A stretch of DNA of 64,000 nucleotides. Source: Methanolobus sediminis. GTDB taxonomy: Archaea > Halobacteriota > Methanosarcinia > Methanosarcinales > Methanosarcinaceae. The notes below the pieces were generated by a model. That model did no database searches, was not told the DNA's origin, and was given only the letters and a program-made list of their open reading frames with translations. The stretch covers positions 1 to 64,000 of the forward strand of contig NZ_CP133592.1 in NCBI RefSeq assembly GCF_031312595.1, given 5' to 3'. Both the position numbers and the translations under genes were made by a program. Below, piece by piece: positions 1-64,000 of the stretch. Positions within the stretch are counted from its first letter, which is position 1. Each line of letters starts with the position of its first letter.

Positions 1-429
1 TGCAAATACCGCAGTTACCAGGGCGAACCTGCCATGAAACTCGAATCGTCTGCAAGAAAAGCAACTGAAAGGTCACTGGAACTTCCGGTTACTATCAAGG
101 ATAATGTGTTTGATACCGGAATGCTGCTTTTTGAGCTTTACAATAAACTCAGTGAAAATGAGTATTCTATACCTGAACTAGCCTGGGCATATGAGGATGC
201 ATTTGCCCGCGGAGTTTCTGAGATGGCCGTAAGAGCAGCAAAAAGGACAGGTATTGATATAGTAGGACTTACAGGTGGTGTTGCGTATAATGAGCATATA
301 AGCTACCTCATACGTGATATAATTAAGGAAAATGACCTGAAGTTCATCTCACACTCTGAAATCCCATGTGGAGATGCTGGTGTCTCACTCGGACAGGCAA
401 TTGTAGCAAGTCTGAAGAAAGAAGAATAA
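1..429 (+). CDS. hypF: HypF, carbamoyl phosphate-dependent hydrogenase maturation protein (3' part)
   Basis: The frame is open from the first base of the window, so this is the C-terminal ~142 residues of a gene that starts outside it. The reading CKYRSYQGEPAMKLES and the later LTGGVAYNEHI and CGDAGVSLGQA match the end of the Kae1-like carbamoyltransferase domain of HypF. HypF makes the thiocarbamate on HypE that becomes the cyanide ligands of the [NiFe] site. The other hyp genes lie at 8-11.5 kb, separated by the Tat cluster. An internal ATG at 34 is not the real start. The gene ends in TAA at 427-429. Confidence 0.9.
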   Translation, partial: CKYRSYQGEPAMKLESSARKATERSLELPVTIKDNVFDTGMLLFELYNKLSENEYSIPELAWAYEDAFARGVSEMAVRAAKRTGIDIVGLTGGVAYNEHISYLIRDIIKENDLKFISHSEIPCGDAGVSLGQAIVASLKKEE

Positions 430-486
430 AACTGAGAATAAGTGTAGGGTAAAAAGGAAGGATGGTCAAGATGACCATTTATCAAC

Positions 487-1218
487 TTATTTTTTTCTTT
501 TTCCTGTGCCCATTATCCTTACTATCAGAAGACTCAGTTCAAAGAAAATCACAAGTGGTACACCTACCATCATCTGACTGATGACATCCGGAGGCGTGAT
601 AATTGCACCTATTATCAGGAAGATAACATAAATATGCTTACGATATTTGACCAGAGTCTCGTACTGTACTATATCGTAACGTGTCAGCAATGTCAATATG
701 AGTGGTGTTTCAAAGACAAGACCGAATATCAGAGTAGCCTGAACTGAAAATGATATGAAACTGAATATTGAATAAGTGGCTGTCACACCTGAAGCAGCAG
801 CGTTCAGGTAAAGATAATTAATAAAGAGTGGCAGCATAATAAAATATGCATACGACGCACCTGCAAGGAATGATAAAAGAGCAAAGAATGAAACAATTGC
901 AACAGGGCCTTTCCTTATTTTTATTTTTACAAATTTTCTTTTCATAAGAGCCTTGACCGCCAAGAATAATAAAAATGGAAGCAGACAAAATGCTCCTACA
1001 AATAACGCTATTTTCATCTTAAGCATCATTATTTCCAGAGGAGACACATAGACAAGCTTCGCCCCTTCCGGCAGGAGGTCATCCTTAATGGTGCTTATAA
1101 TTAAGCCTGCAAACTGGAAAGATATCATGAAAAGAATAAAGAAAACTGAGAACAGCAGTGCCAGTTTCTTTCTGAGTGAAACTATGACTACACTGATATC
1201 TTCCATAAATGAATTCAA
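487..1218 (-). CDS. tatC: TatC-family Sec-independent translocase subunit (first copy)
   Basis: A 243-residue polytopic membrane protein with about six hydrophobic segments and the TatC pattern: an N-terminal cytoplasmic helix before TM1, a YVSPLEIMMLKMKIAL stretch before TM2, and a late IGAIITPPDVISQ stretch before TM5/6. TatC binds the twin-arginine signal. The start is uncertain: a TTG at 1216-1218 lies 5 nt after AGGTG, while the ATG at 1206 is about 17 nt away. It is divergent from the second tatC, about 70 bp apart. It is more diverged than the copy at 1287, so a specialised or paired role is possible (inference). Confidence 0.85.
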   Translation of the reverse strand: MNSFMEDISVVIVSLRKKLALLFSVFFILFMISFQFAGLIISTIKDDLLPEGAKLVYVSPLEIMMLKMKIALFVGAFCLLPFLLFLAVKALMKRKFVKIKIRKGPVAIVSFFALLSFLAGASYAYFIMLPLFINYLYLNAAASGVTATYSIFSFISFSVQATLIFGLVFETPLILTLLTRYDIVQYETLVKYRKHIYVIFLIIGAIITPPDVISQMMVGVPLVIFFELSLLIVRIMGTGKRKK

Positions 1219-1286
1219 AATATCACCTTTACGTTTTTTCGGGTACTATGTTTTTATTCTATATATCCCAAACCTATTATGATTTT

Positions 1287-2051
1287 ATGGATGACGAACA
1301 AAACAAAAACCAAAAACAAAACACTGATCCCATAAATTCAGCAACAATAGGCGTGTCTGGAGATTATAGTGAGCACGTCAGGTTCCATCTGAAGGAGTTG
1401 CGCAACCGATTAGCCATCATAATTGGTGCAATGATCCTTTGTGTGCTTGTTGCTTATCCTTTCACGGAATACATCCTGACCCATGCATGGAATATGTTCC
1501 TGGGTGAGCAGGTTGGTATGAATATTTACACTCCATTTGAATGGATGTTTGCCAGGGTAAAAATTGCATTACTGATAGCAGTAGCATTTACTTTCCCATT
1601 TACATTCTATGAGCTTTTCAGGTTTGCATCGAGAGGACTATATCCAAACGAGAGGAAATTCATAAAAAGTGTAGTGCCTATATCATTCCTGTTTTTCATT
1701 GCCGGAGCTGCAATTGCACTGGTATTCATTCTGCCACTTATGTTTAATTACATAATTTTGTCTTCAGACACTGTTGCTGAGAACCAGATATCTGTTAAGC
1801 AAACGGTATCCGTTGCTGTTACACTGCTGGCAGGTACGGGACTTGTATTCCAGATACCTGTTCTGATGTTCTTTGCAACCAGAATGCAGATTATCAGGCG
1901 TCAGACACTCAAGAAAATGAGACTTGTAGTATATGCATCACTTCTGACACTTTCATTATTTATTACACCAGACCCTACCTTCATTGCCCAGCTTGTCTGC
2001 GCAGTCCTTCTGGTAGTGTTATTTGAGATAGGATTACTTGTTTCAAAGTAA
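1287..2051 (+). CDS. tatC: TatC, Sec-independent protein translocase (second copy)
   Basis: About 254 residues with six membrane segments. HLKELRNRL near the N-terminus, YTPFEWMFARVKIAL, and LFITPDPTFIAQL are typical TatC landmarks. TatC recognises Tat signal peptides in the membrane. I chose the ATG at 1287 (MDDEQNK), because the upstream in-frame extension is hydrophobic and Tyr-rich and unlike TatC. Two tatA genes follow in the same direction, suggesting a transcription unit. VhtG, encoded 10 kb away, has a clear Tat signal and is a likely cargo. Confidence 0.9.
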   Translation: MDDEQNKNQKQNTDPINSATIGVSGDYSEHVRFHLKELRNRLAIIIGAMILCVLVAYPFTEYILTHAWNMFLGEQVGMNIYTPFEWMFARVKIALLIAVAFTFPFTFYELFRFASRGLYPNERKFIKSVVPISFLFFIAGAAIALVFILPLMFNYIILSSDTVAENQISVKQTVSVAVTLLAGTGLVFQIPVLMFFATRMQIIRRQTLKKMRLVVYASLLTLSLFITPDPTFIAQLVCAVLLVVLFEIGLLVSK

Positions 2052-2103
2052 GCGAACAAATAAAGTATATATTCCAGAAGGAAATAAGGGGTCTATTGAT
2101 ATC

Positions 2104-2409
2104 ATGATAGGTTCGCTCGAGATAGTTGTAATATTGGTCGCTGCGTTGCTTATCTTTGGTCCGGACAAGATACCAGAACTTGCGCGGGCTGCAGGACAGG
2201 CATGGGGTGACTTCCATAAAGCACAACTATCAGCTGAACTAGGACTATCTGATCTTGATATTAACCCGGCAAAGGTCGCTAATGAACCTGAACCAGATGA
2301 AATGGATAACAAGATCAGGCATATAGCAGAATCAGCAGGAATAGATGTGCAGGGAAAAAGCACAGAAGAACTTCTTTCCCTTATGGAAGAAGCCGCAAAG
2401 GCCAAGTGA
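2104..2409 (+). CDS. tatA: TatA/TatB-family translocase protein
   Basis: A 101-residue protein with one short N-terminal membrane helix (IGSLEIVVILVAALLIF), the hinge GPDKIPELAR, then an amphipathic helix and an acidic tail: the standard TatA architecture. TatA oligomers form the translocation path. The start at 2104 is set by the family pattern; an earlier in-frame start at 2038 would add an unrelated N-terminus overlapping tatC. The C-terminal GIDVQGKSTEEL resembles GIDTTGKSDDEL in the next protein, so the two are recent paralogues. Confidence 0.88.
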   Translation: MIGSLEIVVILVAALLIFGPDKIPELARAAGQAWGDFHKAQLSAELGLSDLDINPAKVANEPEPDEMDNKIRHIAESAGIDVQGKSTEELLSLMEEAAKAK

Positions 2410-2419
2410 TATTAAAATC

Positions 2420-2440
2420 CTAGTATACATTATATACTAG
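2420..2440. promoter_or_regulatory. Perfect inverted repeat between the two tatA genes
   Basis: CTAGTATA and TATACTAG are 8-bp perfect arms around a 5-nt loop, 10 nt after the stop of the first tatA and about 30 nt before the second start. It is AT-rich and has no long T-run, so an operator or a processing hairpin fits better than a terminator. Confidence 0.5.
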
Positions 2441-2470
2441 TAACGCATAAAAACGGAGTAGTGATAGTTA

Positions 2471-2785
2471 ATGATAGGCGGATTAGGTCCTACAGAACTT
2501 ATACTGATCTTTGCAGTGATCTTTTTGCTCTTTGGCGCTGCTAAATTGCCAGAACTTGCACGTTCCATGGGAACATCCATGGGCGAGTTCAAGAAAGCAC
2601 AGAAAGAGTCAGAGCAGTCAGTAAAAGAATTTGAACGTTCCCTTAAGGAACAGGTTAACACAACACCAGCAGAAGAAACAAAGACTGCTGATGTCAAACA
2701 GGTAGCAGCAAACCTCGGTATTGACACAACCGGCAAGAGTGATGATGAACTCCTCGCTGAGATCAATACCATGCTGAAAAAGTGA
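2471..2785 (+). CDS. tatA: TatA-family translocase protein (second copy)
   Basis: 104 residues: N-terminal membrane helix (MIGGLGPTELILIFAVIFLLFG), hinge AAKLPELARSMG, then an amphipathic helix beginning FKKAQKESEQSVKEF and a polar tail ending MLKK. This is a classical TatA. A GGAG lies at 2455-2458, 12 nt before the ATG. It is a paralogue of the preceding gene; the shared GID-x2-GKS-x-(D/E)-EL tail suggests a duplication followed by division of roles (inference). Confidence 0.9.
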   Translation: MIGGLGPTELILIFAVIFLLFGAAKLPELARSMGTSMGEFKKAQKESEQSVKEFERSLKEQVNTTPAEETKTADVKQVAANLGIDTTGKSDDELLAEINTMLKK

Positions 2786-3238
2786 GTTTAACACCTGTTC
2801 TTACTCACTTATCTTTTGTTTTAAACCGTTTCTCATATTTTCTAATTCTCACTCATATTTCAATATAACAAGTGCTTTGTATTCTCGCAAATTCTTATTT
2901 TAGCTTCCACATATGAATTGATGGCTATGTTCATCGTTCCATCAGTGTTGATAATCTCTATATCAAAAAGTGTTGCAAACTCGGAAGCGGTTATTTATGA
3001 GGGATTTGAAGACAAAAAAATTATTACTCAATCATTTTTTATTGTAATAATCTCATGCTATAAAAAGGAAAAATTGTATTTAATTATACGTGGACAAATT
3101 TTACTATTGAAATGTACTTTTGAAATATCGGCTCTGTATATGCCATATAACTATGTTTAGATGCAAATGTCAAATGAATCTGAAGAAGGATTTTAAGTTC
3201 AAAGTTAATCCAGCTGCACTTACTAAAAACAATCGTTT
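2786..3238. other. Intergenic region with possible coding remnant
   Basis: A pyrimidine-rich stretch follows tatA, then AT-rich sequence. The 80-codon + strand ORF at 2918-3160 has no family resemblance or ribosome site. The minus strand around 2860-2990 reads as a protein-like fragment (LFDIEIINTDGTMNIAI) that runs into stops, so a decayed gene is possible. No confident gene seen. Confidence 0.3.
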
Positions 3239-3781
3239 TTAATCAGTTGCCCTGCAAACACAGTATTTGCACAGGGACATTTCTTCTAATATATGCTTAG
3301 TCTTTGCAGGACAGTAGTAAGCACCATTATTTTCAAAAATCGTCTGATTTTCATTTACGTACATTCCCGGCGGGTGGAGCGGTTCTTTCGCTATAAAAGT
3401 CAGATATGTGGAAATAATACGGGTATATTCCTTCAAATCTCTTTGACCGGGAGCATACCCGTCCATGTATTTGTTGATCCTGAAGGTAAAATCCTCAAGT
3501 TTTCCAATGTCTATTTCCTTAGATATTTCTGAACAATCTCTTTCTTTTAGCTCAGAATATTTCTTGCGATTGTATCTTGCAAGACATTGGATATTGTACT
3601 GAAGACTTCCATGGGGACTTTGGATATCGCCTGCTTCTTTTTCATTCATCCTTGCTAAATACTCTGAAGAGATATTGGCAGCTTCTTTCTTTAATAAAAG
3701 CAATAGTTCACATGTATTGATATGAAATCCCCCATTAGTACATAGGTACTCTCTGGCAGCTTTACAAATAATTCTGCCCAT
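3239..3781 (-). CDS. DUF2115 / UPF0305-like methanogen protein
   Basis: 180 residues. The C-terminal block NGAYYCPAKTKHILEEMSLCKYCVC, split here as NGAYYCPAKTKH and CKYCVC, has the cysteines and order I associate with the DUF2115 (UPF0305) family of methanogens, whose function is unknown. The C-x2-C-x-C arrangement could bind a metal. It is cytoplasmic, with no signal or membrane segment. It is a single gene convergent with the tatA unit. Family assignment is from memory of the motif; a profile search would settle it. Confidence 0.6.
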   Translation of the reverse strand: MGRIICKAAREYLCTNGGFHINTCELLLLLKKEAANISSEYLARMNEKEAGDIQSPHGSLQYNIQCLARYNRKKYSELKERDCSEISKEIDIGKLEDFTFRINKYMDGYAPGQRDLKEYTRIISTYLTFIAKEPLHPPGMYVNENQTIFENNGAYYCPAKTKHILEEMSLCKYCVCRATD

Positions 3782-3863
3782 ATTTATGAGGATTCAAAAA
3801 CTTACTATTGTACTTAAAGTCATTCCTGTATATTCAGCATCTTATGACATTAAAATAAAAAAG

Positions 3864-3888
3864 AGAAGAATCATTTATTGATTCTTCT
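3864..3888 (-). terminator. Terminator hairpin of the beta-helix gene
   Basis: AGAAGAATCA pairs perfectly with TGATTCTTCT across a 5-nt loop, overlapping the last codons of the gene that ends at 3875. On the minus strand it is followed by a T-rich run. Confidence 0.6.
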
Positions 3889-6800
3889 TTTTGTAGGCGA
3901 TGTATATAGCCAGCAATACACCAATAAGCAGCAGTATGCCAAATCCTATAATAGTTCCTGATCCGCTTTCAGGTTCTTCTGTTATATCAACATCTCCTGT
4001 TTCAGGAATTTCTACAGGTCCAGTGCTCATGAGCTCATCGTCCTCGGGAGAAAACACTAAATCCTCCTCTTCAGGAACAGTGTCTTCTTCAGGCTCTTCT
4101 GGTGGTCTTATTACCAGATCACCAGTATGACTACTACCTCTTCTGGAAGAACTACTGGCAGTAACAGCAACTTCAGTAGATACAATGATACTCACCCAGT
4201 TACCGACATTACCGGCAGCATCAACCGGACGCAGAGTGTAATCATATTCTGTTCCAGAAGATAGTCCTGTATCTGTGTATGTGTCGCCAACTACAGCAGC
4301 GATGTAAACACTGTTCCTCCACAGTTCCATGTGATCAGTGTCAGATGAACTGTTCCATGAAAGAGTAATGGAACTACTTGTATTTCCTGCAACCACAAGA
4401 TCAGTAGTATTTGCAGGAGGTACTGTATCAATACTGAAAGATATCAGGGCTGATGCACCGACATTACCTGAAGTATCATTTGCATAGACTATGATATTAT
4501 GACTTCCATCAGGCAGTGGTGGCAATACTATGTTTGGTACGAAAGTGACATTGGCACTACCATTGAGACTATACCACCATGTATCAATTAGCTCGTTAGC
4601 GAGAACATTGAGCGGAATTGTGCTTGTGGCATAAATCGCATTGTCATTAAGCGTTTCCACTGTAATGACTGGAGCCGTGATATCAAGTCCAGTAGCTATA
4701 ACCAGTGGCAGATGATCGATGTTAGATCCGTCAAGATCGAACTGTGAATCACCAAATCCATCACCATTGCTGTCCACACCTAGATAATCTGACCAGTAAT
4801 TACCTCCAAGATATGCACCACCCACAATGTTAGGTCCTGTGGTATTTGTGATGTTCCAGATATTGCTACTGGCAGCTGCAAAATCAACGTTGTCGGTGCT
4901 GTTGAAGTAATTGTTATAGATCAGATTGTTGTAGGCATCAGACAGACCTATACCTATAGCAGCATTCAACACCTTGTTACCTGTCACGGTGTTTATATCA
5001 CTAGAATACAGACTTAGTCCTTTCTGATTGATATTCTCTATAGTATTTCCTACAATCATATTGTTGTGGGAAGAAGAGAGACCTATACCAAGTTCAGAGT
5101 TAGTAGCTTCATTATTACTCAATGAATTATTGTTACTATCTTCGGACACGTCTATAGAATAGGTATTGCCTGATACCACATTATTGTTCAGTGTATCGCC
5201 ATTGGAATGACTCATGGAGATACCATAGCCGCTGCTGTGATTCTCAATCGTGTTTCCGATCAGAGCAATATTGTCGGAATAACGCAGGTAGATGCCGTAG
5301 TTTTCGTTATTCGACACTATGTTGCCCGTCAAAGTATTGTCGTCGGAATAATCAATACGGATTCCGTAATTTAGAGCAACATGATTTGCGCAATTATCAT
5401 TTATGATATTATTACTCATTTCATTTTTGTCGGAATAAGACAAGTAGATACCATAGTTAGAGTTGTTTGATATCGTGTTGTCGGTCAAAGTATTGCCATT
5501 ACTGTAATACAGGTGGACACCCGTATTACCATTGTCGGAGACCATATTGTTGATCAATGTATTGTTGTTGGAATAAGATAGATCTATACCGTAGTCCACA
5601 TTGCTCAACACTGAATTAGAGATCAATGTATTGTTGCTAGAAGAAATACGTATACCCGTCTTTGTAGCACTACTCACATTGAATCCAGTAATGGTCACAC
5701 CGTCAGCAGTAACATAGAAAGTATACAAACCGCCATTAGATATGACATTAGTAACTGTAGCACCATCTGTTGATTCAATGTTCAGTTGCTTATTCACATT
5801 CACGTTCTCGGTATACGTTCCCGGATACACAAGAATCGTATTACCAGCACTGGCTGCATCGATAGCTTCCTGTATTGTAAAGAAATCCTTGCCTCCGCTG
5901 TCATCCACTGTTATTATACCACTAGGTGCTATAACCAGCGGCAGATAATCTTTGCCAGATTCTGTGCTGCCTATATTGTGAATGAAAGAATCGTATTCAG
6001 TATCACCAAATCCATCACTATCACCATCTACACCACCATAATTTGACCAGTAGTTACCTCCAATGTTAGGTCCACCCACAATATTAGGTCCTGCAGTCAT
6101 TGTGACATTCCAGACATTAGTATTGGTATTATCAAGGTAAACGTTGGTTGGGTTGTCAAAGTAATTGTCATAGATCAGGTTGTCAGAGGAACCACCCAGA
6201 TAGAGACCCTTAGTAGCGTTCATTACTGTGTTACCTGTCAAAGTATTGTAAGCACTGGAAGACATCATACTTATTCCGTAAAGTGAACAGTTCTCTACAG
6301 TATTTCCTACAATCATATTGTTGTCGGAAGAAGCAAAACGCATACCTTCATTGGTATTTGTAATCACATTATTACTCAATGAGTTATTGTCAGTGCCAGA
6401 GTACTGAAGATATATAGAATAAAGGTTTCCTGACAATTCATTGTTATCAAAGACATTGTTGCTGGACAGCTGCATGTCAATACCGTGGTGGTCATTGTCC
6501 AACACTGTATTATAGGTCAGCGTATTGTAATTCGACTGAGCCATGATAATACCGTCTTTATTGCTTGACACTGTATTATAGGTCAGCGTATTGTTACTCG
6601 AATAGCCCATATTAATACCGTCGAGGCTTGCGCCCGACACCGTATTATGATCAAGCATATTGTTATTGACCTGATACATGTAAATGCCTTGAGAAACTGT
6701 ATTCGACACCGTATTATAATTCAGCATGTTGTCATTGGTACTAGACAGCATAATACCCTGGGAACCAGCGTTTGACACTGTGTTATAATTTAGCGTATTG

Positions 6801-7687
6801 TTATTGGTACTAGATAGGTAAATGCCTTGGGAACCTGTATTCGACACTGTGTTATAATTCAACGTATTGTTATAAGTATTATAAACAGCGCTGTTAGCAT
6901 AGATGTGAATGCCTGTTGAACTACTTGACACCGTGTTATTGATCAGGTAGTTATTGCTGCTGGAATCAGCCACGCGGATGCCCTCACCACTACCGGCGTT
7001 TGACACTGTGTTGTCAATCACGTTGTTATAACTGCTGGAATAAGTCAGAATGATACCGTTGTTGTTATTATTCAACATCATGTTATTGATTAAGTTATTA
7101 TAACTACAGGAATCCCAGAGCTGAAGACCATTACCGTTGTTCTGACCCATATTATCGACTAGGTTATTGTGATTGGAACCATACCGCAGCCAGATACCGT
7201 TGCCATCATTGTTTGACAGCATATTACCGACCACGTTGTTGTTGTCGCTAGTATACAGAAAGATACCAACGTTATTTCCCGATGCTATATTGTTGGTCAC
7301 GTTATTGTCGTCAGAACCAGAACTCAGATAGATGCCTGCCTTCTGAGAACCCGTTGCACCACTAACATTGAACCCGTTTATGGTTACATAATCTGCAGTT
7401 ACATAGAAGACATTTTGATCGTAGACATCGGTAATGACATGAGTGACTGCAGCGCCGCCTGTTGACGTGATGTTCAGTTGTTTATTCACGCTGACATGCT
7501 CAGTATACGTTCCCGGATAAACAAGGATTGTGTCTCCGTTATTTACGGCTCCGTCATCTATTGCATCCTGTATCGAAGTAAAATCTGCACCGGGATCATC
7601 GTCCACTGTGTATGTAGCTGCAGGTGCAACAGCTGTCCCCATGGTCACTATTAAAGCAACCAGAATTAACATTGATCTTGTTTTCAT
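3875..7687 (-). CDS. Large NosD-type right-handed beta-helix surface protein
   Basis: 1270 residues. Signal peptide at 1-23 (MLILVALIVTMGTAVAPAA). Two pectin-lyase-fold units each open with a block of the form VDD-x-G-x-DF-x-I-Q-AID followed by ILVYPGTYTE (from about residue 27 and about 590), then dozens of NN-T-L-x-x-N-x-V-S coils. Near residues 1020-1180 are Ig/fibronectin-like beta domains (APVITVE, APANTTDL-like). An acidic Pro/Glu linker precedes a C-terminal membrane helix (IIGFGILLLIGVLLAIYIAY) and KKKNQ, so the protein is anchored at the cell surface. NosD/PbH1 repeats bind carbohydrate or build adhesins. No archaeosortase motif is seen. A GGTGGT lies just before the ATG. Confidence 0.88.
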   Translation of the reverse strand: MKTRSMLILVALIVTMGTAVAPAATYTVDDDPGADFTSIQDAIDDGAVNNGDTILVYPGTYTEHVSVNKQLNITSTGGAAVTHVITDVYDQNVFYVTADYVTINGFNVSGATGSQKAGIYLSSGSDDNNVTNNIASGNNVGIFLYTSDNNNVVGNMLSNNDGNGIWLRYGSNHNNLVDNMGQNNGNGLQLWDSCSYNNLINNMMLNNNNNGIILTYSSSYNNVIDNTVSNAGSGEGIRVADSSSNNYLINNTVSSSSTGIHIYANSAVYNTYNNTLNYNTVSNTGSQGIYLSSTNNNTLNYNTVSNAGSQGIMLSSTNDNMLNYNTVSNTVSQGIYMYQVNNNMLDHNTVSGASLDGINMGYSSNNTLTYNTVSSNKDGIIMAQSNYNTLTYNTVLDNDHHGIDMQLSSNNVFDNNELSGNLYSIYLQYSGTDNNSLSNNVITNTNEGMRFASSDNNMIVGNTVENCSLYGISMMSSSAYNTLTGNTVMNATKGLYLGGSSDNLIYDNYFDNPTNVYLDNTNTNVWNVTMTAGPNIVGGPNIGGNYWSNYGGVDGDSDGFGDTEYDSFIHNIGSTESGKDYLPLVIAPSGIITVDDSGGKDFFTIQEAIDAASAGNTILVYPGTYTENVNVNKQLNIESTDGATVTNVISNGGLYTFYVTADGVTITGFNVSSATKTGIRISSSNNTLISNSVLSNVDYGIDLSYSNNNTLINNMVSDNGNTGVHLYYSNGNTLTDNTISNNSNYGIYLSYSDKNEMSNNIINDNCANHVALNYGIRIDYSDDNTLTGNIVSNNENYGIYLRYSDNIALIGNTIENHSSGYGISMSHSNGDTLNNNVVSGNTYSIDVSEDSNNNSLSNNEATNSELGIGLSSSHNNMIVGNTIENINQKGLSLYSSDINTVTGNKVLNAAIGIGLSDAYNNLIYNNYFNSTDNVDFAAASSNIWNITNTTGPNIVGGAYLGGNYWSDYLGVDSNGDGFGDSQFDLDGSNIDHLPLVIATGLDITAPVITVETLNDNAIYATSTIPLNVLANELIDTWWYSLNGSANVTFVPNIVLPPLPDGSHNIIVYANDTSGNVGASALISFSIDTVPPANTTDLVVAGNTSSSITLSWNSSSDTDHMELWRNSVYIAAVVGDTYTDTGLSSGTEYDYTLRPVDAAGNVGNWVSIIVSTEVAVTASSSSRRGSSHTGDLVIRPPEEPEEDTVPEEEDLVFSPEDDELMSTGPVEIPETGDVDITEEPESGSGTIIGFGILLLIGVLLAIYIAYKKKNQ

Positions 7688-7957
7688 AGCATACCACCAT
7701 CACATTATAAAGCTAAGGATCAACAGCAGAGATGAAACTCACTAAAAACAGATTACTGCCCCAAATAAACTACAAAAAAGGCAAATCTGCCTTGTAGTCC
7801 CTACAAATAATATAACCCTTAGTAAAATATGGTGGCTGCTTTTATAAATAGATTCACAGCGTTAACTAATAGCAATAATTCATAATCATTTTTAAAAGAA
7901 AATAAATTAAAAAGATAAGAATGAGATTTAAGCCACAAAAAATGACAGCCTGCTTTA
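7688..7957. other. Intergenic region between surface protein and hyp operon
   Basis: About 270 bp, AT-rich, holding the upstream region of the beta-helix gene (leftward) and the 3' end of the hypE transcript. No gene or clear hairpin seen. Confidence 0.3.
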
Positions 7958-9010
7958 TTAGCAGACTCTTGGAATCGGATCGCCAACAGGCATTCCAAGC
8001 TGACGCAGGCTTCCAATGGATGTCCTGAGCAGAACCTTACCCTTGTGCTCACTGACAGCCTTACCAACTATCCTGGCATTCAGACCATATTTGTGAGACT
8101 TCAGAAGCTCAAGAACCTGCTCAGCGTATTCAGGACGAACCCCTATCACAGCCTTTCCTTCATTGGCAATCTCAAGGGGATTCAGTCCAAGCATTTCACA
8201 TGCTGTACTTACAACCATATCAATTGGGATATCGCTTTCTTCAAGGATTATACCGACATCACTTTTCTGAGCCATCTCATTGATGCAGGAAGCCAGACCT
8301 CCACGTGTGGGGTCTTTCATGGCACAAATCACCGGCTGGCCGTCTTCAGTTCTCAGTTCAAGGGGAGCTTTCAGGAGTCCACTAACAGGAGCAACATCAG
8401 ATACAAGCTTTGTCTCAAAATCAAATCCTTCCCTGTGGGAAAGTAAAGCTATCCCGTGGTCACCAAGGTTACCTGTGACAATGATAACATCATCAGGAGA
8501 AAGTCCATTGTCCCTGACAACTTTAGGAGCAACTCCAACACCTGTTGTGTTGATTATCATGGAATCCAGTTTATTACCCTGAATTGTCTTGGTGTCACCG
8601 GTTATTATGGCAACCTCAGCCTCTTCTGCTGCGAGGTTCATAGACTTGATAATCTCTTCAAATGAAGACAGCTCAAAACCTTCAGGAACAATGATCGCAC
8701 AGGTCAGAGCCAGCGGCTTTGCACCCATAACAGTAAGATCATTCACAGTACCGCATACAGCAATCCTTCCAATATCTCCGCCAGGGAAAAAGAGAGGGTC
8801 AACAACATGACTGTCAGTTGTCATAACTAACTCATAGTCATCTCCCATTCCTTCAGGTATCGAGATGGTTGAACCGTCATCGAGGTCATCAAGACCGACT
8901 GTTCCGGCTGAACGTCTGGAAATGTTTTTCAGGATAATGCCTCCAATGAGTTCCTGCATGAACTGACCGCCAGCACCATGTTCCATACTTATCCTGTTCT
9001 GCTGGGACAT
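7958..9010 (-). CDS. hypE: HypE, carbamoyl dehydratase / hydrogenase maturation
   Basis: 350 residues of the PurM/AIR-synthetase fold. EHGAGGQFMQELI opens the protein, TTDSHVVDPLFFPGGDIG is the ATP/Mg block, and ITGDTKTIQ and DPTRGGLAS follow. It ends in PIPRVC, the C-terminal cysteine that is thiocarbamoylated by HypF and dehydrated to thiocyanate for the Fe(CN)2CO centre. I chose ATG 9008-9010 because it gives the standard MSQQNRISMEHGAGG start and lies 4 nt after the hypB stop. Last gene of hypC-D-A-B-E. Confidence 0.95.
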   Translation of the reverse strand: MSQQNRISMEHGAGGQFMQELIGGIILKNISRRSAGTVGLDDLDDGSTISIPEGMGDDYELVMTTDSHVVDPLFFPGGDIGRIAVCGTVNDLTVMGAKPLALTCAIIVPEGFELSSFEEIIKSMNLAAEEAEVAIITGDTKTIQGNKLDSMIINTTGVGVAPKVVRDNGLSPDDVIIVTGNLGDHGIALLSHREGFDFETKLVSDVAPVSGLLKAPLELRTEDGQPVICAMKDPTRGGLASCINEMAQKSDVGIILEESDIPIDMVVSTACEMLGLNPLEIANEGKAVIGVRPEYAEQVLELLKSHKYGLNARIVGKAVSEHKGKVLLRTSIGSLRQLGMPVGDPIPRVC

Positions 9011-9014
9011 ATTA

Positions 9015-9692
9015 TCAGTCCTTACGGTTTTCTCTGCATTTGTCTGCCATGGATGAGATGGTTGAGAACCACTTATCCATGCTTTGCGCATCATGAATGG
9101 AAGTTTTAAGAACTGGAATATCAGGATTCAGGTGCCTGGCATCTGCCTCCATCTTTTCCGCACTGGCAAACACAGCCTCTGCAAGATCTTTTTTGTGGAT
9201 GATTGCAATGTCCGTATGCTTGAATATCATCGGATGTTTCAGGACAATATCATCACCTTCAGTGACACTCACAACCACAACACGCAGATGTTCACCAAGT
9301 TTGTAGTCTGCAGGGCAGATGAGATTTCCAACATTTTCCATAAGCAGGATATCTACATCCGCAAGGTCAATGGACTTTAATGCCTTTTCAACAAGCTTTG
9401 CATCAAGATGGCATTCCCTTCCGGTGTTCACAGGAATTGTTGTAACACCGAGCTTTGCTATTCTTCCGGCATCCATGTCAGCTATCACATCACCTGCAAT
9501 AACAGCAAGGCGATATTTGTCACCCAGGTTCTCAACTGTCTTTTCAATGATGGTAGTCTTCCCGGAACCAATAGCTCCCATGAAATTGATCGCAAGAACA
9601 CCATTCTTATCAAGAAGTTTCTGGTTCTTGGCTGCAAGCTTATCGTTTGCCTTGAGAACATCATGGCCCACATTGATCACATGCATTAACAT
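9015..9692 (-). CDS. hypB: HypB, GTPase for nickel insertion
   Basis: 225 residues. P-loop GAIGSGKT at about residues 39-46, switch region DVIADMDAG, NTGRECHLDA with the conserved Cys-His metal pair, MENVGNLICPADY, and HKKDLAEAV. HypB with HypA delivers Ni to the hydrogenase large subunit. There is no His-rich nickel store at the N-terminus, as usual in archaea. Start at 9692 is set by GGGAGA with 8-nt spacing. The hypA stop lies about 85 nt upstream and hypE begins 4 nt downstream. Confidence 0.95.
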   Translation of the reverse strand: MLMHVINVGHDVLKANDKLAAKNQKLLDKNGVLAINFMGAIGSGKTTIIEKTVENLGDKYRLAVIAGDVIADMDAGRIAKLGVTTIPVNTGRECHLDAKLVEKALKSIDLADVDILLMENVGNLICPADYKLGEHLRVVVVSVTEGDDIVLKHPMIFKHTDIAIIHKKDLAEAVFASAEKMEADARHLNPDIPVLKTSIHDAQSMDKWFSTISSMADKCRENRKD

Positions 9693-9777
9693 AATAAAAG
9701 TCTCCCAATTATTCACGTTTTTAATGTTCTTAAAATTTAGTGGTTTTTGAAATATCTATATAACGACCAGTATTAGC

Positions 9778-10161
9778 CTACTGTTCAATATCAATACTCT
9801 CGATGACAAGTTCATGGCCACCTGATGCATGCATCGTTTGACCGCACTGCGGACACTGAACATCCAGGAAAGTCCTGATATCATCGATTATTTCGTCATC
9901 AACAAAACATAATTTCTTACCATCTTCGCAAAATCCACACTCACACTGCATTTCTGGATAAATTTCGTTAATGATGATCTGTGCACCCTTTGAAACATTA
10001 TCTTCCCTTAATGTCTCAAGACAGAACATTATCTGGTCCGGATTCACATGTGTAAGTCTTCCTACACCTACGGTTATAGAGTTCACACCTTTTGCGGCAT
10101 TTTCTTCTGCAATAGAGATCACATTATCCATGATCTCACATGCAAGCGAGTATTCATGCAC
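9778..10161 (-). CDS. hypA: HypA, nickel metallochaperone
   Basis: 127 residues beginning (M)HEYSLACEIM, whose His2 is the nickel ligand in the family. The zinc domain has CECGFC and a later CPQC, with a longer insert between the pairs than in E. coli HypA. The start is GTG at 10159-10161, six nt after GAGGTG; an upstream GTG at 10170 overlaps the ribosome site and is rejected. The start overlaps the hypD stop by 8 bp, so the two are probably translationally coupled. Confidence 0.93.
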   Translation of the reverse strand: MHEYSLACEIMDNVISIAEENAAKGVNSITVGVGRLTHVNPDQIMFCLETLREDNVSKGAQIIINEIYPEMQCECGFCEDGKKLCFVDDEIIDDIRTFLDVQCPQCGQTMHASGGHELVIESIDIEQ

Positions 10162-11224
10162 TATCAGCACCTCTGTAGCGGTACCAGTTATAGCACATGC
10201 CTTCCTGGCTTACCATGCATGAACCAACCGGAGTTGATGGAGTACATTTCTTTGAAAATAACGGACAATTATCAGGTTTTTCCTTACCCTTCAGGATCTC
10301 GGCACAGTGACAAAGTGATGATGCGGATTTTTCATAAGATATATTCTTCATCTTTTCACTGATGAGATCTGCATAGATCACTGAAGCATCATATTTTGCA
10401 AACTCGGGATTCAGTTTCAGTCCGGATCCCTTTATTGTTCCAAGGCCGCGCCATTGTGAATCCGTGATCTCAAAGACCCGATACATCATTTCTTGGGCCC
10501 GCACATTGCCTTCATCCCTGACAGCTCTTGGATATGCATTCTCAGCTGAGTACTTCCCGGAACCGTTCATCTGCTCTAATATCATAACAATGGAGAGAAG
10601 CAGATCAACCGCTTCAAAGCCTGCTGCAACTATTGGAAAACCCTGTTCAGCAAACTGCTGGAACGGATGAACTCCAATGATAGTACAAACATGCCCTGGA
10701 GCTATGAAAGCATCAACTTCTATCTCTTTAATGAGTTCTGAAACGGCAGGGATAGTGAGTTTGTGTGACAGCAGCAGACTGAAGTTCTCTGGCGGGTTGC
10801 GCAGGATGGCCGCTGCATTTGTGGGTGCAGTCGTCTCAAAACCGATGGCAAAGAACACTACCTTGCTACGAGGGTCTTTCTTTGCAATGGCAATGGCATC
10901 ATCTATGCTGTATACCATTCTGACATCACAGCCCCTTGACCTGGCATCCATAAGACTGCCATTGCTGCCTGGAACACGCATCATATCACCAAAAGAAGTG
11001 ATTATCACACCTGATTCTGCCAGTGCGATAGCCCTGTCAATCTCTTCTTCAGGGGTTACACATACAGGACAGCCAGGACCACTGAGCACTTCTATTTCCG
11101 CAGGCAGAACATCACGTAGTCCATAACGGGAAATAGTTCTCTCATGAGTGCCGCAGATGTGCATTATCCGGACAGGTCTTGAGAGCACACGTATCTTTTC
11201 CAGGAGTTCTGACTCGGCAGACAT
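10154..11224 (-). CDS. hypD: HypD, Fe(CN)2CO assembly protein
   Basis: 356 residues. MHICGTHE, SGPGCPVCVT, FAIGFETTAP and APGHVCTIIG are the HypD signature blocks, holding the redox thiols and the iron site. The C-terminal cysteines (CHC, NCP, KKC, SCM, MCY) ligate the [4Fe-4S] cluster. HypD with HypC assembles the Fe(CN)2CO unit. It begins 2 nt after the hypC stop and its end overlaps hypA. Confidence 0.95.
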   Translation of the reverse strand: MSAESELLEKIRVLSRPVRIMHICGTHERTISRYGLRDVLPAEIEVLSGPGCPVCVTPEEEIDRAIALAESGVIITSFGDMMRVPGSNGSLMDARSRGCDVRMVYSIDDAIAIAKKDPRSKVVFFAIGFETTAPTNAAAILRNPPENFSLLLSHKLTIPAVSELIKEIEVDAFIAPGHVCTIIGVHPFQQFAEQGFPIVAAGFEAVDLLLSIVMILEQMNGSGKYSAENAYPRAVRDEGNVRAQEMMYRVFEITDSQWRGLGTIKGSGLKLNPEFAKYDASVIYADLISEKMKNISYEKSASSLCHCAEILKGKEKPDNCPLFSKKCTPSTPVGSCMVSQEGMCYNWYRYRGADSA

Positions 11225-11226
11225 CC

Positions 11227-11457
11227 TTATTCGCCTTCCATAAGCTCTTCAATGAGCGCAAGGGTTTCTTTCCCTTCTTCTTCAGTAAGCAAAGAGATAG
11301 CATAGCCAACATGCACGAGAACATACTGCCCAAGGAGTGCATCATCGCAGCCGCCAAGAAGGTCGAGCTTGATCTGCCTTTCCACGCCGCCGAAATCGAC
11401 CATGGCAGTATATTCATCCAGCAATGAAGTCACTTTGCCAGGAATTGCAATACACAT
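11227..11457 (-). CDS. hypC: HypC, hydrogenase assembly chaperone
   Basis: 76 residues starting MCIAIPGKV, whose Cys2 holds the Fe unit and binds the large-subunit precursor; HVGYAISLL is the second family block. First gene of the hypC-D-A-B-E operon. No Shine-Dalgarno is visible before the ATG, and a TTTATATA box lies 23-30 nt upstream, so the message may be leaderless. Confidence 0.95.
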   Translation of the reverse strand: MCIAIPGKVTSLLDEYTAMVDFGGVERQIKLDLLGGCDDALLGQYVLVHVGYAISLLTEEEGKETLALIEELMEGE

Positions 11458-11478
11458 GGGTTTGAATTAGTATTTGAG

Positions 11479-11488
11479 GTATATAAAA
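11479..11488 (-). promoter_or_regulatory. TATA box of the hyp operon
   Basis: Read on the minus strand the sequence is CTTTTATATACC. The expected start of transcription, about 25 nt downstream, falls at the hypC ATG. Confidence 0.55.
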
Positions 11489-11555
11489 GATACTTACTTA
11501 AAAACTGAATAGCTATTAGAAATTATTAAAGAATATTATGAAAAATTAAAGACAG

Positions 11556-11586
11556 TAGGAAAGCTTTATTAGCATGAAAAATCATG
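11556..11586 (+). promoter_or_regulatory. vhtG promoter with CATGA-N4-TCATG element
   Basis: GGAAAG followed by CTTTATTAG (11564-11572) looks like a BRE plus TATA box. Directly after it is the inverted repeat CATGA-AAAA-TCATG (11573-11586). Nearly the same 30 bp occur upstream of the winged-helix gene at 27198. Confidence 0.55.
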
Positions 11587-11642
11587 ATAATCCCGTTCAA
11601 TATTCACATTCAAAACTTATCAGGTATCAGGAGCCTAAACCC

Positions 11643-12803
11643 ATGGAAAAAAGTGAGAATCATGACTTTTTAAATATGAACAGACGAACCTTCCTCAAGG
11701 TGGTAGGCGCGATAGGAGCGTCTGCATTTTTAGGAATACACAGTTCTAAGATAACAAAAGCCCTTGAGCTTTCAAAGACAAAGATCATCTGGCTGCATGG
11801 TGCAGAATGTACAGGTTGTTCATCTTCTCTTCTGGACGGTGGAAACCCTGATCTTTCCCAGGCCATCGAAAAGCTCAGTGTTGACCTTGCTTTCCACGAG
11901 ACACTGCTTGCACAGCAGGGTATCTTTGTCGACGGAAGCCCGGCATCAACCTCCGAGCTGAATTCTGAGATACTGCTGGATGAAGCCATTGAAGAAGGAA
12001 ACTACGTACTTGTTGTCGAAGGATCAATTGCAAACGGACCTGAAGGTTCAGGTAAATACTGCATGTATGGTGAACGCACCTTTAAAGACATATTCGCAAA
12101 GGCTGCAAGCAATGCAACTGCGATCATGGCTGTTGGAATGTGTGCTGCATACGGCGGTGTCAATTCAGCCGACAGTGACCTGAAAGACATTACAGACTTC
12201 AGAGGTGTCGCATATCTTAACGAGGATTCATCCAAAGGCATGCTTTCAATACTTGGGATCAACAAGCCTGTAATTAATATTGCCGGATGTCCTGCACACC
12301 CTGACTGGATCCTTCTTACCCTTGCAGCAGTGATCCTTGGAAAGATCGATATCAACAATCTTGACGCAGTACTTGACACTTACAAGCGTCCTGTTGTATT
12401 CTTCCCAACTGATAACTCAATGCATGACAACTGCCCACGCAGAGGTTACTACGACAGAGGTATACTCGACGAAGACCTGTCAGGAGAAGGCTGTCTTTTG
12501 AAAGTCGGATGTAAAGGTCCGTACACACGTTCAGACTGTGGTCTTCGCAGATGGAACGGTTCAGTAAGTATGTGTACCCAGGCCGGTTCTCCATGTATCT
12601 CCTGTTGTGAACCTGGTTTCCCTGATGTCGCATCCCCATTCTATGATATGATCGAAGATAAGCCACTGGCATATGGCATGAATGTCGGAACAATGTCAGC
12701 CATTGGTGTAGGTGCTGCATCACTTGGTGTTGCTGCACATGCTGCACGCAGGATAGTTTTTGACAAATATGCTGAAGAACGCAAGAAAAAGGAGGAGGAA
12801 TAA
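11643..12803 (+). CDS. vhtG: VhtG, methanophenazine-reducing [NiFe] hydrogenase small subunit
   Basis: 386 residues. Tat signal NRRTFLKVVGAIGASAFLG near the N-terminus sends the folded enzyme outside. Cluster cysteines are seen in AECTGC, VGMCAAYGG, AGCPAHPDW, and the run of Cys from DNCPRRG to CISCCEPGF that binds three FeS clusters. A C-terminal hydrophobic helix (TMSAIGVGAASLGVAAHAA) anchors it. H2 electrons pass through it to VhtC. Start: ATG 11643 has GGAG 9 nt before it. The earlier in-frame ATG at 11574 lies next to the TATA-like box, so it would be upstream of the transcript start; it remains an alternative. Confidence 0.93.
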   Translation: MEKSENHDFLNMNRRTFLKVVGAIGASAFLGIHSSKITKALELSKTKIIWLHGAECTGCSSSLLDGGNPDLSQAIEKLSVDLAFHETLLAQQGIFVDGSPASTSELNSEILLDEAIEEGNYVLVVEGSIANGPEGSGKYCMYGERTFKDIFAKAASNATAIMAVGMCAAYGGVNSADSDLKDITDFRGVAYLNEDSSKGMLSILGINKPVINIAGCPAHPDWILLTLAAVILGKIDINNLDAVLDTYKRPVVFFPTDNSMHDNCPRRGYYDRGILDEDLSGEGCLLKVGCKGPYTRSDCGLRRWNGSVSMCTQAGSPCISCCEPGFPDVASPFYDMIEDKPLAYGMNVGTMSAIGVGAASLGVAAHAARRIVFDKYAEERKKKEEE

Positions 12804-12805
12804 AA

Positions 12806-14596
12806 ATGACCCGCGTTGTTGTAGATCCTTTAACACGTATTGAAGGACACCTTCGTGTATCCACAGAAGTGGACGCAAATGGTGTAATTACCGATGCACA
12901 GAGTTCAGGTATGCTCTTTAGAGGAATGGAGCGCATACTTGTAAACCGTGATCCAAGAGATGCTGCACGTTTTACCCAAAGAGTCTGTGGAATCTGCCCG
13001 ACAGCACAGTCAATGGCATCTGTCAATGCACTCGATGACCTTTATGAAGTTGCAGACCAGATCCCAAAGGATGCCCTTGTCACAAGGAACATCATCCAGG
13101 CGATCAACACAATGGCAAGCCACGCAACACACATCTATGTATTATGGGGTCCGGACCTTGTAAACCCTGCATACAGGAACCTGCTGGCAACAGTTGAAGG
13201 TACAGGCAGTGCAGTATGGAAAGAGTTTCTTTCCCGTTTTGCACCTATCAGCTACAAGATGGATGGAGCATCCGTAACCCCGGGTACTGCTTACATTAAT
13301 GCTATCAAGGAAAAGAAGGACCTTGAACAGGCAATGGCAGTTATCGGTGGAAAGATGCCACACCAGATGGCAACCGTTGCCGGTGGTGTTACATACCGTC
13401 CAAACCTTGCAGACGTAGGTACACTGACAAGCCATTACTACAAACTGATGGATTTTGTGAACAGCACAACTCTTGGCGTAGATGCCCAGACATGGCTTGA
13501 TAACACTTACAGAGCCTCATCACCACAGAAAGCAGTAAACTTCCTGCTGGAACACCTGCAGAACCTGGTTGACAAATCACTCTCATCTAATAATTTCTCC
13601 TATTCAGCCGGATGGGGAGACCTTGAGCTTATCAGTGCATTCGGATCCGAACTCATCGGTGAAAAGACCCTTGGACTGCCTGCAAGCTTCAAGATAGACA
13701 GAACCGGAGGATATGGCGAGGATTCAAATGTAGGATACCTGACATACGGTGTATTCTATGATGTGGAGAACGGCGATGGTTATGATGCAGTAGGCTTTGG
13801 ACAGAGTGCTTTCCAGAAGGCTGCATTCATTAACAGCTCATTTGAAAAGAAAGCATTCGATCATAAATACGTCACTGAAGAGACCAGCCACGGATTCTAC
13901 ACCTCAGACGATGCTCTGCATCCATTTGACGGAGTAACTGACCCTGTTACAACTGCCAGCGACATTACTTATGAGGGTGGCAGCGATAGCAGGTACACCT
14001 GGATAAAGGCACCACGCTACAATGGAACACCATGTGAAGTTGGTCCTGTTTCCCGTCTGATCTCAATGGATGAGCCACTGACAACAGGTCTTATGCAGGC
14101 ATTCGCAGACAACGGATACTCCGCTGTTAACAGTTTTACAAGAATGATCGCAAAGGCACAGGAACTCCTTATCCTTTCCGAACAGTACCTTAAATGGGTG
14201 ACAGTTGACCTTGATCCTGCAGGCAAATATTATGTCGACCCTGACCTTAACAATGCAAAGGATTCAAAGGGAATAGGTCTCTGGGAAGCTCCACGTGGTG
14301 CGCTTGGTCACTGGGTGAAGGCAGGCTCTGACCTGAAGATCACAAACTACCAGATGGTAGTACCAACCACATGGAACTGCTCTCCAAGAGATGCAAACGG
14401 TGTGGCAGGTCCTCTTGAGCAGTCTCTTATCGGTACAAAGATCTCTGCAGCAGAGAATGCTCTTGGTGTTGACAATACTAATCCAACAGGTATATTGCAC
14501 ACTGCAAGGTCCTTTGACCCATGTATTGCATGTGCTATCCATACAATTGACCTGACTGACAGGACAGCGACTCCACGAACCTTTACCATAGTATAA
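12806..14596 (+). CDS. vhtA: VhtA, [NiFe] hydrogenase large subunit
   Basis: 596 residues. The N-terminal RVCGICP-TAQS block and C-terminal DPCIACAIHT block supply the four cysteines of the Ni-Fe site. The protein continues past the His with a 16-residue tail (TIDLTDRTATPRTFTIV-like) that the VhtD protease should remove after Ni insertion. It heterodimerises with VhtG and is co-exported. AAGGAGGAGG ends the vhtG gene and serves as ribosome site; the spacing to vhtG is 2 nt. Length fits the family. Confidence 0.96.
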   Translation: MTRVVVDPLTRIEGHLRVSTEVDANGVITDAQSSGMLFRGMERILVNRDPRDAARFTQRVCGICPTAQSMASVNALDDLYEVADQIPKDALVTRNIIQAINTMASHATHIYVLWGPDLVNPAYRNLLATVEGTGSAVWKEFLSRFAPISYKMDGASVTPGTAYINAIKEKKDLEQAMAVIGGKMPHQMATVAGGVTYRPNLADVGTLTSHYYKLMDFVNSTTLGVDAQTWLDNTYRASSPQKAVNFLLEHLQNLVDKSLSSNNFSYSAGWGDLELISAFGSELIGEKTLGLPASFKIDRTGGYGEDSNVGYLTYGVFYDVENGDGYDAVGFGQSAFQKAAFINSSFEKKAFDHKYVTEETSHGFYTSDDALHPFDGVTDPVTTASDITYEGGSDSRYTWIKAPRYNGTPCEVGPVSRLISMDEPLTTGLMQAFADNGYSAVNSFTRMIAKAQELLILSEQYLKWVTVDLDPAGKYYVDPDLNNAKDSKGIGLWEAPRGALGHWVKAGSDLKITNYQMVVPTTWNCSPRDANGVAGPLEQSLIGTKISAAENALGVDNTNPTGILHTARSFDPCIACAIHTIDLTDRTATPRTFTIV

Positions 14597-14610
14597 AGTG
14601 GGTGAATTCC

Positions 14611-15465
14611 ATGGAAGACAAGAAGATAGAGAAGGAATGTCCTAAGCTTGTCAGCAGAAAAGCTATTAAGATGTATGGTGAGAGACATATCGAAAGATAT
14701 TCTTTCCTTGAGAGGCTGGCGCATTTTGCGCACCTCACAGCTTTATTTGTTCTGCTGGTCACAGGATTTAAGATATATATGGGCTGGGAATTCCTGACAT
14801 ACCATGCCGCCCTGAATATCCACATGGCATTTGCAATCATTTTCATGGTTGCTAACTGGATACTTATTCCATACAATATCATTACAACGGAATGTCCTCA
14901 CTGTGAGATATGTGATGCCGGCGGAATCCGCGGTTATTCCCACAGGGCCATGCACATAGCAAGAAGGTATCTTTTCGGTCCGACCGACGCAAAGAGGATG
15001 AAGCAGATATTGCTCAACTATTTGGGTAAGGCTCCATATCCTGCTTACACTGTGTTCGATGTGAAGAACAGGGGATATATAGACAAGCTCCACCCAATGA
15101 CAAAGTTCCTGCTGGTATTCGAAGGAGCAGCAGTAGCCCTTGTATTCATTAGTGGCATCCCACTTTATCATCAGCAGTGGGAACTGTTGGGTATACCTAT
15201 CGGTCACTGGGTCCTTCTTGCAGGCGATATGATCGGCCCATACTTCAATCTGGGTACACTGGCACTTATCCGTACAGTGCACCTGCTCGTGGCTTACTTC
15301 TTCATCATAGAAGTAACGGTACATGTAGGTATCATTGAACTTGATCCAAAGATATGGAAATTCCACAAGGCAATCTTCTGGACCGGAACAAGTGACCTTT
15401 GTGACTATCACTATGTTGACCTTATCAACGTAGATGATGAACCAGTAGCAGCACAAGCGGAGTGA
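14611..15465 (+). CDS. vhtC: VhtC, cytochrome b subunit of Vht hydrogenase
   Basis: 284 residues with four or five membrane helices: LTALFVLLVTGFKIYM, MAFAIIFMVANWILI, FLLVFEGAAVALVFISG, and LIRTVHLLVAYFFIIEV. Membrane histidines such as HFAHL, NIHMAF and RTVHLL are candidate b-heme ligands. It passes electrons from the small subunit to methanophenazine, releasing protons outside. Start at ATG 14611 has GGGTG with 6-nt spacing; a GTG at 14602 is inside that site. It follows vhtA by 14 nt. Confidence 0.93.
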   Translation: MEDKKIEKECPKLVSRKAIKMYGERHIERYSFLERLAHFAHLTALFVLLVTGFKIYMGWEFLTYHAALNIHMAFAIIFMVANWILIPYNIITTECPHCEICDAGGIRGYSHRAMHIARRYLFGPTDAKRMKQILLNYLGKAPYPAYTVFDVKNRGYIDKLHPMTKFLLVFEGAAVALVFISGIPLYHQQWELLGIPIGHWVLLAGDMIGPYFNLGTLALIRTVHLLVAYFFIIEVTVHVGIIELDPKIWKFHKAIFWTGTSDLCDYHYVDLINVDDEPVAAQAE

Positions 15466-15472
15466 TTCTACG

Positions 15473-15940
15473 ATCCGAATACTTGGATGTGGCAATCCCT
15501 TAAGAGGGGATGATGGAATAGGCATTCACGTAATCAATCGCTTAGGTGAGATGTACGATGAATTGCCTGAAAATGTGGAACTGATGGATGCCGGTGTCGG
15601 CGGACTCGATATATTGAACATGCTGGAAGGAGCCAGTAATTTGATAATCGTGGATGCGGTGAAAGGCATCGGAGATGTTGGTTCTGTTCATCGGTTGTCA
15701 GCTGATGATGTTAAGAATGCCATATCCAAGGAATGTATTTCCATTCACGATATCAGTCTTGCAGACGTGCTAACTATAGCCGAACAAGTCCAGGAAATGC
15801 CTGACAGACTTACGATCTTTGCCATAGAAATTGAGAAGGCAGACGAGATCTCCGTTGATCTGTCTGAAAAGGTTAAGGATTCCCTGGACATTGCTGTTAA
15901 GCTGATATTTGATGAAATCAGTGCGATGAAAGCTTGTTGA
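15473..15940 (+). CDS. vhtD: VhtD, hydrogenase maturation protease, apparent non-AUG start
   Basis: The HycI/HybD-type protease opens RILGCGNPLRGDDGIG, and D in GDD plus D in MDAGVGG align with the Ni-sensing acids of HybD. That block is in frame only upstream of the first ATG (15551), and a TAG closes the frame at 15446. No ATG, GTG or TTG occurs between. ATC at 15473, seven nt after GGAGTGA, would give the canonical M-R-I-L-G start; ACG at 15470 is the other option. About 155 residues, the usual family size. It follows the vhtC stop by 7 nt, so reinitiation is possible. Confidence 0.85.
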   Translation: MRILGCGNPLRGDDGIGIHVINRLGEMYDELPENVELMDAGVGGLDILNMLEGASNLIIVDAVKGIGDVGSVHRLSADDVKNAISKECISIHDISLADVLTIAEQVQEMPDRLTIFAIEIEKADEISVDLSEKVKDSLDIAVKLIFDEISAMKAC

Positions 15941-16119
15941 GGGGTACCTGATCCGTCCCTCAACAATTTATCACTGCACGATATATTTCTGAATATGAGT
16001 TCGCTCATGTACAGGCTAGTTTGAAAAACTTTGAATTAAGAGAGAAAAAGTATCATTGATAGTAAAATAAGAAACAAATACAGAGTAATAGTTGATTAAA
16101 ACATACTCAGGAGATAACA

Positions 16120-16404
16120 ATGGAAAATCCACGCTCAACTCCTTTAGAGGACCTACTTGTCTGGATCCTCAGTGTTGACCGCCGTGTCATACTTATGGAG
16201 TCCATAGACAATCATCAGGTGATCAAAGCATCTGATGTCGCACAGAAAACGAACAGATCAACTCAAAACATAAGCCGTGCCTTGACGGAACTCAAGAATA
16301 AAGGCATTATTAAATGTCTTACACCTGAAAAAACGACTTGGAAAAGGTATATGTTAACAGATACGGGAATAGAGGTCCGTCAAAAACTCCAGCAGTACCA
16401 CTGA
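16120..16404 (+). CDS. Small winged-helix transcriptional regulator (paralogue 1)
   Basis: 94 residues of one winged-helix domain: recognition region KASDVAQKTNRSTQNISRAL, then a wing and LTDTGIEVRQKL. SVDRRVILMES near the start is shared with paralogues at 27198 and 46931. No effector domain. GGAG lies 6-9 nt before the ATG. It follows vhtGACD by 180 bp in the same direction, so control of the hydrogenase is a reasonable guess, not shown. A terminator hairpin follows. Confidence 0.85.
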   Translation: MENPRSTPLEDLLVWILSVDRRVILMESIDNHQVIKASDVAQKTNRSTQNISRALTELKNKGIIKCLTPEKTTWKRYMLTDTGIEVRQKLQQYH

Positions 16405-16443
16405 ACTCTTTTCTGTAATACTGACACTGTTAACAATGTTTTA

Positions 16444-16463
16444 TAATGGGCCTTTGCCCATTA
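16444..16463 (+). terminator. Hairpin terminator after winged-helix gene
   Basis: TAATGGGC pairs with GCCCATTA around CTTT, followed by GTTTTTCTTTTTTT. Confidence 0.75.
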
Positions 16464-16555
16464 GTTTTTCTTTTTTTGATGATTTTTCTAGATTCTAAAT
16501 TTGGGATTCATTATACCAAATTTTATGACCACACTTTGTTTTAAGTTGTACTACG

Positions 16556-16590
16556 GTAAGTGTTTAAGTCTTTTGGATTAGACATACTTT
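16556..16590 (+). repeat. Intergenic repeat R1 (GTTTAAGTCTTTTGG family)
   Basis: GTAAGTGTTTAAGTCTTTTGG then ATTAGACATACTT. It matches the core of R2 (21532-21585) and R3 (23831-23890). It lies 100-130 bp before the AbrB-like gene. Confidence 0.55.
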
Positions 16591-16685
16591 TTAGCTATTC
16601 TACTGATTGTAAAAAACAAGAATAAACATATTAATTAGTAATACGAACAATACTGACTATATTACTTTAAATTGTAGGTGAATTT

Positions 16686-16829
16686 ATGCCTGTTACATTG
16701 ATTGAGAGTAACGAACAATACAAAATTACAATCCCTAATAACATTGTACAACTTGAAGGAGTAAAAGCGGGTCAAAAATTCAACATAGTTAAGATTCAGG
16801 GATATTTAGCACTTGAACCAGTCAGATAA
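16686..16829 (+). CDS. Small AbrB/SpoVT-like protein
   Basis: 47 residues: a short beta-rich sequence with YKITIPNNIV and VKAGQKFNIVKI, the pattern of the swapped-hairpin AbrB DNA-binding domain. It has a good ribosome site, GGTGA 5 nt before the ATG. It stands alone between a regulator and a convergent PKD gene. Such proteins are often antitoxins or small regulators, but no toxin gene is adjacent. Confidence 0.65.
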   Translation: MPVTLIESNEQYKITIPNNIVQLEGVKAGQKFNIVKIQGYLALEPVR

Positions 16830-16932
16830 ACCGGTTAACTCAGAATGCTCATATAAAAAAGATTAAAGAGACCATCCATGTAAAAAGAGAGATTCTATTC
16901 AGTCATAAAAATAGACTCAAAAAAATGAAATA

Positions 16933-16954
16933 ATGGAGAATATGCATTCTCCAT
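16933..16954 (-). terminator. Terminator hairpin of PKD gene 1
   Basis: ATGGAGAAT and ATTCTCCAT are perfect arms around ATGC, just past the stop of the gene ending at 16965. Similar GGAGAA hairpins follow the other two PKD genes. Confidence 0.6.
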
Positions 16955-16964
16955 ATTTAGCTAA

Positions 16965-19082
16965 TTACTTTTCCTGATGGATAACTATTGAACCGCCACC
17001 AATTGCAGTTGTTGGGTCTGCATCTTCCAGAGCTTCAATCTGATTGTCATAGATGACAGCAGTTTCATTCCATATCTTCATCCTAAAGAGATCCACATCA
17101 GTGCTTGGTGTAAGGTCTGCATCGATAGCACTAAGCATGAAAGTGTATTCTCCTTCTCCATTGATAGTTCCAATACCTTTGTATTTTGCTTTGGAACCTG
17201 CAATAACAAGCCATTCATAGCTTGTTGACTTGAAGGTAAGATCTGCAACCTGGAACTGGAATTCCGTATTACCGGTTGGTACAATAGCTCCTTTCTTATA
17301 TTTGGATACAAAACCAAAGGTTGCTTTGCCAGTAAGAGTTGGATCTGTTATATACGCATCCAATGGTGAGTAAATCCAGCCACCACCAGTTACAAATCCT
17401 GCATCAGCATCATAGACAACAACATATTGTTCAGAAGTTTTTGTATCAGAACCATCGTCATCATCTATTACTGTTACAGTAATTCTGTATACCCCAGCAT
17501 CCAGATACGAGTGAGTTGGCTGGTCAGCACTGACTGATGAAACACTAAGTTCCATGGCATCAACACTACTGTCACCCCAATCTATGGATACTGTATGTGT
17601 ATCTAAAGTTCCCACGTCAATAAAATCTGAACTAATTGTTATAGGTTCGTTTACTGCTATAGGATCAATTGGTGAAGACAATGAGATAATTTCAGGTGCA
17701 ATGTTGTTCACAGTTACTACAGAAGATTCAGTACCAACACCACCATCGTCATCTGTGACAGTTACTGTAACAGTATAATCATCAGATGATGTACCACTTG
17801 GATCATCATCTAAATATTGATGGTTTTTGCTGAATACAGTAGTTCCTGCTGGATAACTAACAATTTCATGTTCTCCATCTCCCCACTCGATTGTAACATC
17901 AAATGTGTCGTTTATTCCAGGATCACTGATCACACCATTTATTGTTGCTGTTCCATTTTCATCGATTACATCTCCTGATATTGTTCCAGTTGGTGCTACA
18001 TTCTGAACCGTGATATCAATAGTGTCGCTATCTGTTAGTTCGCCATCACTAACTTCCAGTGTAATCATGCCTATCCAATCATCATACCATGTGTTGGTAA
18101 TTGTCGTAGTATTTGACCAACCAGTATCCCATGTTCCATCGCTATTAAAGTCCCATCTATATTCAAGTTCATCATCATCAACATCAGATGATGCTGAAGC
18201 ATCAAACGTTACAGGTGAACCTTCAACAGCAGAGGAAAAATCAATTTGCGAGATACTAGCTACCGGATTTTGATTTATAATGGCTTCCTCAGTGATTATC
18301 AATGTCACAGAGTCAGCCTCAGACCATACATCATAACATGACATTACATAATCCTGTGCACTGAAGTAAATAGTGTGAATCCCAACTGAAAGATCAGATG
18401 AGCTGAAATTAAGTGAATTACTCAAATGACCATCTATACTGGAAGTCCAATTATAAGCCACGACAGGGGTATCCGGGTCAATAGCAGTCCCATTGAAAAA
18501 TACTGTTTCACCTTTGACAGCGGGGCTTGGAGATATTGATGTAATGTTGCACACTGGAGGGAAGCTAACACAGAAATAATCATGTCTCACTAAAAAATCC
18601 CTACTTACTTCTGCATATTCACAACCAGATTCAGACTTCACAGAAACGACAACTCTGTATAGAGCAATGTCTACTACATTTGTCATGTCAAATTCAATAA
18701 ATATGCTGTCAACGTCCACGTATGAATCGCTTGTAGGCGTCACACTCTCTGGGATTTTGATTTTGACATCCTCAGGATCACCATTCACAAGCTCAGGGTC
18801 ATCCCAGACAGGCATCACATACACAGAATATGTGTAATAGAAAGGCTTATTTATTTCTGATGTTGGTATGTCAGTTATTAAAAAACTTGTAACAAAAGGT
18901 TCTGTAATAGGCGCACGCACAGGTTCCAGTGCAGACAATTGTATAGATTCCGGCACAGGTACCGTGCCATCTTCATTCGTAAAATCAACATTTAATGCCG
19001 AAGCTGTCCCTACAGTAACAAGCAACATGACCACAAAGGCCAATACACAGGTAAAAATCATGTTTGTTTTCTTTCTCATCAT
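16965..19082 (-). CDS. Secreted PKD-domain surface protein 1
   Basis: 705 residues. Signal peptide at 1-29 ending TVGTASA. Several PKD/Ig-like beta domains follow, seen as YRWDFNSDGTWDTGWS, VTVTVTDDDGGVGTESSVV and SIDWGDSS. The last ~145 residues (GFVTGGGWIYSPLDAY to GGGSIVIHQEK) form a conserved module also present in the proteins at 19484 and 24069; I recall it as the post-COAP-1 type, but am not sure. No C-terminal anchor or sorting motif is seen. Likely a surface or secreted adhesin. Its C-terminal module has an insertion (DLTPSTDVDL) absent from the other two. Confidence 0.85.
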   Translation of the reverse strand: MMRKKTNMIFTCVLAFVVMLLVTVGTASALNVDFTNEDGTVPVPESIQLSALEPVRAPITEPFVTSFLITDIPTSEINKPFYYTYSVYVMPVWDDPELVNGDPEDVKIKIPESVTPTSDSYVDVDSIFIEFDMTNVVDIALYRVVVSVKSESGCEYAEVSRDFLVRHDYFCVSFPPVCNITSISPSPAVKGETVFFNGTAIDPDTPVVAYNWTSSIDGHLSNSLNFSSSDLSVGIHTIYFSAQDYVMSCYDVWSEADSVTLIITEEAIINQNPVASISQIDFSSAVEGSPVTFDASASSDVDDDELEYRWDFNSDGTWDTGWSNTTTITNTWYDDWIGMITLEVSDGELTDSDTIDITVQNVAPTGTISGDVIDENGTATINGVISDPGINDTFDVTIEWGDGEHEIVSYPAGTTVFSKNHQYLDDDPSGTSSDDYTVTVTVTDDDGGVGTESSVVTVNNIAPEIISLSSPIDPIAVNEPITISSDFIDVGTLDTHTVSIDWGDSSVDAMELSVSSVSADQPTHSYLDAGVYRITVTVIDDDDGSDTKTSEQYVVVYDADAGFVTGGGWIYSPLDAYITDPTLTGKATFGFVSKYKKGAIVPTGNTEFQFQVADLTFKSTSYEWLVIAGSKAKYKGIGTINGEGEYTFMLSAIDADLTPSTDVDLFRMKIWNETAVIYDNQIEALEDADPTTAIGGGSIVIHQEK

Positions 19083-19375
19083 ATCACTTCAGTTTTAATT
19101 AAAGTGGTGATGATTGGTCTAGAAAAACGTGCACAAGAGCTACTAATTTTATTCATATTGATATCAGATGATCTAGTATTGTTCTGATAACAACATATAG
19201 TTCAACAGCAAGATGCCGTTTTCACTATACATACCACCACTATTTATTACCACCAAATGAAATATCTTAACTATAATGAAAAAAGTATATACGTTTTTTG
19301 AAATTGTTTTGTGCATTTTAATTATATATGCACACTCATAATTATATGGACTCCTCAGTACACCGCCCGTGAAGT

Positions 19376-19429
19376 GATCATGTAAGGGAAAGATTGGAGA
19401 TGTATGAAGAAATTTTGGTTACGTTATAA
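19376..19429 (+). pseudogene. cas1 3'-tail remnant A
   Basis: Reads DHVRERLEMYEEILVTL then stop, matching the HVRE-x-LEMW end of the decayed cas1 at 57548. Nothing cas1-like precedes it. Confidence 0.45.
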
Positions 19430-19451
19430 AATAGGATAAAAGTAAAATTAG

Positions 19452-19470
19452 GGAGAATGTTGTATTCTCC
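19452..19470 (-). terminator. Terminator hairpin of PKD gene 2
   Basis: GGAGAAT and ATTCTCC are perfect 7-bp arms around GTTGT, just past the stop at 19484. Confidence 0.55.
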
Positions 19471-19483
19471 ACATTATCTAAAA

Positions 19484-21241
19484 CTACTTTTCCTTATGGA
19501 CAACTATAGAACCGCCATCAATTGCTGTTGATGAATCTGCATCATCAAAGTCACCATTCTGATTATCATAGATGACTTCATCGGTAGCTTTATCCCATAT
19601 CTTCATCCTAAACTTATCACCGTCATCAGCATCAATAGCTGTAACCATGAAACCATAGTTACCTTCACCGTTGATAGTTCCAGTGCCCTTATATTGGGCT
19701 TTTTGTCCTGCAATGACTAGCCAGTCATAACTTGTTGACTTGAAGTTCAAATCTGCTAATTGGAACTGGAACTCAGTTGAACCAGTAGGAACAGTTGCTC
19801 CTGTCTTATATTTGGATACAAATCCAAAGCTTGCTTTACCAACTAAGTCTTCGTCACCCGTATTATCAGGAGTATATGCACCTGCTGGTGAATCAAACCA
19901 TCCACCACCAGTTACGAAGCCACCTTCTGGATTATAAACAACTACATAATCTGAAATTACTTCGTCGCTTCCACTATCCTTATCTGTAATTGTCAATTTT
20001 ATTGTGTAAACATCTGCATACTCATAATCATGTTTGCCAGTGACTGTGCCCGCACCACCAGCATCACTCTTAATGCCTTCTGATATGGAATTATCTCCCC
20101 AATCTATTACATAAGTGTGTGTATCCAGAATTCCATCATCGGTGAAAGTGGCAGATAATTCTACAGAATTACTAATATCTACAGGAGCCTCTGGTAAATA
20201 TATTGAAGATATCTCTGGAGCAACATTGTTGACTGTAATTATTAAATTAGTAGTGTTACTTCCTCCATTTCCATCATCTACAGCTAGACTAACAAGATAG
20301 TCTCCATTATCTGGGTAGACATGACTTGGATTTACATCGTATGATTTAGCTGAACCATCTCCAAAGTCCCATTCATATGTAAGAATGTCACCGTCGGGGT
20401 CAGATGAACCTGATGCAATAAATTTTACAGGTGAACCTTCATATACATCATCTGTAAGAGAGATAACAGCTAAAGGAGGGTAATTAGATGGTGGATTACT
20501 TGATGGAGGAATGAAAAGAATTGCCAATCTATTGAATACTGCTGGTACATTATAGGAGTACTGTAATCCATCTGTTCCATCTGGAGATTCGATTCCTACA
20601 GTAGCAGAGGCTCCAAAATCTGCATACTCATTGTTAACTCCATATACTGTTCCAAATTCTACTTCTTTGTATTGGAATAAAATCTCATTTGATCCTTCAT
20701 AAAGAATCGTCTCAAAAGTTATCCCCGAATCAGAACATTCGAACTTTTGATTATCATACCATTCAACAACAAATTTTCTGTTTGGAGCCGTTCCCAGAGT
20801 TTGGTAATAGATTGGACTGACTTCATTACAACTTATAAGGTTATCCCAAAATGATACAATAAATCCATCAATATCAGGTGTTTGTGTGATTGGTTCATTC
20901 TGATAGTAAAGAAGCCAATTAGATGGTGCATTGTCAACTAAGAATAACATGCCATTGTTTGAAAAACTAAATTGGCTATAATCATTTCCATAATAATTGA
21001 AGGAAAATCCAATGTCAACGGTTTTGCTGAAGACCGAGCAAGTATCTGGTATGCCTTCATTTCCAGTTTCTGAAATTTCAATCCATCCATATGTCGGTCC
21101 ATTTTCGCTGTTGCTGTCTATAAAAGTGTAACCATAAGCATCTGGACCACCGGTGATTGCTGCTACATTATTGCATAACATTGCAAGAACGATGCAACTA
21201 ATCAAAGTATTATAAATAATATATTTAAATCTGACACTCAT
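19484..21241 (-). CDS. Secreted surface protein 2 with nidogen-like N-domain and PKD
   Basis: 585 residues. Signal segment at 1-28. An N-terminal domain of about 230 residues (FNYYGNDYSQFSFSNNGML, IDGFIVSFWDNL, FQYKEVEFG) resembles the surface beta domains that describe off-white light-shell or nidogen-type modules. Two PKD domains follow (YEWDFGDGSAKSYD, VIDWGDNS), then the same C-terminal module as the neighbours (GGGWFDSPAGAY to GGGSIVVHKEK). No anchor. It is head-to-tail with PKD gene 1; the different N-domain suggests a different ligand (inference). Confidence 0.82.
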   Translation of the reverse strand: MSVRFKYIIYNTLISCIVLAMLCNNVAAITGGPDAYGYTFIDSNSENGPTYGWIEISETGNEGIPDTCSVFSKTVDIGFSFNYYGNDYSQFSFSNNGMLFLVDNAPSNWLLYYQNEPITQTPDIDGFIVSFWDNLISCNEVSPIYYQTLGTAPNRKFVVEWYDNQKFECSDSGITFETILYEGSNEILFQYKEVEFGTVYGVNNEYADFGASATVGIESPDGTDGLQYSYNVPAVFNRLAILFIPPSSNPPSNYPPLAVISLTDDVYEGSPVKFIASGSSDPDGDILTYEWDFGDGSAKSYDVNPSHVYPDNGDYLVSLAVDDGNGGSNTTNLIITVNNVAPEISSIYLPEAPVDISNSVELSATFTDDGILDTHTYVIDWGDNSISEGIKSDAGGAGTVTGKHDYEYADVYTIKLTITDKDSGSDEVISDYVVVYNPEGGFVTGGGWFDSPAGAYTPDNTGDEDLVGKASFGFVSKYKTGATVPTGSTEFQFQLADLNFKSTSYDWLVIAGQKAQYKGTGTINGEGNYGFMVTAIDADDGDKFRMKIWDKATDEVIYDNQNGDFDDADSSTAIDGGSIVVHKEK

Positions 21242-21744
21242 TTTAATCCAACCTAATAAAAATTCCGATTATTTAATAAATATCCCTGGAGTTTATAATT
21301 ATTTTTAATATGATTTCTGCAAATAAAAAATACAAAATAATATTGGCAGTTGAGCTGCACATTGTTTTAAATATTGGTTAGCTTGCTAGCAACATCTTCA
21401 AAATCGTATTTTGCCAAGAGAATTTGTATTGCGAAAAAACCTGAAAATTTGCTTATTTACACTTAAAAATCATTTAAATTTATGAAATAATAGTCCTTAA
21501 ACAAAGTTATATTTGAGATTAGCGAACTAGCAGAAAAAAATATGATATCCAGTAAGTGTTTAAATCTTTTGGATCACACATACATCAGTTTACTAGAAAT
21601 TAAATGAAATATAGGCTTAATGTATCGCTAAATAATGGAAGTTTTCTTTTATATTATGTTCTAGCCATAAAACTAAATGAAAATGTTTAAGTATTCTTCA
21701 CATTTAGACACCATTTGAACTAAATGAAATTGGGTGGTACAGAT
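21242..21744. other. Intergenic region with repeat R2
   Basis: About 500 bp of AT-rich sequence between divergent genes. It contains R2 (21532-21585) and probably both promoters. No ORF of interest. Confidence 0.35.
21532..21585 (+). repeat. Intergenic repeat R2
   Basis: An A-run, then ATATGATATCCAGTAAG, then GTTTAAATCTTTTGGATC and ACACATAC. It is shared with R1 and R3. It lies about 160 bp before the PEF-CTERM gene. Confidence 0.55.
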
Positions 21745-22551
21745 ATGCGAAAACACATAATTATTTTACTTTTTGTAGCAATATTGCTTGCATTTACAAG
21801 TATAGTGTCGGCAGCAGATATAACGGTTGGACAATGGGAGACTTATACTGTCTCAACGGATTTAACAATAAATCCTGGTGAGGTACTAGATATCCAATAC
21901 AGTGGAGAGTTAGTTATTCTACCTGGCGTCACCCTTACCAATAATGGTCTTATTGATAACGATTTCCAGATCCACAACTACGGCACTATCGCCAATTTTG
22001 CCACTATTACCAACTTCGGCACTATTACCAACTCTGGAACAATCACCAACTACGGTACGATAGACACCTTCGGCACGATAGACACCTCTGGAACTATCTC
22101 CAACTTTGGCACTATCAATCGGTATCTAGGTAGCACCATTGATGATTTCATAAGTGTACTGTTGGGGCTGTTTACAGGTAACCCAATTAATTGGGCACCT
22201 ATATCAGATGCAAATGGGCCATACACAGGAGTGGCTGGTACAGCAATCACTCTTGATGGAACTGGCTCAAGTGATTCTGATGGAACAATTGTAAGTTATG
22301 AATGGGACTTTGGCGATGGCAGTCCAAGTTTACCAGCACCAGCACCATATCTATCTCACGCGTATGCAAGCGCGGGAACATATACTGTAACTTTAACTGT
22401 GACAGACGATGACGGTGCTACTGTTGCAGATACAAGCACAGTAGAGATAGCAGCAGCAGATTATGATGGTTCTATTCCTGAATTCCCGACAATAGCACTC
22501 CCAATGGCTGCAATTATTGGATTGGCATTTATCTTCAGAAAGAGAGAATAA
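21745..22551 (+). CDS. PEF-CTERM surface protein with GTI repeats and PKD domain
   Basis: 268 residues from MRKHIII. Signal peptide ends VSAAD. Residues ~60-125 carry about ten short NxGTIxNxG repeats (GTITNSGTITNYGTIDTFG), which fold as a small beta-solenoid in related proteins. One PKD domain follows (YEWDFGDGSPSLP, VTLTVTDDDGA). The tail PEFPTIALPMAAIIGLAFIF-RKRE is a PEF-CTERM signal, processed by an archaeosortase in Methanosarcinales. The in-frame start at 21724 would only lengthen the n-region. A repeat (R2) sits upstream. Confidence 0.85.
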   Translation: MRKHIIILLFVAILLAFTSIVSAADITVGQWETYTVSTDLTINPGEVLDIQYSGELVILPGVTLTNNGLIDNDFQIHNYGTIANFATITNFGTITNSGTITNYGTIDTFGTIDTSGTISNFGTINRYLGSTIDDFISVLLGLFTGNPINWAPISDANGPYTGVAGTAITLDGTGSSDSDGTIVSYEWDFGDGSPSLPAPAPYLSHAYASAGTYTVTLTVTDDDGATVADTSTVEIAAADYDGSIPEFPTIALPMAAIIGLAFIFRKRE

Positions 22552-22578
22552 ACTTAATTCTCTCATCTACTCTTTTTT

Positions 22579-22603
22579 CCTAAACACCCTAAGAACGGAA
22601 TAC
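22579..22603 (+). repeat. Left direct repeat of methyltransferase cassette
   Basis: CCTAAACACCCTAAGAACGG then AATAC. The copy at 23171-23195 differs at 2 of 25 positions. Confidence 0.65.
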
Positions 22604-22641
22604 AGATACAAGAAACGCCAATAAAAGGAAGTTTTGATATT

Positions 22642-23175
22642 ATGAAATATAAATTGATTCTTGCAGATCCACCGTGGTCATATAAAGATAAATCAGGCAG
22701 GGATTATAAGCACGGTGCGGCTGAAAAATACGACACAATGAGCTTAGAGGATATCTGCAATATGCCTATTCAAGATATCGCAGATAAAGACTGTGCGCTT
22801 TTTATGTGGGCTACGACTCCATTATTACCGGAAGCTTTCAAGGTTCTGGAAGCATGGGGATTCAAGTATAAGACTACTATCTATTGGCGCAAGATCATGT
22901 CTTTAGGTATGGGTTATTGGTTCCGTGGTCAGGTTGAAGTATGCTTAGTTGCTATCAAAGGCAATGTGAAAGCATTCAGATCACAGAGGCCAAACTTCAT
23001 TGAAACAAAAGCCAGGAAGCATTCACAAAAACCAGATCAGTTATATGGCTTGATAGAAGAGTTGGAGATATCCCCCAAAATAGAACTGTTTGCAAGAGAA
23101 AGGCGTGAAGGTTGGGATGCGTGGGGAAATGAATTACCGAAAACAACTCAAACGCTTTTGGAGGTTGCTACCTAA
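22642..23175 (+). CDS. MT-A70-family DNA N6-adenine methyltransferase
   Basis: 177 residues. DPPWSYKDKSGRDY is the catalytic DPPW motif of MT-A70 enzymes, followed by FMWATTPLLPEA, GFKYKTTIYWRK, RKHSQKPDQLYGLIEEL and ELFARERREGWDAWGNEL. It transfers methyl from SAM to adenine N6; substrate here is probably DNA. Short phage/plasmid-type form without an extra domain and with no restriction endonuclease next to it. It is bounded by two 25-bp direct repeats, the right one overlapping its stop codon, so it looks like an inserted cassette. Confidence 0.9.
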   Translation: MKYKLILADPPWSYKDKSGRDYKHGAAEKYDTMSLEDICNMPIQDIADKDCALFMWATTPLLPEAFKVLEAWGFKYKTTIYWRKIMSLGMGYWFRGQVEVCLVAIKGNVKAFRSQRPNFIETKARKHSQKPDQLYGLIEELEISPKIELFARERREGWDAWGNELPKTTQTLLEVAT

Positions 23176-23195
23176 ACACCCTAATAATGGAATAC
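23171..23195 (+). repeat. Right direct repeat of methyltransferase cassette
   Basis: CCTAAACACCCTAATAATGG then AATAC; it overlaps the methyltransferase stop (TAA at 23173-23175). 23/25 match to 22579-22603. Confidence 0.65.
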
Positions 23196-23830
23196 TATAA
23201 TCAGAGGCACAGTTTCTTAATGAAGGAAGAAAAATGCACAGTAAATGATATTTGTCATTTGAAGCTTGTATAACCAGGAACCAGACCAACAGCAAGCATC
23301 ATTGAAATATATAATAAGATGAGAGCTAGAAGTTTAACTGTGTTTTTAAGATAAATATGTAACAAATAGTTGCAATATCCAAATAACATATTAATCTTTT
23401 TTATTTGTTTTGTGTTTATATTAAATGGTAGTATTTATGTTCTGCCTAAACTGCAGAGTAAAGGATGTAATGTTAAAATCTAAATCCCCACGCGTCCACC
23501 TATCAAAACCGCAGCACTGAGCATCAGAATGTATATGAAACCCACTAACAATATTTTAGCACTGTTTGAAATTGCATCGTTATTCATTTGTGACCTAGAG
23601 CACAATTGAGTATTTAACACTTATTAAATAAGTTCATACTTATTACAAAGATAATATATACTCGTGATTTATATGATTTGGACTTGTTTGGTGAGGAACT
23701 TCTATGAGTAACACTTTTGCAACTTCCAACGACATACTAGAAAAACGCCATTTTCCTTTTATACCATCTCGGTTTTTGTGTTAGCAGTAAAAGGTGCGGA
23801 AAAAATTTTCCTAGTAACTAGAGAAAAAGG

Positions 23831-23890
23831 AAATAAAAAATGCCTAATATCCATAAGAGTTTAAGTATTTTGGGTCATACATACTTTAAG
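23831..23890 (+). repeat. Intergenic repeat R3
   Basis: AAAAAATGCCTAATATCCAT, then AAGAGTTTAAGTATTTTGGG, then TCATACATACTT. Its first half matches R4, its second half R1 and R2. No intact gene follows it in this orientation. Confidence 0.55.
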
Positions 23891-23907
23891 ATGATTTGTA
23901 TATTAAA

Positions 23908-24005
23908 TGAAGAAGAATGCTGAAGCTGATAAGCCATTTACTCTTAATTCTCATTTTAGAGAAAGGTTGGAGGGCTATCCCTTTAAAAAGATACCTTATA
24001 ATTAA
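23908..24005 (+). pseudogene. cas1 3'-tail remnant B
   Basis: Reads MKKNAEADKPFTLNSHFRER then LEGYP and a stop 9 codons later. The end of the cas1 pseudogene at 57548 reads MKKNAEADTPFILNAHVREW. Upstream sequence does not continue as Cas1. Confidence 0.55.
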
Positions 24006-24068
24006 ATCATGAAACATAATCAAAAAAGAGAAATGATGGAGAACATGATATTTTCCACATTTAATTAA

Positions 24069-25829
24069 TTACTTTTCCTTATGGATAATTATTGAACCGC
24101 CACCAATTGCAGCTGTCGCATCTGCATTATCAGAGTCACCGTTCTGATTGTCATAGATGATTTCATCGGTAGCTTCATTCCATATTTTCATCCTGAATTT
24201 GTCACCGTCGTCGTCAATGGCACTTAGCATGAAGGTATACTCGCCTTCTCCATTGATGGTTCCAGTACCCTTATACATAGCCTTAGAACCTGCAATAACA
24301 AGCCATTCATAGCTTGTTGACTTGAAGGTAAGATCTGCAACCTGGAACTGGAATTCCGTATTACCTGTTGGTACAGTTGCTCCATTTTTATATTTAGACA
24401 CAAAACCAAATGTTGCTTTGCCAGTAAGAGTTGGATCTGTTATATACGCATCCAATGGTGAGTAAATCCAGCCACCACCTGTTACAAATCCTGCATTAGT
24501 GTCATAGATTACAACATATTGTTCAGATGTCATTGTAGCAGAATCACCGTCATCATCTGTTACTGTTAAGGTTATTTTGTATACTCCAGCATCTGTATAC
24601 GAGTGAGATGTCTGATCAGCACTTATAGATAAAACACTACTAAGTTCTCTGGTATCAACGGAATTATCACCCCAATCTATAGTTATATAATGCGTATCTA
24701 AAGTTCCCACATCAGTAAAGTCTGAACTTATTGCCACAGGTTCATTTACTGCAATGGGGTCAACTGGAGAAGATAAGGATACTATTTCAGGTTCTACATT
24801 TTTCACCGTTACTACGGAAGAAGCAGTGCCAACACCTCCATCATCGTCAAAGACTGTCACAACAACGGTATAGTCATCAAATGATGTGCCACTTGGATCA
24901 TCATCTAAGTATTGGTGAGATTTGCTGAATTCAGTTGTTCCAGCCGGATAGCTGACTGTTTCACTGATGTCATCTCCCCAAATGAATGTAAGTTCAAAGG
25001 AATCGTTTATTCCAGAATCAGTAATTGCTCCATTTATTGTTGCGTTTTCATTTTCATTAATTTCGTCGTCTGATATTGTCACAGTTGGTGCAACGTTGTT
25101 GACTGTTACCTCTAGAATATCAGTTCCAACTCTTCCGTCACCATCAGTTATTGTCAGAGTAACAGTATAATAACCATTATCAGCATATGTATGGGTTGAT
25201 TCAAGGGTTCCTGATTCAGTTGCCCCGTCTCCAAAATCCCATTCTATGGTGTGGGTATCTTCACTTCCTGCAGCGGTGTAAGTACCTGAAAACGAAACAG
25301 TGTCACCTTCATTGACAATTTGATCAGCACCTGAATCGACAACAGGATCTATATTGCCAGGAGTAACAAACATATCGAAGGACTCTGCAGCCACAATTCC
25401 TAAAGGAAACAAATCATTTTCGAGACCAATCATGACACGATAGACAGTGTTGGTTGATGCACTTTCTTTGGCATGAATAGTTATGCTGTTTACATCTGTA
25501 TAAGGATCAGATGTGGGGATTAGACTAACAGGAGTTGTAACTATAATATCACTTGGATCACCATCACCAGATCTTATTTGAACATTGTAGAAGTATTTAT
25601 ATTCCGTACCCATCAAATTGTAAGAAGGATCCTGCTGTATATCATATAGTAATACTGTAATTGGTTCTTCATTACCTTGTTGCAAATAAATTGGAGTCTG
25701 CCAGTTCAGCCTAATGTCATCTTCGTTGAAAAGTATCATCATTTCTGCCGAAGCTGGCCCTACAGTAACAAGCAACATAATCATTATAGCCAATGTGCAG
25801 ATTGAAATTATGTTTGTTTTCTTTTTCAT
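24069..25829 (-). CDS. Secreted PKD-domain surface protein 3
   Basis: 586 residues, paralogue of the protein at 16965 (near-identical signal peptide region, middle PKD units and C-module). Signal ends VGPASA. PKD units include IEWDFGDGATESG, FIWGDDISET and TIDWGDNS. C-terminal module runs from GFVTGGGWIYSPLDAY to GGGSIIIHKEK. It lacks the ~120-residue N-terminal portion and one PKD unit of protein 1. No anchor. The 5' regions of genes 1 and 3 also match (ACTGAAGTGATA just before the start). Confidence 0.85.
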   Translation of the reverse strand: MKKKTNIISICTLAIMIMLLVTVGPASAEMMILFNEDDIRLNWQTPIYLQQGNEEPITVLLYDIQQDPSYNLMGTEYKYFYNVQIRSGDGDPSDIIVTTPVSLIPTSDPYTDVNSITIHAKESASTNTVYRVMIGLENDLFPLGIVAAESFDMFVTPGNIDPVVDSGADQIVNEGDTVSFSGTYTAAGSEDTHTIEWDFGDGATESGTLESTHTYADNGYYTVTLTITDGDGRVGTDILEVTVNNVAPTVTISDDEINENENATINGAITDSGINDSFELTFIWGDDISETVSYPAGTTEFSKSHQYLDDDPSGTSFDDYTVVVTVFDDDGGVGTASSVVTVKNVEPEIVSLSSPVDPIAVNEPVAISSDFTDVGTLDTHYITIDWGDNSVDTRELSSVLSISADQTSHSYTDAGVYKITLTVTDDDGDSATMTSEQYVVIYDTNAGFVTGGGWIYSPLDAYITDPTLTGKATFGFVSKYKNGATVPTGNTEFQFQVADLTFKSTSYEWLVIAGSKAMYKGTGTINGEGEYTFMLSAIDDDGDKFRMKIWNEATDEIIYDNQNGDSDNADATAAIGGGSIIIHKEK

Positions 25830-26250
25830 CGTATCACTTCAGTATATTTTAATTAATAAAGTGGTTACTGGCTGAGATATAGTTAATCTGCATTACTACT
25901 AGGCAGTATGAATATAATTTAGATGATAAATTGTAAACTCAAGCAAGCTACTATTTTATGCTACTATTACCACTATTTGCTACCACAATCCAAATAACCA
26001 ATTATAAGTGAAACAAAAAAGTATATATCTTTTTCGAAATTTTCTTAAAACTGATTTAATACATGTGTTTTAAAAATATTATATGGTTATTCAGCAGGCC
26101 ATCTAATTGTAAATGAAAAGGGGGTGTAAAATGGACTTGATTTTTCCCTTGAACTCATATTGATATTGTGGCAGGTATATTAAAATAATTTGATTAATCA
26201 AGCATATTTGATGCAATCTCTATTAATGAAGTTGATGGAGCTTTAATAAG

Positions 26251-26295
26251 AATGATAAAAAATACCTAACATCCACAAAGGTTTGTTTTTTTGTA
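26251..26295 (+). repeat. Intergenic repeat R4 (partial)
   Basis: AAAAAATACCTAACATCCAC then AAAGGTTTG. It matches the first half of R3 but diverges after that. Confidence 0.4.
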
Positions 26296-26353
26296 TAACT
26301 GTGCAGCTTTAAACAAAATAAAAAAGAATATATAACATTAATAATACTACATT

Positions 26354-26372
26354 CTCTACAGACATAGTAGAG
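26354..26372 (+). promoter_or_regulatory. Inverted repeat before the Rrf2 gene
   Basis: CTCTAC and GTAGAG are perfect arms around AGACATA, ending 11 nt before the ATG. Its place fits an autoregulatory operator or a leader hairpin. Confidence 0.5.
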
Positions 26373-26382
26373 ATTGTTATTG

Positions 26383-26790
26383 ATGAAACTTTCAACAAAA
26401 AGTGAATACGCCTGTCTTGCACTGATAGACCTCTCAGAAAATTACGGTGCAGGATACATCAAAATAGAGGATATCTGTCAGAGGCAAGACCTTCCAAGAA
26501 AATATATCGAACAGATATTATTATCTTTAAAGAGAGAAGGGTATGTAAAAAGCCGCCGTGGGGCTGATGGCGGCTATATGCTGGCCAAAGAGCCTGCACA
26601 AATATCTCTGGCTGAGATCGTTAGACATATGGATGGAGCTCTTGCTCCTGTAAATTCTGTGAGTAAATATTTCTATGAGTGTACACCCCTTGAAAAGAAT
26701 GACGCGCTGATCAAAGTGTTCAGAGAGATCAGAGACTACACTTCTGACAAAATGGAGAATACAACTTTTGCTGATCTGATTCGTGAATAA
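26383..26790 (+). CDS. Rrf2-family transcriptional regulator
   Basis: 135 residues. MKLSTKSEYACLALIDL is the Rrf2 start; IEDICQRQDLPRKYIEQILL is the recognition region and RRGADGGYMLA the wing. Only one cysteine (ECTPLE) is present in the region where IscR-type members have three, so an Fe-S cluster is unlikely as in CymR-type members. The ATG at 26383 matches the family start; TTG codons upstream are not needed. It stands alone with an inverted repeat in front. Confidence 0.88.
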   Translation: MKLSTKSEYACLALIDLSENYGAGYIKIEDICQRQDLPRKYIEQILLSLKREGYVKSRRGADGGYMLAKEPAQISLAEIVRHMDGALAPVNSVSKYFYECTPLEKNDALIKVFREIRDYTSDKMENTTFADLIRE

Positions 26791-26852
26791 TTTTTTTCAA
26801 ACCAATCTATACTAAACCGATAGAGAATATAGAATAAAAGGAGAACAATTGA

Positions 26853-26954
26853 ATGATAGCTAAAAAAACCATAAACAATATGTGCAATGTTGCGCAGGAT
26901 AATGACAAACAAGTTGTACGCAAACATCGACGGTATTTAAAGGAACATGACTGA
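26853..26954 (+). CDS. Possible small basic protein
   Basis: 33 codons (MIAKKTINNMCNVAQDNDK..., ending YLKEHD). AAGGAG lies about 9 nt before the ATG. Length, composition and lack of homologues leave it doubtful; it may be a real micro-protein or chance. Confidence 0.3.
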   Translation: MIAKKTINNMCNVAQDNDKQVVRKHRRYLKEHD

Positions 26955-27010
26955 CCAGGCGGACGCTGTTAGAAGATATGAGAACTTATGATAAACTGTG
27001 AAAAGTTTTG

Positions 27011-27039
27011 GGAAAGGTTTAATAGCATGAATAATCATG
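27011..27039 (+). promoter_or_regulatory. Promoter of winged-helix gene 2 with CATGA-N4-TCATG element
   Basis: GGAAAG, TATA-like GTTTAATAG (27017-27025), then CATGA-ATAA-TCATG (27026-27039). It nearly duplicates the vhtG promoter at 11556-11586. Confidence 0.55.
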
Positions 27040-27040
27040 A

Positions 27041-27061
27041 GGTATTTGCGGTGGAAATACC
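27041..27061 (+). promoter_or_regulatory. Leader hairpin upstream of winged-helix gene 2
   Basis: GGTATTT and AAATACC are perfect arms around GCGGTGG, close to the expected transcript start. Confidence 0.45.
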
Positions 27062-27102
27062 ATCATTAATCATTATGAAAACTTGTGAATGGAGACCTTA
27101 CC

Positions 27103-27210
27103 ATGAAAATTGCAGAAAATACCTTAACACCACATGAATTAAGAATTAGTCTTAAATTGCAAGATAGTTACTGTGGGCTAAAACAGGAGGATTCTTTATG
27201 TTACAAATGA
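27103..27210 (+). CDS. Possible upstream ORF overlapping winged-helix gene 2
   Basis: 35 codons with GGAG 8 nt before the ATG; it overlaps the start of the regulator by 13 nt in another frame. A shorter ATG ORF (27075-27137) precedes it. No known family. It may be a leader affecting translation of the regulator, or chance. Confidence 0.3.
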   Translation: MKIAENTLTPHELRISLKLQDSYCGLKQEDSLCYK

Positions 27211-27527
27211 TGGAAGCGGTCAAAATGCCAGGACAAATTCAGGGTGCTATGTCTGATGAAGAAGTGATTGCATGGGTACTCGGTGTTGACAGACGCCTTG
27301 TTGTCCTCGGGTCCATGAAAAGTCATCCAATCCTTAAAGCATCAGATATTGCCCAGGAAACGAACAGGTCTACACAGAACATAAGCCGTGCTCTTAAAGA
27401 GTTCAATGAAAAAGGATTCATAATGTGTCTTAATCCTGAAAAAACAACCTGGAAAAGATATACTATTACAAATTCCGGAAGAGAGTTACTGGAAAAACTC
27501 GAAGATATCTATTTCGATCCTAATTAA
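27198..27527 (+). CDS. Small winged-helix transcriptional regulator (paralogue 2)
   Basis: 109 residues. WVLGVDRRLVVLGSM, KASDIAQETNRSTQNISRAL and PEKTTWKRYTITNSGRELLE mark the same single-domain family as 16120 and 46931. AGGAGG lies about 7 nt before the ATG. A long leader (from about 27045) carries a hairpin and short ORFs. Because its promoter shares an inverted repeat with vhtG, both may answer to one regulator, perhaps this protein itself (inference). Confidence 0.87.
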   Translation: MLQMMEAVKMPGQIQGAMSDEEVIAWVLGVDRRLVVLGSMKSHPILKASDIAQETNRSTQNISRALKEFNEKGFIMCLNPEKTTWKRYTITNSGRELLEKLEDIYFDPN

Positions 27528-27630
27528 GTGAGAGGTTGCTAACGTCAGGGTCAGCTTTCCTCTTTTTCTCTCATTTTCCAAATAAATATCTACATTTTTG
27601 TTTCCAGTTATAATTCCCCACACCTCTTTT

Positions 27631-29355
27631 TTAAGACTTATCTGTAACCTGCTTAATATACGGGCCAAGAATCATGTCCTTGTAAGCACCACCTGCAGGA
27701 ACCTTTGGATACAGAACTTCTTCCCTGTCTGTGCAAACTTCAAGGAAACATGGTCCTTCTGAATTCAGGAAAGCCTCCATTCCATCTTTAAGCTCTTTCC
27801 TGTCTGTTATCCTTTCAGCAAAAGCAAATCCGAAAGACTCTGCGATTTCAGCAAAATGAACATCCTTTGGCCTCTGTGTTCCAGTCCTTTTTCCTTCATA
27901 AGCTGCATCCTGCAGGTTCTGGACCATTCCGTCACTCCTGTTATTAAGCATGAGTATCTTGATCGGCAGGTTCAGTGAAGCGATCGTATGTAGTTCCCCA
28001 AGGTTCATTCGCAGACTTCCATCACCATCGATTGCTATGACCCTTGCTTCAGGGTTTGCAAAATGGACACCAATTGATGTTGGCATGGAAAAGCCCATTG
28101 TTCCGAAAGAACCGGATGTCATGAAAGACTTTGCTTTCTGCATGGGAAGATACTGTGCTGCAAGCATTTGCTGATTGCCGACACCTGTTGTAATCATGGT
28201 GTTACCATCGATATAATTGGATAGCAGTGACATGACCTCAGCAGACTGGATAAATTCTGATTCACGGTTGTAATCCAGCGGCCATGACCTTTTCAGGAAT
28301 CTGGCACGTTCCTGCCACTCGTAGATGTTCAATGTGATGTTGTTCTTTTTAGCATAATTGAGCAGATCCATTATAGCCGTGGTAGCATCCCCGATGAATG
28401 TGAATTTCGGTCCTCTTTCTATCTTTATCTGGTGCATTTTCTCGGGATTGATATCGATGTAGGCGATGTCCGTGCCAATCGCAAACCCGACTTTTTCAGC
28501 AACCCTGTCATCCCAGCGAACACCGATTGCGAAGAAGAAGTCGTTCTCCTGGATGAGCATGTTGGCGTATGGTGTGCCAAACATTCCCAGCATTCCGAGA
28601 TTGAGTTCCTCACGGCCATCAAGGACTCCTTTTGCCATGAGAGTGTTTACCGAAGGTATCATGAAGTAATCATTAAACTCCCTGATTGCATGGCTTCCGG
28701 CTTCAGAGTTGAGACCTCCTCCCAGATAGAGTAGCGGTCTTTTTGAGTTAAGGAATAAACGGAAGAATTCCTCGCATTGTTCATCGCAGAGATGTCTGTC
28801 ATCATGGTAGCTTTCCTCGAACCTCATGATGTTCATGTCCTGGTACTCATGCATCTTCTGCTGTTTGTCCAGAGGGACATCTATGACAACTGGCCCGGGT
28901 TTTCCGGATTTTGCAAAGTAGTAGGCATCCTTGATAATAGCCTCAAGATCATCACCATCAGAAACCAGCATGACCTTCTTGGCAGCTTCCCCGAAGATAC
29001 CCTCAACATTGATATGCTGGAACGAGTCGGTGCCTATCTTATGCGCAGGGACCTGCCCCGCGATGACAAGAAGCGGGATGCTGTCACCATAGGCATCTGC
29101 AACGCTTGTGAGCGTATTGGTGATCGCAGGTCCGGATGTGACTATTGCAACACCGACATCGCCTGATGACCTGGAATATCCGGCTGCACTGAAGGCTGCT
29201 GACTGTTCGTTTGAGTTGATGACTATCTCGATGTCACTCTTCTCAAGTGCATGGAATACCGGAAGTATTGCCGCTCCGGTATAACCGAATATTTGTTTGA
29301 CCCCGAGGTCCTCCAGACTTTTAACTAATATTTCTGCTCCATTCATTTCTTCCAT
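27631..29355 (-). CDS. ilvB: Acetolactate synthase large-subunit-like ThDP enzyme
   Basis: 574 residues. GYTGAAILPVFHAL and NSNEQSAAFSAAGY hold the catalytic glutamate that activates thiamine diphosphate; IDGDGSLRMNLGEL with NNRSDGMVQ is the ThDP-Mg motif. Three-domain PYR-central-PP layout. The family condenses pyruvate in valine/leucine/isoleucine synthesis. GYTGAA instead of the usual GYPGGA and the lack of an ilvN subunit gene nearby leave the exact substrate open. Start ATG 29355 has GGAG at 7 nt; the longer 29397 start is rejected. Its leader (29411-29530) looks like a Val/Leu attenuator, which favours a biosynthetic role. Confidence 0.87.
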   Translation of the reverse strand: MEEMNGAEILVKSLEDLGVKQIFGYTGAAILPVFHALEKSDIEIVINSNEQSAAFSAAGYSRSSGDVGVAIVTSGPAITNTLTSVADAYGDSIPLLVIAGQVPAHKIGTDSFQHINVEGIFGEAAKKVMLVSDGDDLEAIIKDAYYFAKSGKPGPVVIDVPLDKQQKMHEYQDMNIMRFEESYHDDRHLCDEQCEEFFRLFLNSKRPLLYLGGGLNSEAGSHAIREFNDYFMIPSVNTLMAKGVLDGREELNLGMLGMFGTPYANMLIQENDFFFAIGVRWDDRVAEKVGFAIGTDIAYIDINPEKMHQIKIERGPKFTFIGDATTAIMDLLNYAKKNNITLNIYEWQERARFLKRSWPLDYNRESEFIQSAEVMSLLSNYIDGNTMITTGVGNQQMLAAQYLPMQKAKSFMTSGSFGTMGFSMPTSIGVHFANPEARVIAIDGDGSLRMNLGELHTIASLNLPIKILMLNNRSDGMVQNLQDAAYEGKRTGTQRPKDVHFAEIAESFGFAFAERITDRKELKDGMEAFLNSEGPCFLEVCTDREEVLYPKVPAGGAYKDMILGPYIKQVTDKS

Positions 29356-29410
29356 TATAATTCTCCATGAAAGAAACAATCCCGGCACAGGATACACTAA
29401 TCAGTAATTA

Positions 29411-29462
29411 AACAAAAACAGCGCACTTGAGCCAGAAAAGTTTCGATTATCGTGCTCAAGCG
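29411..29462 (-). terminator. Attenuator-like terminator before ilvB
   Basis: On the minus strand CGCTTGAGC pairs with GCTCAAGTG (9 pairs, one G-U) across a 21-nt loop, followed within 4 nt by TGTTTTTGTT. The stop codon of the leader ORF (29456-29458) is inside the first arm. Confidence 0.7.
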
Positions 29463-29530
29463 TTTAACACTACCACTACTAAGGACACAGGCACTAAAGT
29501 CACAGTGTGAGTTGTGGTAGGGTTTGACAT
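29456..29530 (-). CDS. Val/Leu-rich leader peptide upstream of ilvB
   Basis: 24 codons, ATG at 29528-29530, stop TGA at 29456-29458. After MSNPTTTH it reads TVTLVPVSLVVVVLNA: seven Val and three Leu in 13 residues. This is like the ilvB leader of enteric bacteria. The start lies about 27 nt from the centre of a TATA box and no Shine-Dalgarno is seen, so the leader may be translated from a leaderless end. CTACCAC (29514-29520 on the minus strand) can pair with GTGGTAG over the Val codons (29470-29476), giving an alternative hairpin. Confidence 0.65.
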   Translation of the reverse strand: MSNPTTTHTVTLVPVSLVVVVLNA

Positions 29531-29551
29531 TAGGTAAGGATTGTGGGAGGT

Positions 29552-29562
29552 GGTATTTAAGG
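29552..29562 (-). promoter_or_regulatory. TATA box of the ilvB leader transcript
   Basis: Minus strand CCTTAAATACC. Its centre is about 27 nt from the leader ATG. Confidence 0.5.
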
Positions 29563-29782
29563 ATGTTGGGTATTGATACTTAAGAAGTTGTTGTAATTTC
29601 CATTGTTAAGCAATTAAATTTCATGATTTTTTTGCTTTACTTAATAGATATTTAACATCAAATTGTTGGACCAAGTATGGTAAAATTTAGCAAGTAATTT
29701 ATATGGACAAACGCATTTACCCCACTAAACAAATAGTTAAGGATAGAGAAATAAAAAATAAATAATTTGATGGTGATTGGTC

Positions 29783-30277
29783 ATGACCTTTAAGATATTT
29801 GTTAGTTACTGTACAAAAGATATAGAAGAGATTAAGCCTATTTTAAATCAAATACAAACCATAAAAGATACTGAATTTTTCTTCGCTGACCAAACATTGA
29901 ATCCAGGGGATCATATAAGCCAAAGAATTATCAACTACATAAGTAATTGTGATGTTTTCATTTTATTTTACAGCAAATCTGCCTACGCTTCAACTTATGT
30001 TCAACATGAAATCGGTGTTGCTAAAGCTAACGATAAACTAATTATACCAATTTTGCTTGATGATACAAAGCCTGATGGAATGTTACAAGGCATAAATTAT
30101 CTGAATTTCTATAACCAAAATAAAAAGCAGCAGGAATTTGAAAGGTTATATAATTATATTAATCAAAATGTTAAACGAAAAAATCAAAATTCTGCGCTTT
30201 CTCTGGTAGCATTGTTGGGACTTGGATATCTTTTGCTAAAATCAGATGAAGGAGAAAGCGAGGAAGAGTTTTTCTGA
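29783..30277 (+). CDS. TIR-domain protein with C-terminal hydrophobic segment
   Basis: 164 residues. FKIFVSYCTKDIEEIKPI, FFADQTLNPGDHI, CDVFILFYSKSAYAS, VQHEIGVAKANDK and IIPILLDD make a full TIR fold; the glutamate of QHEIG is at the position of the catalytic acid of NAD-cleaving TIRs. After a Lys/Asn linker a hydrophobic stretch (LSLVALLGLGYLLL) and acidic tail (DEGESEEEFF) may anchor it. TIR proteins act in antiviral NAD depletion or signalling. No recognised sensor gene is adjacent. ATG 29783 has GGTGAT just before; the TTG at 29777 is rejected. Confidence 0.85.
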   Translation: MTFKIFVSYCTKDIEEIKPILNQIQTIKDTEFFFADQTLNPGDHISQRIINYISNCDVFILFYSKSAYASTYVQHEIGVAKANDKLIIPILLDDTKPDGMLQGINYLNFYNQNKKQQEFERLYNYINQNVKRKNQNSALSLVALLGLGYLLLKSDEGESEEEFF

Positions 30278-30359
30278 AATATACATCCGAAAATGATGGA
30301 GTGAAAGAAGGTTACCTTTATACGGTAAATTAATAAGAAATTGATACCCTTTGACATCT

Positions 30360-30500
30360 ATTCCCCCAAAAACCATCTTGGTCTTGTAGAACAGTACATT
30401 CTCCCTGTTCCACATATCGATATCAGCAACAAATCATCAAAATATTCAATACTCTTAAAGCCCTCTGGCTTCAACATCTGCTTTTAGCTAAAACGAAGAT
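30360..30500 (-). pseudogene. Remnant of a SAM methyltransferase 3' end
   Basis: The minus strand reads KQMLKPEGFKSIEYFDDLL and, after a frameshift, DIDMWNRENVLFYK. That matches the last 40 residues of the gene at 41541 (KQMLEPNDFESFECFDDVL, EIDMWNGENVLFCK). The rest of the gene is missing. Confidence 0.75.
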
Positions 30501-30565
30501 ACTACTCCACAAGTCACCCGGTAAGTTACCCTGTTAGTAATCTTTTCCCTATACTCAACCCACCA

Positions 30566-31669
30566 TCACCGTTCCCCAGTCTTCAGATACTTCCTTGCCA
30601 CTGCTACCTCTTTCCACTTTTTCTTCTCAACTCCCTTCAGACCGATCTCAGCCTTATCTGCCTGGAAAGCCAGTTCATCGCTGAGCTTATGATAGCTGTC
30701 AAACCTTTCCTGCGATATGATGCCATCATCCATTGCTTTTCTGACGGCACAGTGAGGCTCGTTCCGGTGAGTGCAATCCTTGAAACGACAATTTTGGGCA
30801 AGCTCGGCAATATCGGAAAATGTCCTGTCGATGCCATCGGACGAATCTCCAAGCTGGATCTCGCGGATGCCGGGGTTGTCGATAAATATCGTTCCGTTTT
30901 GGAGAATAAAAAGCTGTCTTACAGTGGTGGTGTGTCTTCCTTTGTCGTCATCTTCACGTACACTTAATGTCTTCTGGACATCGTAGCCTAAAAGAGCATT
31001 GATGAGGGTGGATTTGCCAACACCTGAAGAACCGACGAGAGCTATTGTTTCATCCGGGTTCATGAAAGAGTCCAGCTTTTCCAGGTCAGTACTTGTAAGG
31101 GCACTGAGAGTTATCACCGGAACATCATCAGCGATATCTTTTATTTCCTGTATCGTTTCTGATACATCATCCGGCATGTCCCCGACAAGATCGATCTTGT
31201 TAATGAGAATAACAGGTCTTGCACCGGAGGAATAAACGATTGTGAGATATCTTTCAAGCCTTCGCACGTTAAGGTCATGTCCCACTGCCGTGACAATGAA
31301 GATAGTATCAATATTTGCAGCTATCAACTGCTCTTCACCTGACTCACCTGCAGAACCTCTGGAAAGACAGGACGTTCGTGGGAGAATGTCCACAATGGTG
31401 TATGAACCTATGTCACTCTGGTCAAGCAGTACAACAAAGTCACCTACAACAGGCTGCTTGCCGACCCTACGCATGGCTCCCGAGATTGATGCCTGTATCT
31501 CACCCTTTTCAGTAAGGATATGCCAGACTGTCTTATGCTGGGTTGAGATCCTGCCGGGAAAATAAGGGCCTTTATAGGCAGAAAAAGCAGATGCCTGTGA
31601 GTTGTTCCAGCCGGGAATAACAAAGATGTCCGAAGCATCACTTTCTTTGTTCCTGTATTCACCATTCAT
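30566..31669 (-). CDS. rsgA: RsgA, ribosome-assembly GTPase (circularly permuted)
   Basis: 367 residues. OB-fold N-domain ([19 protein letters not shown]), then the permuted GTPase: [45 protein letters not shown] and [10 protein letters not shown], then the zinc knuckle [14 protein letters not shown]. RsgA helps late 30S-type subunit assembly; it is mainly bacterial and patchy in methanogens, so transfer is likely. A damaged second copy of its C-terminal part lies at 33369. No Shine-Dalgarno is visible before the ATG. Confidence 0.93.
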
Positions 31670-32037
31670 AACATAAACACAAGATGTTATGATGAATAAA
31701 CTTTTTGACAGAAGTAACCGGTTTTAAGATAAAAGTGTACATTTCTTGGCTCTGTTTTTATGCAGAGAAAAAGTTGAAGACAAGAGAGTATTTTATTCAT
31801 CTTTCGAATCGTGCCGGCTTCGCCCAACCCTTCGGGATGGTTTAAGTTATTAATAGATCGTTGGCAACATAGAACAATGCGACCATCCGCCGCAGGCGGC
31901 ACATTTCTTCGCTGCTATCCGGAAGACTATAGAAATACTACATTTAATGAAAACTGACGGGTTGAAAATTGCAATTAACAGGATTTCTAAAGAGCCGGAT
32001 TATTATTCAAATTCAATATCCTGAGCTCTATTCACGA
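31670..32037. other. Intergenic region with REP-like hairpins
   Basis: About 370 bp with the REP-like element at 31812-31915. No gene seen. Confidence 0.4.
31812..31915. repeat. REP-like element copy 1
   Basis: GCCGGCTTCGCC plus CCCTTCGGGAT form small hairpins, and GGCGGCACATTTCTTCGCTGC lies 75 nt on. All three blocks recur in inverted orientation at 42630-42800. Confidence 0.5.
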
Positions 32038-32556
32038 TCAATTCCGGACTTCCCTAGCACCTACGAAGGTTATCCATAGTGCCCAGATAACCTCACCCAT
32101 TGTGAAGATATCAACAGAGGCTGGCACAGATCCTATAAGGAAATATGAGACCGTTGCTCCGAAGTACCCCAGGGACCCGATATATAAGAAATATCCGATC
32201 CATTTTGGGAACATTCCCGATCTGATAACCAGTGTACCAATGGGTATAAGCCATAGTCCCCAGAATACCTCCGCTAAGTGTAACGCTTCGGGCATGAGTA
32301 TTCCCATCAATGAGAGAGGTACCCCTAAGATACCGAATATGGCTATCAAGGATGCCTGTTCCTTATCGGTCTCCATGAATAGTTTATACAGCAATAACGC
32401 AATCATTATCTGGAACAATTGTACAACAATCTGACCTAACTGACCAACTTTGAATAATGTGGATTCGCTGGCAAGTGTCGGTGCGTATAACAATGAAAAT
32501 ATGCTTATAACAATCCATGCCGGATAAAGAATTCTAAGTTTGGTTATGGTCTTCAT
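32038..32556 (-). CDS. DUF4386-like membrane protein
   Basis: 172 residues with five or six hydrophobic helices: WIVISIFSLLYAP, QLFQIMIALLLYKLF, LIAIFGILGVPLSLMGI, VFWGLWLIPIGTLVI, WIGYFLYIGSLGYF and IWALWITFVGA. The spacing fits the DUF4386 family of unknown function. Alone between rsgA and a broken gene, divergent from the latter. Confidence 0.65.
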   Translation of the reverse strand: MKTITKLRILYPAWIVISIFSLLYAPTLASESTLFKVGQLGQIVVQLFQIMIALLLYKLFMETDKEQASLIAIFGILGVPLSLMGILMPEALHLAEVFWGLWLIPIGTLVIRSGMFPKWIGYFLYIGSLGYFGATVSYFLIGSVPASVDIFTMGEVIWALWITFVGAREVRN

Positions 32557-32617
32557 GATAATAATTTTGCGGGGTTGGCATATATATTTTGGCTTTTCAA
32601 TAAAATAAGAGTTGTGA

Positions 32618-33324
32618 AGTTATCAAATTTATAAAGGAACAGTCTTTAATCTTGTAGACCTATCCGTAGATTTTGTGATGTCAAAGCTTGCACGTTCCGT
32701 TGGCACAAGAGATCAGGGACCGGAAGCTCCTGTAGAATATGATATTCCACAAGCCGTTGTTGCTGAAGGAATTGTCAATGCTATTGCACATAAGGATTAT
32801 ACCAGCAATGCCAGTGTGCAGATTATGTTATTTGCCGACCGCCTTGAAATATGGAATCCCGGAGGATTGCCACCATCTTTATCTCTTGAAAGTCTGCGAA
32901 AACCGCATGCATCACATCCGGCGAACCCTCTTATTGCAGAACCTCTGTTTCTGGCGAAATATATCGAAAAAGCAGGAACCGTCACTCTGGACATGATCCA
33001 GCTATGCAGAAAACATGACCTGATGGAACCGGAATTCAGATTGGAAGATGGATCTTTCGTGCTCATTCTTCGAAGAAAAAGTAAAGCTGGCGAAGTCACC
33101 ACGGAAGTTATTCTGGTTAATACTATTATTGGTGAAATGACTAGAAAAGAACTTCAGGATGCTCTAAGCTTGAAAATAATGAGCACTTCAGAAAACATTA
33201 CCTTGTGCCTGCACTGGAATCCGGAATCATCGAAATGACAATTCCAGATAAACCCACAAGCCGTATGCAAAAATACAAGCTTACAGAAAAAGGTCAGATG
33301 TTAAAAGCAAAAAATAAGAAATAA
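32618..33324 (+). pseudogene. Broken AlbA_2/Schlafen-type ATP-binding regulator
   Basis: The frame opens at 32618 right after a stop with SYQIYKGTVFNLVDLSVDFV, the interior of the COG2865 (AlbA_2 plus GHKL-like) family; the N-terminal AlbA_2 domain is gone. The ORF runs on with VVAEGIVNAIAHKDY and ADRLEIWNPGGLPPSL, then shifts frame near 33172: the next frame gives NNEHFRKHYLVPALESGIIE to the stop at 33322. A 5' truncation and a frameshift leave it non-functional unless the fragment has its own role. The longest part is 32675-33238. Confidence 0.8.
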
Positions 33325-33368
33325 AGATTACAGGGTACCCCGGAAGTTATTCTATGCTCACCCAATAT

Positions 33369-33655
33369 CACTGTTCCTTAGAATTGACATACTTCCTTGC
33401 AATCCCAATACTTCTATTCTTTTTCTTTTCCAATCCCTTCAAAACGATCTAAGCCTTATCTGCCTAGAAAGCCAACTCATCATTAAGCTTATGATAGCTG
33501 TCAAACCTTCCCTGAGTTATGATGCCATCTGTGACTGCTTTTCTGACAGCACAGTGTGGCTTAGTTTGGCAGTATCGGAAAATGTCCTGTCGATACCATC
33601 GGATGAATCTTCAAGCTGAATCTCACGGATGCCAGGGTTATCGATGAATATCGTG
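33369..33655 (-). pseudogene. Decayed copy of the rsgA 3' part
   Basis: The DNA repeats the rsgA region 30575-30895 with many changes: CATTAAGCTTATGATAGCTG and TCGGAAAATGTCCTGTCGAT are near-identical in both. A deletion removes most of the zinc-knuckle codons, and stops break the frame. The copy is in the same orientation, 2.8 kb from the intact gene. Confidence 0.8.
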
Positions 33656-33708
33656 ACATAAAAGAAGAAAAGGACCGGGAACAGAAAAACTAAAGTTCTG
33701 AAAATTGC

Positions 33709-34500
33709 CTATTTTTGATTTTCAAGTATTTCCTTTCCCATCTTTCTTTTGAGAATCTGCTCCGAAATCCAGCTAACAGCATTATAGAACGGATTGATTG
33801 GCACATCTGTGTAATATTTTGCCTCGGGCCTTAGCCAGCCCTTTTCTTTCCAGTAATTGTAATCGGCAGGTGAAAAATCAGCAAGGTTTTTAAAAATAGC
33901 TTTCTGAACACGAAACATAGTTAAATCTTTAAGCCCGGGTGTCCATCGTTTTTTGTTCAGGAGGGCACTATAAAAGACATTGGCAGCAGCCTGCAGTTTC
34001 TTTTCATTCTCAAGTTCTGTTTCCGCCGGTAATGGCTCACGGGTTATAATGCCTACCTTATGGGATATCTCAAAGCCCCATGATCCTGCAACCAGCTGAA
34101 GATAATCAAGAACTTCCCTGTGACCTATCACTCCGGTTGTTGACAGAAGAAGAGCTTTCTTATCAAAAAAGCGTGGTCTGTGAAAGATGTAGGAATGGCG
34201 ATCAATAAAGATCTTCATCTGTGCGGAAACATTCATGCCATAAACAGGTGTCGCAAAGATGACACCGTCAGATTCATGCATTTTTTTCTCAATAGCAGGA
34301 GCATCGTCCTTTAAAGGACAGTATTCCTCTCCTTTCCCAAAACAGACAAGACACCCACTACATGGGGACTGATTTACATCGTTAAGCATAAGGTACTCAA
34401 ACTCAACATCGCCCCTTGACCGCATTATCTCTTCTATTTTCCTGACTGACCGATAGGTATTGCCTTTGCGCGGGCTCCCCATCACAACAAGGACTTTCAT
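33709..34500 (-). CDS. NADPH-dependent FMN reductase / multimeric flavodoxin
   Basis: 263 residues. GSPRKGNTYRSVRKI is the FMN phosphate loop, SPCSGCLVCFGKGEEYCPLKD, shown as SPCSGCLVCFGKG, is the Cys region of iron-sulfur flavoproteins and relatives, and ATPVYGMNVSAQMKIFIDR is the second FMN contact. The C-terminal ~90 residues (LKDLTMFRVQKA to MGKEILENQK) are an extension seen in larger members. Redox role, partner unknown. Single gene. Confidence 0.85.
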   Translation of the reverse strand: MKVLVVMGSPRKGNTYRSVRKIEEIMRSRGDVEFEYLMLNDVNQSPCSGCLVCFGKGEEYCPLKDDAPAIEKKMHESDGVIFATPVYGMNVSAQMKIFIDRHSYIFHRPRFFDKKALLLSTTGVIGHREVLDYLQLVAGSWGFEISHKVGIITREPLPAETELENEKKLQAAANVFYSALLNKKRWTPGLKDLTMFRVQKAIFKNLADFSPADYNYWKEKGWLRPEAKYYTDVPINPFYNAVSWISEQILKRKMGKEILENQK

Positions 34501-34687
34501 GATTTAATTCACTTCTTAAGATTCTGCAATACTATAAAGTACGACTTTATCTCCTTAAGAGTTTTCTACTATCACTGGTCTGAAAGAATTCAATGTTTGT
34601 ATCAATTCAATGAAGGTCGGATCTGAAGAGATTGACCTGAAAAACAGCCATTAAGAAATTATCAATTCTGTATATAATAAAATGAAG

Positions 34688-34707
34688 AGAGGAGATAATT
34701 CCCCTCT
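34688..34707 (-). terminator. Terminator-like hairpin after beta-helix lipoprotein gene
   Basis: AGAGGGG and CTCCTCT (one G-T pair) around AATTAT on the minus strand, followed by a T-rich run. Confidence 0.4.
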
Positions 34708-34720
34708 GTTCTTAAAAGAC

Positions 34721-36109
34721 TTACTCAAAAGCAACGCCGTCTACATACAGTGTGTAACCGTTCAAATCGATGTTATCTGTGGTTCCACTAAGTTCTGTAA
34801 CGTAGCTGTCACCGGTAAGTGTCCATGCGCTTGTATCATCGATTGTGACTGAAAGCACAGAAGCTGCTGTTCCGTCTGAGTTTATTGCACCGGTATATGT
34901 TGATCCATCTGATATTGACAGGGTCATTTCAGATATAGAATCAACCATTATGTCACCTGTTGCAGTTTGGTCATTAAAGTCGACTTCACATACACCGCCA
35001 TTGGAACCTTCAGTTCCCCAGCCTCTTGAACCATCATTACCGGCGATCAATATAAGATATGTATCGTCAGCAAGTGTCAAGTCAACGTTGTTTAGCGTTA
35101 TTACACTCTCAGTGTTTGTGACATAGAACATATCTCCGTTATTGGAAACAAGAGATCCGCCAGTCATTGTGAATGAGCTGGTTCCGACTTCTGCATCACC
35201 GGACATACTCTGGTATAACATCACATTTTGAATGTTCTCTGAACTGTCATCGCCATATACACCGTCCATATTTCCTGTTACATCACAATTATTGATTGTA
35301 ACTGAATTCAATCCTTCAACAACAACTGCTTCTGAATTTTCAGCTGTAAGTGTTGCATTGCTTACTGTAACATCTGCGGTACAGTAGATTGCAGGTGCAC
35401 CTGAGCTTCCACTGGTTGTGTATGTTCCTCCATCAACAATCATCGTTCCGCCTCCACGGTCACTTCGTATTGCAGCTTTTACTGTTGATAGTACATTTAG
35501 ATTGGTTGCGTACATTGTTCCGCCGCCAGCAACTTCGATACCACCAGCGTTTCCTCCTGAAACAGTAACGTCGGTATCTTCTATGTAAATTGTTGCACCA
35601 TCGTATGCAAAGACACCATTTGAACCTTCAGTTGTAGCTGTAACTGAGCCGCCATTGATGTAAAGAACTGCATTATCCAATGCAAGGATTGCAGAATTCA
35701 GACCGTAGAAACTTGACGCATCACTGCTTGATGCAGAACCATCTGTTTTCTCTACAGTTACATCGTTAAGTGTTGCAGTTGTATCATTTTCTGCTCTAAT
35801 TGCATTTTCATCATCATTTGAAGAAGTATATGTTCCTCCGTTTAGTTCTTCTCCGTCAACTAAGACATATGCTCCAGTGCCAGTATCAACACTAGAAGAA
35901 CTTCCTCCGCCAGGAGCAGTGCCCATTTCGCCACCATCCATTCCATCAGGTGGGGTCATATTCCCCATGTCAGTTGATGATTCGTCGACTTGTACATCAG
36001 ATGTATTTGAATCACTGGATGTTTGATCTTCTTGAGTACTAACACAACCGGAAGCAAAAACCAGTAATGCAAGAGAAAACATTATCGCGTAAATTTTTAA
36101 TTTCTTCAT
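34721..36109 (-). CDS. Beta-helix surface lipoprotein
   Basis: 462 residues. Lipoprotein signal MKKLKIYAIMFSLALLVFAS with GC lipobox at about 20-22. A Ser/Asp/Gly linker leads to repeated strands with NGG, SVTATTEGSNGVFAYDGATI, VEGLNSVTINNCDVTGNMD, and VTNTESVITLNNVDLTLAD, a pattern of carbohydrate-binding or adhesive beta-helices found in anaerobes, including clostridia. No enzymatic motif recognised. It should be tethered outside the cell. Single gene. Confidence 0.78.
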   Translation of the reverse strand: MKKLKIYAIMFSLALLVFASGCVSTQEDQTSSDSNTSDVQVDESSTDMGNMTPPDGMDGGEMGTAPGGGSSSSVDTGTGAYVLVDGEELNGGTYTSSNDDENAIRAENDTTATLNDVTVEKTDGSASSSDASSFYGLNSAILALDNAVLYINGGSVTATTEGSNGVFAYDGATIYIEDTDVTVSGGNAGGIEVAGGGTMYATNLNVLSTVKAAIRSDRGGGTMIVDGGTYTTSGSSGAPAIYCTADVTVSNATLTAENSEAVVVEGLNSVTINNCDVTGNMDGVYGDDSSENIQNVMLYQSMSGDAEVGTSSFTMTGGSLVSNNGDMFYVTNTESVITLNNVDLTLADDTYLILIAGNDGSRGWGTEGSNGGVCEVDFNDQTATGDIMVDSISEMTLSISDGSTYTGAINSDGTAASVLSVTIDDTSAWTLTGDSYVTELSGTTDNIDLNGYTLYVDGVAFE

Positions 36110-36404
36110 TAAATATCCCTCCTATTTTTTTGTATTTACATTAAATGAATTTATGTATCAATCTATTATTTGTAACTATTAAATCTGAATCATTTCCATA
36201 CGCTTATTTCTTTTACCTTCAATCAATTCTGTAATGATGAAATAAGTGAATCCCCATGAGATAAGTCACTGATCTGGTCAATAACCGAAAATAATGAAAA
36301 ACCTTCTTAAAACCAGTTTTGAGGTGGTTGTGAGATAGGAAATTAACTCCTATCTCAAAGTGGTGGTATTGTGGATAGTTTACAAGGTTTTTATTATCTT
36401 ACAA

Positions 36405-36503
36405 TCATTCCTCGTTTTTAATGTGCTTTTTAGGTAATACAGCCTTTAGTACAACAGCTGTTGCCGCCATACAGGCCACACCTTTCAGGATCTTGTGTTT
36501 CAT
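36405..36503 (-). CDS. Micro-protein B (32 aa)
   Basis: MKHKILKGVACMAATAVVLK then AVLPKKHIKNEE: one short hydrophobic helix between basic ends. Its ATG overlaps the stop of micro-gene A as ATGA, and AGGAGG lies 6 nt before. Not recognised. A second frame from the ATG at 36507 encodes a 25-residue Cys-rich peptide, but its ribosome spacing is poor. Confidence 0.6.
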   Translation of the reverse strand: MKHKILKGVACMAATAVVLKAVLPKKHIKNEE

Positions 36504-36634
36504 TCATATCCTCCTTTTAGAGCTTCTTTGTTATTATTGATGGGTAGCTCAGGCAGCAAAACCTGTATCAAAGCCCTGAACATTGCAAATAATAGCAATA
36601 TCGGACCCACGATTGTCATCCATGTATCTCTCAT
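36500..36634 (-). CDS. Micro-protein A (44 aa, membrane)
   Basis: MRDTWMTIVGPILLLFAMFR followed by ALIQVLLPELPINNNKEALK and GGYE: one membrane helix and a polar tail. GGAGG lies 7 nt before the ATG. Its last codons encode the ribosome site of micro-gene B. Too short for a usual ORF search. No family recognised. Confidence 0.6.
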   Translation of the reverse strand: MRDTWMTIVGPILLLFAMFRALIQVLLPELPINNNKEALKGGYE

Positions 36635-37068
36635 TACATTTCCTCCATCGTCATTTTTGTCAGGTCACATCGAACTCTGATATTGCTCTGATATGAGCCG
36701 GAGTTAATGTGTTTCAGACAAATCCCTCATTAGCTGGCTTTAATATAAGTATACTTAACAAAAAAGAATCCATAATAACTCTAAATGAAAGAATGAAGCT
36801 TTTATAAAGCTTTATTTTCTTTAATAATCTTTTTTGATTACCGGGACACTAAAATAGATTGAAAGAGTCTTTATTTACCTTTAATATCTTATCTAGCAGT
36901 TCCGACCAAATATAAGTATAAACATAAAACATATAAGATAAAAACACATTATTATTTTCCATTCGTTTGGTACAATATAAGTGGCTCAAAAAAATTCATG
37001 CAATTGGGGCTTGCATGAGTTGAATAGTCTGGAAACTAAGAATCACATGCATTAAAGCAGGTGAGAAA
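36635..37068. other. Intergenic region before the MoxR operon
   Basis: About 430 bp between divergent units. It carries AT-rich sequence, the TATA-like TACAATATAAG (36971-36981) and an inverted repeat at 36996-37018. No ORF. Confidence 0.4.
36996..37018 (+). promoter_or_regulatory. Inverted repeat at the MoxR operon start
   Basis: TCATGCAA and TTGCATGA are perfect arms around TTGGGGC, 50 nt before the first ATG and near the expected transcript start. Operator or leader hairpin. Confidence 0.5.
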
Positions 37069-38055
37069 ATGGACGAGAATATTCAAAAACTGAACGAAAA
37101 GGCAACCTCTTATGCAGAGCAAATAGAGAAATTACGAAAAGAGATCAAGAACACAATAATCGGACAGGAAGAGATAATTGACAGCCTTCTTATAGCGCTT
37201 ATGTCGCAGGGACATGTGCTGCTTGAAGGAGTGCCAGGTCTTGCAAAGACCCTCATGGTCAGGACAATCTCAGAATGCCTTGAATGCGATTTTGTGCGAC
37301 TGCAATTCACACCGGACCTCTTGCCTGCGGATATCACAGGCACCAAAATCTATAATCACAACGAAGGCTCATTTTCAACACTTAAAGGTCCGATCTTTTC
37401 TAACTTCATTCTTGCTGACGAAATAAACCGTGCTCCTCCTAAAGTACAATCTGCACTCCTTGAAGCAATGCAGGAAAGACAGGTAAGTATCCAGGGAGAC
37501 ACTTTCCATCTTGAACGACCTTTTCTTGTAATGGCGACACAGAACCCCATCGAATCCGAAGGAACCTATAAACTGCCTGAAGCTCAGGTTGACAGGTTCA
37601 TGTCAAAACTGCTCATCGATTATCCCACAAAGGACGAAGAAATAGAGATAATCGAAAGGTTCACCCAGGGAGTCAAGACCAGTGTTTCAAAGATACTTTC
37701 ATCAAATGAAATCATCGAGATACAGGACTTCATTCCTCAGGTATATGCTGACAGGAAGATCATGGACTATGTGGCCCGGATCGTAGATGCAACACGTCAT
37801 CCGCAGAGTTATTCTGTGGATGTGGAAGACCACATCGAATACGGAGCCTCGCCCCGTGCATCCCTGTGGCTCATACTCGCTGCAAAATCACATGCAGTTC
37901 TGAATGGCAGAGGATATGTGATTCCCGAGGACGTAAAATCAGTGGTATATCACGTACTTCGCCATCGTGTACTGCTCAACTATGAAGCCGAGGTCGAAGA
38001 GATAAGCAGCGACCATGTGATAACTGAGATACTTGAAAAGGTAAAAGTCCCCTGA
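37069..38055 (+). CDS. MoxR-family AAA ATPase
   Basis: 328 residues. Walker A GVPGLAKT near residue 54, Walker B ILADEINRAPPKVQSALLEAM, sensor ATQNPIESEGTYKLPEAQVD, all typical of MoxR. It chaperones or activates VWA-domain partners encoded next to it. AGGTGA lies 4 nt before the ATG. First gene of a four-gene operon; a hairpin that hides the next ribosome site follows. Confidence 0.93.
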   Translation: MDENIQKLNEKATSYAEQIEKLRKEIKNTIIGQEEIIDSLLIALMSQGHVLLEGVPGLAKTLMVRTISECLECDFVRLQFTPDLLPADITGTKIYNHNEGSFSTLKGPIFSNFILADEINRAPPKVQSALLEAMQERQVSIQGDTFHLERPFLVMATQNPIESEGTYKLPEAQVDRFMSKLLIDYPTKDEEIEIIERFTQGVKTSVSKILSSNEIIEIQDFIPQVYADRKIMDYVARIVDATRHPQSYSVDVEDHIEYGASPRASLWLILAAKSHAVLNGRGYVIPEDVKSVVYHVLRHRVLLNYEAEVEEISSDHVITEILEKVKVP

Positions 38056-38057
38056 AG

Positions 38058-38093
38058 CCTCCGGTTTGATCCGAAGACGATAATAACCGGAGG
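38058..38093 (+). promoter_or_regulatory. Hairpin masking the DUF58 gene ribosome site
   Basis: CCTCCGGTT pairs perfectly with AACCGGAGG across 18 nt. The second arm contains the GGAGG that serves the next gene (ATG 38102). Confidence 0.6.
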
Positions 38094-38101
38094 TATGTGC
38101 C

Positions 38102-38983
38102 ATGCACCATACAAAAGAGATTATCAGACAGGTCAGAAAGATTGAGATCAGTACGAAACAGCAGGTTGATGGACTGATAGCCGGAAACTACCACTCAGTG
38201 TTCAAAGGCCAGGGAATCGATTTTTCAGAGATACGCGAATATCGGCCCGGAGATGATGTCCGTGCCATCGACTGGAAAGTAACTGCAAGATTCAATCATC
38301 CTTTCATTAAAGAGTTCGTAGAGGAAAGGGACCTACGTGTCTATTTTGCTATAGATATATCAGCTTCCGGAAGCTTTGGAAGCAACATAAGCAAAATGCA
38401 GAAAGCAACTGAGATCGCTGCAAGCCTGATGTTCTCGGCCATGAAGAACAACGACAATGTCGGCCTTTTCCTCTTTACCGAAGATGTCGAGAAGTACGTC
38501 CCTGCCAGAAAAGGCAGGAAACATGTCCTGAAACTACTCGGTACAATGGTCTCATACGAACCACTTGAAAAACGGACTGACATCATGAAAAGCATGGAGT
38601 CCATAGCAAAAATGCTCAAACGAAGAAGCATTGTTTTTGTGATCTCAGACTTCATTTCCGACGACTTCTCCAAACCCCTGAACATCATGAAAAGCAGACA
38701 TGACATCGTGGCATTAAGGGTCATGGATGCACGTGAACAGGAACTTCCCGATGTAGGTCTTATAGAACTTGAAGACGAAGAAACCGGAGAACAGCTACTT
38801 GTCGACACATCTGACGAGGAAATAAGAATACGCTACGCAGAACTTGTCAGGGAACATAACGAAACACTTCAGAAACTCTTCAGGAAAATGAAGATAGACA
38901 TGGTCGATCTTGTCACAGACGAACCGTATGAAGTTGCACTTAATAAATTCTTTAAAACCAGAAAAATAAAGGAGATACGATAA
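38102..38983 (+). CDS. DUF58 protein
   Basis: 293 residues, cytosolic. GNYHSVFKGQGIDFSEIREY and RPGDDVRAIDWKVTARF are the DUF58 signature, followed by a degenerate VWA-like fold (YFAIDISASGSFG). Usual partner of MoxR. GGAGG lies 8 nt before the ATG but inside a hairpin. Its stop TAA shares one base with the ATG of the next gene. Confidence 0.92.
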   Translation: MHHTKEIIRQVRKIEISTKQQVDGLIAGNYHSVFKGQGIDFSEIREYRPGDDVRAIDWKVTARFNHPFIKEFVEERDLRVYFAIDISASGSFGSNISKMQKATEIAASLMFSAMKNNDNVGLFLFTEDVEKYVPARKGRKHVLKLLGTMVSYEPLEKRTDIMKSMESIAKMLKRRSIVFVISDFISDDFSKPLNIMKSRHDIVALRVMDAREQELPDVGLIELEDEETGEQLLVDTSDEEIRIRYAELVREHNETLQKLFRKMKIDMVDLVTDEPYEVALNKFFKTRKIKEIR

Positions 38984-39933
38984 TGGCAGGTTTTGATTCT
39001 CCTTACATACTTTTATTCTTGCTGATAATTCCCCTTATTTATTATCTTCAGAAAAAAGCAAGGATACAGAAAAAGAATGAAGCTATAAAATTCAGCAATC
39101 TTGCATATCTCAAATCCGCAATGGGTGATAGTAAGAAATCAAAAAGGGATATGCATCTCTTTTATCTCTCACTGCTTACCATCGGTCTTATGGTAATAGG
39201 TTTTGCAAATCCACACATTCCTCTTGAGCAAACAAAAGAAGGAGTGAACGTGGTGCTTGTGATGGATAATTCAGGAAGTATGCAGGCACAGGATTACCAG
39301 CCATCAAGACTGGAGGCTGCAAAATCATCTGCTGAAATCCTGATCAAATCACTTAAAAGTCAGGACTATGCAGGAGTGGTCGTCTTTGAATCAGGAGCCA
39401 CCACCGCTGCTTATCTTAGTCCTGATAAGGACAAAGTAATAGAGAAATTACAGAACATCGCAGCAAAAGACGGAGCTACTGCCATAGGAGACGGTCTCAG
39501 TCTTGGAATTGACATGGCATCATCCATCCCTAACAAGAAAAAAGTTGTAATTTTACTCAGTGATGGAGTTAACAATGCAGGATATATCAGCCCTGATGAA
39601 GCTATCCAGTTCGCAAAAGCCAACGATATTCAGGTCTATACAATAGGAATGGGATCTACAGGTAAGGTTTTACTGGGTTATGACTGGTACGGAAACCCAC
39701 AATATGCGGAACTCGATGAAGCTACACTTCAGAAGATAGCACAGGAAACCGGTGGAAACTATTTCAAATCCGTAGACGACAACACACTGGATGAAATATA
39801 CAAGAATATCGGAGAGAACATAAAAAGAGAAACAGAAGAAACAAACATCAAGGACTGGTTCTTCTTTGCAGCATTTGTGACCTTACTTGTCCAGCTCTAT
39901 TACAGATATGGAAAAGGGAGGATTCTCCAATGA
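38983..39933 (+). CDS. VWA-domain membrane protein (BatA-like)
   Basis: 316 residues. Two N-terminal membrane helices (YILLFLLIIPLIYYL and LFYLSLLTIGLMVIGF), a VWA domain with MIDAS motif VMDNSGSMQ, DGATAIGDGL and LLSDGVNNAG, and a C-terminal membrane helix (WFFFAAFVTLLVQLYY). This is the BatA/BatB pattern. Overlaps the DUF58 gene by 1 nt and the next gene by 4 nt, so tightly coupled. Confidence 0.9.
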   Translation: MAGFDSPYILLFLLIIPLIYYLQKKARIQKKNEAIKFSNLAYLKSAMGDSKKSKRDMHLFYLSLLTIGLMVIGFANPHIPLEQTKEGVNVVLVMDNSGSMQAQDYQPSRLEAAKSSAEILIKSLKSQDYAGVVVFESGATTAAYLSPDKDKVIEKLQNIAAKDGATAIGDGLSLGIDMASSIPNKKKVVILLSDGVNNAGYISPDEAIQFAKANDIQVYTIGMGSTGKVLLGYDWYGNPQYAELDEATLQKIAQETGGNYFKSVDDNTLDEIYKNIGENIKRETEETNIKDWFFFAAFVTLLVQLYYRYGKGRILQ

Positions 39934-41495
39934 ACAGGAAAAATATAACATTATCTCTCTTCGTAATGATATCTTTCCTGATGCTGGTACCTGTGGTATC
40001 TGCAAAAGATATCACATTCATGTTACCACAGGATGAATACTATTTCCTTACAGGAGATCAGGCATACATTCCTCTCTACATGAACAATTCCTACGGAACC
40101 GATATGAACGGAATATTACAGGCAACTTTCACCCAGGAGATGAACACAGGTTCCGTACACGTTTCCAGTTCCAATTCAAAATCAACAAGTTTCCAGGTGC
40201 CTGCCGGAGACTCGGCAACAAATCTTGGTTTTGGGACCAGCAACGACCCTGAGACTTTGAAGGTGTCGCTGACTTTCAATTACGATGAAAATGGAACTAA
40301 AGCCGTTACTCTTGGAAACATACTGATACATTTTGTTGAAGATGAATCAGAGATCCAGAACAATTCAAACCCAATCCAGAGTTCATCTCAGGATGCGTCC
40401 TTATCGCAGTCAACTGACCCTTTTGCACAACAGGAACAGCAAATGCAACAGGCAATGCAGCAGTTAGCTAACCAGCAATCCTCCATGCAGTCTTCTACAC
40501 AAACCTCTCAGCAGGCTGCACAGAATAACCAGATGGATCAGGACACTTCTGCCCTGAAATCACAAATGGAGCAGCAGATACAGCAACAAGAGCAGATGAA
40601 GCAGGAGTTCCAGCAGAATCTTACTTCTAATGAAGATTTCCAGGAAGCTAATCAGCAACTGGAAGATATGGGTTACAACCTGACTGATGTCAGTGTGAAT
40701 CCATCGACAAATAATACCGGAACCTTCACGGCAAATTATGAAAAACAAAATGGTGACACTGCAACCCTCCAGGGAGAGATGGATAATGGAACAGTCACGA
40801 ATCTTCAGAAGGATACTGCGGAGGAACGGCAAAATCTGAGAGATATACTTGCCCGGAACAAGGACTATCAGAAATACCTGAAGGAACTGCAGAACGACGG
40901 TTTCGCTGAAACCGATTCAACCTTCTCACGAAGTGGCAATGCAACCGACCTTCAGATACAATATGGGAATTCAGCGAACGAAACTGCCCAGATCAATGCC
41001 AGATTCATAAATGAAAGCGTGGATAGTGTTGAACTTGTCAGGGACAGGGAACAAAATAATTATCCGCTGTATGCTATCGGAGCTTTGCTCATTCTTGCTC
41101 TTGCTTATCTGGCCTACAGCAAATACAGGCCAAAGAAAGCAGAAGAAGCACCTGTTGCAGTTGATGTTGCACCTGTAAAAGAGATATTCGATTTCAGAAA
41201 AGAAGCAAGGGAACATGTAGATAAAGCAGTACTTCTCTATGAAGAAGAACAGATAGAAGATGCATACGGAACTGCTGCTCAGGCTCTGAGGTTATATCTG
41301 AGTCATTTCTACGGACTGAAGAAAGAAGTCACAAATGCAGAATTGATCAGCCACCTGAAGGTAAAGGGCAAGGACTGGAAAGAAATAGAAACTTGTCTGG
41401 AACTTTGCAGTCTTATTGAATTTGCAAAGCATGTTCCGGAAGATGGCGAATTTGAGAAGGTGATCTCAACGGTGAAAAAGGCAGTGAACTATTAA
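39930..41495 (+). CDS. Gln-rich membrane protein of the MoxR operon (BatD-like place)
   Basis: 521 residues. Signal peptide ends VVSAKD; a beta-rich outer domain (~25-125), a Gln/Met-rich coil (EQQMQQAMQQLANQQ, ~150-215), a repeated ~50-residue unit (NEDFQEANQQLEDMGYNLTD and NKDYQKYLKELQNDGFAETD), a membrane helix (YPLYAIGALLILALAYLAY) and a cytosolic helical domain (FDFRKEAREHVDKAVLLYEE). The position and layout resemble BatD-like partners of MoxR-VWA systems, but no direct family match is claimed. ATGA overlap with the VWA gene. Confidence 0.75.
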   Translation: MNRKNITLSLFVMISFLMLVPVVSAKDITFMLPQDEYYFLTGDQAYIPLYMNNSYGTDMNGILQATFTQEMNTGSVHVSSSNSKSTSFQVPAGDSATNLGFGTSNDPETLKVSLTFNYDENGTKAVTLGNILIHFVEDESEIQNNSNPIQSSSQDASLSQSTDPFAQQEQQMQQAMQQLANQQSSMQSSTQTSQQAAQNNQMDQDTSALKSQMEQQIQQQEQMKQEFQQNLTSNEDFQEANQQLEDMGYNLTDVSVNPSTNNTGTFTANYEKQNGDTATLQGEMDNGTVTNLQKDTAEERQNLRDILARNKDYQKYLKELQNDGFAETDSTFSRSGNATDLQIQYGNSANETAQINARFINESVDSVELVRDREQNNYPLYAIGALLILALAYLAYSKYRPKKAEEAPVAVDVAPVKEIFDFRKEAREHVDKAVLLYEEEQIEDAYGTAAQALRLYLSHFYGLKKEVTNAELISHLKVKGKDWKEIETCLELCSLIEFAKHVPEDGEFEKVISTVKKAVNY

Positions 41496-41520
41496 TCATT
41501 GCTTCTTAAAGAAAATAAAG

Positions 41521-41545
41521 AATAGATGCTCCTTAAGCATCTATT
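41521..41545 (+). terminator. Bidirectional terminator between convergent units
   Basis: AATAGATGC and GCATCTATT are perfect arms around TCCTTAA, then TTCCTGATTTTTTTT. It ends the MoxR operon and overlaps the end of the leftward gene. Confidence 0.7.
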
Positions 41546-42392
41546 TTCCTGATTTTTTTTGTACTTTACAGAACAGCACATTCTCACCGTTCCACATATC
41601 GATCTCCGGCAGCACATCATCAAAACACTCAAAGCTCTCAAAATCGTTCGGTTCCAGCATCTGTTTCAGGTCATATGACGTAAAGAAATGTGTCCAGAAA
41701 CGATAGGTATCGATAGTTTCAGACTCATCAGCCAGCACTATGTGCTGGTACAATATCACCTTCTTATCAGGATACAGGAAAGAATCTGAGAGGATAAGAT
41801 ATGGACAATCTTTCCAAAAACCACTTGCTTCCATCTCCCATGTTCTTCCAGATGCTTTTGTTTCGAGATCCCTGTCACTCAGGACATCGAAGACGAATGT
41901 TCCACCCGGTTTCAAAGCCCTGTGTACATTCCTGATGAGTATATCTCTATCATGCGGTTTCAGGACACCGAAGTCTGTAAAGACCATTATTATAAGGTCA
42001 TACTTGTTCTTCTCGTTGAGCTTAAGATAATTCTGGTTCACATATCTGATGTCCAGACCTTGTCTTTTGGCTTCCTTTCTGGCATATTCGATGGAATTCT
42101 TCGAGATATCGACACCAGTAACAATATGTCCTCTCTTTGCCATGAGCGCACAATACAGACCCGGACAGCATCCGAGATCAAGTATGGTCATCTTTTTCCT
42201 ATTTACCGAATTGAGAATCCATTCAACTGTGCTCTCAATAGATGACTTTCTCCTGCTTGCCAGATCAATATCCGGGTTAAGATGAATGTTCAACAACTGT
42301 TACGAAATGTGGGCATCCGTCCACATAACCGCATTTCCTTCTGCGTATAACTGTGGTTTCTGGGTAAATTCAATAATATCTGTAAAATTCAT
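41541..42392 (-). pseudogene. SAM-dependent methyltransferase interrupted by a nonsense codon
   Basis: The ORF 41541-42296 has ILDLGCCPGLYCALMAKRG (SAM loop) and GVDISKNSIEYARKEAK. The natural start is ATG 42390-42392, with GGAGGG 6 nt before it, reading MNFTDIIEFTQKPQLYAEG and ..TDAHIS before TAA at 42300-42302 and then QLLNIHLNPDID in the same frame. So one stop (Lys to TAA is simplest) breaks codon 31. Either it is dead, or translation restarts at TTG 42296. A decayed 3' copy is at 30360. Confidence 0.8.
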
Positions 42393-42941
42393 ATTGAGCC
42401 CTCCTTTAATGGGAATATCCCGGGACTCGAAATCTTCGATTAATTGCTAACAACTTTCAATAGAACAGGATGCTTAGTTGTTGTTCATCAAAGTATATAT
42501 GAGATATATATAGACTTTAAAATTAATGGTAAGTCCAACAAATTACAATATTTTTGTCTCTGTAGAATTCCTGCCATTAAAACATTAACAAAGTTTGTAA
42601 ACTGATTTATCGCAGGTCATGGATATCTTGAGTGATCCCGAAGGATCCGGCGAAGCCGGCGTTTTCCCACAAGAAGAAAGAAGTTTATCTTCAAATACCC
42701 TGTACTTTCTTCTCAGGATTCATGTAGAATTTTCTGTATAAATACAATCATTATTGTAATAATCTTCTGTGCAGCAGCATAGAAATGTGCCGCCTTTGAC
42801 GGATGCTTACTTTGTTTTTAGATTGATGATTGTTTTAGCGGACATAAAAAAAGCAATGCTTGTGTCACTCAGATAAACAGGAATTATACAGAGCCATATT
42901 TTTTGTAGCATCGGAGTAATCTCATATAGTAGTGGGATTTA
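42393..42941. other. Intergenic region with REP-like element
   Basis: About 550 bp holding the methyltransferase 5' region and the REP-like element. No gene seen. Confidence 0.4.
42630..42800. repeat. REP-like element copy 2 (inverted)
   Basis: GATCC-CGAA-GGATC and CCGGC-GAA-GCCGG are adjacent small hairpins; GCAGCATAGAAATGTGCCGCC lies about 130 nt on. Same blocks as 31812-31915, on the other strand and in a different order. Confidence 0.5.
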
Positions 42942-43193
42942 ATGGCAGAACAAAGCAAAACTTACAACATAACTCCAATTCACATTGGAAAATCAAATGC
43001 TTATCTTGTAACAGGTTCTGATCTGGTTATTCTTGTCGATACCGGCTGTTCCGGAAATCTAAGTCTGTTAGAACAAGCCCTTGATCAAAACAATCTTCAA
43101 ATTACTGACATCGATTACATTATCGTAACTCATTCTCACTATGATCATGTCGGCCACCTTGCCGAAATAAAAGAAAAAAGCGGTATCAAGTGA
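42942..43193 (+). pseudogene. Truncated metallo-beta-lactamase-fold protein
   Basis: 83 residues with the N-terminal half of an MBL fold: VILVDTGCSGNL and the metal motif THSHYDHVG. It stops 13 residues after that motif; the other metal ligands (later His and Asp) are absent, and nothing MBL-like follows. An enzyme is unlikely. No Shine-Dalgarno is obvious. Confidence 0.75.
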
Positions 43194-43284
43194 TATTTAT
43201 TTGTGATATTTGCGCTATAATTAAACTTGTAACTGACAATTAAAACTCCATTTCAAATATACATCTTATTACCCTACAAATCTT

Positions 43285-43547
43285 GAATATTCACTGTCTT
43301 CTGCCCACAGTCCCTGCCTGCTATGTGCGTGCTATGAATGGCGAATATTATGTAATGATGGTAGCAGATCGAGATATTGTATAGATGCGTTGTATAGCAT
43401 AGAGGTATAATTGTCATACTTGCATTGTATTGTGCTCTTAGAATCGATTCTGAGCAATGGATATATGCAAAGATGTGAGTCCATGCAATCCAGAGTTAGG
43501 GCGATAACCTGCTCGGTTTCCTCGCATCTCATCGCCGCCCTTTTTTT
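43285..43547 (+). ncRNA. Candidate structured RNA with intrinsic-type terminator
   Basis: A TATA-like AAATATAC lies at 43256-43263. Downstream, TGCAT/ATGCA (43421-43425, 43465-43469), TGCTC/GAGCA (43433-43437, 43452-43456) and AGAAT/ATTCT nest into one hairpin. GGGCGAT (43499-43505) pairs with ATCGCC-G-CCC (43531-43540), followed by seven T. Not recognised as SRP, RNase P or tRNA. Boundaries are estimates. Confidence 0.35.
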
Positions 43548-43724
43548 GAAGAATATAACCTTATGGTTGATATTTCCATTCCACTTTATTAATTTATTAT
43601 GTCATTAGGATACAAGATTTATTGAAAGCTTCTATATGCAAAGTATCATCCGAGATAATCCCACTTCTACATATCATAGATGGAGTTTATTCTTTTTCAA
43701 TTAATAGGTGAAAATTTAAAAAGA

Positions 43725-43764
43725 AGAATATCTGAATATAATCTTCTATTCAGACATTCTTTTT
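43725..43764 (-). terminator. Terminator hairpin of the S-layer-type gene
   Basis: TCTGAAT and ATTCAGA with flanking AGAAT/ATTCT and A/T runs, just past the stop at 43777. Confidence 0.55.
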
Positions 43765-43776
43765 GCTACAGCTATT

Positions 43777-45066
43777 TTACTTTCTAATTACTGATGCGCC
43801 CATCAGCCCAACAAAACCCAATAGAAGTTCAAAGCCCGGAGCACTGACTGAGCTCTCTACTGTAAATTCTTCTTCTGTTTCTTCATCTGTCTGGACTTCT
43901 GTTTCATCCTGTGTACTTGAAACGGTATTCTCCTCTTTTTCTGTGCTATCTTCAGCAAGATCTACAACAACAATATCATCGTTCTCTTCTGTAGGATTTT
44001 CTTCTTCCGCTGTATTATCCACCTTTATTGTGCAGGTCTTCCAGAGAGTCATTTTTAGGCAATTTCCACTTTCTGTTTTAAGGTAAAGTCCACCATGAAG
44101 ATCAATCTGTTCATCAGGATTTAATGTCACCGCTTTATTGCTGGAAAGTACAACAGCATCATCGCCTGTATTCAGTACAGTTTGGTCATTGCTGCCTGCG
44201 TAATTAGTGTCATTCATAAGAGCAGGAACTTCAAACCCTTCAACATCAAAAATGCCATAGGTATCACCGTTTTCAATAGTTGTAAGATCTCCCCGGAGGT
44301 ATGCATATTTGAAAACTGCAAAGTTTGTGTCAGTACCACTGAAGACAGATTCAACAGTACAGTAGAATACTGGATAATCATCGCTGTCTTTGTAGAGATA
44401 GGTTTTTTCCATATTGGTCAAATCCGCAGATGAACTTATCACTCCACTGTCAATTTCCTCTCCTTTATAGTTCAGATGTACCCATACTTTTTCTCCTTCA
44501 ACATCGACCTGGTCTACAACCAGTGTCCAACAGCCTGCAAGTTCCCACACCTCTCCAGAGGCCACGTTTTTCTTGTCATCACTTTCCAACAGGATCTTAG
44601 CGATCTTGTCAGGCTTGCATCCCTGTGAAGGGGCTGAAGGGTCTTCTGGCATTACAACATACTTGGGACCGAAGAAACCCATAAGATAATAGAATTCAAG
44701 GTCAACATCATCAACCATGAATGTGCCACTATCATCTGAACCTGCTATCTTTGTCTTCTTCTTCTGAGGTTTACTTATGTAGTAAAGGTCACCTTCTTCA
44801 ATGGTATCTCCAAGCTGAATTGTGTTAGAAGCGTTAACACTGTTGTGAAGATACAGAAGTTCACTGGAAAGTCCAGGTTTTATCATATAAAGGAATCCTG
44901 AAAAGGTATTTGCATCCCAGTAAAAATCACCTGCTTCAGTTGATGATTCTGTGTTGTCATATACGATGCTTCGAATAGTGTAAGTTACGTCCTCTGCACT
45001 TACCGGTACAATGAGCATTGTCATTAGAACCGACAATACAAGCATTATTTTTACAATTTTTTTCAT
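43777..45066 (-). CDS. S-layer-type protein with PGF-CTERM tail
   Basis: 429 residues. Signal peptide ends PVSAED. One Methanosarcinales S-layer (DUF1608-type) domain is seen: YTIRSIVYDNTESSTEAGDF, FMVDDVDLEFYYLMGFFGPK, LAGCWTLVVDQVDVEGEKVW, FKYAYLRGDL. The main S-layer protein of Methanosarcina has two such domains in tandem; here only one. An acidic Thr/Glu spacer leads to APGFELLLGFVGLMGASVIRK, given here as APGFELLLGFVG, a PGF-CTERM archaeosortase signal. Likely cell-surface; minor S-layer or coat component. Single gene. Confidence 0.85.
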   Translation of the reverse strand: MKKIVKIMLVLSVLMTMLIVPVSAEDVTYTIRSIVYDNTESSTEAGDFYWDANTFSGFLYMIKPGLSSELLYLHNSVNASNTIQLGDTIEEGDLYYISKPQKKKTKIAGSDDSGTFMVDDVDLEFYYLMGFFGPKYVVMPEDPSAPSQGCKPDKIAKILLESDDKKNVASGEVWELAGCWTLVVDQVDVEGEKVWVHLNYKGEEIDSGVISSSADLTNMEKTYLYKDSDDYPVFYCTVESVFSGTDTNFAVFKYAYLRGDLTTIENGDTYGIFDVEGFEVPALMNDTNYAGSNDQTVLNTGDDAVVLSSNKAVTLNPDEQIDLHGGLYLKTESGNCLKMTLWKTCTIKVDNTAEEENPTEENDDIVVVDLAEDSTEKEENTVSSTQDETEVQTDEETEEEFTVESSVSAPGFELLLGFVGLMGASVIRK

Positions 45067-45321
45067 TTAAAATTCTCCTTACAAGAAAATCGAATAATGT
45101 AACATTCAGATTTATTCCAAAGCGGGATGCTAAGCAATAAACTACAATAAATTCATGCGTTGTTTATAGTATCAATGTCACATTAATTATTATTTTCATT
45201 CGATTTTGTGTTACTGAAATGGAGTGACAAACAATGTTATGAGATAAAAAGATATCTGTCTAATTACATGATACTAAATATAAATATTTTAATACTAAAT
45301 TATCATTAAATACACAAAAAT

Positions 45322-45432
45322 ATGAATAAAAGCGATAGAATGATGTCAATCATGAAATTAAAAACCGCACTTCTACTTACATTGATACTTTGCATCTCAG
45401 CATTTGTATCAAATAGACGGGAGAATGGATAA
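45322..45432 (+). pseudogene. Orphan signal peptide, remnant of a secreted protein
   Basis: 36 codons: MNKSDRMMSI then MKLKTALLLTLILCISAFVS, a clean signal peptide that stops six codons later, 3 nt before the next ATG. It looks like the 5' end of a lost binding-protein gene, joined by deletion to the methyltransferase. Confidence 0.45.
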
Positions 45433-45434
45433 TT

Positions 45435-46277
45435 ATGGATTACAGAACGATAGACTGGAACGATGTCTGGAAGGATCTTATGAGTGCACAGAAGACATCG
45501 AACAAAGAAGTCGAGAATAACCTTTGGAACAGGAAGGATAATGCCGAAAGATTCTGGAAAAGAACTCAGGAATTCTCTGACAGAACAAGACTTACTCTTG
45601 AAGAGCTCCCTCTTACACCGCAGTCCAGAGTACTGGACATTGGTGCAGGGCCCGGAAGACTTTCAATACCTGTTGCAGAAAGAGTTGCACATGTAACTGC
45701 TGTGGAACCTGCTGAAGGCATGAGAAAACTGCTGCTTGATAATGTTGCTGAAAAAGGAATAACTAACCTGGAATGCGTCAGCAAACGCTGGGAAGATATT
45801 GATGTAGGGAATGACCTCAATGGTCCTTATGACATTGTTATTGCTTCTTTCTCTCTTGGTATGCCGGATATAAGAGAGGCAATTCAAAAAATGGAGAAGG
45901 CTTCTTCCAGGCATATTTACCTCTACTGGTTTGCAGGAACCAGTCCATGGGAAGAACATTCGATAAACCTCTGGTCATATCTATATGGAACCAACTATAC
46001 ATGTGGTCCAAAATGCGATGTATTGTACAACGTTCTCTACGACATGGGAATATATCCTGATATGCAGGTCTTCCCTATGGAATATACTAACAATTTTGCA
46101 TCTATGGATGAAGCCATGGATTTCTTCAGATCAAGATATGCAATTGAGACACCTGAGCAGGAGGCTATTCTTTATAATTATCTCAGGGACGAGCTCTCAT
46201 GGGAAAATGGCAGCATTTCTGAAAGAGCCGATTCAACACGCGTGCGGATCTGCTGGGAAAAGAAACAGAACAACTAG
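45435..46277 (+). CDS. SAM-dependent methyltransferase
   Basis: 280 residues. VLDIGAGPGRLSIPVAERV is SAM motif I, AVEPAEGM motif II and GPYDIVIASFSLGM motif IV region. DYRTIDWNDVWKDLM opens it. Related genes in methanogens lie with metal or corrinoid uptake transporters and a CooC-like ATPase. Here the ATPase follows but is broken and only a signal peptide precedes it, so the locus is a remnant. Substrate unknown. Confidence 0.82.
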   Translation: MDYRTIDWNDVWKDLMSAQKTSNKEVENNLWNRKDNAERFWKRTQEFSDRTRLTLEELPLTPQSRVLDIGAGPGRLSIPVAERVAHVTAVEPAEGMRKLLLDNVAEKGITNLECVSKRWEDIDVGNDLNGPYDIVIASFSLGMPDIREAIQKMEKASSRHIYLYWFAGTSPWEEHSINLWSYLYGTNYTCGPKCDVLYNVLYDMGIYPDMQVFPMEYTNNFASMDEAMDFFRSRYAIETPEQEAILYNYLRDELSWENGSISERADSTRVRICWEKKQNN

Positions 46278-46288
46278 TAGATGATATT

Positions 46289-46840
46289 TTGAAAATACTG
46301 ATATGCGGAAAAGATTGATGTGGAAAAAGTACAGTAACTGCATTGCTGGCACAGACAATGTCCCGAGAAGGATATAACGTGCTGGTGGTTGACAACGATG
46401 AATCCAATTTTGGACTTCACAGGCAGTTAGGTGTAGAACTACCAGAGGATTTTCTGAATTTCTTTGGCAGGAAAAAAGACCTTGTACAGAGAATGAAAGC
46501 TTCATTTTCAACCGGTGAGGAAGTGAAGTTCTTTGATAAAAGATGGGAAATTACAGACATACCCGGTGAATATGTCTCAAAAACAGACAACATTTCACTG
46601 ATGGCTGTTGGAAAGATACATGACTTCGGAGAAGGATGTGCCTGTCCTATGGGAGTTCTTTCAAAACACTTGCTCAAGAATATAGATGCCGGAAGTAACG
46701 ACATTGTTTTGGTAGACACTGAAGCAGGGATCGAACATTTTGGCAGGGGTGTGGAAGAAGGCTGCGATGTACTTCTAATGATCATTGATCCATCCTATGA
46801 ATCAATCTGTCTTTCTGAAAATATTCTATTCATAAGTTAA
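46289..46840 (+). pseudogene. Broken CooC/MinD-type P-loop ATPase
   Basis: From TTG 46289: KILICGKD, TGA (46314-46316), CGKSTVTALLAQ. The family motif is GKGGCGKST, so a stop sits in the P-loop. The frame then continues with VLVVDNDESNFGLHRQLG, EGCACPMGVLSKHLL, VLVDTEAGIEHFGRGVEEG and stops after YESICLSENILFIS, losing the C-terminal third. Two lesions make it inactive. CooC-type ATPases load Ni or remodel corrinoid proteins. Confidence 0.82.
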
Positions 46841-46885
46841 TATTAAACACCTATAAATACCAGTTGTCATATTATTGTTGTCTTG

Positions 46886-46911
46886 ACAACAGTTGTTCAA
46901 ACAACTGTTGT
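46886..46911. promoter_or_regulatory. 26-bp palindrome before winged-helix gene 3
   Basis: ACAACAGTTGTT and AACAACTGTTGT are perfect 12-bp arms around CA, 20 nt before the start codon. The core TTGTT/AACAA recurs at 47377-47392. Confidence 0.65.
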
Positions 46912-46930
46912 AAAAAACGGAGGACTCATC

Positions 46931-47257
46931 GTGCCAACAATAATGGAGACTTTAAAACAGGAAGAAAATACCAGGAACACCATCGATGACGAACTTATCG
47001 CATGGGTACTTGACGTTGATAGAAGAATGGTTCTGACAGAATCTATGAAGAAGCACACGATCCTGAAGGCATCATTCATAGCTCAGGAAACGAACAGATC
47101 TGTGCAGAACATCAGTCATGCACTTAAAGAATTCAAAGATCATGGATTCGTTATGTGTATCAATCCTGAAAAATCAACATGGAAGAGGTATACAATTACC
47201 GATAATGGAAGAAAATTACTGGAAAAACTTGACAGTATCCGTATTTATCCAAACTAA
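46931..47257 (+). CDS. Small winged-helix transcriptional regulator (paralogue 3)
   Basis: 108 residues from GTG 46931, which has GGAGG 7 nt before it; the earlier in-frame start at 46883 would read through the palindrome. WVLDVDRRMVLTESM, AQETNRSVQNISHALKEF and PEKSTWKRYTITDNGRKLLE show the same family as 16120 and 27198. A strong palindrome overlaps its promoter-leader, so it is probably under repression, by itself or by the MarR protein next to it. Confidence 0.85.
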   Translation: MPTIMETLKQEENTRNTIDDELIAWVLDVDRRMVLTESMKKHTILKASFIAQETNRSVQNISHALKEFKDHGFVMCINPEKSTWKRYTITDNGRKLLEKLDSIRIYPN

Positions 47258-47376
47258 AGAAAAGATGGCTGAATACCATCAGCATCTATTCTTTTATTCT
47301 TAATTTTCATTTTGTGACACTGGTTTTTACCAATTTTTTTAGGAATCAACATTCTTAAATATCTGACAAATAATTT

Positions 47377-47392
47377 TGTTGTTATAACAACA
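47377..47392. promoter_or_regulatory. MarR-type palindrome before the MarR-MFS genes
   Basis: TGTTGTTATAACAACA is a perfect 16-bp palindrome, 33 nt before the MarR ATG; CAGTTGCCACGACAAC follows as a weaker half. Confidence 0.65.
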
Positions 47393-47425
47393 GTTGCCAC
47401 GACAACATAACACAGAGGAAAATAA

Positions 47426-47899
47426 ATGAAAGAAATAACCCTCGGGGCATACATCTCAATGGCATATCGCAGTCATTTTGTGAGAATAAACAACCAGATG
47501 AAAGAACTTGGTCTCTCATCAGGCCAGTTCCATGTACTCATGGTACTTTCCGACTATCAGGGTGTCACGCAGGATTTCCTTGCAGGATCACTGCTCATTG
47601 ACAAAGGAACGGTTGCCAGAGCAGTGAATATTCTTGAACAAAATGGAATTGTCAGACGTATCCAGGATGAGAATAACCGCAGGGCTGTACTTGTTTATCT
47701 TACTGAGAAAGGTGAAGAACTTATTCCTCAGGTGGAAAAAATAGACAGAGAATGGGAAGAAGCTGCATACACTGGATTTACGCAAGAAGAAAGGAAACAG
47801 GCAAAATCGTTTCTTCGTAAGATCGCACAAAACAGCTATGCAAATGCTTACGAAAAAGGTGACAGAAAATGGAAGGAATTCCCTCTGAAAGACCAGTAA
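47426..47899 (+). CDS. MarR-family transcriptional regulator
   Basis: 157 residues. Winged helix with LGLSSGQFHVLMVLSDYQG, QDFLAGSLLIDKGTVARAVN and RRIQDENNRRAVLVYLTEKG; terminal helices for dimerising. MarR proteins bind TTGTT-type palindromes and sense toxic small molecules. It overlaps the MFS gene by 31 nt, so the two are one unit, with a palindrome in front that is a likely autoregulatory site. Confidence 0.92.
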   Translation: MKEITLGAYISMAYRSHFVRINNQMKELGLSSGQFHVLMVLSDYQGVTQDFLAGSLLIDKGTVARAVNILEQNGIVRRIQDENNRRAVLVYLTEKGEELIPQVEKIDREWEEAAYTGFTQEERKQAKSFLRKIAQNSYANAYEKGDRKWKEFPLKDQ

Positions 47900-49152
47900 C
47901 AGGTCAAAAATCAAAGCAGAAGTCTCAAAGATACGAGACCTTAAAACTCATAGTCATCCTCAGTGCATCCATGCTCACCATCATGGGTTCAGCTGCTGTT
48001 GCACCGGCACTCCCGGAGATGTTAGAATTCTTTACTGACGTGCCTGATGCAGGTCTTCTGGTTTCCATGGTAGTCACACTTCCTGCACTTGGAATTATCA
48101 TCAGTTCACCTTTCATCGGTATACTGGCTGATAAATACAGCAGGAAAAACATGCTCATGATAGCACTTGCTATTTTTGCAATAATAGGAGCAACAGGTGC
48201 TGTTCTTAATTCACTCTACCTCATACTTGCTTTCAGGGTATTGCTTGGAATCGGTATAGCAGGAATGACAATCTGTGCCACTGCTCTCCTTGCAGACAAC
48301 TATTCCGGTGCAGAGCTTAAGAAAAAGATAGGTCTGCAGTCTGCATGTATGGGTTTTGGAGCCGTGATCCTTGAAGTTGCAGGCGGCGCTCTTGCAGATA
48401 TCAGCTGGCATGCACCTTTTTACATCTACCTCATCGCACTACTGATAATCCCGGGAGCCTTCATCTCAATAAAGGACTCTAAGAAGGATTCTCCGCAAGG
48501 TCAAAACGAGCACAAGCATGTAGATATCCAAGGAAAACAGAAGCAACTGCCACTCAAAAGTATTGCTCTTATCTATGTTGCTACATTCACACTCATGGTG
48601 CTCTTCTTCTCAGTACCGACAAAACTTCCATTCGTACTGGACGAGAAAGGAATCACATCAGCACTTATAATCGGTGCTTTGATATCAATTCCGGGGCTCT
48701 TCGGCACTGTTGGAGCACTCGGACAGATAAAGGTCTCAGGATACCTTAATGAGATGAAGACAAATCTCTTATTCTTCATGATAATGGGAGCAGGTGTATT
48801 CATCCTCTCGATTGCACCTGATATGCTTACGCTTATAGCCGGGCTGATAATAGCAGGAACTGCTTTTGGTATCATAAACACCACAAACCTTAGCTGGCTT
48901 GGAAGGATTGCACCGGAAAAATCCCGTGGAAAGATATTTTCCGGATTTACCACTGTGCTCTTCCTGGGTCAGCTTGCAAGTCCTATAATCATCCAGCCAA
49001 TCCTGAAGACTGGAACACTCTATGATGCATATGCTTTCCTTGGAATCGGAGGCATTGTCCTTGGACTTGTGTTTGGAATCGTCAATATGATGGGAATTAT
49101 CGATCAAGCACCTGTGATTTCTGAGCATCCCGCGAGAGTGGAAAATAATTAA
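47869..49152 (+). CDS. MFS efflux transporter
   Basis: 427 residues, twelve membrane helices. ILADKYSRKNMLMIAL is the loop 2-3 motif A of the major facilitator superfamily; GSAAVAPALPEMLEFF starts TM1 and a His/Lys-rich loop (~205-220) splits the halves. Drug/H+ efflux is the usual function next to a MarR gene. ATG 47869 lies inside the MarR gene; no other start gives the full TM1 with a better site. Confidence 0.9.
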   Translation: MEGIPSERPVTGQKSKQKSQRYETLKLIVILSASMLTIMGSAAVAPALPEMLEFFTDVPDAGLLVSMVVTLPALGIIISSPFIGILADKYSRKNMLMIALAIFAIIGATGAVLNSLYLILAFRVLLGIGIAGMTICATALLADNYSGAELKKKIGLQSACMGFGAVILEVAGGALADISWHAPFYIYLIALLIIPGAFISIKDSKKDSPQGQNEHKHVDIQGKQKQLPLKSIALIYVATFTLMVLFFSVPTKLPFVLDEKGITSALIIGALISIPGLFGTVGALGQIKVSGYLNEMKTNLLFFMIMGAGVFILSIAPDMLTLIAGLIIAGTAFGIINTTNLSWLGRIAPEKSRGKIFSGFTTVLFLGQLASPIIIQPILKTGTLYDAYAFLGIGGIVLGLVFGIVNMMGIIDQAPVISEHPARVENN

Positions 49153-49210
49153 CTTCTTTCTAATTTGATAGATTTTTTTCTAACCATTAAAAGTTTGACT
49201 GGTTTGGGGA

Positions 49211-49897
49211 TTATCTATCTTCCATCCACTCATCACTGACCATAACCCCATCTTTGAAGGTAATCACCCTGTCAACATACTTCACATGCCAGGGTTCGTG
49301 CGTTACCATCACAATGGTCTGGCCGTAATTGTCATTCAGATCCTTGAACACATCCAGTACCTGTTCCGAGTTCCTGGTATCAAGGTTTGCACAGGGCTCA
49401 TCGGCAAACATTATGTCAGGTTTTTTGGCTATGGCCCTTGCAATGGCCACCCTTTGCTTTTCCCCGCCTGATAACTCATCTGGAATCCTGTCATGTTTGT
49501 CCTTAAGACCAACCTTGTCCAGTGCTTCAAGGGCAACCTTATAGGATTCCTTTTTTGACTTTCCTTCCATCATGGAAAGAATGTACACATTTTCTGCGGC
49601 GGTCATTTCGTTGATAAGGGCGTAGTCCTGGAACACATAACCAACCTGTGTCAGCCGGTAATAGCTCCGCTCCGCTTCAGGCAGACTGGAGACTTTCAGG
49701 CCCCGGATAGTATATTCACCATCCGTTGCATCATCAAGTAGTGCCAGGATTCTCAGTATGGTGGTTTTCCCGCTGCCGGATGCCCCCATAATAGCTACAA
49801 ACTCACCTTTTTTAATTTCGAAAGAAACACCATTAAGAGCTTTAACAGTAGTACTGCCTGAACCATAATACCTTTTGAGGTTCTTTACCTTGATCAT
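49211..49897 (-). CDS. ABC transporter ATPase (MacB/LolD type)
   Basis: 228 residues. Walker A GASGSGKTT, Q-loop VGYVFQDYAL, signature LSGGEKQRVAIARA, Walker B DIMFADEPCANLD, H-loop VTHEPWHV. The LolD/MacB type pairs with FtsX-like permeases. ATG 49897 starts 2 nt after the permease stop; the longer frame to 49948 overlaps the permease and is rejected. Third gene of the operon. Confidence 0.93.
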   Translation of the reverse strand: MIKVKNLKRYYGSGSTTVKALNGVSFEIKKGEFVAIMGASGSGKTTILRILALLDDATDGEYTIRGLKVSSLPEAERSYYRLTQVGYVFQDYALINEMTAAENVYILSMMEGKSKKESYKVALEALDKVGLKDKHDRIPDELSGGEKQRVAIARAIAKKPDIMFADEPCANLDTRNSEQVLDVFKDLNDNYGQTIVMVTHEPWHVKYVDRVITFKDGVMVSDEWMEDR

Positions 49898-49899
49898 TT

Positions 49900-51120
49900 T
49901 CAGCGTCCCCATATGGCTTTCAGTATACTCTCCTTTGACACACTCCATGCAGGCAACGTTCCGGCTATCACTGACAGAGTAAGCATGGTAACAATACTCT
50001 GGATGACCAGCATTACATCGATCTGAGGTCTTATCTGCATGGTTTCGTAGAAAGTCACCGGATTTGCCTGGAAATAGAACATCAGTGACAGGTACAGTAT
50101 CAGCCCGGCAAAGATTCCCAGGGAAACATAGAACATACTGAGGAAAGCATATGACAACACTATAGATCTTGGAGTTACACCTACAGCCTTCAGTATTCCT
50201 ATCTCTTTTTTCCTGTTCAGTATATTGATGTAGATTATAATAAGTATCAATGCTGCACCCACGATAAGCCCTACGAACTTTGACATGACATCAATGGCAC
50301 CCAGGCTTTGAAGTGCCTGCCTGATAAGTGTCTCCGATTTATCAGCCCATGTGAAGACCTGCTCGTTCACTCCCGCTTCCCTTATCTTGGCCTTCATTTC
50401 ATCTTCAGTGCCCGGCTCATCGATCCTTACAACCACACTGGTAGCTTTGCCCTTATCCAGACCGTATACATCTTCTATCTCCTTGTAATGAACCATAGCA
50501 TTCAGGTCCACAAGTTCGAAATTACCTTCCATGATACCTTTGACCTTATAGGTCCTTTGCACACCATTGCTATATGTTACATCAACAAGAGATCCTACTC
50601 TGACTTCACCCAGATCATCATAGATCTCACCAAATGTTGTACTTGTACCTGAGATAATAGAACCAATGATAATCTCATCCCGGGAAAGTTCTCCCAGAAA
50701 ATCCCCTTCTTTGATAATGTACGGATATTGTGAGATCTCATATTCTTCTGTGGGAACCACACCTGTCACAGTCGCTCCCACAACATTCTGTTTCTGTTCG
50801 ATAGATGCTCCCACATCCAGTCTTTTGGTTGCAGCCCTCACACCTTCCACAGCACGGACCTTCTGCAGGACATTATCGGCATCGTTGATGTAAGTGTTAT
50901 CACCAGTTGGTTCGATCACAATATCCCCGTAGGGGTAGTCCTGCATGATACCGGTAAAGAGGACGGTCATTCCTCCTATCATTGACGGAAGGAATACCAG
51001 GTTCATAAAAATGAGAGAAAGAACAAAGACAATGAATAAAAGTGTCTTTTTGTTTCCTCGCTTTATGGTGCTGCCTGCAATGAGAACTCCAACCCTGATA
51101 TCATCTATCATCTCGAACAC
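49900..51120 (-). CDS. FtsX/MacB-type ABC permease
   Basis: 406 residues. N-terminal helix (TLLFIVFVLSLIFMNLVFLP), a ~220-residue outer MacB-like domain (RAVEGVRAATKRLDVGASIE, VVRIDEPGTEDEMKAKI), then three helices (LIVGAALILIIIYINILNRK, SYAFLSMFYVSLGIFAGLIL, IQSIVTMLTLSVIAGTLPAW). NRKKEIGILKAVGVTPRSI is the family block before the second helix. Exports or extracts surface lipids or proteins; cargo unknown. It is 2 nt from the genes on both sides. Confidence 0.92.
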   Translation of the reverse strand: MFEMIDDIRVGVLIAGSTIKRGNKKTLLFIVFVLSLIFMNLVFLPSMIGGMTVLFTGIMQDYPYGDIVIEPTGDNTYINDADNVLQKVRAVEGVRAATKRLDVGASIEQKQNVVGATVTGVVPTEEYEISQYPYIIKEGDFLGELSRDEIIIGSIISGTSTTFGEIYDDLGEVRVGSLVDVTYSNGVQRTYKVKGIMEGNFELVDLNAMVHYKEIEDVYGLDKGKATSVVVRIDEPGTEDEMKAKIREAGVNEQVFTWADKSETLIRQALQSLGAIDVMSKFVGLIVGAALILIIIYINILNRKKEIGILKAVGVTPRSIVLSYAFLSMFYVSLGIFAGLILYLSLMFYFQANPVTFYETMQIRPQIDVMLVIQSIVTMLTLSVIAGTLPAWSVSKESILKAIWGR

Positions 51121-51122
51121 CT

Positions 51123-52352
51123 CTATTCTTCTGAGTCCTCAGCGGAGCTGCTACCGCCTTCCATTAGCTGCTTGATGATATCGTCCTTTGACTTTTTCGT
51201 TCTGTAATTGTTGTAGGCCAGTCCACCGATTACAGCCAGAAGCAACAATACAATAATAATTGTTCCTGAACCGTCATCCTGTTCCATTATTATGACATTG
51301 ACCTTCGTCTCGACCTGTTCCTCACCGAAATCATCAATATACGTGATGGTCACAGGAATCTCGAACTCTCCAGACTGATCAGCCACAAAAGTAATAACAG
51401 CAGGTCCATCCTCATCAGGATCAAGAGTTCCGATAAATGATTCTTTTAGTCCCTGGAATGGATGGTCTGCATAGACCCGTATCGAGTTGATGGTCCTGTC
51501 ACCAGAGTTCTCGATCCTCATGGTAAGTTCCACGGTATCATCTATTTGAGGAAGAACCGGATTGACCTTTACGGATGCAAGGTTCAGGCTGCTTTTCCTG
51601 TCAAGCACGGTTATCTTAATATTATATTCATCTTTCTGGATGCCGTAATCATCTTCATATTCTATGATGACGGGGATATCAAAGGTTCCTGAGTTGTTTG
51701 CCTTGAACTTGAAAAGTGCGGTTTGCTTTCCCTCTGGTGCAATAGCACCAATTGTAGAACTTGTGATGCCTTTGAATCCATGATTCAGATTAACTACTAC
51801 GGATTTTGCTATGGAGTCACCAAAATTCTCGATCTCAAGGTCCAGGTCAACCGTATCTCCCTCATAGATATATTCCGGATCGGTGCTGATGGATGATATT
51901 CTTGGCTCTGCATGCTCGCCTGTCACCACTACTTCGACTTCATAGTATTCTGTCCTTTTTACATCATCATTTCCGTATGTCAGCTTCATTTTAATGATGT
52001 GAGGACCAGGGATGGCATCAGGAGTTGTTCGCATGTGGTACCTCAACTGCCTTTCACTATTCTGGTATACAAATTGAGGAATATAGGCTACAAGGTCCTC
52101 AATTACTATGATATCCGGTGGGATGCTGATGATTGCAAACGTAATATCCTCAGGGACCTGGGTACCGCAATTCTCAAGGCTTATTCCCACCGTGAATTCC
52201 TCATCCCTGCCTACTGAACTCGGACTTATATCTTCCACCACCGCCCTAAGGCATTCATCACCTGAAGACTCTGCCTGAACGGTGGGAACTCCTGCCAGAA
52301 CAATTACCAGTATCAGCATTAACAAACATGCGAATCCATTCCTCTGATTCAT
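51123..52352 (-). CDS. Membrane-anchored CARDB-like protein (COG1361 type)
   Basis: 409 residues. Signal peptide ends TVQAES. Three repeated ~95-residue Ig-like units share SSVGRDEEFTVGISLENCG, YIYEGDTVDLDLEIENFGD and PQIDDTVELTMRIENSGDRT. A membrane helix (GTIIIVLLLLAVIGGLAY) and a short cytosolic tail end it. This COG1361 S-layer-related type often precedes MacB-like transporters in methanogens and probably acts as their outer partner. First gene of a three-gene operon. Confidence 0.85.
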   Translation of the reverse strand: MNQRNGFACLLMLILVIVLAGVPTVQAESSGDECLRAVVEDISPSSVGRDEEFTVGISLENCGTQVPEDITFAIISIPPDIIVIEDLVAYIPQFVYQNSERQLRYHMRTTPDAIPGPHIIKMKLTYGNDDVKRTEYYEVEVVVTGEHAEPRISSISTDPEYIYEGDTVDLDLEIENFGDSIAKSVVVNLNHGFKGITSSTIGAIAPEGKQTALFKFKANNSGTFDIPVIIEYEDDYGIQKDEYNIKITVLDRKSSLNLASVKVNPVLPQIDDTVELTMRIENSGDRTINSIRVYADHPFQGLKESFIGTLDPDEDGPAVITFVADQSGEFEIPVTITYIDDFGEEQVETKVNVIIMEQDDGSGTIIIVLLLLAVIGGLAYNNYRTKKSKDDIIKQLMEGGSSSAEDSEE

Positions 52353-52676
52353 ACCTTTCCCATCTCCCTTTGAAGCTTTTCTGTAAACTCAACAAGATTT
52401 TTAAAGATCAAGTCCGATGCGACCATTTGCTGATGGTACTGCTCGATGATTATGTAATTTTACAGTAATTAATAATAATTGTGTAAACCATGGCCTATAT
52501 ATTTGTTGACATGCAGAAACGACAGTATATAATACAACTGAACATTCAGATATAACAGGAACAGGAGACTGTAAGTTTAAAATATCTCAAACAAAATCCT
52601 TTTAAGCACCTATATCGTTATATGCAAAAATTATCATCAGTTGTCAACCACAGGTCACTATTTAAGAGGTGTTAGA
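52353..52676. other. Divergent promoter region
   Basis: About 320 bp between the ABC operon and the oxidoreductase gene, AT-rich with TATA-like CCTATATATTTG near 52494. No ORF. Confidence 0.35.
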
Positions 52677-53675
52677 ATGAATAGAGAAATAAACATTCTC
52701 GGTGGAGGTATCAGCGGTCTTGCTTGTGCAATCATTCTTCGCAAAAACGGATATGATGTTAATATCTATGAGAAAAAGCAAGTCACTGGTAAAAGATTTA
52801 ACAGTGACTGGCAGGGAATAGAGAACTGGTCCGAAGAAACTGATGTACTTGATGAACTAAAGTCATTCGGAATTGACCTTTCTTTTGATTATGTTCCCGT
52901 TTCTGAGCTTGACCTTCACTATTCTGATAAGATACGCACCCTCACAGGCGATAATGCCTGTTATCTTGTTAAACGCGGCACAGCCGACGACTGTCTGGAT
53001 ACATGTCTGCTAAATCAGGCCAGGAATCTGGGAGTTAAGATCCACTATGGTACAAAGCCTGATGACAGCAAACCTATTCATGTGGTTGCAACAGGCCCTG
53101 AAAAAGGGAATATATTTGCAAAAGGTATCAAATTCCACACCAACAGTCCTGATAATTACCATATGGCATTTGGCGATGATATTGCAAAAGGTTTCTATTC
53201 ATATCTGCTGATCAAGAATGGAGAAGCGACTATTGCAACGGTCTTTGACAATAAGAACCTGCATGATTCCGAGGATTTCCTAAGTAACACCATTGCCTAT
53301 TTTTCAGACTATTACAACCCCGATGAAGTAAACTCCGGCAGGAAGTTCGGAGGCTACGGATATTTTGAGATCAGAAAAACCCTCTATGATGATAACGGTG
53401 CAATGTTCATAGGCGAAGCAGGCGGTCTTCAGGATTACCTGTGGGGATTTGGCATGAGATATGCATTCCAGAGTGCCAACTTAGCTGCAAGAAGCATCAT
53501 GACCGGAGAGTCCTATGATAATCTGATAAGGGAAAATCTCCACCAAAAATTGAAGCACTCACAGAGAAACAGGAAACTCTTTGAGATACTGGGCCCTCTG
53601 GCATATCCACTGGCATATCATTTGTTTAACAGGAGCAAGGACCCGCTGAAGCTTTTGAATATGGTGTATAGGTGA
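52677..53675 (+). CDS. FAD-dependent oxidoreductase (geranylgeranyl reductase-like)
   Basis: 332 residues. EINILGGGISGLACAIILRK is the FAD beta-alpha-beta motif. FIGEAGGLQDYLWGFGMRYA is the second flavin block typical of geranylgeranyl reductase relatives, which saturate archaeal lipids or quinone-like tails. Start ATG 52677 has GAGGTG 5-6 nt before it; a 12-codon longer start is rejected. Substrate not predictable. Single gene. Confidence 0.85.
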   Translation: MNREINILGGGISGLACAIILRKNGYDVNIYEKKQVTGKRFNSDWQGIENWSEETDVLDELKSFGIDLSFDYVPVSELDLHYSDKIRTLTGDNACYLVKRGTADDCLDTCLLNQARNLGVKIHYGTKPDDSKPIHVVATGPEKGNIFAKGIKFHTNSPDNYHMAFGDDIAKGFYSYLLIKNGEATIATVFDNKNLHDSEDFLSNTIAYFSDYYNPDEVNSGRKFGGYGYFEIRKTLYDDNGAMFIGEAGGLQDYLWGFGMRYAFQSANLAARSIMTGESYDNLIRENLHQKLKHSQRNRKLFEILGPLAYPLAYHLFNRSKDPLKLLNMVYR

Positions 53676-54000
53676 GATTTTTTTGAAGAATAAGATAGAT
53701 GAAAATGCAGTTTCTACGTGATTATGCTGTTTCTCACAATGCCTTTGCAGATTATGAAATAAAATCAAGGTAGCTCTTTGATTCGAATTATACCTGTAGC
53801 AAATTAATTTTGGGATATAGTTAAGCAGAAAAAACGGAACTCTCTCCAAAAAATATGATTTGTAGCTCTTGTTGATAACAATACGGAATTTTTTAATAAA
53901 ACCTGCGTATTATTTAACTAATATTTAAGAATATATTTTTTTGAAAAAATGATATCAGGAAGTAACAAATACTATTTTATAACTAAGATGATATACATAT
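53676..54000. other. Intergenic region
   Basis: About 325 bp, AT-rich, with the histidine-kinase promoter. No ORF or strong hairpin recognised. Confidence 0.3.
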
Positions 54001-55713
54001 ATGTTGATGCTAGATATCAAAACGTTATTTTTTGTTGTATTCTTAATTCAAGCCTTTTTAACATTAGTTTTATTTTTGTATTGGAAAACACAAAAAACTT
54101 ATCAAGGATTTTTTGAATGGATACTGGCGCTTTTTATAATATCAGTGACAACATTTATTTTTTCATTTAGTGATTTTTTACCAGATATTCTAACAATTCC
54201 AACTGGTACACTTTCAATATTATATATTGTCTTAATGCTAGATGCGCTAAAGCTCTTTTTCACAAAACGTAGATTACGCCGTGAAATATATTTGATTTCT
54301 GTTCTTTCTATAATTATATTTTATTACTTCACAGAATATGTCGAAAATGCTATGATTCGTAACATAATTGTTTTAGTGTCAACCATTATAGTAATATCTC
54401 TGATAATAAACGTTCTTTTAACAAAGCCAAAATCAGGTGAAAGATATTTTTCAAGATTCATGCTACTAGGTTATGTTCTCCTGATGTTTACAATTATACT
54501 GAGACTTTTAGAGTGGTTTCAGATTCCTGCAAGTCGTAATCTATTCTCTTCGTCAACATTTAACATACTTCTATTGCTCGCTATTTTAGTAGCTATTCTT
54601 ACTATACATTTATCATTTATTCTCCTTAACTTTCAGAGAACAGCACAGGAACTTTATGAAGCAAAGATTGAAGCCCAGAATATTGCCGACCGCTATTCTC
54701 TTGCTGCGAGTTCTGCAAGAGCAGGTCTCTGGCATATGGATTTGAAAACAGGTATAGTTCATTGGGATGATTCTCTTGAAAAGTTACTCGGTTCTGAAAT
54801 TGATGTAAAGACTAAATTGCTTGAAATATGGAATTCATTCGAAATTGTAAAGGAATACGAGTCAAATCCTGAAAAAAAATGTAGTCAAAGTGTAGATAGT
54901 ACCCTTTTGACTACAGAGTTCACCCTTCATCATAAAAAAGAGGGGTTACTTCATTTTATGGTTCATGCTCATATTGTATCCAATGATGCGAATTCTTGTA
55001 TTGTAATTGGACTCATCTATGATGATACTCCTCTGCGCAAGACAGAGAATGCACTTAAAGAGACAAACAAGAAATTAAATCTACTGAACAGTATAACTCG
55101 TCATGATATCCTGAACATGGTCAATGGGGTAAATGGCTTTGCAGCAATACTTATGAGCCAACTCGATGATCCGATAATGAGAGAAAATGCCGAGAACATT
55201 GCTAAATGTGGTGTGATGATTCAGCATTTGATATCATTCACAGAACATTATCAGAATCTTGGAGCCAAAGAACCCCTATGGCAGGATATTTGCTTTTTGT
55301 TAGAGGATGATGAAATCAAATCCATTACAGAAGGCAAAATATTAAAATCTCCAGAACCAGGCATTCAAATCTATGCTGATTGGATGCTTAAGAAAGTCCT
55401 CTACAATCTAATAGAGAACTCACTGAGACATGGAGGAGATGTTAGTTCGTTTTCATTCTCATATGATTTCTCAAAAGATGGACTTGCCGTAGTATATCAG
55501 GACGATGGCATTGGTATTCCTGAAGAAAATAAAGCTAAAATCTTTGAAAAGGACTACGGAAAGAATACAGGGCTGGGTCTTTTCTTCTGTAGAGAAGTAC
55601 TGGAGATAACCGGTCTGAAAATTCATGAAAATGGTGTTTATGGAAAGGGTGCCAGATTCGAGATCATTGTACCTGTTGGTTCATTCAGGGAAGTTAATCA
55701 ACATATCGATTAA
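54001..55713 (+). CDS. Sensor histidine kinase with seven-helix membrane domain
   Basis: 570 residues. Seven N-terminal membrane helices (to ~215), a short coil, a PAS-like domain (SSARAGLWHMDLKTGIVHWD, ~240-345), the H-box SITRHDILNMVNG (~365), then the ATPase boxes NLIENSLRHGGD, DDGIGIPEENKAKIF and NTGLGLFFCREVLEI. An orphan kinase with no receiver gene beside it; a FilR1-type regulator is encoded about 0.4 kb past its end, convergently. Signal unknown. Confidence 0.9.
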   Translation: MLMLDIKTLFFVVFLIQAFLTLVLFLYWKTQKTYQGFFEWILALFIISVTTFIFSFSDFLPDILTIPTGTLSILYIVLMLDALKLFFTKRRLRREIYLISVLSIIIFYYFTEYVENAMIRNIIVLVSTIIVISLIINVLLTKPKSGERYFSRFMLLGYVLLMFTIILRLLEWFQIPASRNLFSSSTFNILLLLAILVAILTIHLSFILLNFQRTAQELYEAKIEAQNIADRYSLAASSARAGLWHMDLKTGIVHWDDSLEKLLGSEIDVKTKLLEIWNSFEIVKEYESNPEKKCSQSVDSTLLTTEFTLHHKKEGLLHFMVHAHIVSNDANSCIVIGLIYDDTPLRKTENALKETNKKLNLLNSITRHDILNMVNGVNGFAAILMSQLDDPIMRENAENIAKCGVMIQHLISFTEHYQNLGAKEPLWQDICFLLEDDEIKSITEGKILKSPEPGIQIYADWMLKKVLYNLIENSLRHGGDVSSFSFSYDFSKDGLAVVYQDDGIGIPEENKAKIFEKDYGKNTGLGLFFCREVLEITGLKIHENGVYGKGARFEIIVPVGSFREVNQHID

Positions 55714-55777
55714 GAGCAATTATAGCTACTATTCTTGAATATGATTATTGTGCTATTCCAGTAGTTTCTACTGTTCT

Positions 55778-56139
55778 CTATATAAGTCTCCTCACCGCCG
55801 GAGTATTCAAATTGAGATTTCCGTTCCTGATTCTCTGCTTAACTCCCTGAAACCTGCTCCTTGAAACTCCAAGAGCTTCTGCTTCAGATTGTGACATGTT
55901 AAGGATATTTTCATTATCTCTTGCTTGTTAACGAATTCCTGAGCCTTCTTCACATCAAGAGCCTGTTCATCAATATTATTTGCTTCTGTGCCAATGTAGA
56001 TTACAGAATCAGCCTTTACATGCTTTCTTTCCAGTATTCCTGTTTCCTCATTAAACTTGGATTCAGGATGATTGGCATATTCTATTATTCTGTACAAGGT
56101 GCAAGTGTAATGATAATGAAAAGAATAAACGATAATCAA
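55778..56139 (-). pseudogene. Frameshifted fragment of an unrecognised protein
   Basis: The ORF 55807-56139 reads RKHVKADSVIYIGTEANNID and DVKKAQEFVNK; then one frame over come NMSQSEAEALGVSRSRFQGV and KQRIRNGNLNLNTPAVRRLI, ending in TAG at 55778. So it is a gene end with a frameshift near 55905. The tail has the helix-turn-helix feel of a Cas1 C-terminus, but I do not assign a family. Confidence 0.55.
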
Positions 56140-56930
56140 ATTTCAGTTATTGGTATAGAATCCTCTAAGCAATAATCAAAAAGCGCTTTGCCCCATTGTT
56201 GTGCCTGGGACTTGCAGCCGAATACTTGTGTATGGTCATACTCGTTATTCTTCGAAAGTAACCTTATAACAAAGCAAGAGTCACTCACAGATAAAGATGC
56301 CATTTTAAGATCACTCTGATATAAATAAAATTTGATTTTTCCACTGGAAATATGATTATTTGCCTCAACCCGCCATTCTTCTTTGATTTTTTGCAGTAGA
56401 TTTTTTGAGACTATTATTGAAGCATTTGTGTCATTCTTACAGAATTGTGAAATATAAGGAGGAAAACTAGGGTGTATGAATGTAAATACAAAAAATAATG
56501 AAGTAGATTGTTCAGATTTTTTTAAAAAATCATGGTTTACTTCGAAAATGTTTTCTAAACTAGGTATTATAATGTTGCAGTGGCTGAGTTCACTAATCCT
56601 TTCTAATAAGTAGGATGGAATAAAATCAAGATTCCGAGATCCCCAGTAATCAATATCTATATCCAAGACTTCAATAGTATCTATTAAAGGTTTCATCTCA
56701 TCAACTATAAGTTTTCCAATAGTTGTCAGTTTATAGATGTCATTATAATGGAATACAAGACAGTGCTCTTCTAAAATCTTTATCTGAGGCAGTATTGCGT
56801 TTCTGGTAGTTTCCAATGACTTAAGAAGATAATCCATTTCTTGTGGACCATTCTGTAATAATAATAGCACATTCTTTCTTTTATCGGAAGCAAATACTAC
56901 ATCAAGTAACCGTTTTTTCACCAGATTCAC
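56136..56930 (-). CDS. FilR1/DUF1724-type winged-helix regulator
   Basis: 264 residues. N-terminal winged helix (KRKNVLLLLQNGPQEMDYLL, TTRNAILPQIKILEEHCLV, YKLTTIGKLIVDEM) and a C-terminal effector domain (IPSYLLERISELSHC, SKNLLQKIKEEW, SVSDSCFVIRLLSKNN) that match the COG4742/DUF1724 regulators common in Methanosarcinales, some of which control methyltransferase genes. Ligand unknown. Single gene divergent from nothing close. Confidence 0.82.
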   Translation of the reverse strand: MNLVKKRLLDVVFASDKRKNVLLLLQNGPQEMDYLLKSLETTRNAILPQIKILEEHCLVFHYNDIYKLTTIGKLIVDEMKPLIDTIEVLDIDIDYWGSRNLDFIPSYLLERISELSHCNIIIPSLENIFEVNHDFLKKSEQSTSLFFVFTFIHPSFPPYISQFCKNDTNASIIVSKNLLQKIKEEWRVEANNHISSGKIKFYLYQSDLKMASLSVSDSCFVIRLLSKNNEYDHTQVFGCKSQAQQWGKALFDYCLEDSIPITEI

Positions 56931-56984
56931 ATCCTATAAGCATACATTAGGTATATTCTATCATATAGGTACACACGTATACTT

Positions 56985-57032
56985 TTATGTTTGCTCCCAC
57001 GTCTCCAACCTTTCCCTAACGTAAGAGTTTAA
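56985..57032 (-). pseudogene. cas1 3'-tail remnant C
   Basis: Reads SLNSYVRERLETWEQT and stop, like the end of the cas1 pseudogene at 57548. Only about 16 codons are recognisable. Confidence 0.4.
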
Positions 57033-57153
57033 AGAAAATAGCTATCGCTCTTTATATAATAACTCACAATAAAACAAAACTCATAGAAAAATAAAGATGG
57101 AAAACCAATATTTAGATTTTCCACTACATTTTAATTAATTATTAATGTAAGAA

Positions 57154-57345
57154 TTAAGCTAATTCGCCAAATGCGAACTTGCTCAGCACTTTAGTAACTT
57201 TAATTGTAACTTCATCGCCGACCTTTGTATCTGGTACAAAAACAACAAATCCGCTTACTCTTGCGATTCCGTCGCCTTCTCTTGCGATATCTTCGATTGT
57301 CACTTCATATGTTTTGCCAGCTTCTACTGGAGCATTTGACTGCAT
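57154..57345 (-). CDS. TRAM-domain protein, RNA chaperone
   Basis: 63 residues, a single TRAM domain: VEAGKTYEVTIEDIAREGDG, VVFVPDTKVGDEVTIKVTKV and LSKFAFGELA. Stand-alone TRAM proteins in methanogens bind RNA and act as cold-shock chaperones. Start uncertain: ATG 57345 gives MQSNAPVEAG; GTG 57366 would add seven residues but leaves almost no spacing to AGGA. Alone, in the gap between the regulator and the cas1 remnant. Confidence 0.88.
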   Translation of the reverse strand: MQSNAPVEAGKTYEVTIEDIAREGDGIARVSGFVVFVPDTKVGDEVTIKVTKVLSKFAFGELA

Positions 57346-57547
57346 ATTATTAAACAAGTATTTCACGTCCTTTAAGTATTAGCTTAAAAAGAATACAACC
57401 ATTTGGTTAAAGATACGAAAAAACAGTAAATACGAATAAGGTAATACCATCTAGACCTATAATCATCAAAGTAGTTTAAGACTCTAAAAGCACACATCCT
57501 AAGTTCGGATACTATATAAGTCTGTTCGTATGTGCCCGAATAATATA

Positions 57548-58080
57548 TCAAAGCAAGTTACTCCACATCTCCAACCATTCCCTAACATGAGCATTAAGGA
57601 TAAATGGCGTATCAGCTTCAGCATTTTTTTCATATAATGAAGCGTACCTTTAGAGAATCCCATCTTTTTCCATTCAGAATAAGAAATACTGAGAATCTTT
57701 TGCCTTATATTATCTGAATCCTGCCTTTCAACATTATAAGCAGGCTTACTGAAATCAATTGTCTTTCTTTTCTCAACGAGATACTGAGCAACTTAGTCTT
57801 GACATTGGTTGTTTCAGGAGGTTTCAAGGTACTTAGGATTTTACTATTCCGATCAAGGAAAGTAACCTGAACAATATGTTAAATCAACCATCTGACAGCA
57901 TCCAGAGTCAGATTTCCATTCTTACTATAGACAACTATATTGTCTATGTCTATTTTCTGGGAAGGAAAGACATACTTTTCCGGTTCTATATCTGTGGTAT
58001 GTCTCCCATCCCTAATATGCAATTCAGACCCATTTACACGTGTGTCTATTCCGTGTCCGTTGAGAATGGAGGAGTTTCAT
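57548..58080 (-). pseudogene. cas1: Wrecked cas1 gene
   Basis: From ATG 58080 (overlapping the hcp stop as ATGA): MKLL, then a 1-nt shift, then ILNGHGIDTRVNGSELHIRDGR, given here as NGHGIDTRVNGSELHIRDGR, with EPEKYVFPSQKIDIDNIVVY, LTLDAVRWLI, stop, HIVQVTFLD and PPETTNVKTK. That is the N-terminal beta domain of Cas1. Then a deletion and frame change lead to QYLVEKRKTIDFSKP, IRQKILSISYSEWKKMGFSK and HVREWLEMWSNLL: the C-terminus. The middle ~150-180 residues with the metal-binding Glu-His-Asp are gone. No cas2, cas4 or CRISPR array is nearby. Confidence 0.8.
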
Positions 58081-59696
58081 TTTAAAAGTCTTTCCATATC
58101 TTCTTCCACGGTCGTGTTCGGTGTAATATTGAACTTCTCAACAAGCACTTTAAGGACATTCGGTGAGACGAAGGCTGGAAGTGTCGGGCCAAGTGTAATA
58201 TTCTGTATTTCAAGTCTCAGAAGGGTAAGCAATACAAGGACTGCCTTTTGTTCGTACCACGCGATATTGTATGAGATCGGTGCCTCGTTAACGTCTGTGA
58301 ACCCAAGTCTTGCCATAAGACCCTGTGCAATAACGATAAGTGAGAATGAATCATTACACTGTCCTGCATCCAATACCCTTGGAATTCCATCAATATCACC
58401 AAGATTGAGTTTGTTGTAGCGATATTTTGCACATCCGGCAGTAAGAATAACTGTATCTTCAGGCAATGCCTCCGCGAAATCCGTGTAGTACTGCCTGTCT
58501 TTGTGCCGTCCGTCACATCCTGCCATGACAATGAACTTCTTTATCTTTCCGGTTTTGACAGCATCAACTATCTTGTCTGCATTGGATAACACGGAGTTGT
58601 AAGCAAAACCGCCCATGATGGTACCTTCTTCCAGTTGTACCGGAGCTTCGCAGGTCTTTGCCTGCTTGATGAGTGCAGAGAAATCTTTCTGGCCGTCTTT
58701 AGGTATTATATGTTTGGCACCATCATAGCCTACGGAGCCTGTTGTGTATAACCTATCAATGTAGCTCTCCCTTGGAGGAACTATGCAGTTGCTTGTAAGT
58801 AATATCGGTCCGTTAAAACTCTCGAATTCCTGCTTCTGGTGCCACCATGAGCCGCCATAGTTGCCTACCAGATGTTCATATTTCTTAAATTCAGGATATG
58901 AGTTTGCAGGCAACATTTCACCATGAGTATAGACATCCACGCCTGTTCCTTCGGTCTGGTCCAATAGTTGTTTCAGGTCCTTCAGGTCATGACCGCTTAC
59001 AAGGATTCCCGGATTATCTCTTGTTCCGATATTGACCTGTGTGGGTTCAGGGTTTCCAAAAGCTGCTGTATTTACCCTGTCCAGGTCTGCCATTACATCA
59101 AAACCTTTTTCCCCGCATTTCAAGACCAATGAGATGAGGTCCTTATCAGTCAGGCTGTCATCCGTAGTTGCTACAAGTCCTTCTTCTACAAATGAATTGA
59201 TCTTCTTATTGTAATTACCAAGCATCATGGCATGATGCCCATATGCTGCAATTCCTTTGATGCCAAAGATCAACAGTTCCCTTAATGACCGTATATCTTC
59301 ATCCTCGGTTGCAAGTATACCTGTATTCCTGTCACTGAGGTTCTCAGAAGTCAAAGTTGCGATTTCAGGCAGATCGTTCTCATCAAGTGCATTGTTTTCC
59401 AGAAGTTTTTGCCTAATCTCATTCTGTATATGAAATCCTCTGTCGATACGCTCCTGAATTCCACTGGCTCTGAAATCAGTATTAGTTATGGTTGAGAACA
59501 ATGCATCAAGCATAAAATCATCAGTGCTGTTCTCAGAAATGTTTGCCTTTCTTGCTTTCTGATTGTAGAATGCAATGCTCTTAAGTACATAGATTAGATC
59601 ATCCTGAAGATCTGCAACCTCACCTTTCTTACCGCACATGCCGTTCTTTGTACAGCCTTCCCCGCTCATTGTTTCTTCACACTGATAGCAGAACAT
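58077..59696 (-). CDS. hcp: Hcp, hybrid cluster protein (hydroxylamine reductase)
   Basis: 539 residues. N-terminal cluster motif [20 protein letters not shown]; the hybrid Fe-S-O cluster ligands are seen in [43 protein letters not shown] and [10 protein letters not shown]. Hcp reduces hydroxylamine or NO and protects from nitrosative stress. Single gene with a short AT-rich leader; its stop overlaps the ATG of the cas1 pseudogene. Confidence 0.95.
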
Positions 59697-59820
59697 TTTA
59701 TCACCCTTAGTATGTATGTTTTGCAGTATATCTATATACTTTGCTTGCAGAGATTTTTAGAATAAATGAGAATCTGAATGTCTTAGGTTTATCAATTCTG
59801 TTGGTCTGCTCATACAAAGA

Positions 59821-59905
59821 TCAAAACCACATTTCCAATCTCTTCCTGACATGAAAATTTAGAGTAAATGGCTTATCAGCCTCAGCATTCAATTTCATAT
59901 AACAG
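59821..59905 (-). pseudogene. cas1 3'-tail remnant E
   Basis: Reads KLNAEADKPFTLNFHVRKRL then EMWF and stop. About 75 nt are clearly like the end of the pseudogene at 57548. It begins about 15 nt after the fen stop. Confidence 0.6.
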
Positions 59906-59915
59906 AGAATACTTT

Positions 59916-60941
59916 TCACCAGTCACCCAAACACGACTGGCACTCAGAAGCAGCCCTCTCTTCCAATACCTGAATATTCTTCAACACCTGATTTTCAGAG
60001 AAATCCCTGTCATTTGCAAGATAATCGAATAATGCGTCTGAATCAGGTTTTTTCCACTTGAAAATGTAATCCTTTGTAACAGGAGGATTCATGAAGAATT
60101 CCCTTATCTCTTCAAGAGGGGCACATGCACGGATATCCCTGTCCTCTTCTCTGATAAGTGTCTCTATATCACCGTGTTTTTTGATGAGTTTTAAGGCTGT
60201 CTTTGCACCCACACGTTGCATTCCTTCGTTGAAATCCGTACCGATGCAGATTGCAAGGTCTATCAACTGTTCACGGCTTAGTTCCAGTTCTTCAAGACAA
60301 GACGCAAGTGAGATGTGTTCGGGTGTCTTTGTAACGTACTTTTTCTGTCCGGGTAACTTTCGCTTTCCCGTGCTTCCAAGATTGCGAATGACATTCTCAG
60401 CTCCGAACAGGAAAACATCATAGTCCTGCGAGCCTACAAAATCCACATCTCCACATGAAACCATATAAGATGCCTGTGCCTCTGCTTCGGATTTTGCCTG
60501 CATCCAGGGGATTCCCATGAGTTCAAGCAGTTTTTTAGATTCATCGAGAATCGTCGGAGTTATCCGGGATGTGGCCTGAGCATATTTTTTCATATCCTCA
60601 AGGTTGCCTTCATCCTTTGCAATCTCAAGCTTAAGGGCGGCATTTTCCTTGCATACCTTGCGTTTTTCAAGAGTTTCTTTTTTCATCTCCGGTGGTTTGC
60701 CGTCAAAGATGAAAACCGGTTTGATATTTGCTTCCCTGAGCCTGCTTGTCCTTGAAAAAAGTCCTGTCAGATGTGATACGGGATTACCTGAGGAATCCGT
60801 GAGCATTGAGCCGTCACGCTGGCGAATGGCACTTAAGAACTGATAGATCGTGTTGTATGCATCTATTGCTATTACTTTTCCTGAGAGTTCCTCGTAAGTT
60901 ATCGGGTTTTTTGTGAGTAGTGTGCCTATCTGTGTGCCCAT
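59916..60941 (-). CDS. fen: FEN-1 flap endonuclease
   Basis: 341 residues. IAIDAYNTIYQFLSAIRQRDG and SHLTGLFSRT open the N domain, VFIFDGKPPEMKK, GIPWMQAKSEAEAQASYM, DVDFVGSQDYDVFLFGAE give the metal acids, and ICIGTDFNEGMQRVGAKTAL the helix-hairpin-helix. It cuts 5' flaps in replication and repair. The PCNA-binding tail reads QSCLGDW and stops, one aromatic short of the usual pair, with a cas1-tail remnant just after. Confidence 0.95.
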   Translation of the reverse strand: MGTQIGTLLTKNPITYEELSGKVIAIDAYNTIYQFLSAIRQRDGSMLTDSSGNPVSHLTGLFSRTSRLREANIKPVFIFDGKPPEMKKETLEKRKVCKENAALKLEIAKDEGNLEDMKKYAQATSRITPTILDESKKLLELMGIPWMQAKSEAEAQASYMVSCGDVDFVGSQDYDVFLFGAENVIRNLGSTGKRKLPGQKKYVTKTPEHISLASCLEELELSREQLIDLAICIGTDFNEGMQRVGAKTALKLIKKHGDIETLIREEDRDIRACAPLEEIREFFMNPPVTKDYIFKWKKPDSDALFDYLANDRDFSENQVLKNIQVLEERAASECQSCLGDW

Positions 60942-61116
60942 GATATGCTCCGGAGTTTGTTTTTAAGAAAATCAGAATACGGTTTGCAGTTCAATTAACA
61001 CTCTGGTTTATAGTATTATTGCATAAATGCCGGTTTTGATCATCTCCCACAAACAATTAATAGTCTTCAAAAACAATACTACTTACACTTGAAGAAAATT
61101 GGGTGTAGTGTGGGAT

Positions 61117-63528
61117 ATGATGACAGGCAGCAAATACGTTAGCTGGTTTGAGGAAATTAGTATAGATGACGTACCTTTAGTGGGAGGCAAAAATGCATCC
61201 CTTGGAGAAATGTACAGGGAACTGACAGATAAAAATATCAAAGTCCCAAACGGTTTTGCAATAACTGCAGATGCATACTGGCATGTTTTAAAATCGGCAG
61301 GTGTGCTTGAGGAACTCAGGAAGATAATTGAAGGTCTTGATATAGATGATGTTACAGACCTTGCAAAAAGAGGAAAGAAAGCAAGGAATCTTATACTTGA
61401 TGCCGGAATCCCTGACGACCTGTGGGATGAGATAAAATCAGCTTATGATGAGCTTTGTGAGCAATACGGGGAAGATACTGATGTGGCGGTTCGCAGTTCT
61501 GCAACTGCGGAGGATCTGCCCAATGCATCATTTGCAGGACAGCAGGAAACCTACCTGAACATTCATGGCTACCATTCACTAAAAGATGCATGCAGCAGGT
61601 GTTTTGCATCACTTTTCACTGACAGGGCCATTTCCTACAGAGAGAATAACGGTTTTGATCACTTCAAAGTGGGTCTTTCCATTGGTGTTATGAAAATGGT
61701 TCGCTCAGACCTTGCTTCAAGTGGTGTTATATTCACAATTGATACTGAAAGCGGTTTTGAGAACGTTGTTTTTATCACCGGAGCATACGGACTTGGGGAA
61801 AATGTAGTTCAGGGACTTGTAAATCCTGATGAATTCTATGTTTTTAAACCAACACTGAAGGAGAACTTCAAACCTATTATCAAAAAGCAGAAGGGAAGCA
61901 AAGAGATCAAGATGATCTACGGTCGTGGAGATTCCCGTGTGCTTACACGTAATGTTGAGGTTCCTGTAGCTGAGAGGAAACAGTACTGTATTAATGATGA
62001 AGAGGTACTGCAACTGGCAAATTTTGCAGTGACCATTGAGAACCACTACTCGCAGAAGAGAGGAAAACATGTTCCAATGGATGTCGAGTGGGCAAAGGAC
62101 GGTGAAACCGGAGAACTGTTCATAGTCCAGGCAAGACCGGAGACTGTACAATCTTTGAAGAGAAAGGATGTGCTGGTAACCTATTATCTGGATGATACTT
62201 CGGATGTGATCGTTACAGGAAGGAGTGTGGGAGCTAAGATAGCAAGCGGAAAAGTACACGTTATTCCTGATGTTTCACAATTGAATGAATTTAATGCAGG
62301 GGAAATACTTGTAGCGGATAACACGACCCCTGACTGGGAACCTGTTATGAAGAAGGCTGCTGCAATCATCACAAACAAAGGTGGCAGGACATGTCATGCA
62401 GCTATTGTGAGCCGTGAGCTTGGCATTCCTGCTGTTGTTGGTGCTGAGACTGCCACGGAGATCCTAAAAAATAACATGGATGTCACGGTAAGCTGTGCAG
62501 AAGGAGATGCAGGCAGAGTGTATGAAGGAATACTTCCATTCCATACTGAAACTGTTGAGCTGGAAGGACTTGAGAAGACAAAGACCGAGATCATGATGAA
62601 CCTCGGAAACCCGGAGGAAGCCTTTGCGCTTTCCATGATACCAAATGACGGCATAGGACTGGCAAGGCTGGAATTCATCATCACAAGTTACATCAAGGTG
62701 CATCCTATGGCGCTCATCCATCCTGAGAAGGTTGAGGATGAAAAAGTGCTTGAGGAAATCGACAAAGTCACAGGCAGATATGAGAATAAGGCTGATTTCT
62801 TCGTGGAGAAACTTGCCCAGGGTGTTGCAACCATTACAGCAGCATTCCACCCGAAGCCTGTGGTTGTACGTATGAGCGATTTCAAGTCCAATGAATATGA
62901 AAGCCTGATAGGTGGAGAGTATTTCGAGTTCATGGAGAACAACCCCATGCTGGGATTCAGGGGTGCTTCACGTTATTACGATGAACGTTACCGTGAGGGC
63001 TTCGCTCTTGAGTGTAAAGCCATGAAAAAAGTGAGAGATGAGATGGGGCTGACAAACCTGATACTTATGATCCCGTTCTGCCGCCGCATCGATGAAGCAA
63101 AAAAGGTACTTGAGGAGATGAAAAAGAACGGTCTTGTCAGGGGAGAAAATGGCCTTCAGATCTATATGATGACTGAGATCCCAAGCAATGTCCTGCTCAT
63201 AGACGAGTTCAGCCAGTACTTCGATGGCTTCTCCATAGGCTCCAACGATCTCACACAACTGACCCTTGGCGTTGACCGTGATTCCGAGATTCTTGCATCC
63301 ACCTTCGATGAACGCGACGAAGCTGTGAAGAAAATAGTCTCTATGGCTGTGCAGGGCGCAAAGCGAAACAATAAACACAGCGGTCTTTGCGGCCAGGCTC
63401 CAAGCGATTATCCAGAGTTTGCAGAGTTCCTGGTGAAGGAAGGAATTGATTCTATTTCGCTTAACCCGGATTCTGTGATGAAGATAGCACTGAAGGTGCT
63501 TGAGGTTGAGAAAGAGATGGAAAAGTAA
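61117..63528 (+). CDS. ppsA: PpsA, phosphoenolpyruvate synthase
   Basis: 803 residues. N-terminal ATP-binding domain (GGKNASLGEMYREL, AVRSSATAEDLPNASFAGQQ), phospho-histidine domain (GGRTCHAAIVSREL) and C-terminal PEP/pyruvate barrel (MLGFRGASRYYDERY, SIGSNDLTQLTLGVDRDSE, CGQAPSD). It turns pyruvate and ATP into PEP for gluconeogenesis. Start unsure: ATG 61117 or 61120; a TTG at 61099 adds six residues. No good Shine-Dalgarno is seen. Divergent from fen. Confidence 0.95.
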   Translation: MMTGSKYVSWFEEISIDDVPLVGGKNASLGEMYRELTDKNIKVPNGFAITADAYWHVLKSAGVLEELRKIIEGLDIDDVTDLAKRGKKARNLILDAGIPDDLWDEIKSAYDELCEQYGEDTDVAVRSSATAEDLPNASFAGQQETYLNIHGYHSLKDACSRCFASLFTDRAISYRENNGFDHFKVGLSIGVMKMVRSDLASSGVIFTIDTESGFENVVFITGAYGLGENVVQGLVNPDEFYVFKPTLKENFKPIIKKQKGSKEIKMIYGRGDSRVLTRNVEVPVAERKQYCINDEEVLQLANFAVTIENHYSQKRGKHVPMDVEWAKDGETGELFIVQARPETVQSLKRKDVLVTYYLDDTSDVIVTGRSVGAKIASGKVHVIPDVSQLNEFNAGEILVADNTTPDWEPVMKKAAAIITNKGGRTCHAAIVSRELGIPAVVGAETATEILKNNMDVTVSCAEGDAGRVYEGILPFHTETVELEGLEKTKTEIMMNLGNPEEAFALSMIPNDGIGLARLEFIITSYIKVHPMALIHPEKVEDEKVLEEIDKVTGRYENKADFFVEKLAQGVATITAAFHPKPVVVRMSDFKSNEYESLIGGEYFEFMENNPMLGFRGASRYYDERYREGFALECKAMKKVRDEMGLTNLILMIPFCRRIDEAKKVLEEMKKNGLVRGENGLQIYMMTEIPSNVLLIDEFSQYFDGFSIGSNDLTQLTLGVDRDSEILASTFDERDEAVKKIVSMAVQGAKRNNKHSGLCGQAPSDYPEFAEFLVKEGIDSISLNPDSVMKIALKVLEVEKEMEK

Positions 63529-64000
63529 GAAAGAAAAGAAACTTTTTCTCTTTTTTGATTTAATACTGGATTTTGAAGTTTAAATTAATCCAGTCTCAAC
63601 TATTTTTGGGTTATAGGTAACGCCAAAAAACTGAACTTCTATAATTAATAATCCTTGTTATATTGAAGGAGACTAAAAATTGAATTTTGGTGTTAAATTT
63701 AGAAACTATTTTAAATGAGTTAATTATGCGAAAAAAGAAGAGTAAATCATCAATCATCCGAAATTACGATTCATAAATTATTTATATATATTGTATAAGG
63801 ATTATACTCATAAACTAATATGAAAATAATTAAAATGAGAACACCAGCATTGTTGCTGGTGTTTTTGATGGTACCACCCCACTAATTAAAAAGTCCATGT
63901 GTATATGTGTTTTTTTGATATATAAAATAATGGTTCATCAATTAAACAAATGGATTGAATTTATAATGGCATTGGAATTTCAACAGCCAATATAATTGAA
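63529..64000. other. Intergenic region at the window end
   Basis: About 470 bp. A T-rich terminator tract follows ppsA (63533-63560). TTTATATATATTGT near 63781 looks like a promoter, followed by a 21-codon ORF (63820-63885) whose middle is the hairpin listed next. No supported gene. Confidence 0.35.
63841..63862 (+). terminator. Strong hairpin with T run
   Basis: ACACCAGCA and TGCTGGTGT are perfect arms around TTGT, followed by TTTTG. It lies about 35-45 nt after a TATA-like box, so it could end a very short transcript. Confidence 0.55.

Follow-up and report, generated by a model that had tools for sequence, protein, structure and literature searches.

Leader-peptide attenuation requires tight coupling between transcription and translation, together with a terminator that a ribosome can block. 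The enteric leaders of ilvB (ivbL) and ilvGMEDA carry a short ORF rich in Val and Leu codons and a terminator hairpin with its T-run, upstream of a gene of the same pathway. In enteric trp and ilv leaders, the antiterminator is formed when the 5′ arm of the terminator pairs with an upstream segment (2:3). In erm and cat attenuators, a ribosome stalled on the leader ORF masks the first hairpin arm, and an alternative pairing frees the Shine-Dalgarno sequence (SD). Archaea also couple transcription and translation, but their polymerase is eukaryote-like and terminates at U-runs.

Leaders of acetohydroxyacid synthase genes outside the enteric bacteria offer further points of comparison. The leader start codon of Corynebacterium glutamicum ilvBNC lies about 1 nt from the transcript start, and the leader folds into competing hairpins (PMC11857589). 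In several Actinobacteria, ilvB leader ORFs with Ile, Val and Leu codons overlap a candidate terminator hairpin; in one look-alike, the ilvB leader of Streptomyces coelicolor, codon swaps were without effect (PMC1262725). This is a caution for an attenuator reading of the locus described here. In the open-access literature, no archaeal leader-peptide attenuator was found among the matches listed, judged by title and start of abstract, and the main text of the Methanosarcina mazei Ribo-seq paper makes no mention of acetolactate, attenuation, valine or ilvB.

The locus described here lies in a window of 64,000 nt, the whole stretch of Methanolobus sediminis DNA that was analysed. It is composed of the following features, all on the minus strand:

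29554..29560, minus strand: TATA-like box TTAAATA, first base 30 nt 5′ of the leader ATG, read from the sequence
29456..29530, minus strand: leader ORF of 24 codons plus stop, predicted leaderless; ATG at 29530, stop TGA at 29458-29456
29514..29520, minus strand: segment A, CTACCAC, complementary to Val codons (A:B helix), from RNAalifold
29470..29476, minus strand: segment B, GTGGTAG, within the Val codons, from RNAalifold
29465..29479, minus strand: Val-Val-Val-Val-Leu block, codons 18-22, conserved; predicted sensing codons
29454..29462, minus strand: segment C, 5′ arm of the terminator-like hairpin C:D (9 bp), which holds the leader stop TGA
29431..29444, minus strand: 5′ strand of helix D:E (GAAAC 29444-29440, CTGGC 29435-29431), in the C:D loop and the D arm
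29424..29432, minus strand: segment D, 3′ arm of hairpin C:D, also used by helix D:E
29414..29418, minus strand: T-run TTTTT 3′ of hairpin C:D, candidate termination site
29373..29395, minus strand: segment E, 3′ strand of helix D:E (GCCGG 29386-29382, GTTTC 29377-29373)
29363..29366, minus strand: Shine-Dalgarno GGAG of the acetolactate synthase (ALS)-like gene, read from the sequence
27631..29355, minus strand: ALS-like gene, ATG at 29355, 574 aa, thiamine-pyrophosphate enzyme (Pfam TPP_enzyme N/M/C), stand-alone ilvB paralogue

The TATA box, the ATG, the 24-codon Val/Leu ORF, the stop codon within an arm of the 9-bp hairpin and the T tract are thus all located where the original prediction had placed them. 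The ORF product, MSNPTTTHTVTLVPVSLVVVVLNA, has 7 Val and 3 Leu among its last 15 codons. The window contains 489 ORFs of 15-40 codons that start with ATG; no other among them reaches 10 Val plus Leu in its last 15 codons, and at least 7 Val are found in two. We propose that this leader is probably a ribosome-mediated attenuator, raising expression of the ALS-like gene when charged Val-tRNA, and perhaps Leu-tRNA too, is scarce; this reading is built on sequence comparison.

Divergent from the leader, a TIR-domain protein is encoded at 29777-30277 on the plus strand (TIR_2 67 bits, ThsB_TIR 35.8 bits), possibly a defence gene. A small winged-helix regulator-like protein (27198-27527, plus strand), for which all Pfam matches are below cut-off, is convergent with the ALS-like gene, and a PKD-domain protein is encoded further on (24069-25829, minus strand).

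The original prediction had called the downstream gene acetolactate-synthase-like and its transcript ilvB. The gene is a stand-alone ALS paralogue and not the canonical ilvB; its product is 37% identical to that of the canonical ilvB of its own genome and scores 504.8 bits with TIGR00118, below the cut-off of 538.35. Though outside this cut-off, the protein may work as a biosynthetic acetolactate synthase. An NEQ motif at the expected active-site Glu is present in all 33 full orthologues. Plant acetolactate synthases are the nearest relatives of known structure; at a site that is presumably position 574, the third best chain, 6u9h, carries Trp and the two ranked above it carry Leu. Leu occupies this site in the window protein and in 32 of the 33 full orthologues (in the remaining one the pattern matched elsewhere), and the canonical ilvB of the same genome has Trp there. 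The Trp of plant ALS favours 2-ketobutyrate, the substrate of the Ile branch. With Leu in its place, the paralogue may make acetolactate, for Val and Leu, and not the Ile precursor, which agrees with the many Val and few Ile codons of the leader.

Of 871 database matches the best 120 were considered; in these, relatives at 69-75% come from contigs labelled Woesearchaeota or Nanoarchaeota, and named ones at 62-66% from Omnitrophota, Planctomycetota and other bacteria; outside the family, a sample of 392 genomes of the phylum held no relative nearer than 39%. Within the family, the gene is patchy (44 of 111 genomes, some of them incomplete). This patchiness, and a clade common to Methanosarcinaceae, DPANN-labelled contigs, Omnitrophota and Planctomycetota, make horizontal transfer of the ALS-like gene likely.

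At a threshold of E <= 1e-150, an orthologue was found in 44 of the 237 genomes of the class, all inside the family of the window (111 genomes). The assignment to Methanosarcinaceae rests on named records, among them Methanolobus profundi, M. bombayensis, M. vulcani, M. psychrotolerans and M. halotolerans, Methanococcoides alaskense, Methanohalophilus profundi, Methanohalophilus euhalobius and a Methanosarcina sp. Leaders were read individually, and all 44 family genomes with an orthologue have one. The leader set comprises these 44 loci and one MAG contig binned as Woesearchaeota (L051), 45 in all; some counts cover 44 of the 45, as given with each figure. Among 371 genomes of the phylum of L051, the ALS-like gene is present only in its source genome, suggesting mis-binning or a single transfer, and L051 is not counted as independent support.

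Sufficient upstream DNA was available for 30 leaders. Compared with the window, their leaders have a median identity of 0.83 (lowest 0.53), whereas the region from -150 to -45 has a median of 0.355 (highest 0.50). The leader is thus conserved and the DNA 5′ of the promoter is not, so that promoter and leader move with the ALS-like gene while the neighbourhood changes. This conservation, far above chance, is the decisive evidence. ORF, Val/Leu block, hairpin and T-run are all conserved in the alignment across the family, and the non-conservation named as refuting in the original prediction was not seen. The hairpin itself was rejected as main evidence, since its pattern alone is common: although C:D adjoins the ALS-like gene in 44 of 44 orthologue genomes, a loose version matches 32 times in the own genome (18 in the reversed control) and, among the matches listed, in at least 114 of the 237 class genomes, at least 70 of which are without the orthologue. 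Fold energy was rejected as well, single-sequence folding giving unremarkable z values of -2.1 and -1.7.

Two loci show the leader apart from an intact gene. In one Methanolobus genome, a second, decayed leader copy that has lost its ATG and kept its hairpin (L110, G061:C1, motif 3141556-3141589, minus strand) precedes another gene, about 4.4 kb upstream of the intact unit of leader and gene, as a remnant of duplication or rearrangement. In L055 (G030:C88:12636-14341), from a MAG labelled Methanohalobium, the ALS-like gene is broken, with five stops in one stretch, and leader ORF and hairpins are intact despite this.

How translation of the leader would begin is suggested by its promoter. All 44 leaders examined have a TATA motif whose first base is 29-33 nt upstream of the leader ATG. 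Only one leader of 45 has an SD-like 4-mer ahead of this ATG, whereas the ALS start is preceded by one in 44 of 45, L055 being the exception in both cases. Leaderless transcripts account for 15.6-16% of those in Methanolobus psychrophilus, where about 19-22 nt separate promoter and start site (PMC5378194); this spacing fits a transcript start at or just before the leader ATG. We infer that transcription of the leader begins at the ATG or no more than a few nt from it and that the leader is translated without SD, in line with the leaderless initiation previously proposed for this locus. In three leaders (L005, L010 and L023) an extra in-frame ATG lies upstream of the TATA box, and the inner ATG was used.

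The leader ORF has 22-30 codons, 5-9 of them Val, in 45 of 45 leaders, and the distance from the ATG to the Val motif varies in whole codons only (44 of 44). The +1 frame contains a stop in all 44 leaders; the +2 frame is stopped in 19 and open in 25. In all leaders read, 92-131 nt separate the leader stop from the gene start, with no frame constraint (17, 15 and 12 leaders for the three remainders modulo 3). Val makes up 29% of leader residues and its codons (n = 318) are GTA (0.64) and GTG (0.31), compared with 0.28 and 0.21 for the window as a whole, taken from 30 ORFs, unverified as genes, that encode 250 aa or more. The last Val codon (alignment codon 27) is GTG in 25 leaders, GTA in 18 and replaced by Ala in 2; it sits 4 codons before the stop in 40 of 44 and is followed by Leu in 42 of 45, via four different codons. 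The Val codons nearest segment C are the most conserved.

Over the whole ORF, codon variants fall at the three positions 24, 20 and 23 times (21 synonymous, 46 not), so that a codon-position coding test of the complete leader ORF detects no third-position excess. Moreover, the N-terminal half of the peptide drifts freely. Together, these two observations imply that the peptide sequence as such is under no strong constraint. A functional small protein with the hairpin as its ordinary terminator would account for a conserved peptide of 22-30 residues with a hydrophobic tail and for the T-run 3′ of the hairpin. It is at odds with the N-terminal drift and with a stop always 92-131 nt before the same gene and overlapped by a hairpin arm, and it leaves helix D:E unexplained; we hold it to be very improbable.

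The lack of third-position bias, like the +2 frame open in 25 of 44 leaders, is also what might be expected of a structured leader read by a protein, a metabolite or an RNA and not by translation, the ORF being then a by-product of RNA pairing. Indeed, the two most conserved Val codons are also constrained by the A:B pairing. On the other hand, a by-product of pairing would hardly keep length changes to whole codons (44 of 44) and a fixed spacing between promoter and ATG, and Val and Leu are retained through synonymous change outside the paired bases; Rfam, too, gave 0 matches at gathering score within the 64-kb window. This explanation therefore appears improbable to us.

The potential of the leader to fold was deduced from the alignment. 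RNAalifold pairs columns 11-17 with 76-82, that is CUACCAC near the ORF start with GUGGUAG (A:B); this helix is nearly invariant and its covariation thus says little. The original prediction had called for compensatory changes in the hairpin. C:D itself shows little of this: 95.9% of its cells are paired, five of its nine pairs never vary, a single pair displays a double change, and its covariation is near that of shuffles (29-179 of 500 reach the observed values). Compensatory changes are found in a newly spotted helix, D:E, which RNAalifold proposed without prompting. Of its 18 pairs, 8 are changed on both sides, with 90.1% of cells paired; double-change cells number 24 against 4.8 in shuffles, none of 500 shuffles reaching 24. 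Slid versions of the helix are 40-60% paired with 1-3 double-changed pairs; those slid by -1 and -2 still display 18 and 14 double-change cells, concentrated at 3 and 2 pairs (versus 8) with about 40% paired. In 8 representatives of less than 80% identity, 126 of 141 cells are paired and 6 of the 18 pairs carry double changes. Segment E ends 17-19 nt upstream of the gene start in 41 of 45 leaders.

Since arm D is common to both, C:D and D:E are mutually exclusive, and such exclusive helices are present as sequence potential. What distinguishes them is the T-run. In all leaders but one (44 of 45, the exception being L012), the 20 nt beyond D contain a run of at least 4 T, compared with 5 of 45 for the 20 nt after these; the run is short, and begins 5 nt past the base of C:D in 39 of 45. 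For D:E, a run of this length comes next in only 1 of 45. C:D is thus terminator-like and D:E is not. The enteric layout put forward in the original prediction does not hold on this point: RNAalifold on 44 leaders recovers A:B and D:E and no B:C helix, the enteric-style antiterminator, so that no competitor forms on the 5′ side of the terminator arm; D:E, the helix that does compete with C:D, is located downstream.

The effect of a ribosome on C:D was modelled with a front edge 12 or 15 nt downstream of where the A-site codon begins. When the RNA is cut at the T-run and carries no ribosome, C:D forms with a mean probability of 1.00, above 0.8 in 45 of 45 leaders. With the A site at least 5 codons before the stop, it remains at about 1.0 for the 12-nt edge (0.57 at -5 for 15 nt). 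It drops to 0.58 (12 nt) or 0.03 (15 nt) at 4 codons before the stop, and to 0.03 (12 nt) or 0.00 (15 nt) at 3 codons, where the codon is Leu. A ribosome at the stop codon blocks C:D wholly (0.00). The idea that a ribosome stalled on the Val/Leu codons covers the first arm is therefore retained, in this model, for the last Val codon (or last two) and the following Leu, and abandoned for most Val codons.

Since C:D is undisturbed by a ribosome on an early Val codon and blocked by one that has reached the stop, the sign of the response would depend on timing and on quick release. One might then turn the wiring around, with C:D as the ON and D:E as the OFF structure: stalling at most Val codons would leave C free and block D:E, consistent with C:D forming at about 1.0 (12-nt edge) with the A site at least 5 codons before the stop and at 0.00 at the stop. 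Textbook trp attenuation is of this kind, segment 2 being masked by a ribosome that sits on the stop codon. However, a run of at least 4 T comes after C:D in 44 of 45 leaders and after D:E in 1, and D:E leaves the SD open, unlike an OFF structure. Moreover, the most conserved Val codons are those nearest C, which such wiring would not favour, although A:B also constrains two of them. We see little chance for this inverted scheme. Under the preferred attenuator, with C:D as OFF, the modelling calls for a ribosome that is released fast at the stop yet moves slowly over the last of the Val codons, and this is its weak point.

Once the polymerase is past the T-run, the SD of the ALS-like gene would come into play. 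In 43 sequences folded from C onward only (L055 is without SD), the SD is unpaired at 0.24 with C:D forced and at 0.86 with C blocked, a difference above 0.3 in 41 of the 43; with E shuffled, the values are 0.20 and 0.19. As D:E can form only after passage of the T-run, its conservation implies a role in the full-length RNA. These observations, like the span of -6.2 to +5.4 kcal/mol by which the C:D and D:E states differ over 44 leaders, can be accommodated by an erm-type translational attenuator, in which the T-run would be non-terminating and a stalled ribosome would shift C:D (SD covered) to D:E (SD open). Yet C:D covers the SD no better than it does when E is shuffled (0.24 versus 0.20), and the exposure is lost once the 5′ leader may pair: when the whole leader is folded with its 5′ part free, the SD of the stalled state is unpaired at just 0.26-0.31. 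A shuffled 5′ part gives a similar value (0.28 real, 0.31 shuffled), and this re-pairing thus appears non-specific, yet it weakens the SD argument. Purely translational control would also leave the T-run after C:D in 44 of 45 leaders unexplained. We judge it unlikely, without being negligible.

Returning to attenuation at the C:D terminator, D:E is treated in our model as the ON fold, and OFF would be achieved by termination, by SD cover or by both. With Val plentiful, the ribosome would finish the leader and leave early, C:D would fold as D emerges and the T-run would halt the polymerase. Under Val shortage, the ribosome would be slow on the last Val/Leu codons, its front edge covering C so that C:D could not fold. 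The polymerase would then pass the T-run, and D would pair with E, locking C:D out and leaving the SD open. A second OFF route, in which the SD is blocked in read-through RNA that keeps C:D, is possible.

Similar leaders were sought before other amino acid biosynthesis genes of 15 Methanolobus genomes. No recurrent residue-rich leader ORF was detected before 29 leuA, 15 trpE or 14 ilvD loci (two G047 fragments left out of the last). A recurrent aromatic/Leu-rich ORF before ilvD was rejected, as it was read as spanning the TATA box and would precede the transcript start. The lack of a comparable leader before these three genes counts against the attenuator reading. The canonical ilvB of the own genome (L002) has no such leader in the 330 nt upstream.

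We lean slightly towards regarding this leader as the first amino-acid-sensing ribosome-mediated attenuator of Archaea. It would combine a leaderless Val/Leu peptide, archaeal U-run termination and a new order of parts, in which the terminator C:D is followed by a downstream lock helix, D:E, formed on its 3′ arm and opening the SD, so that one stalled ribosome would set both read-through and translation. If true, attenuation logic works with the archaeal machinery, and the locus would provide a ready-made reporter for transcription-translation coupling. The presence of carriers among named Methanolobus, Methanococcoides, Methanohalophilus and Methanosarcina strains makes direct testing feasible.

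With the enteric ilvB and ilvGMEDA leaders, the archaeal leader shares a short Val/Leu-rich ORF, a terminator-like hairpin with its T-run and a gene of the same pathway. It differs from them in having no 2:3 antiterminator 5′ of the terminator, an ORF without SD and a stop inside the hairpin arm. The erm and cat attenuators resemble it by the leader ORF, by a first arm that, in our modelling, could be masked by a stalled ribosome and by an alternative pairing that would free the SD. Here, unlike in erm and cat, the signal would be an amino acid and not an antibiotic, a T-run follows the first hairpin, and SD occlusion in the OFF state is not above that of shuffled controls. By analogy of layout, the leaderless corynebacterial ilvB leader appears closer to the archaeal one than the enteric leaders are. 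A leaderless leader peptide, at first thought a new twist, is already known from C. glutamicum ilvBNC, and the two leaders have in common branched-chain control codons, a hairpin that spans the beginning of the leader ORF, and competing hairpins before an acetohydroxyacid synthase gene (PMC11857589). The C. glutamicum antiterminator lies upstream and uses the 5′ side of the terminator, whereas the competing D:E lies downstream and uses the 3′ arm. The ALS-like gene, whose next downstream neighbour is convergent, forms no operon, unlike ilvBNC, and its promoter and polymerase are archaeal; the likeness is one of layout, and homology is not claimed. The order of parts in this leader is thus unlike that of the known leaders compared here.
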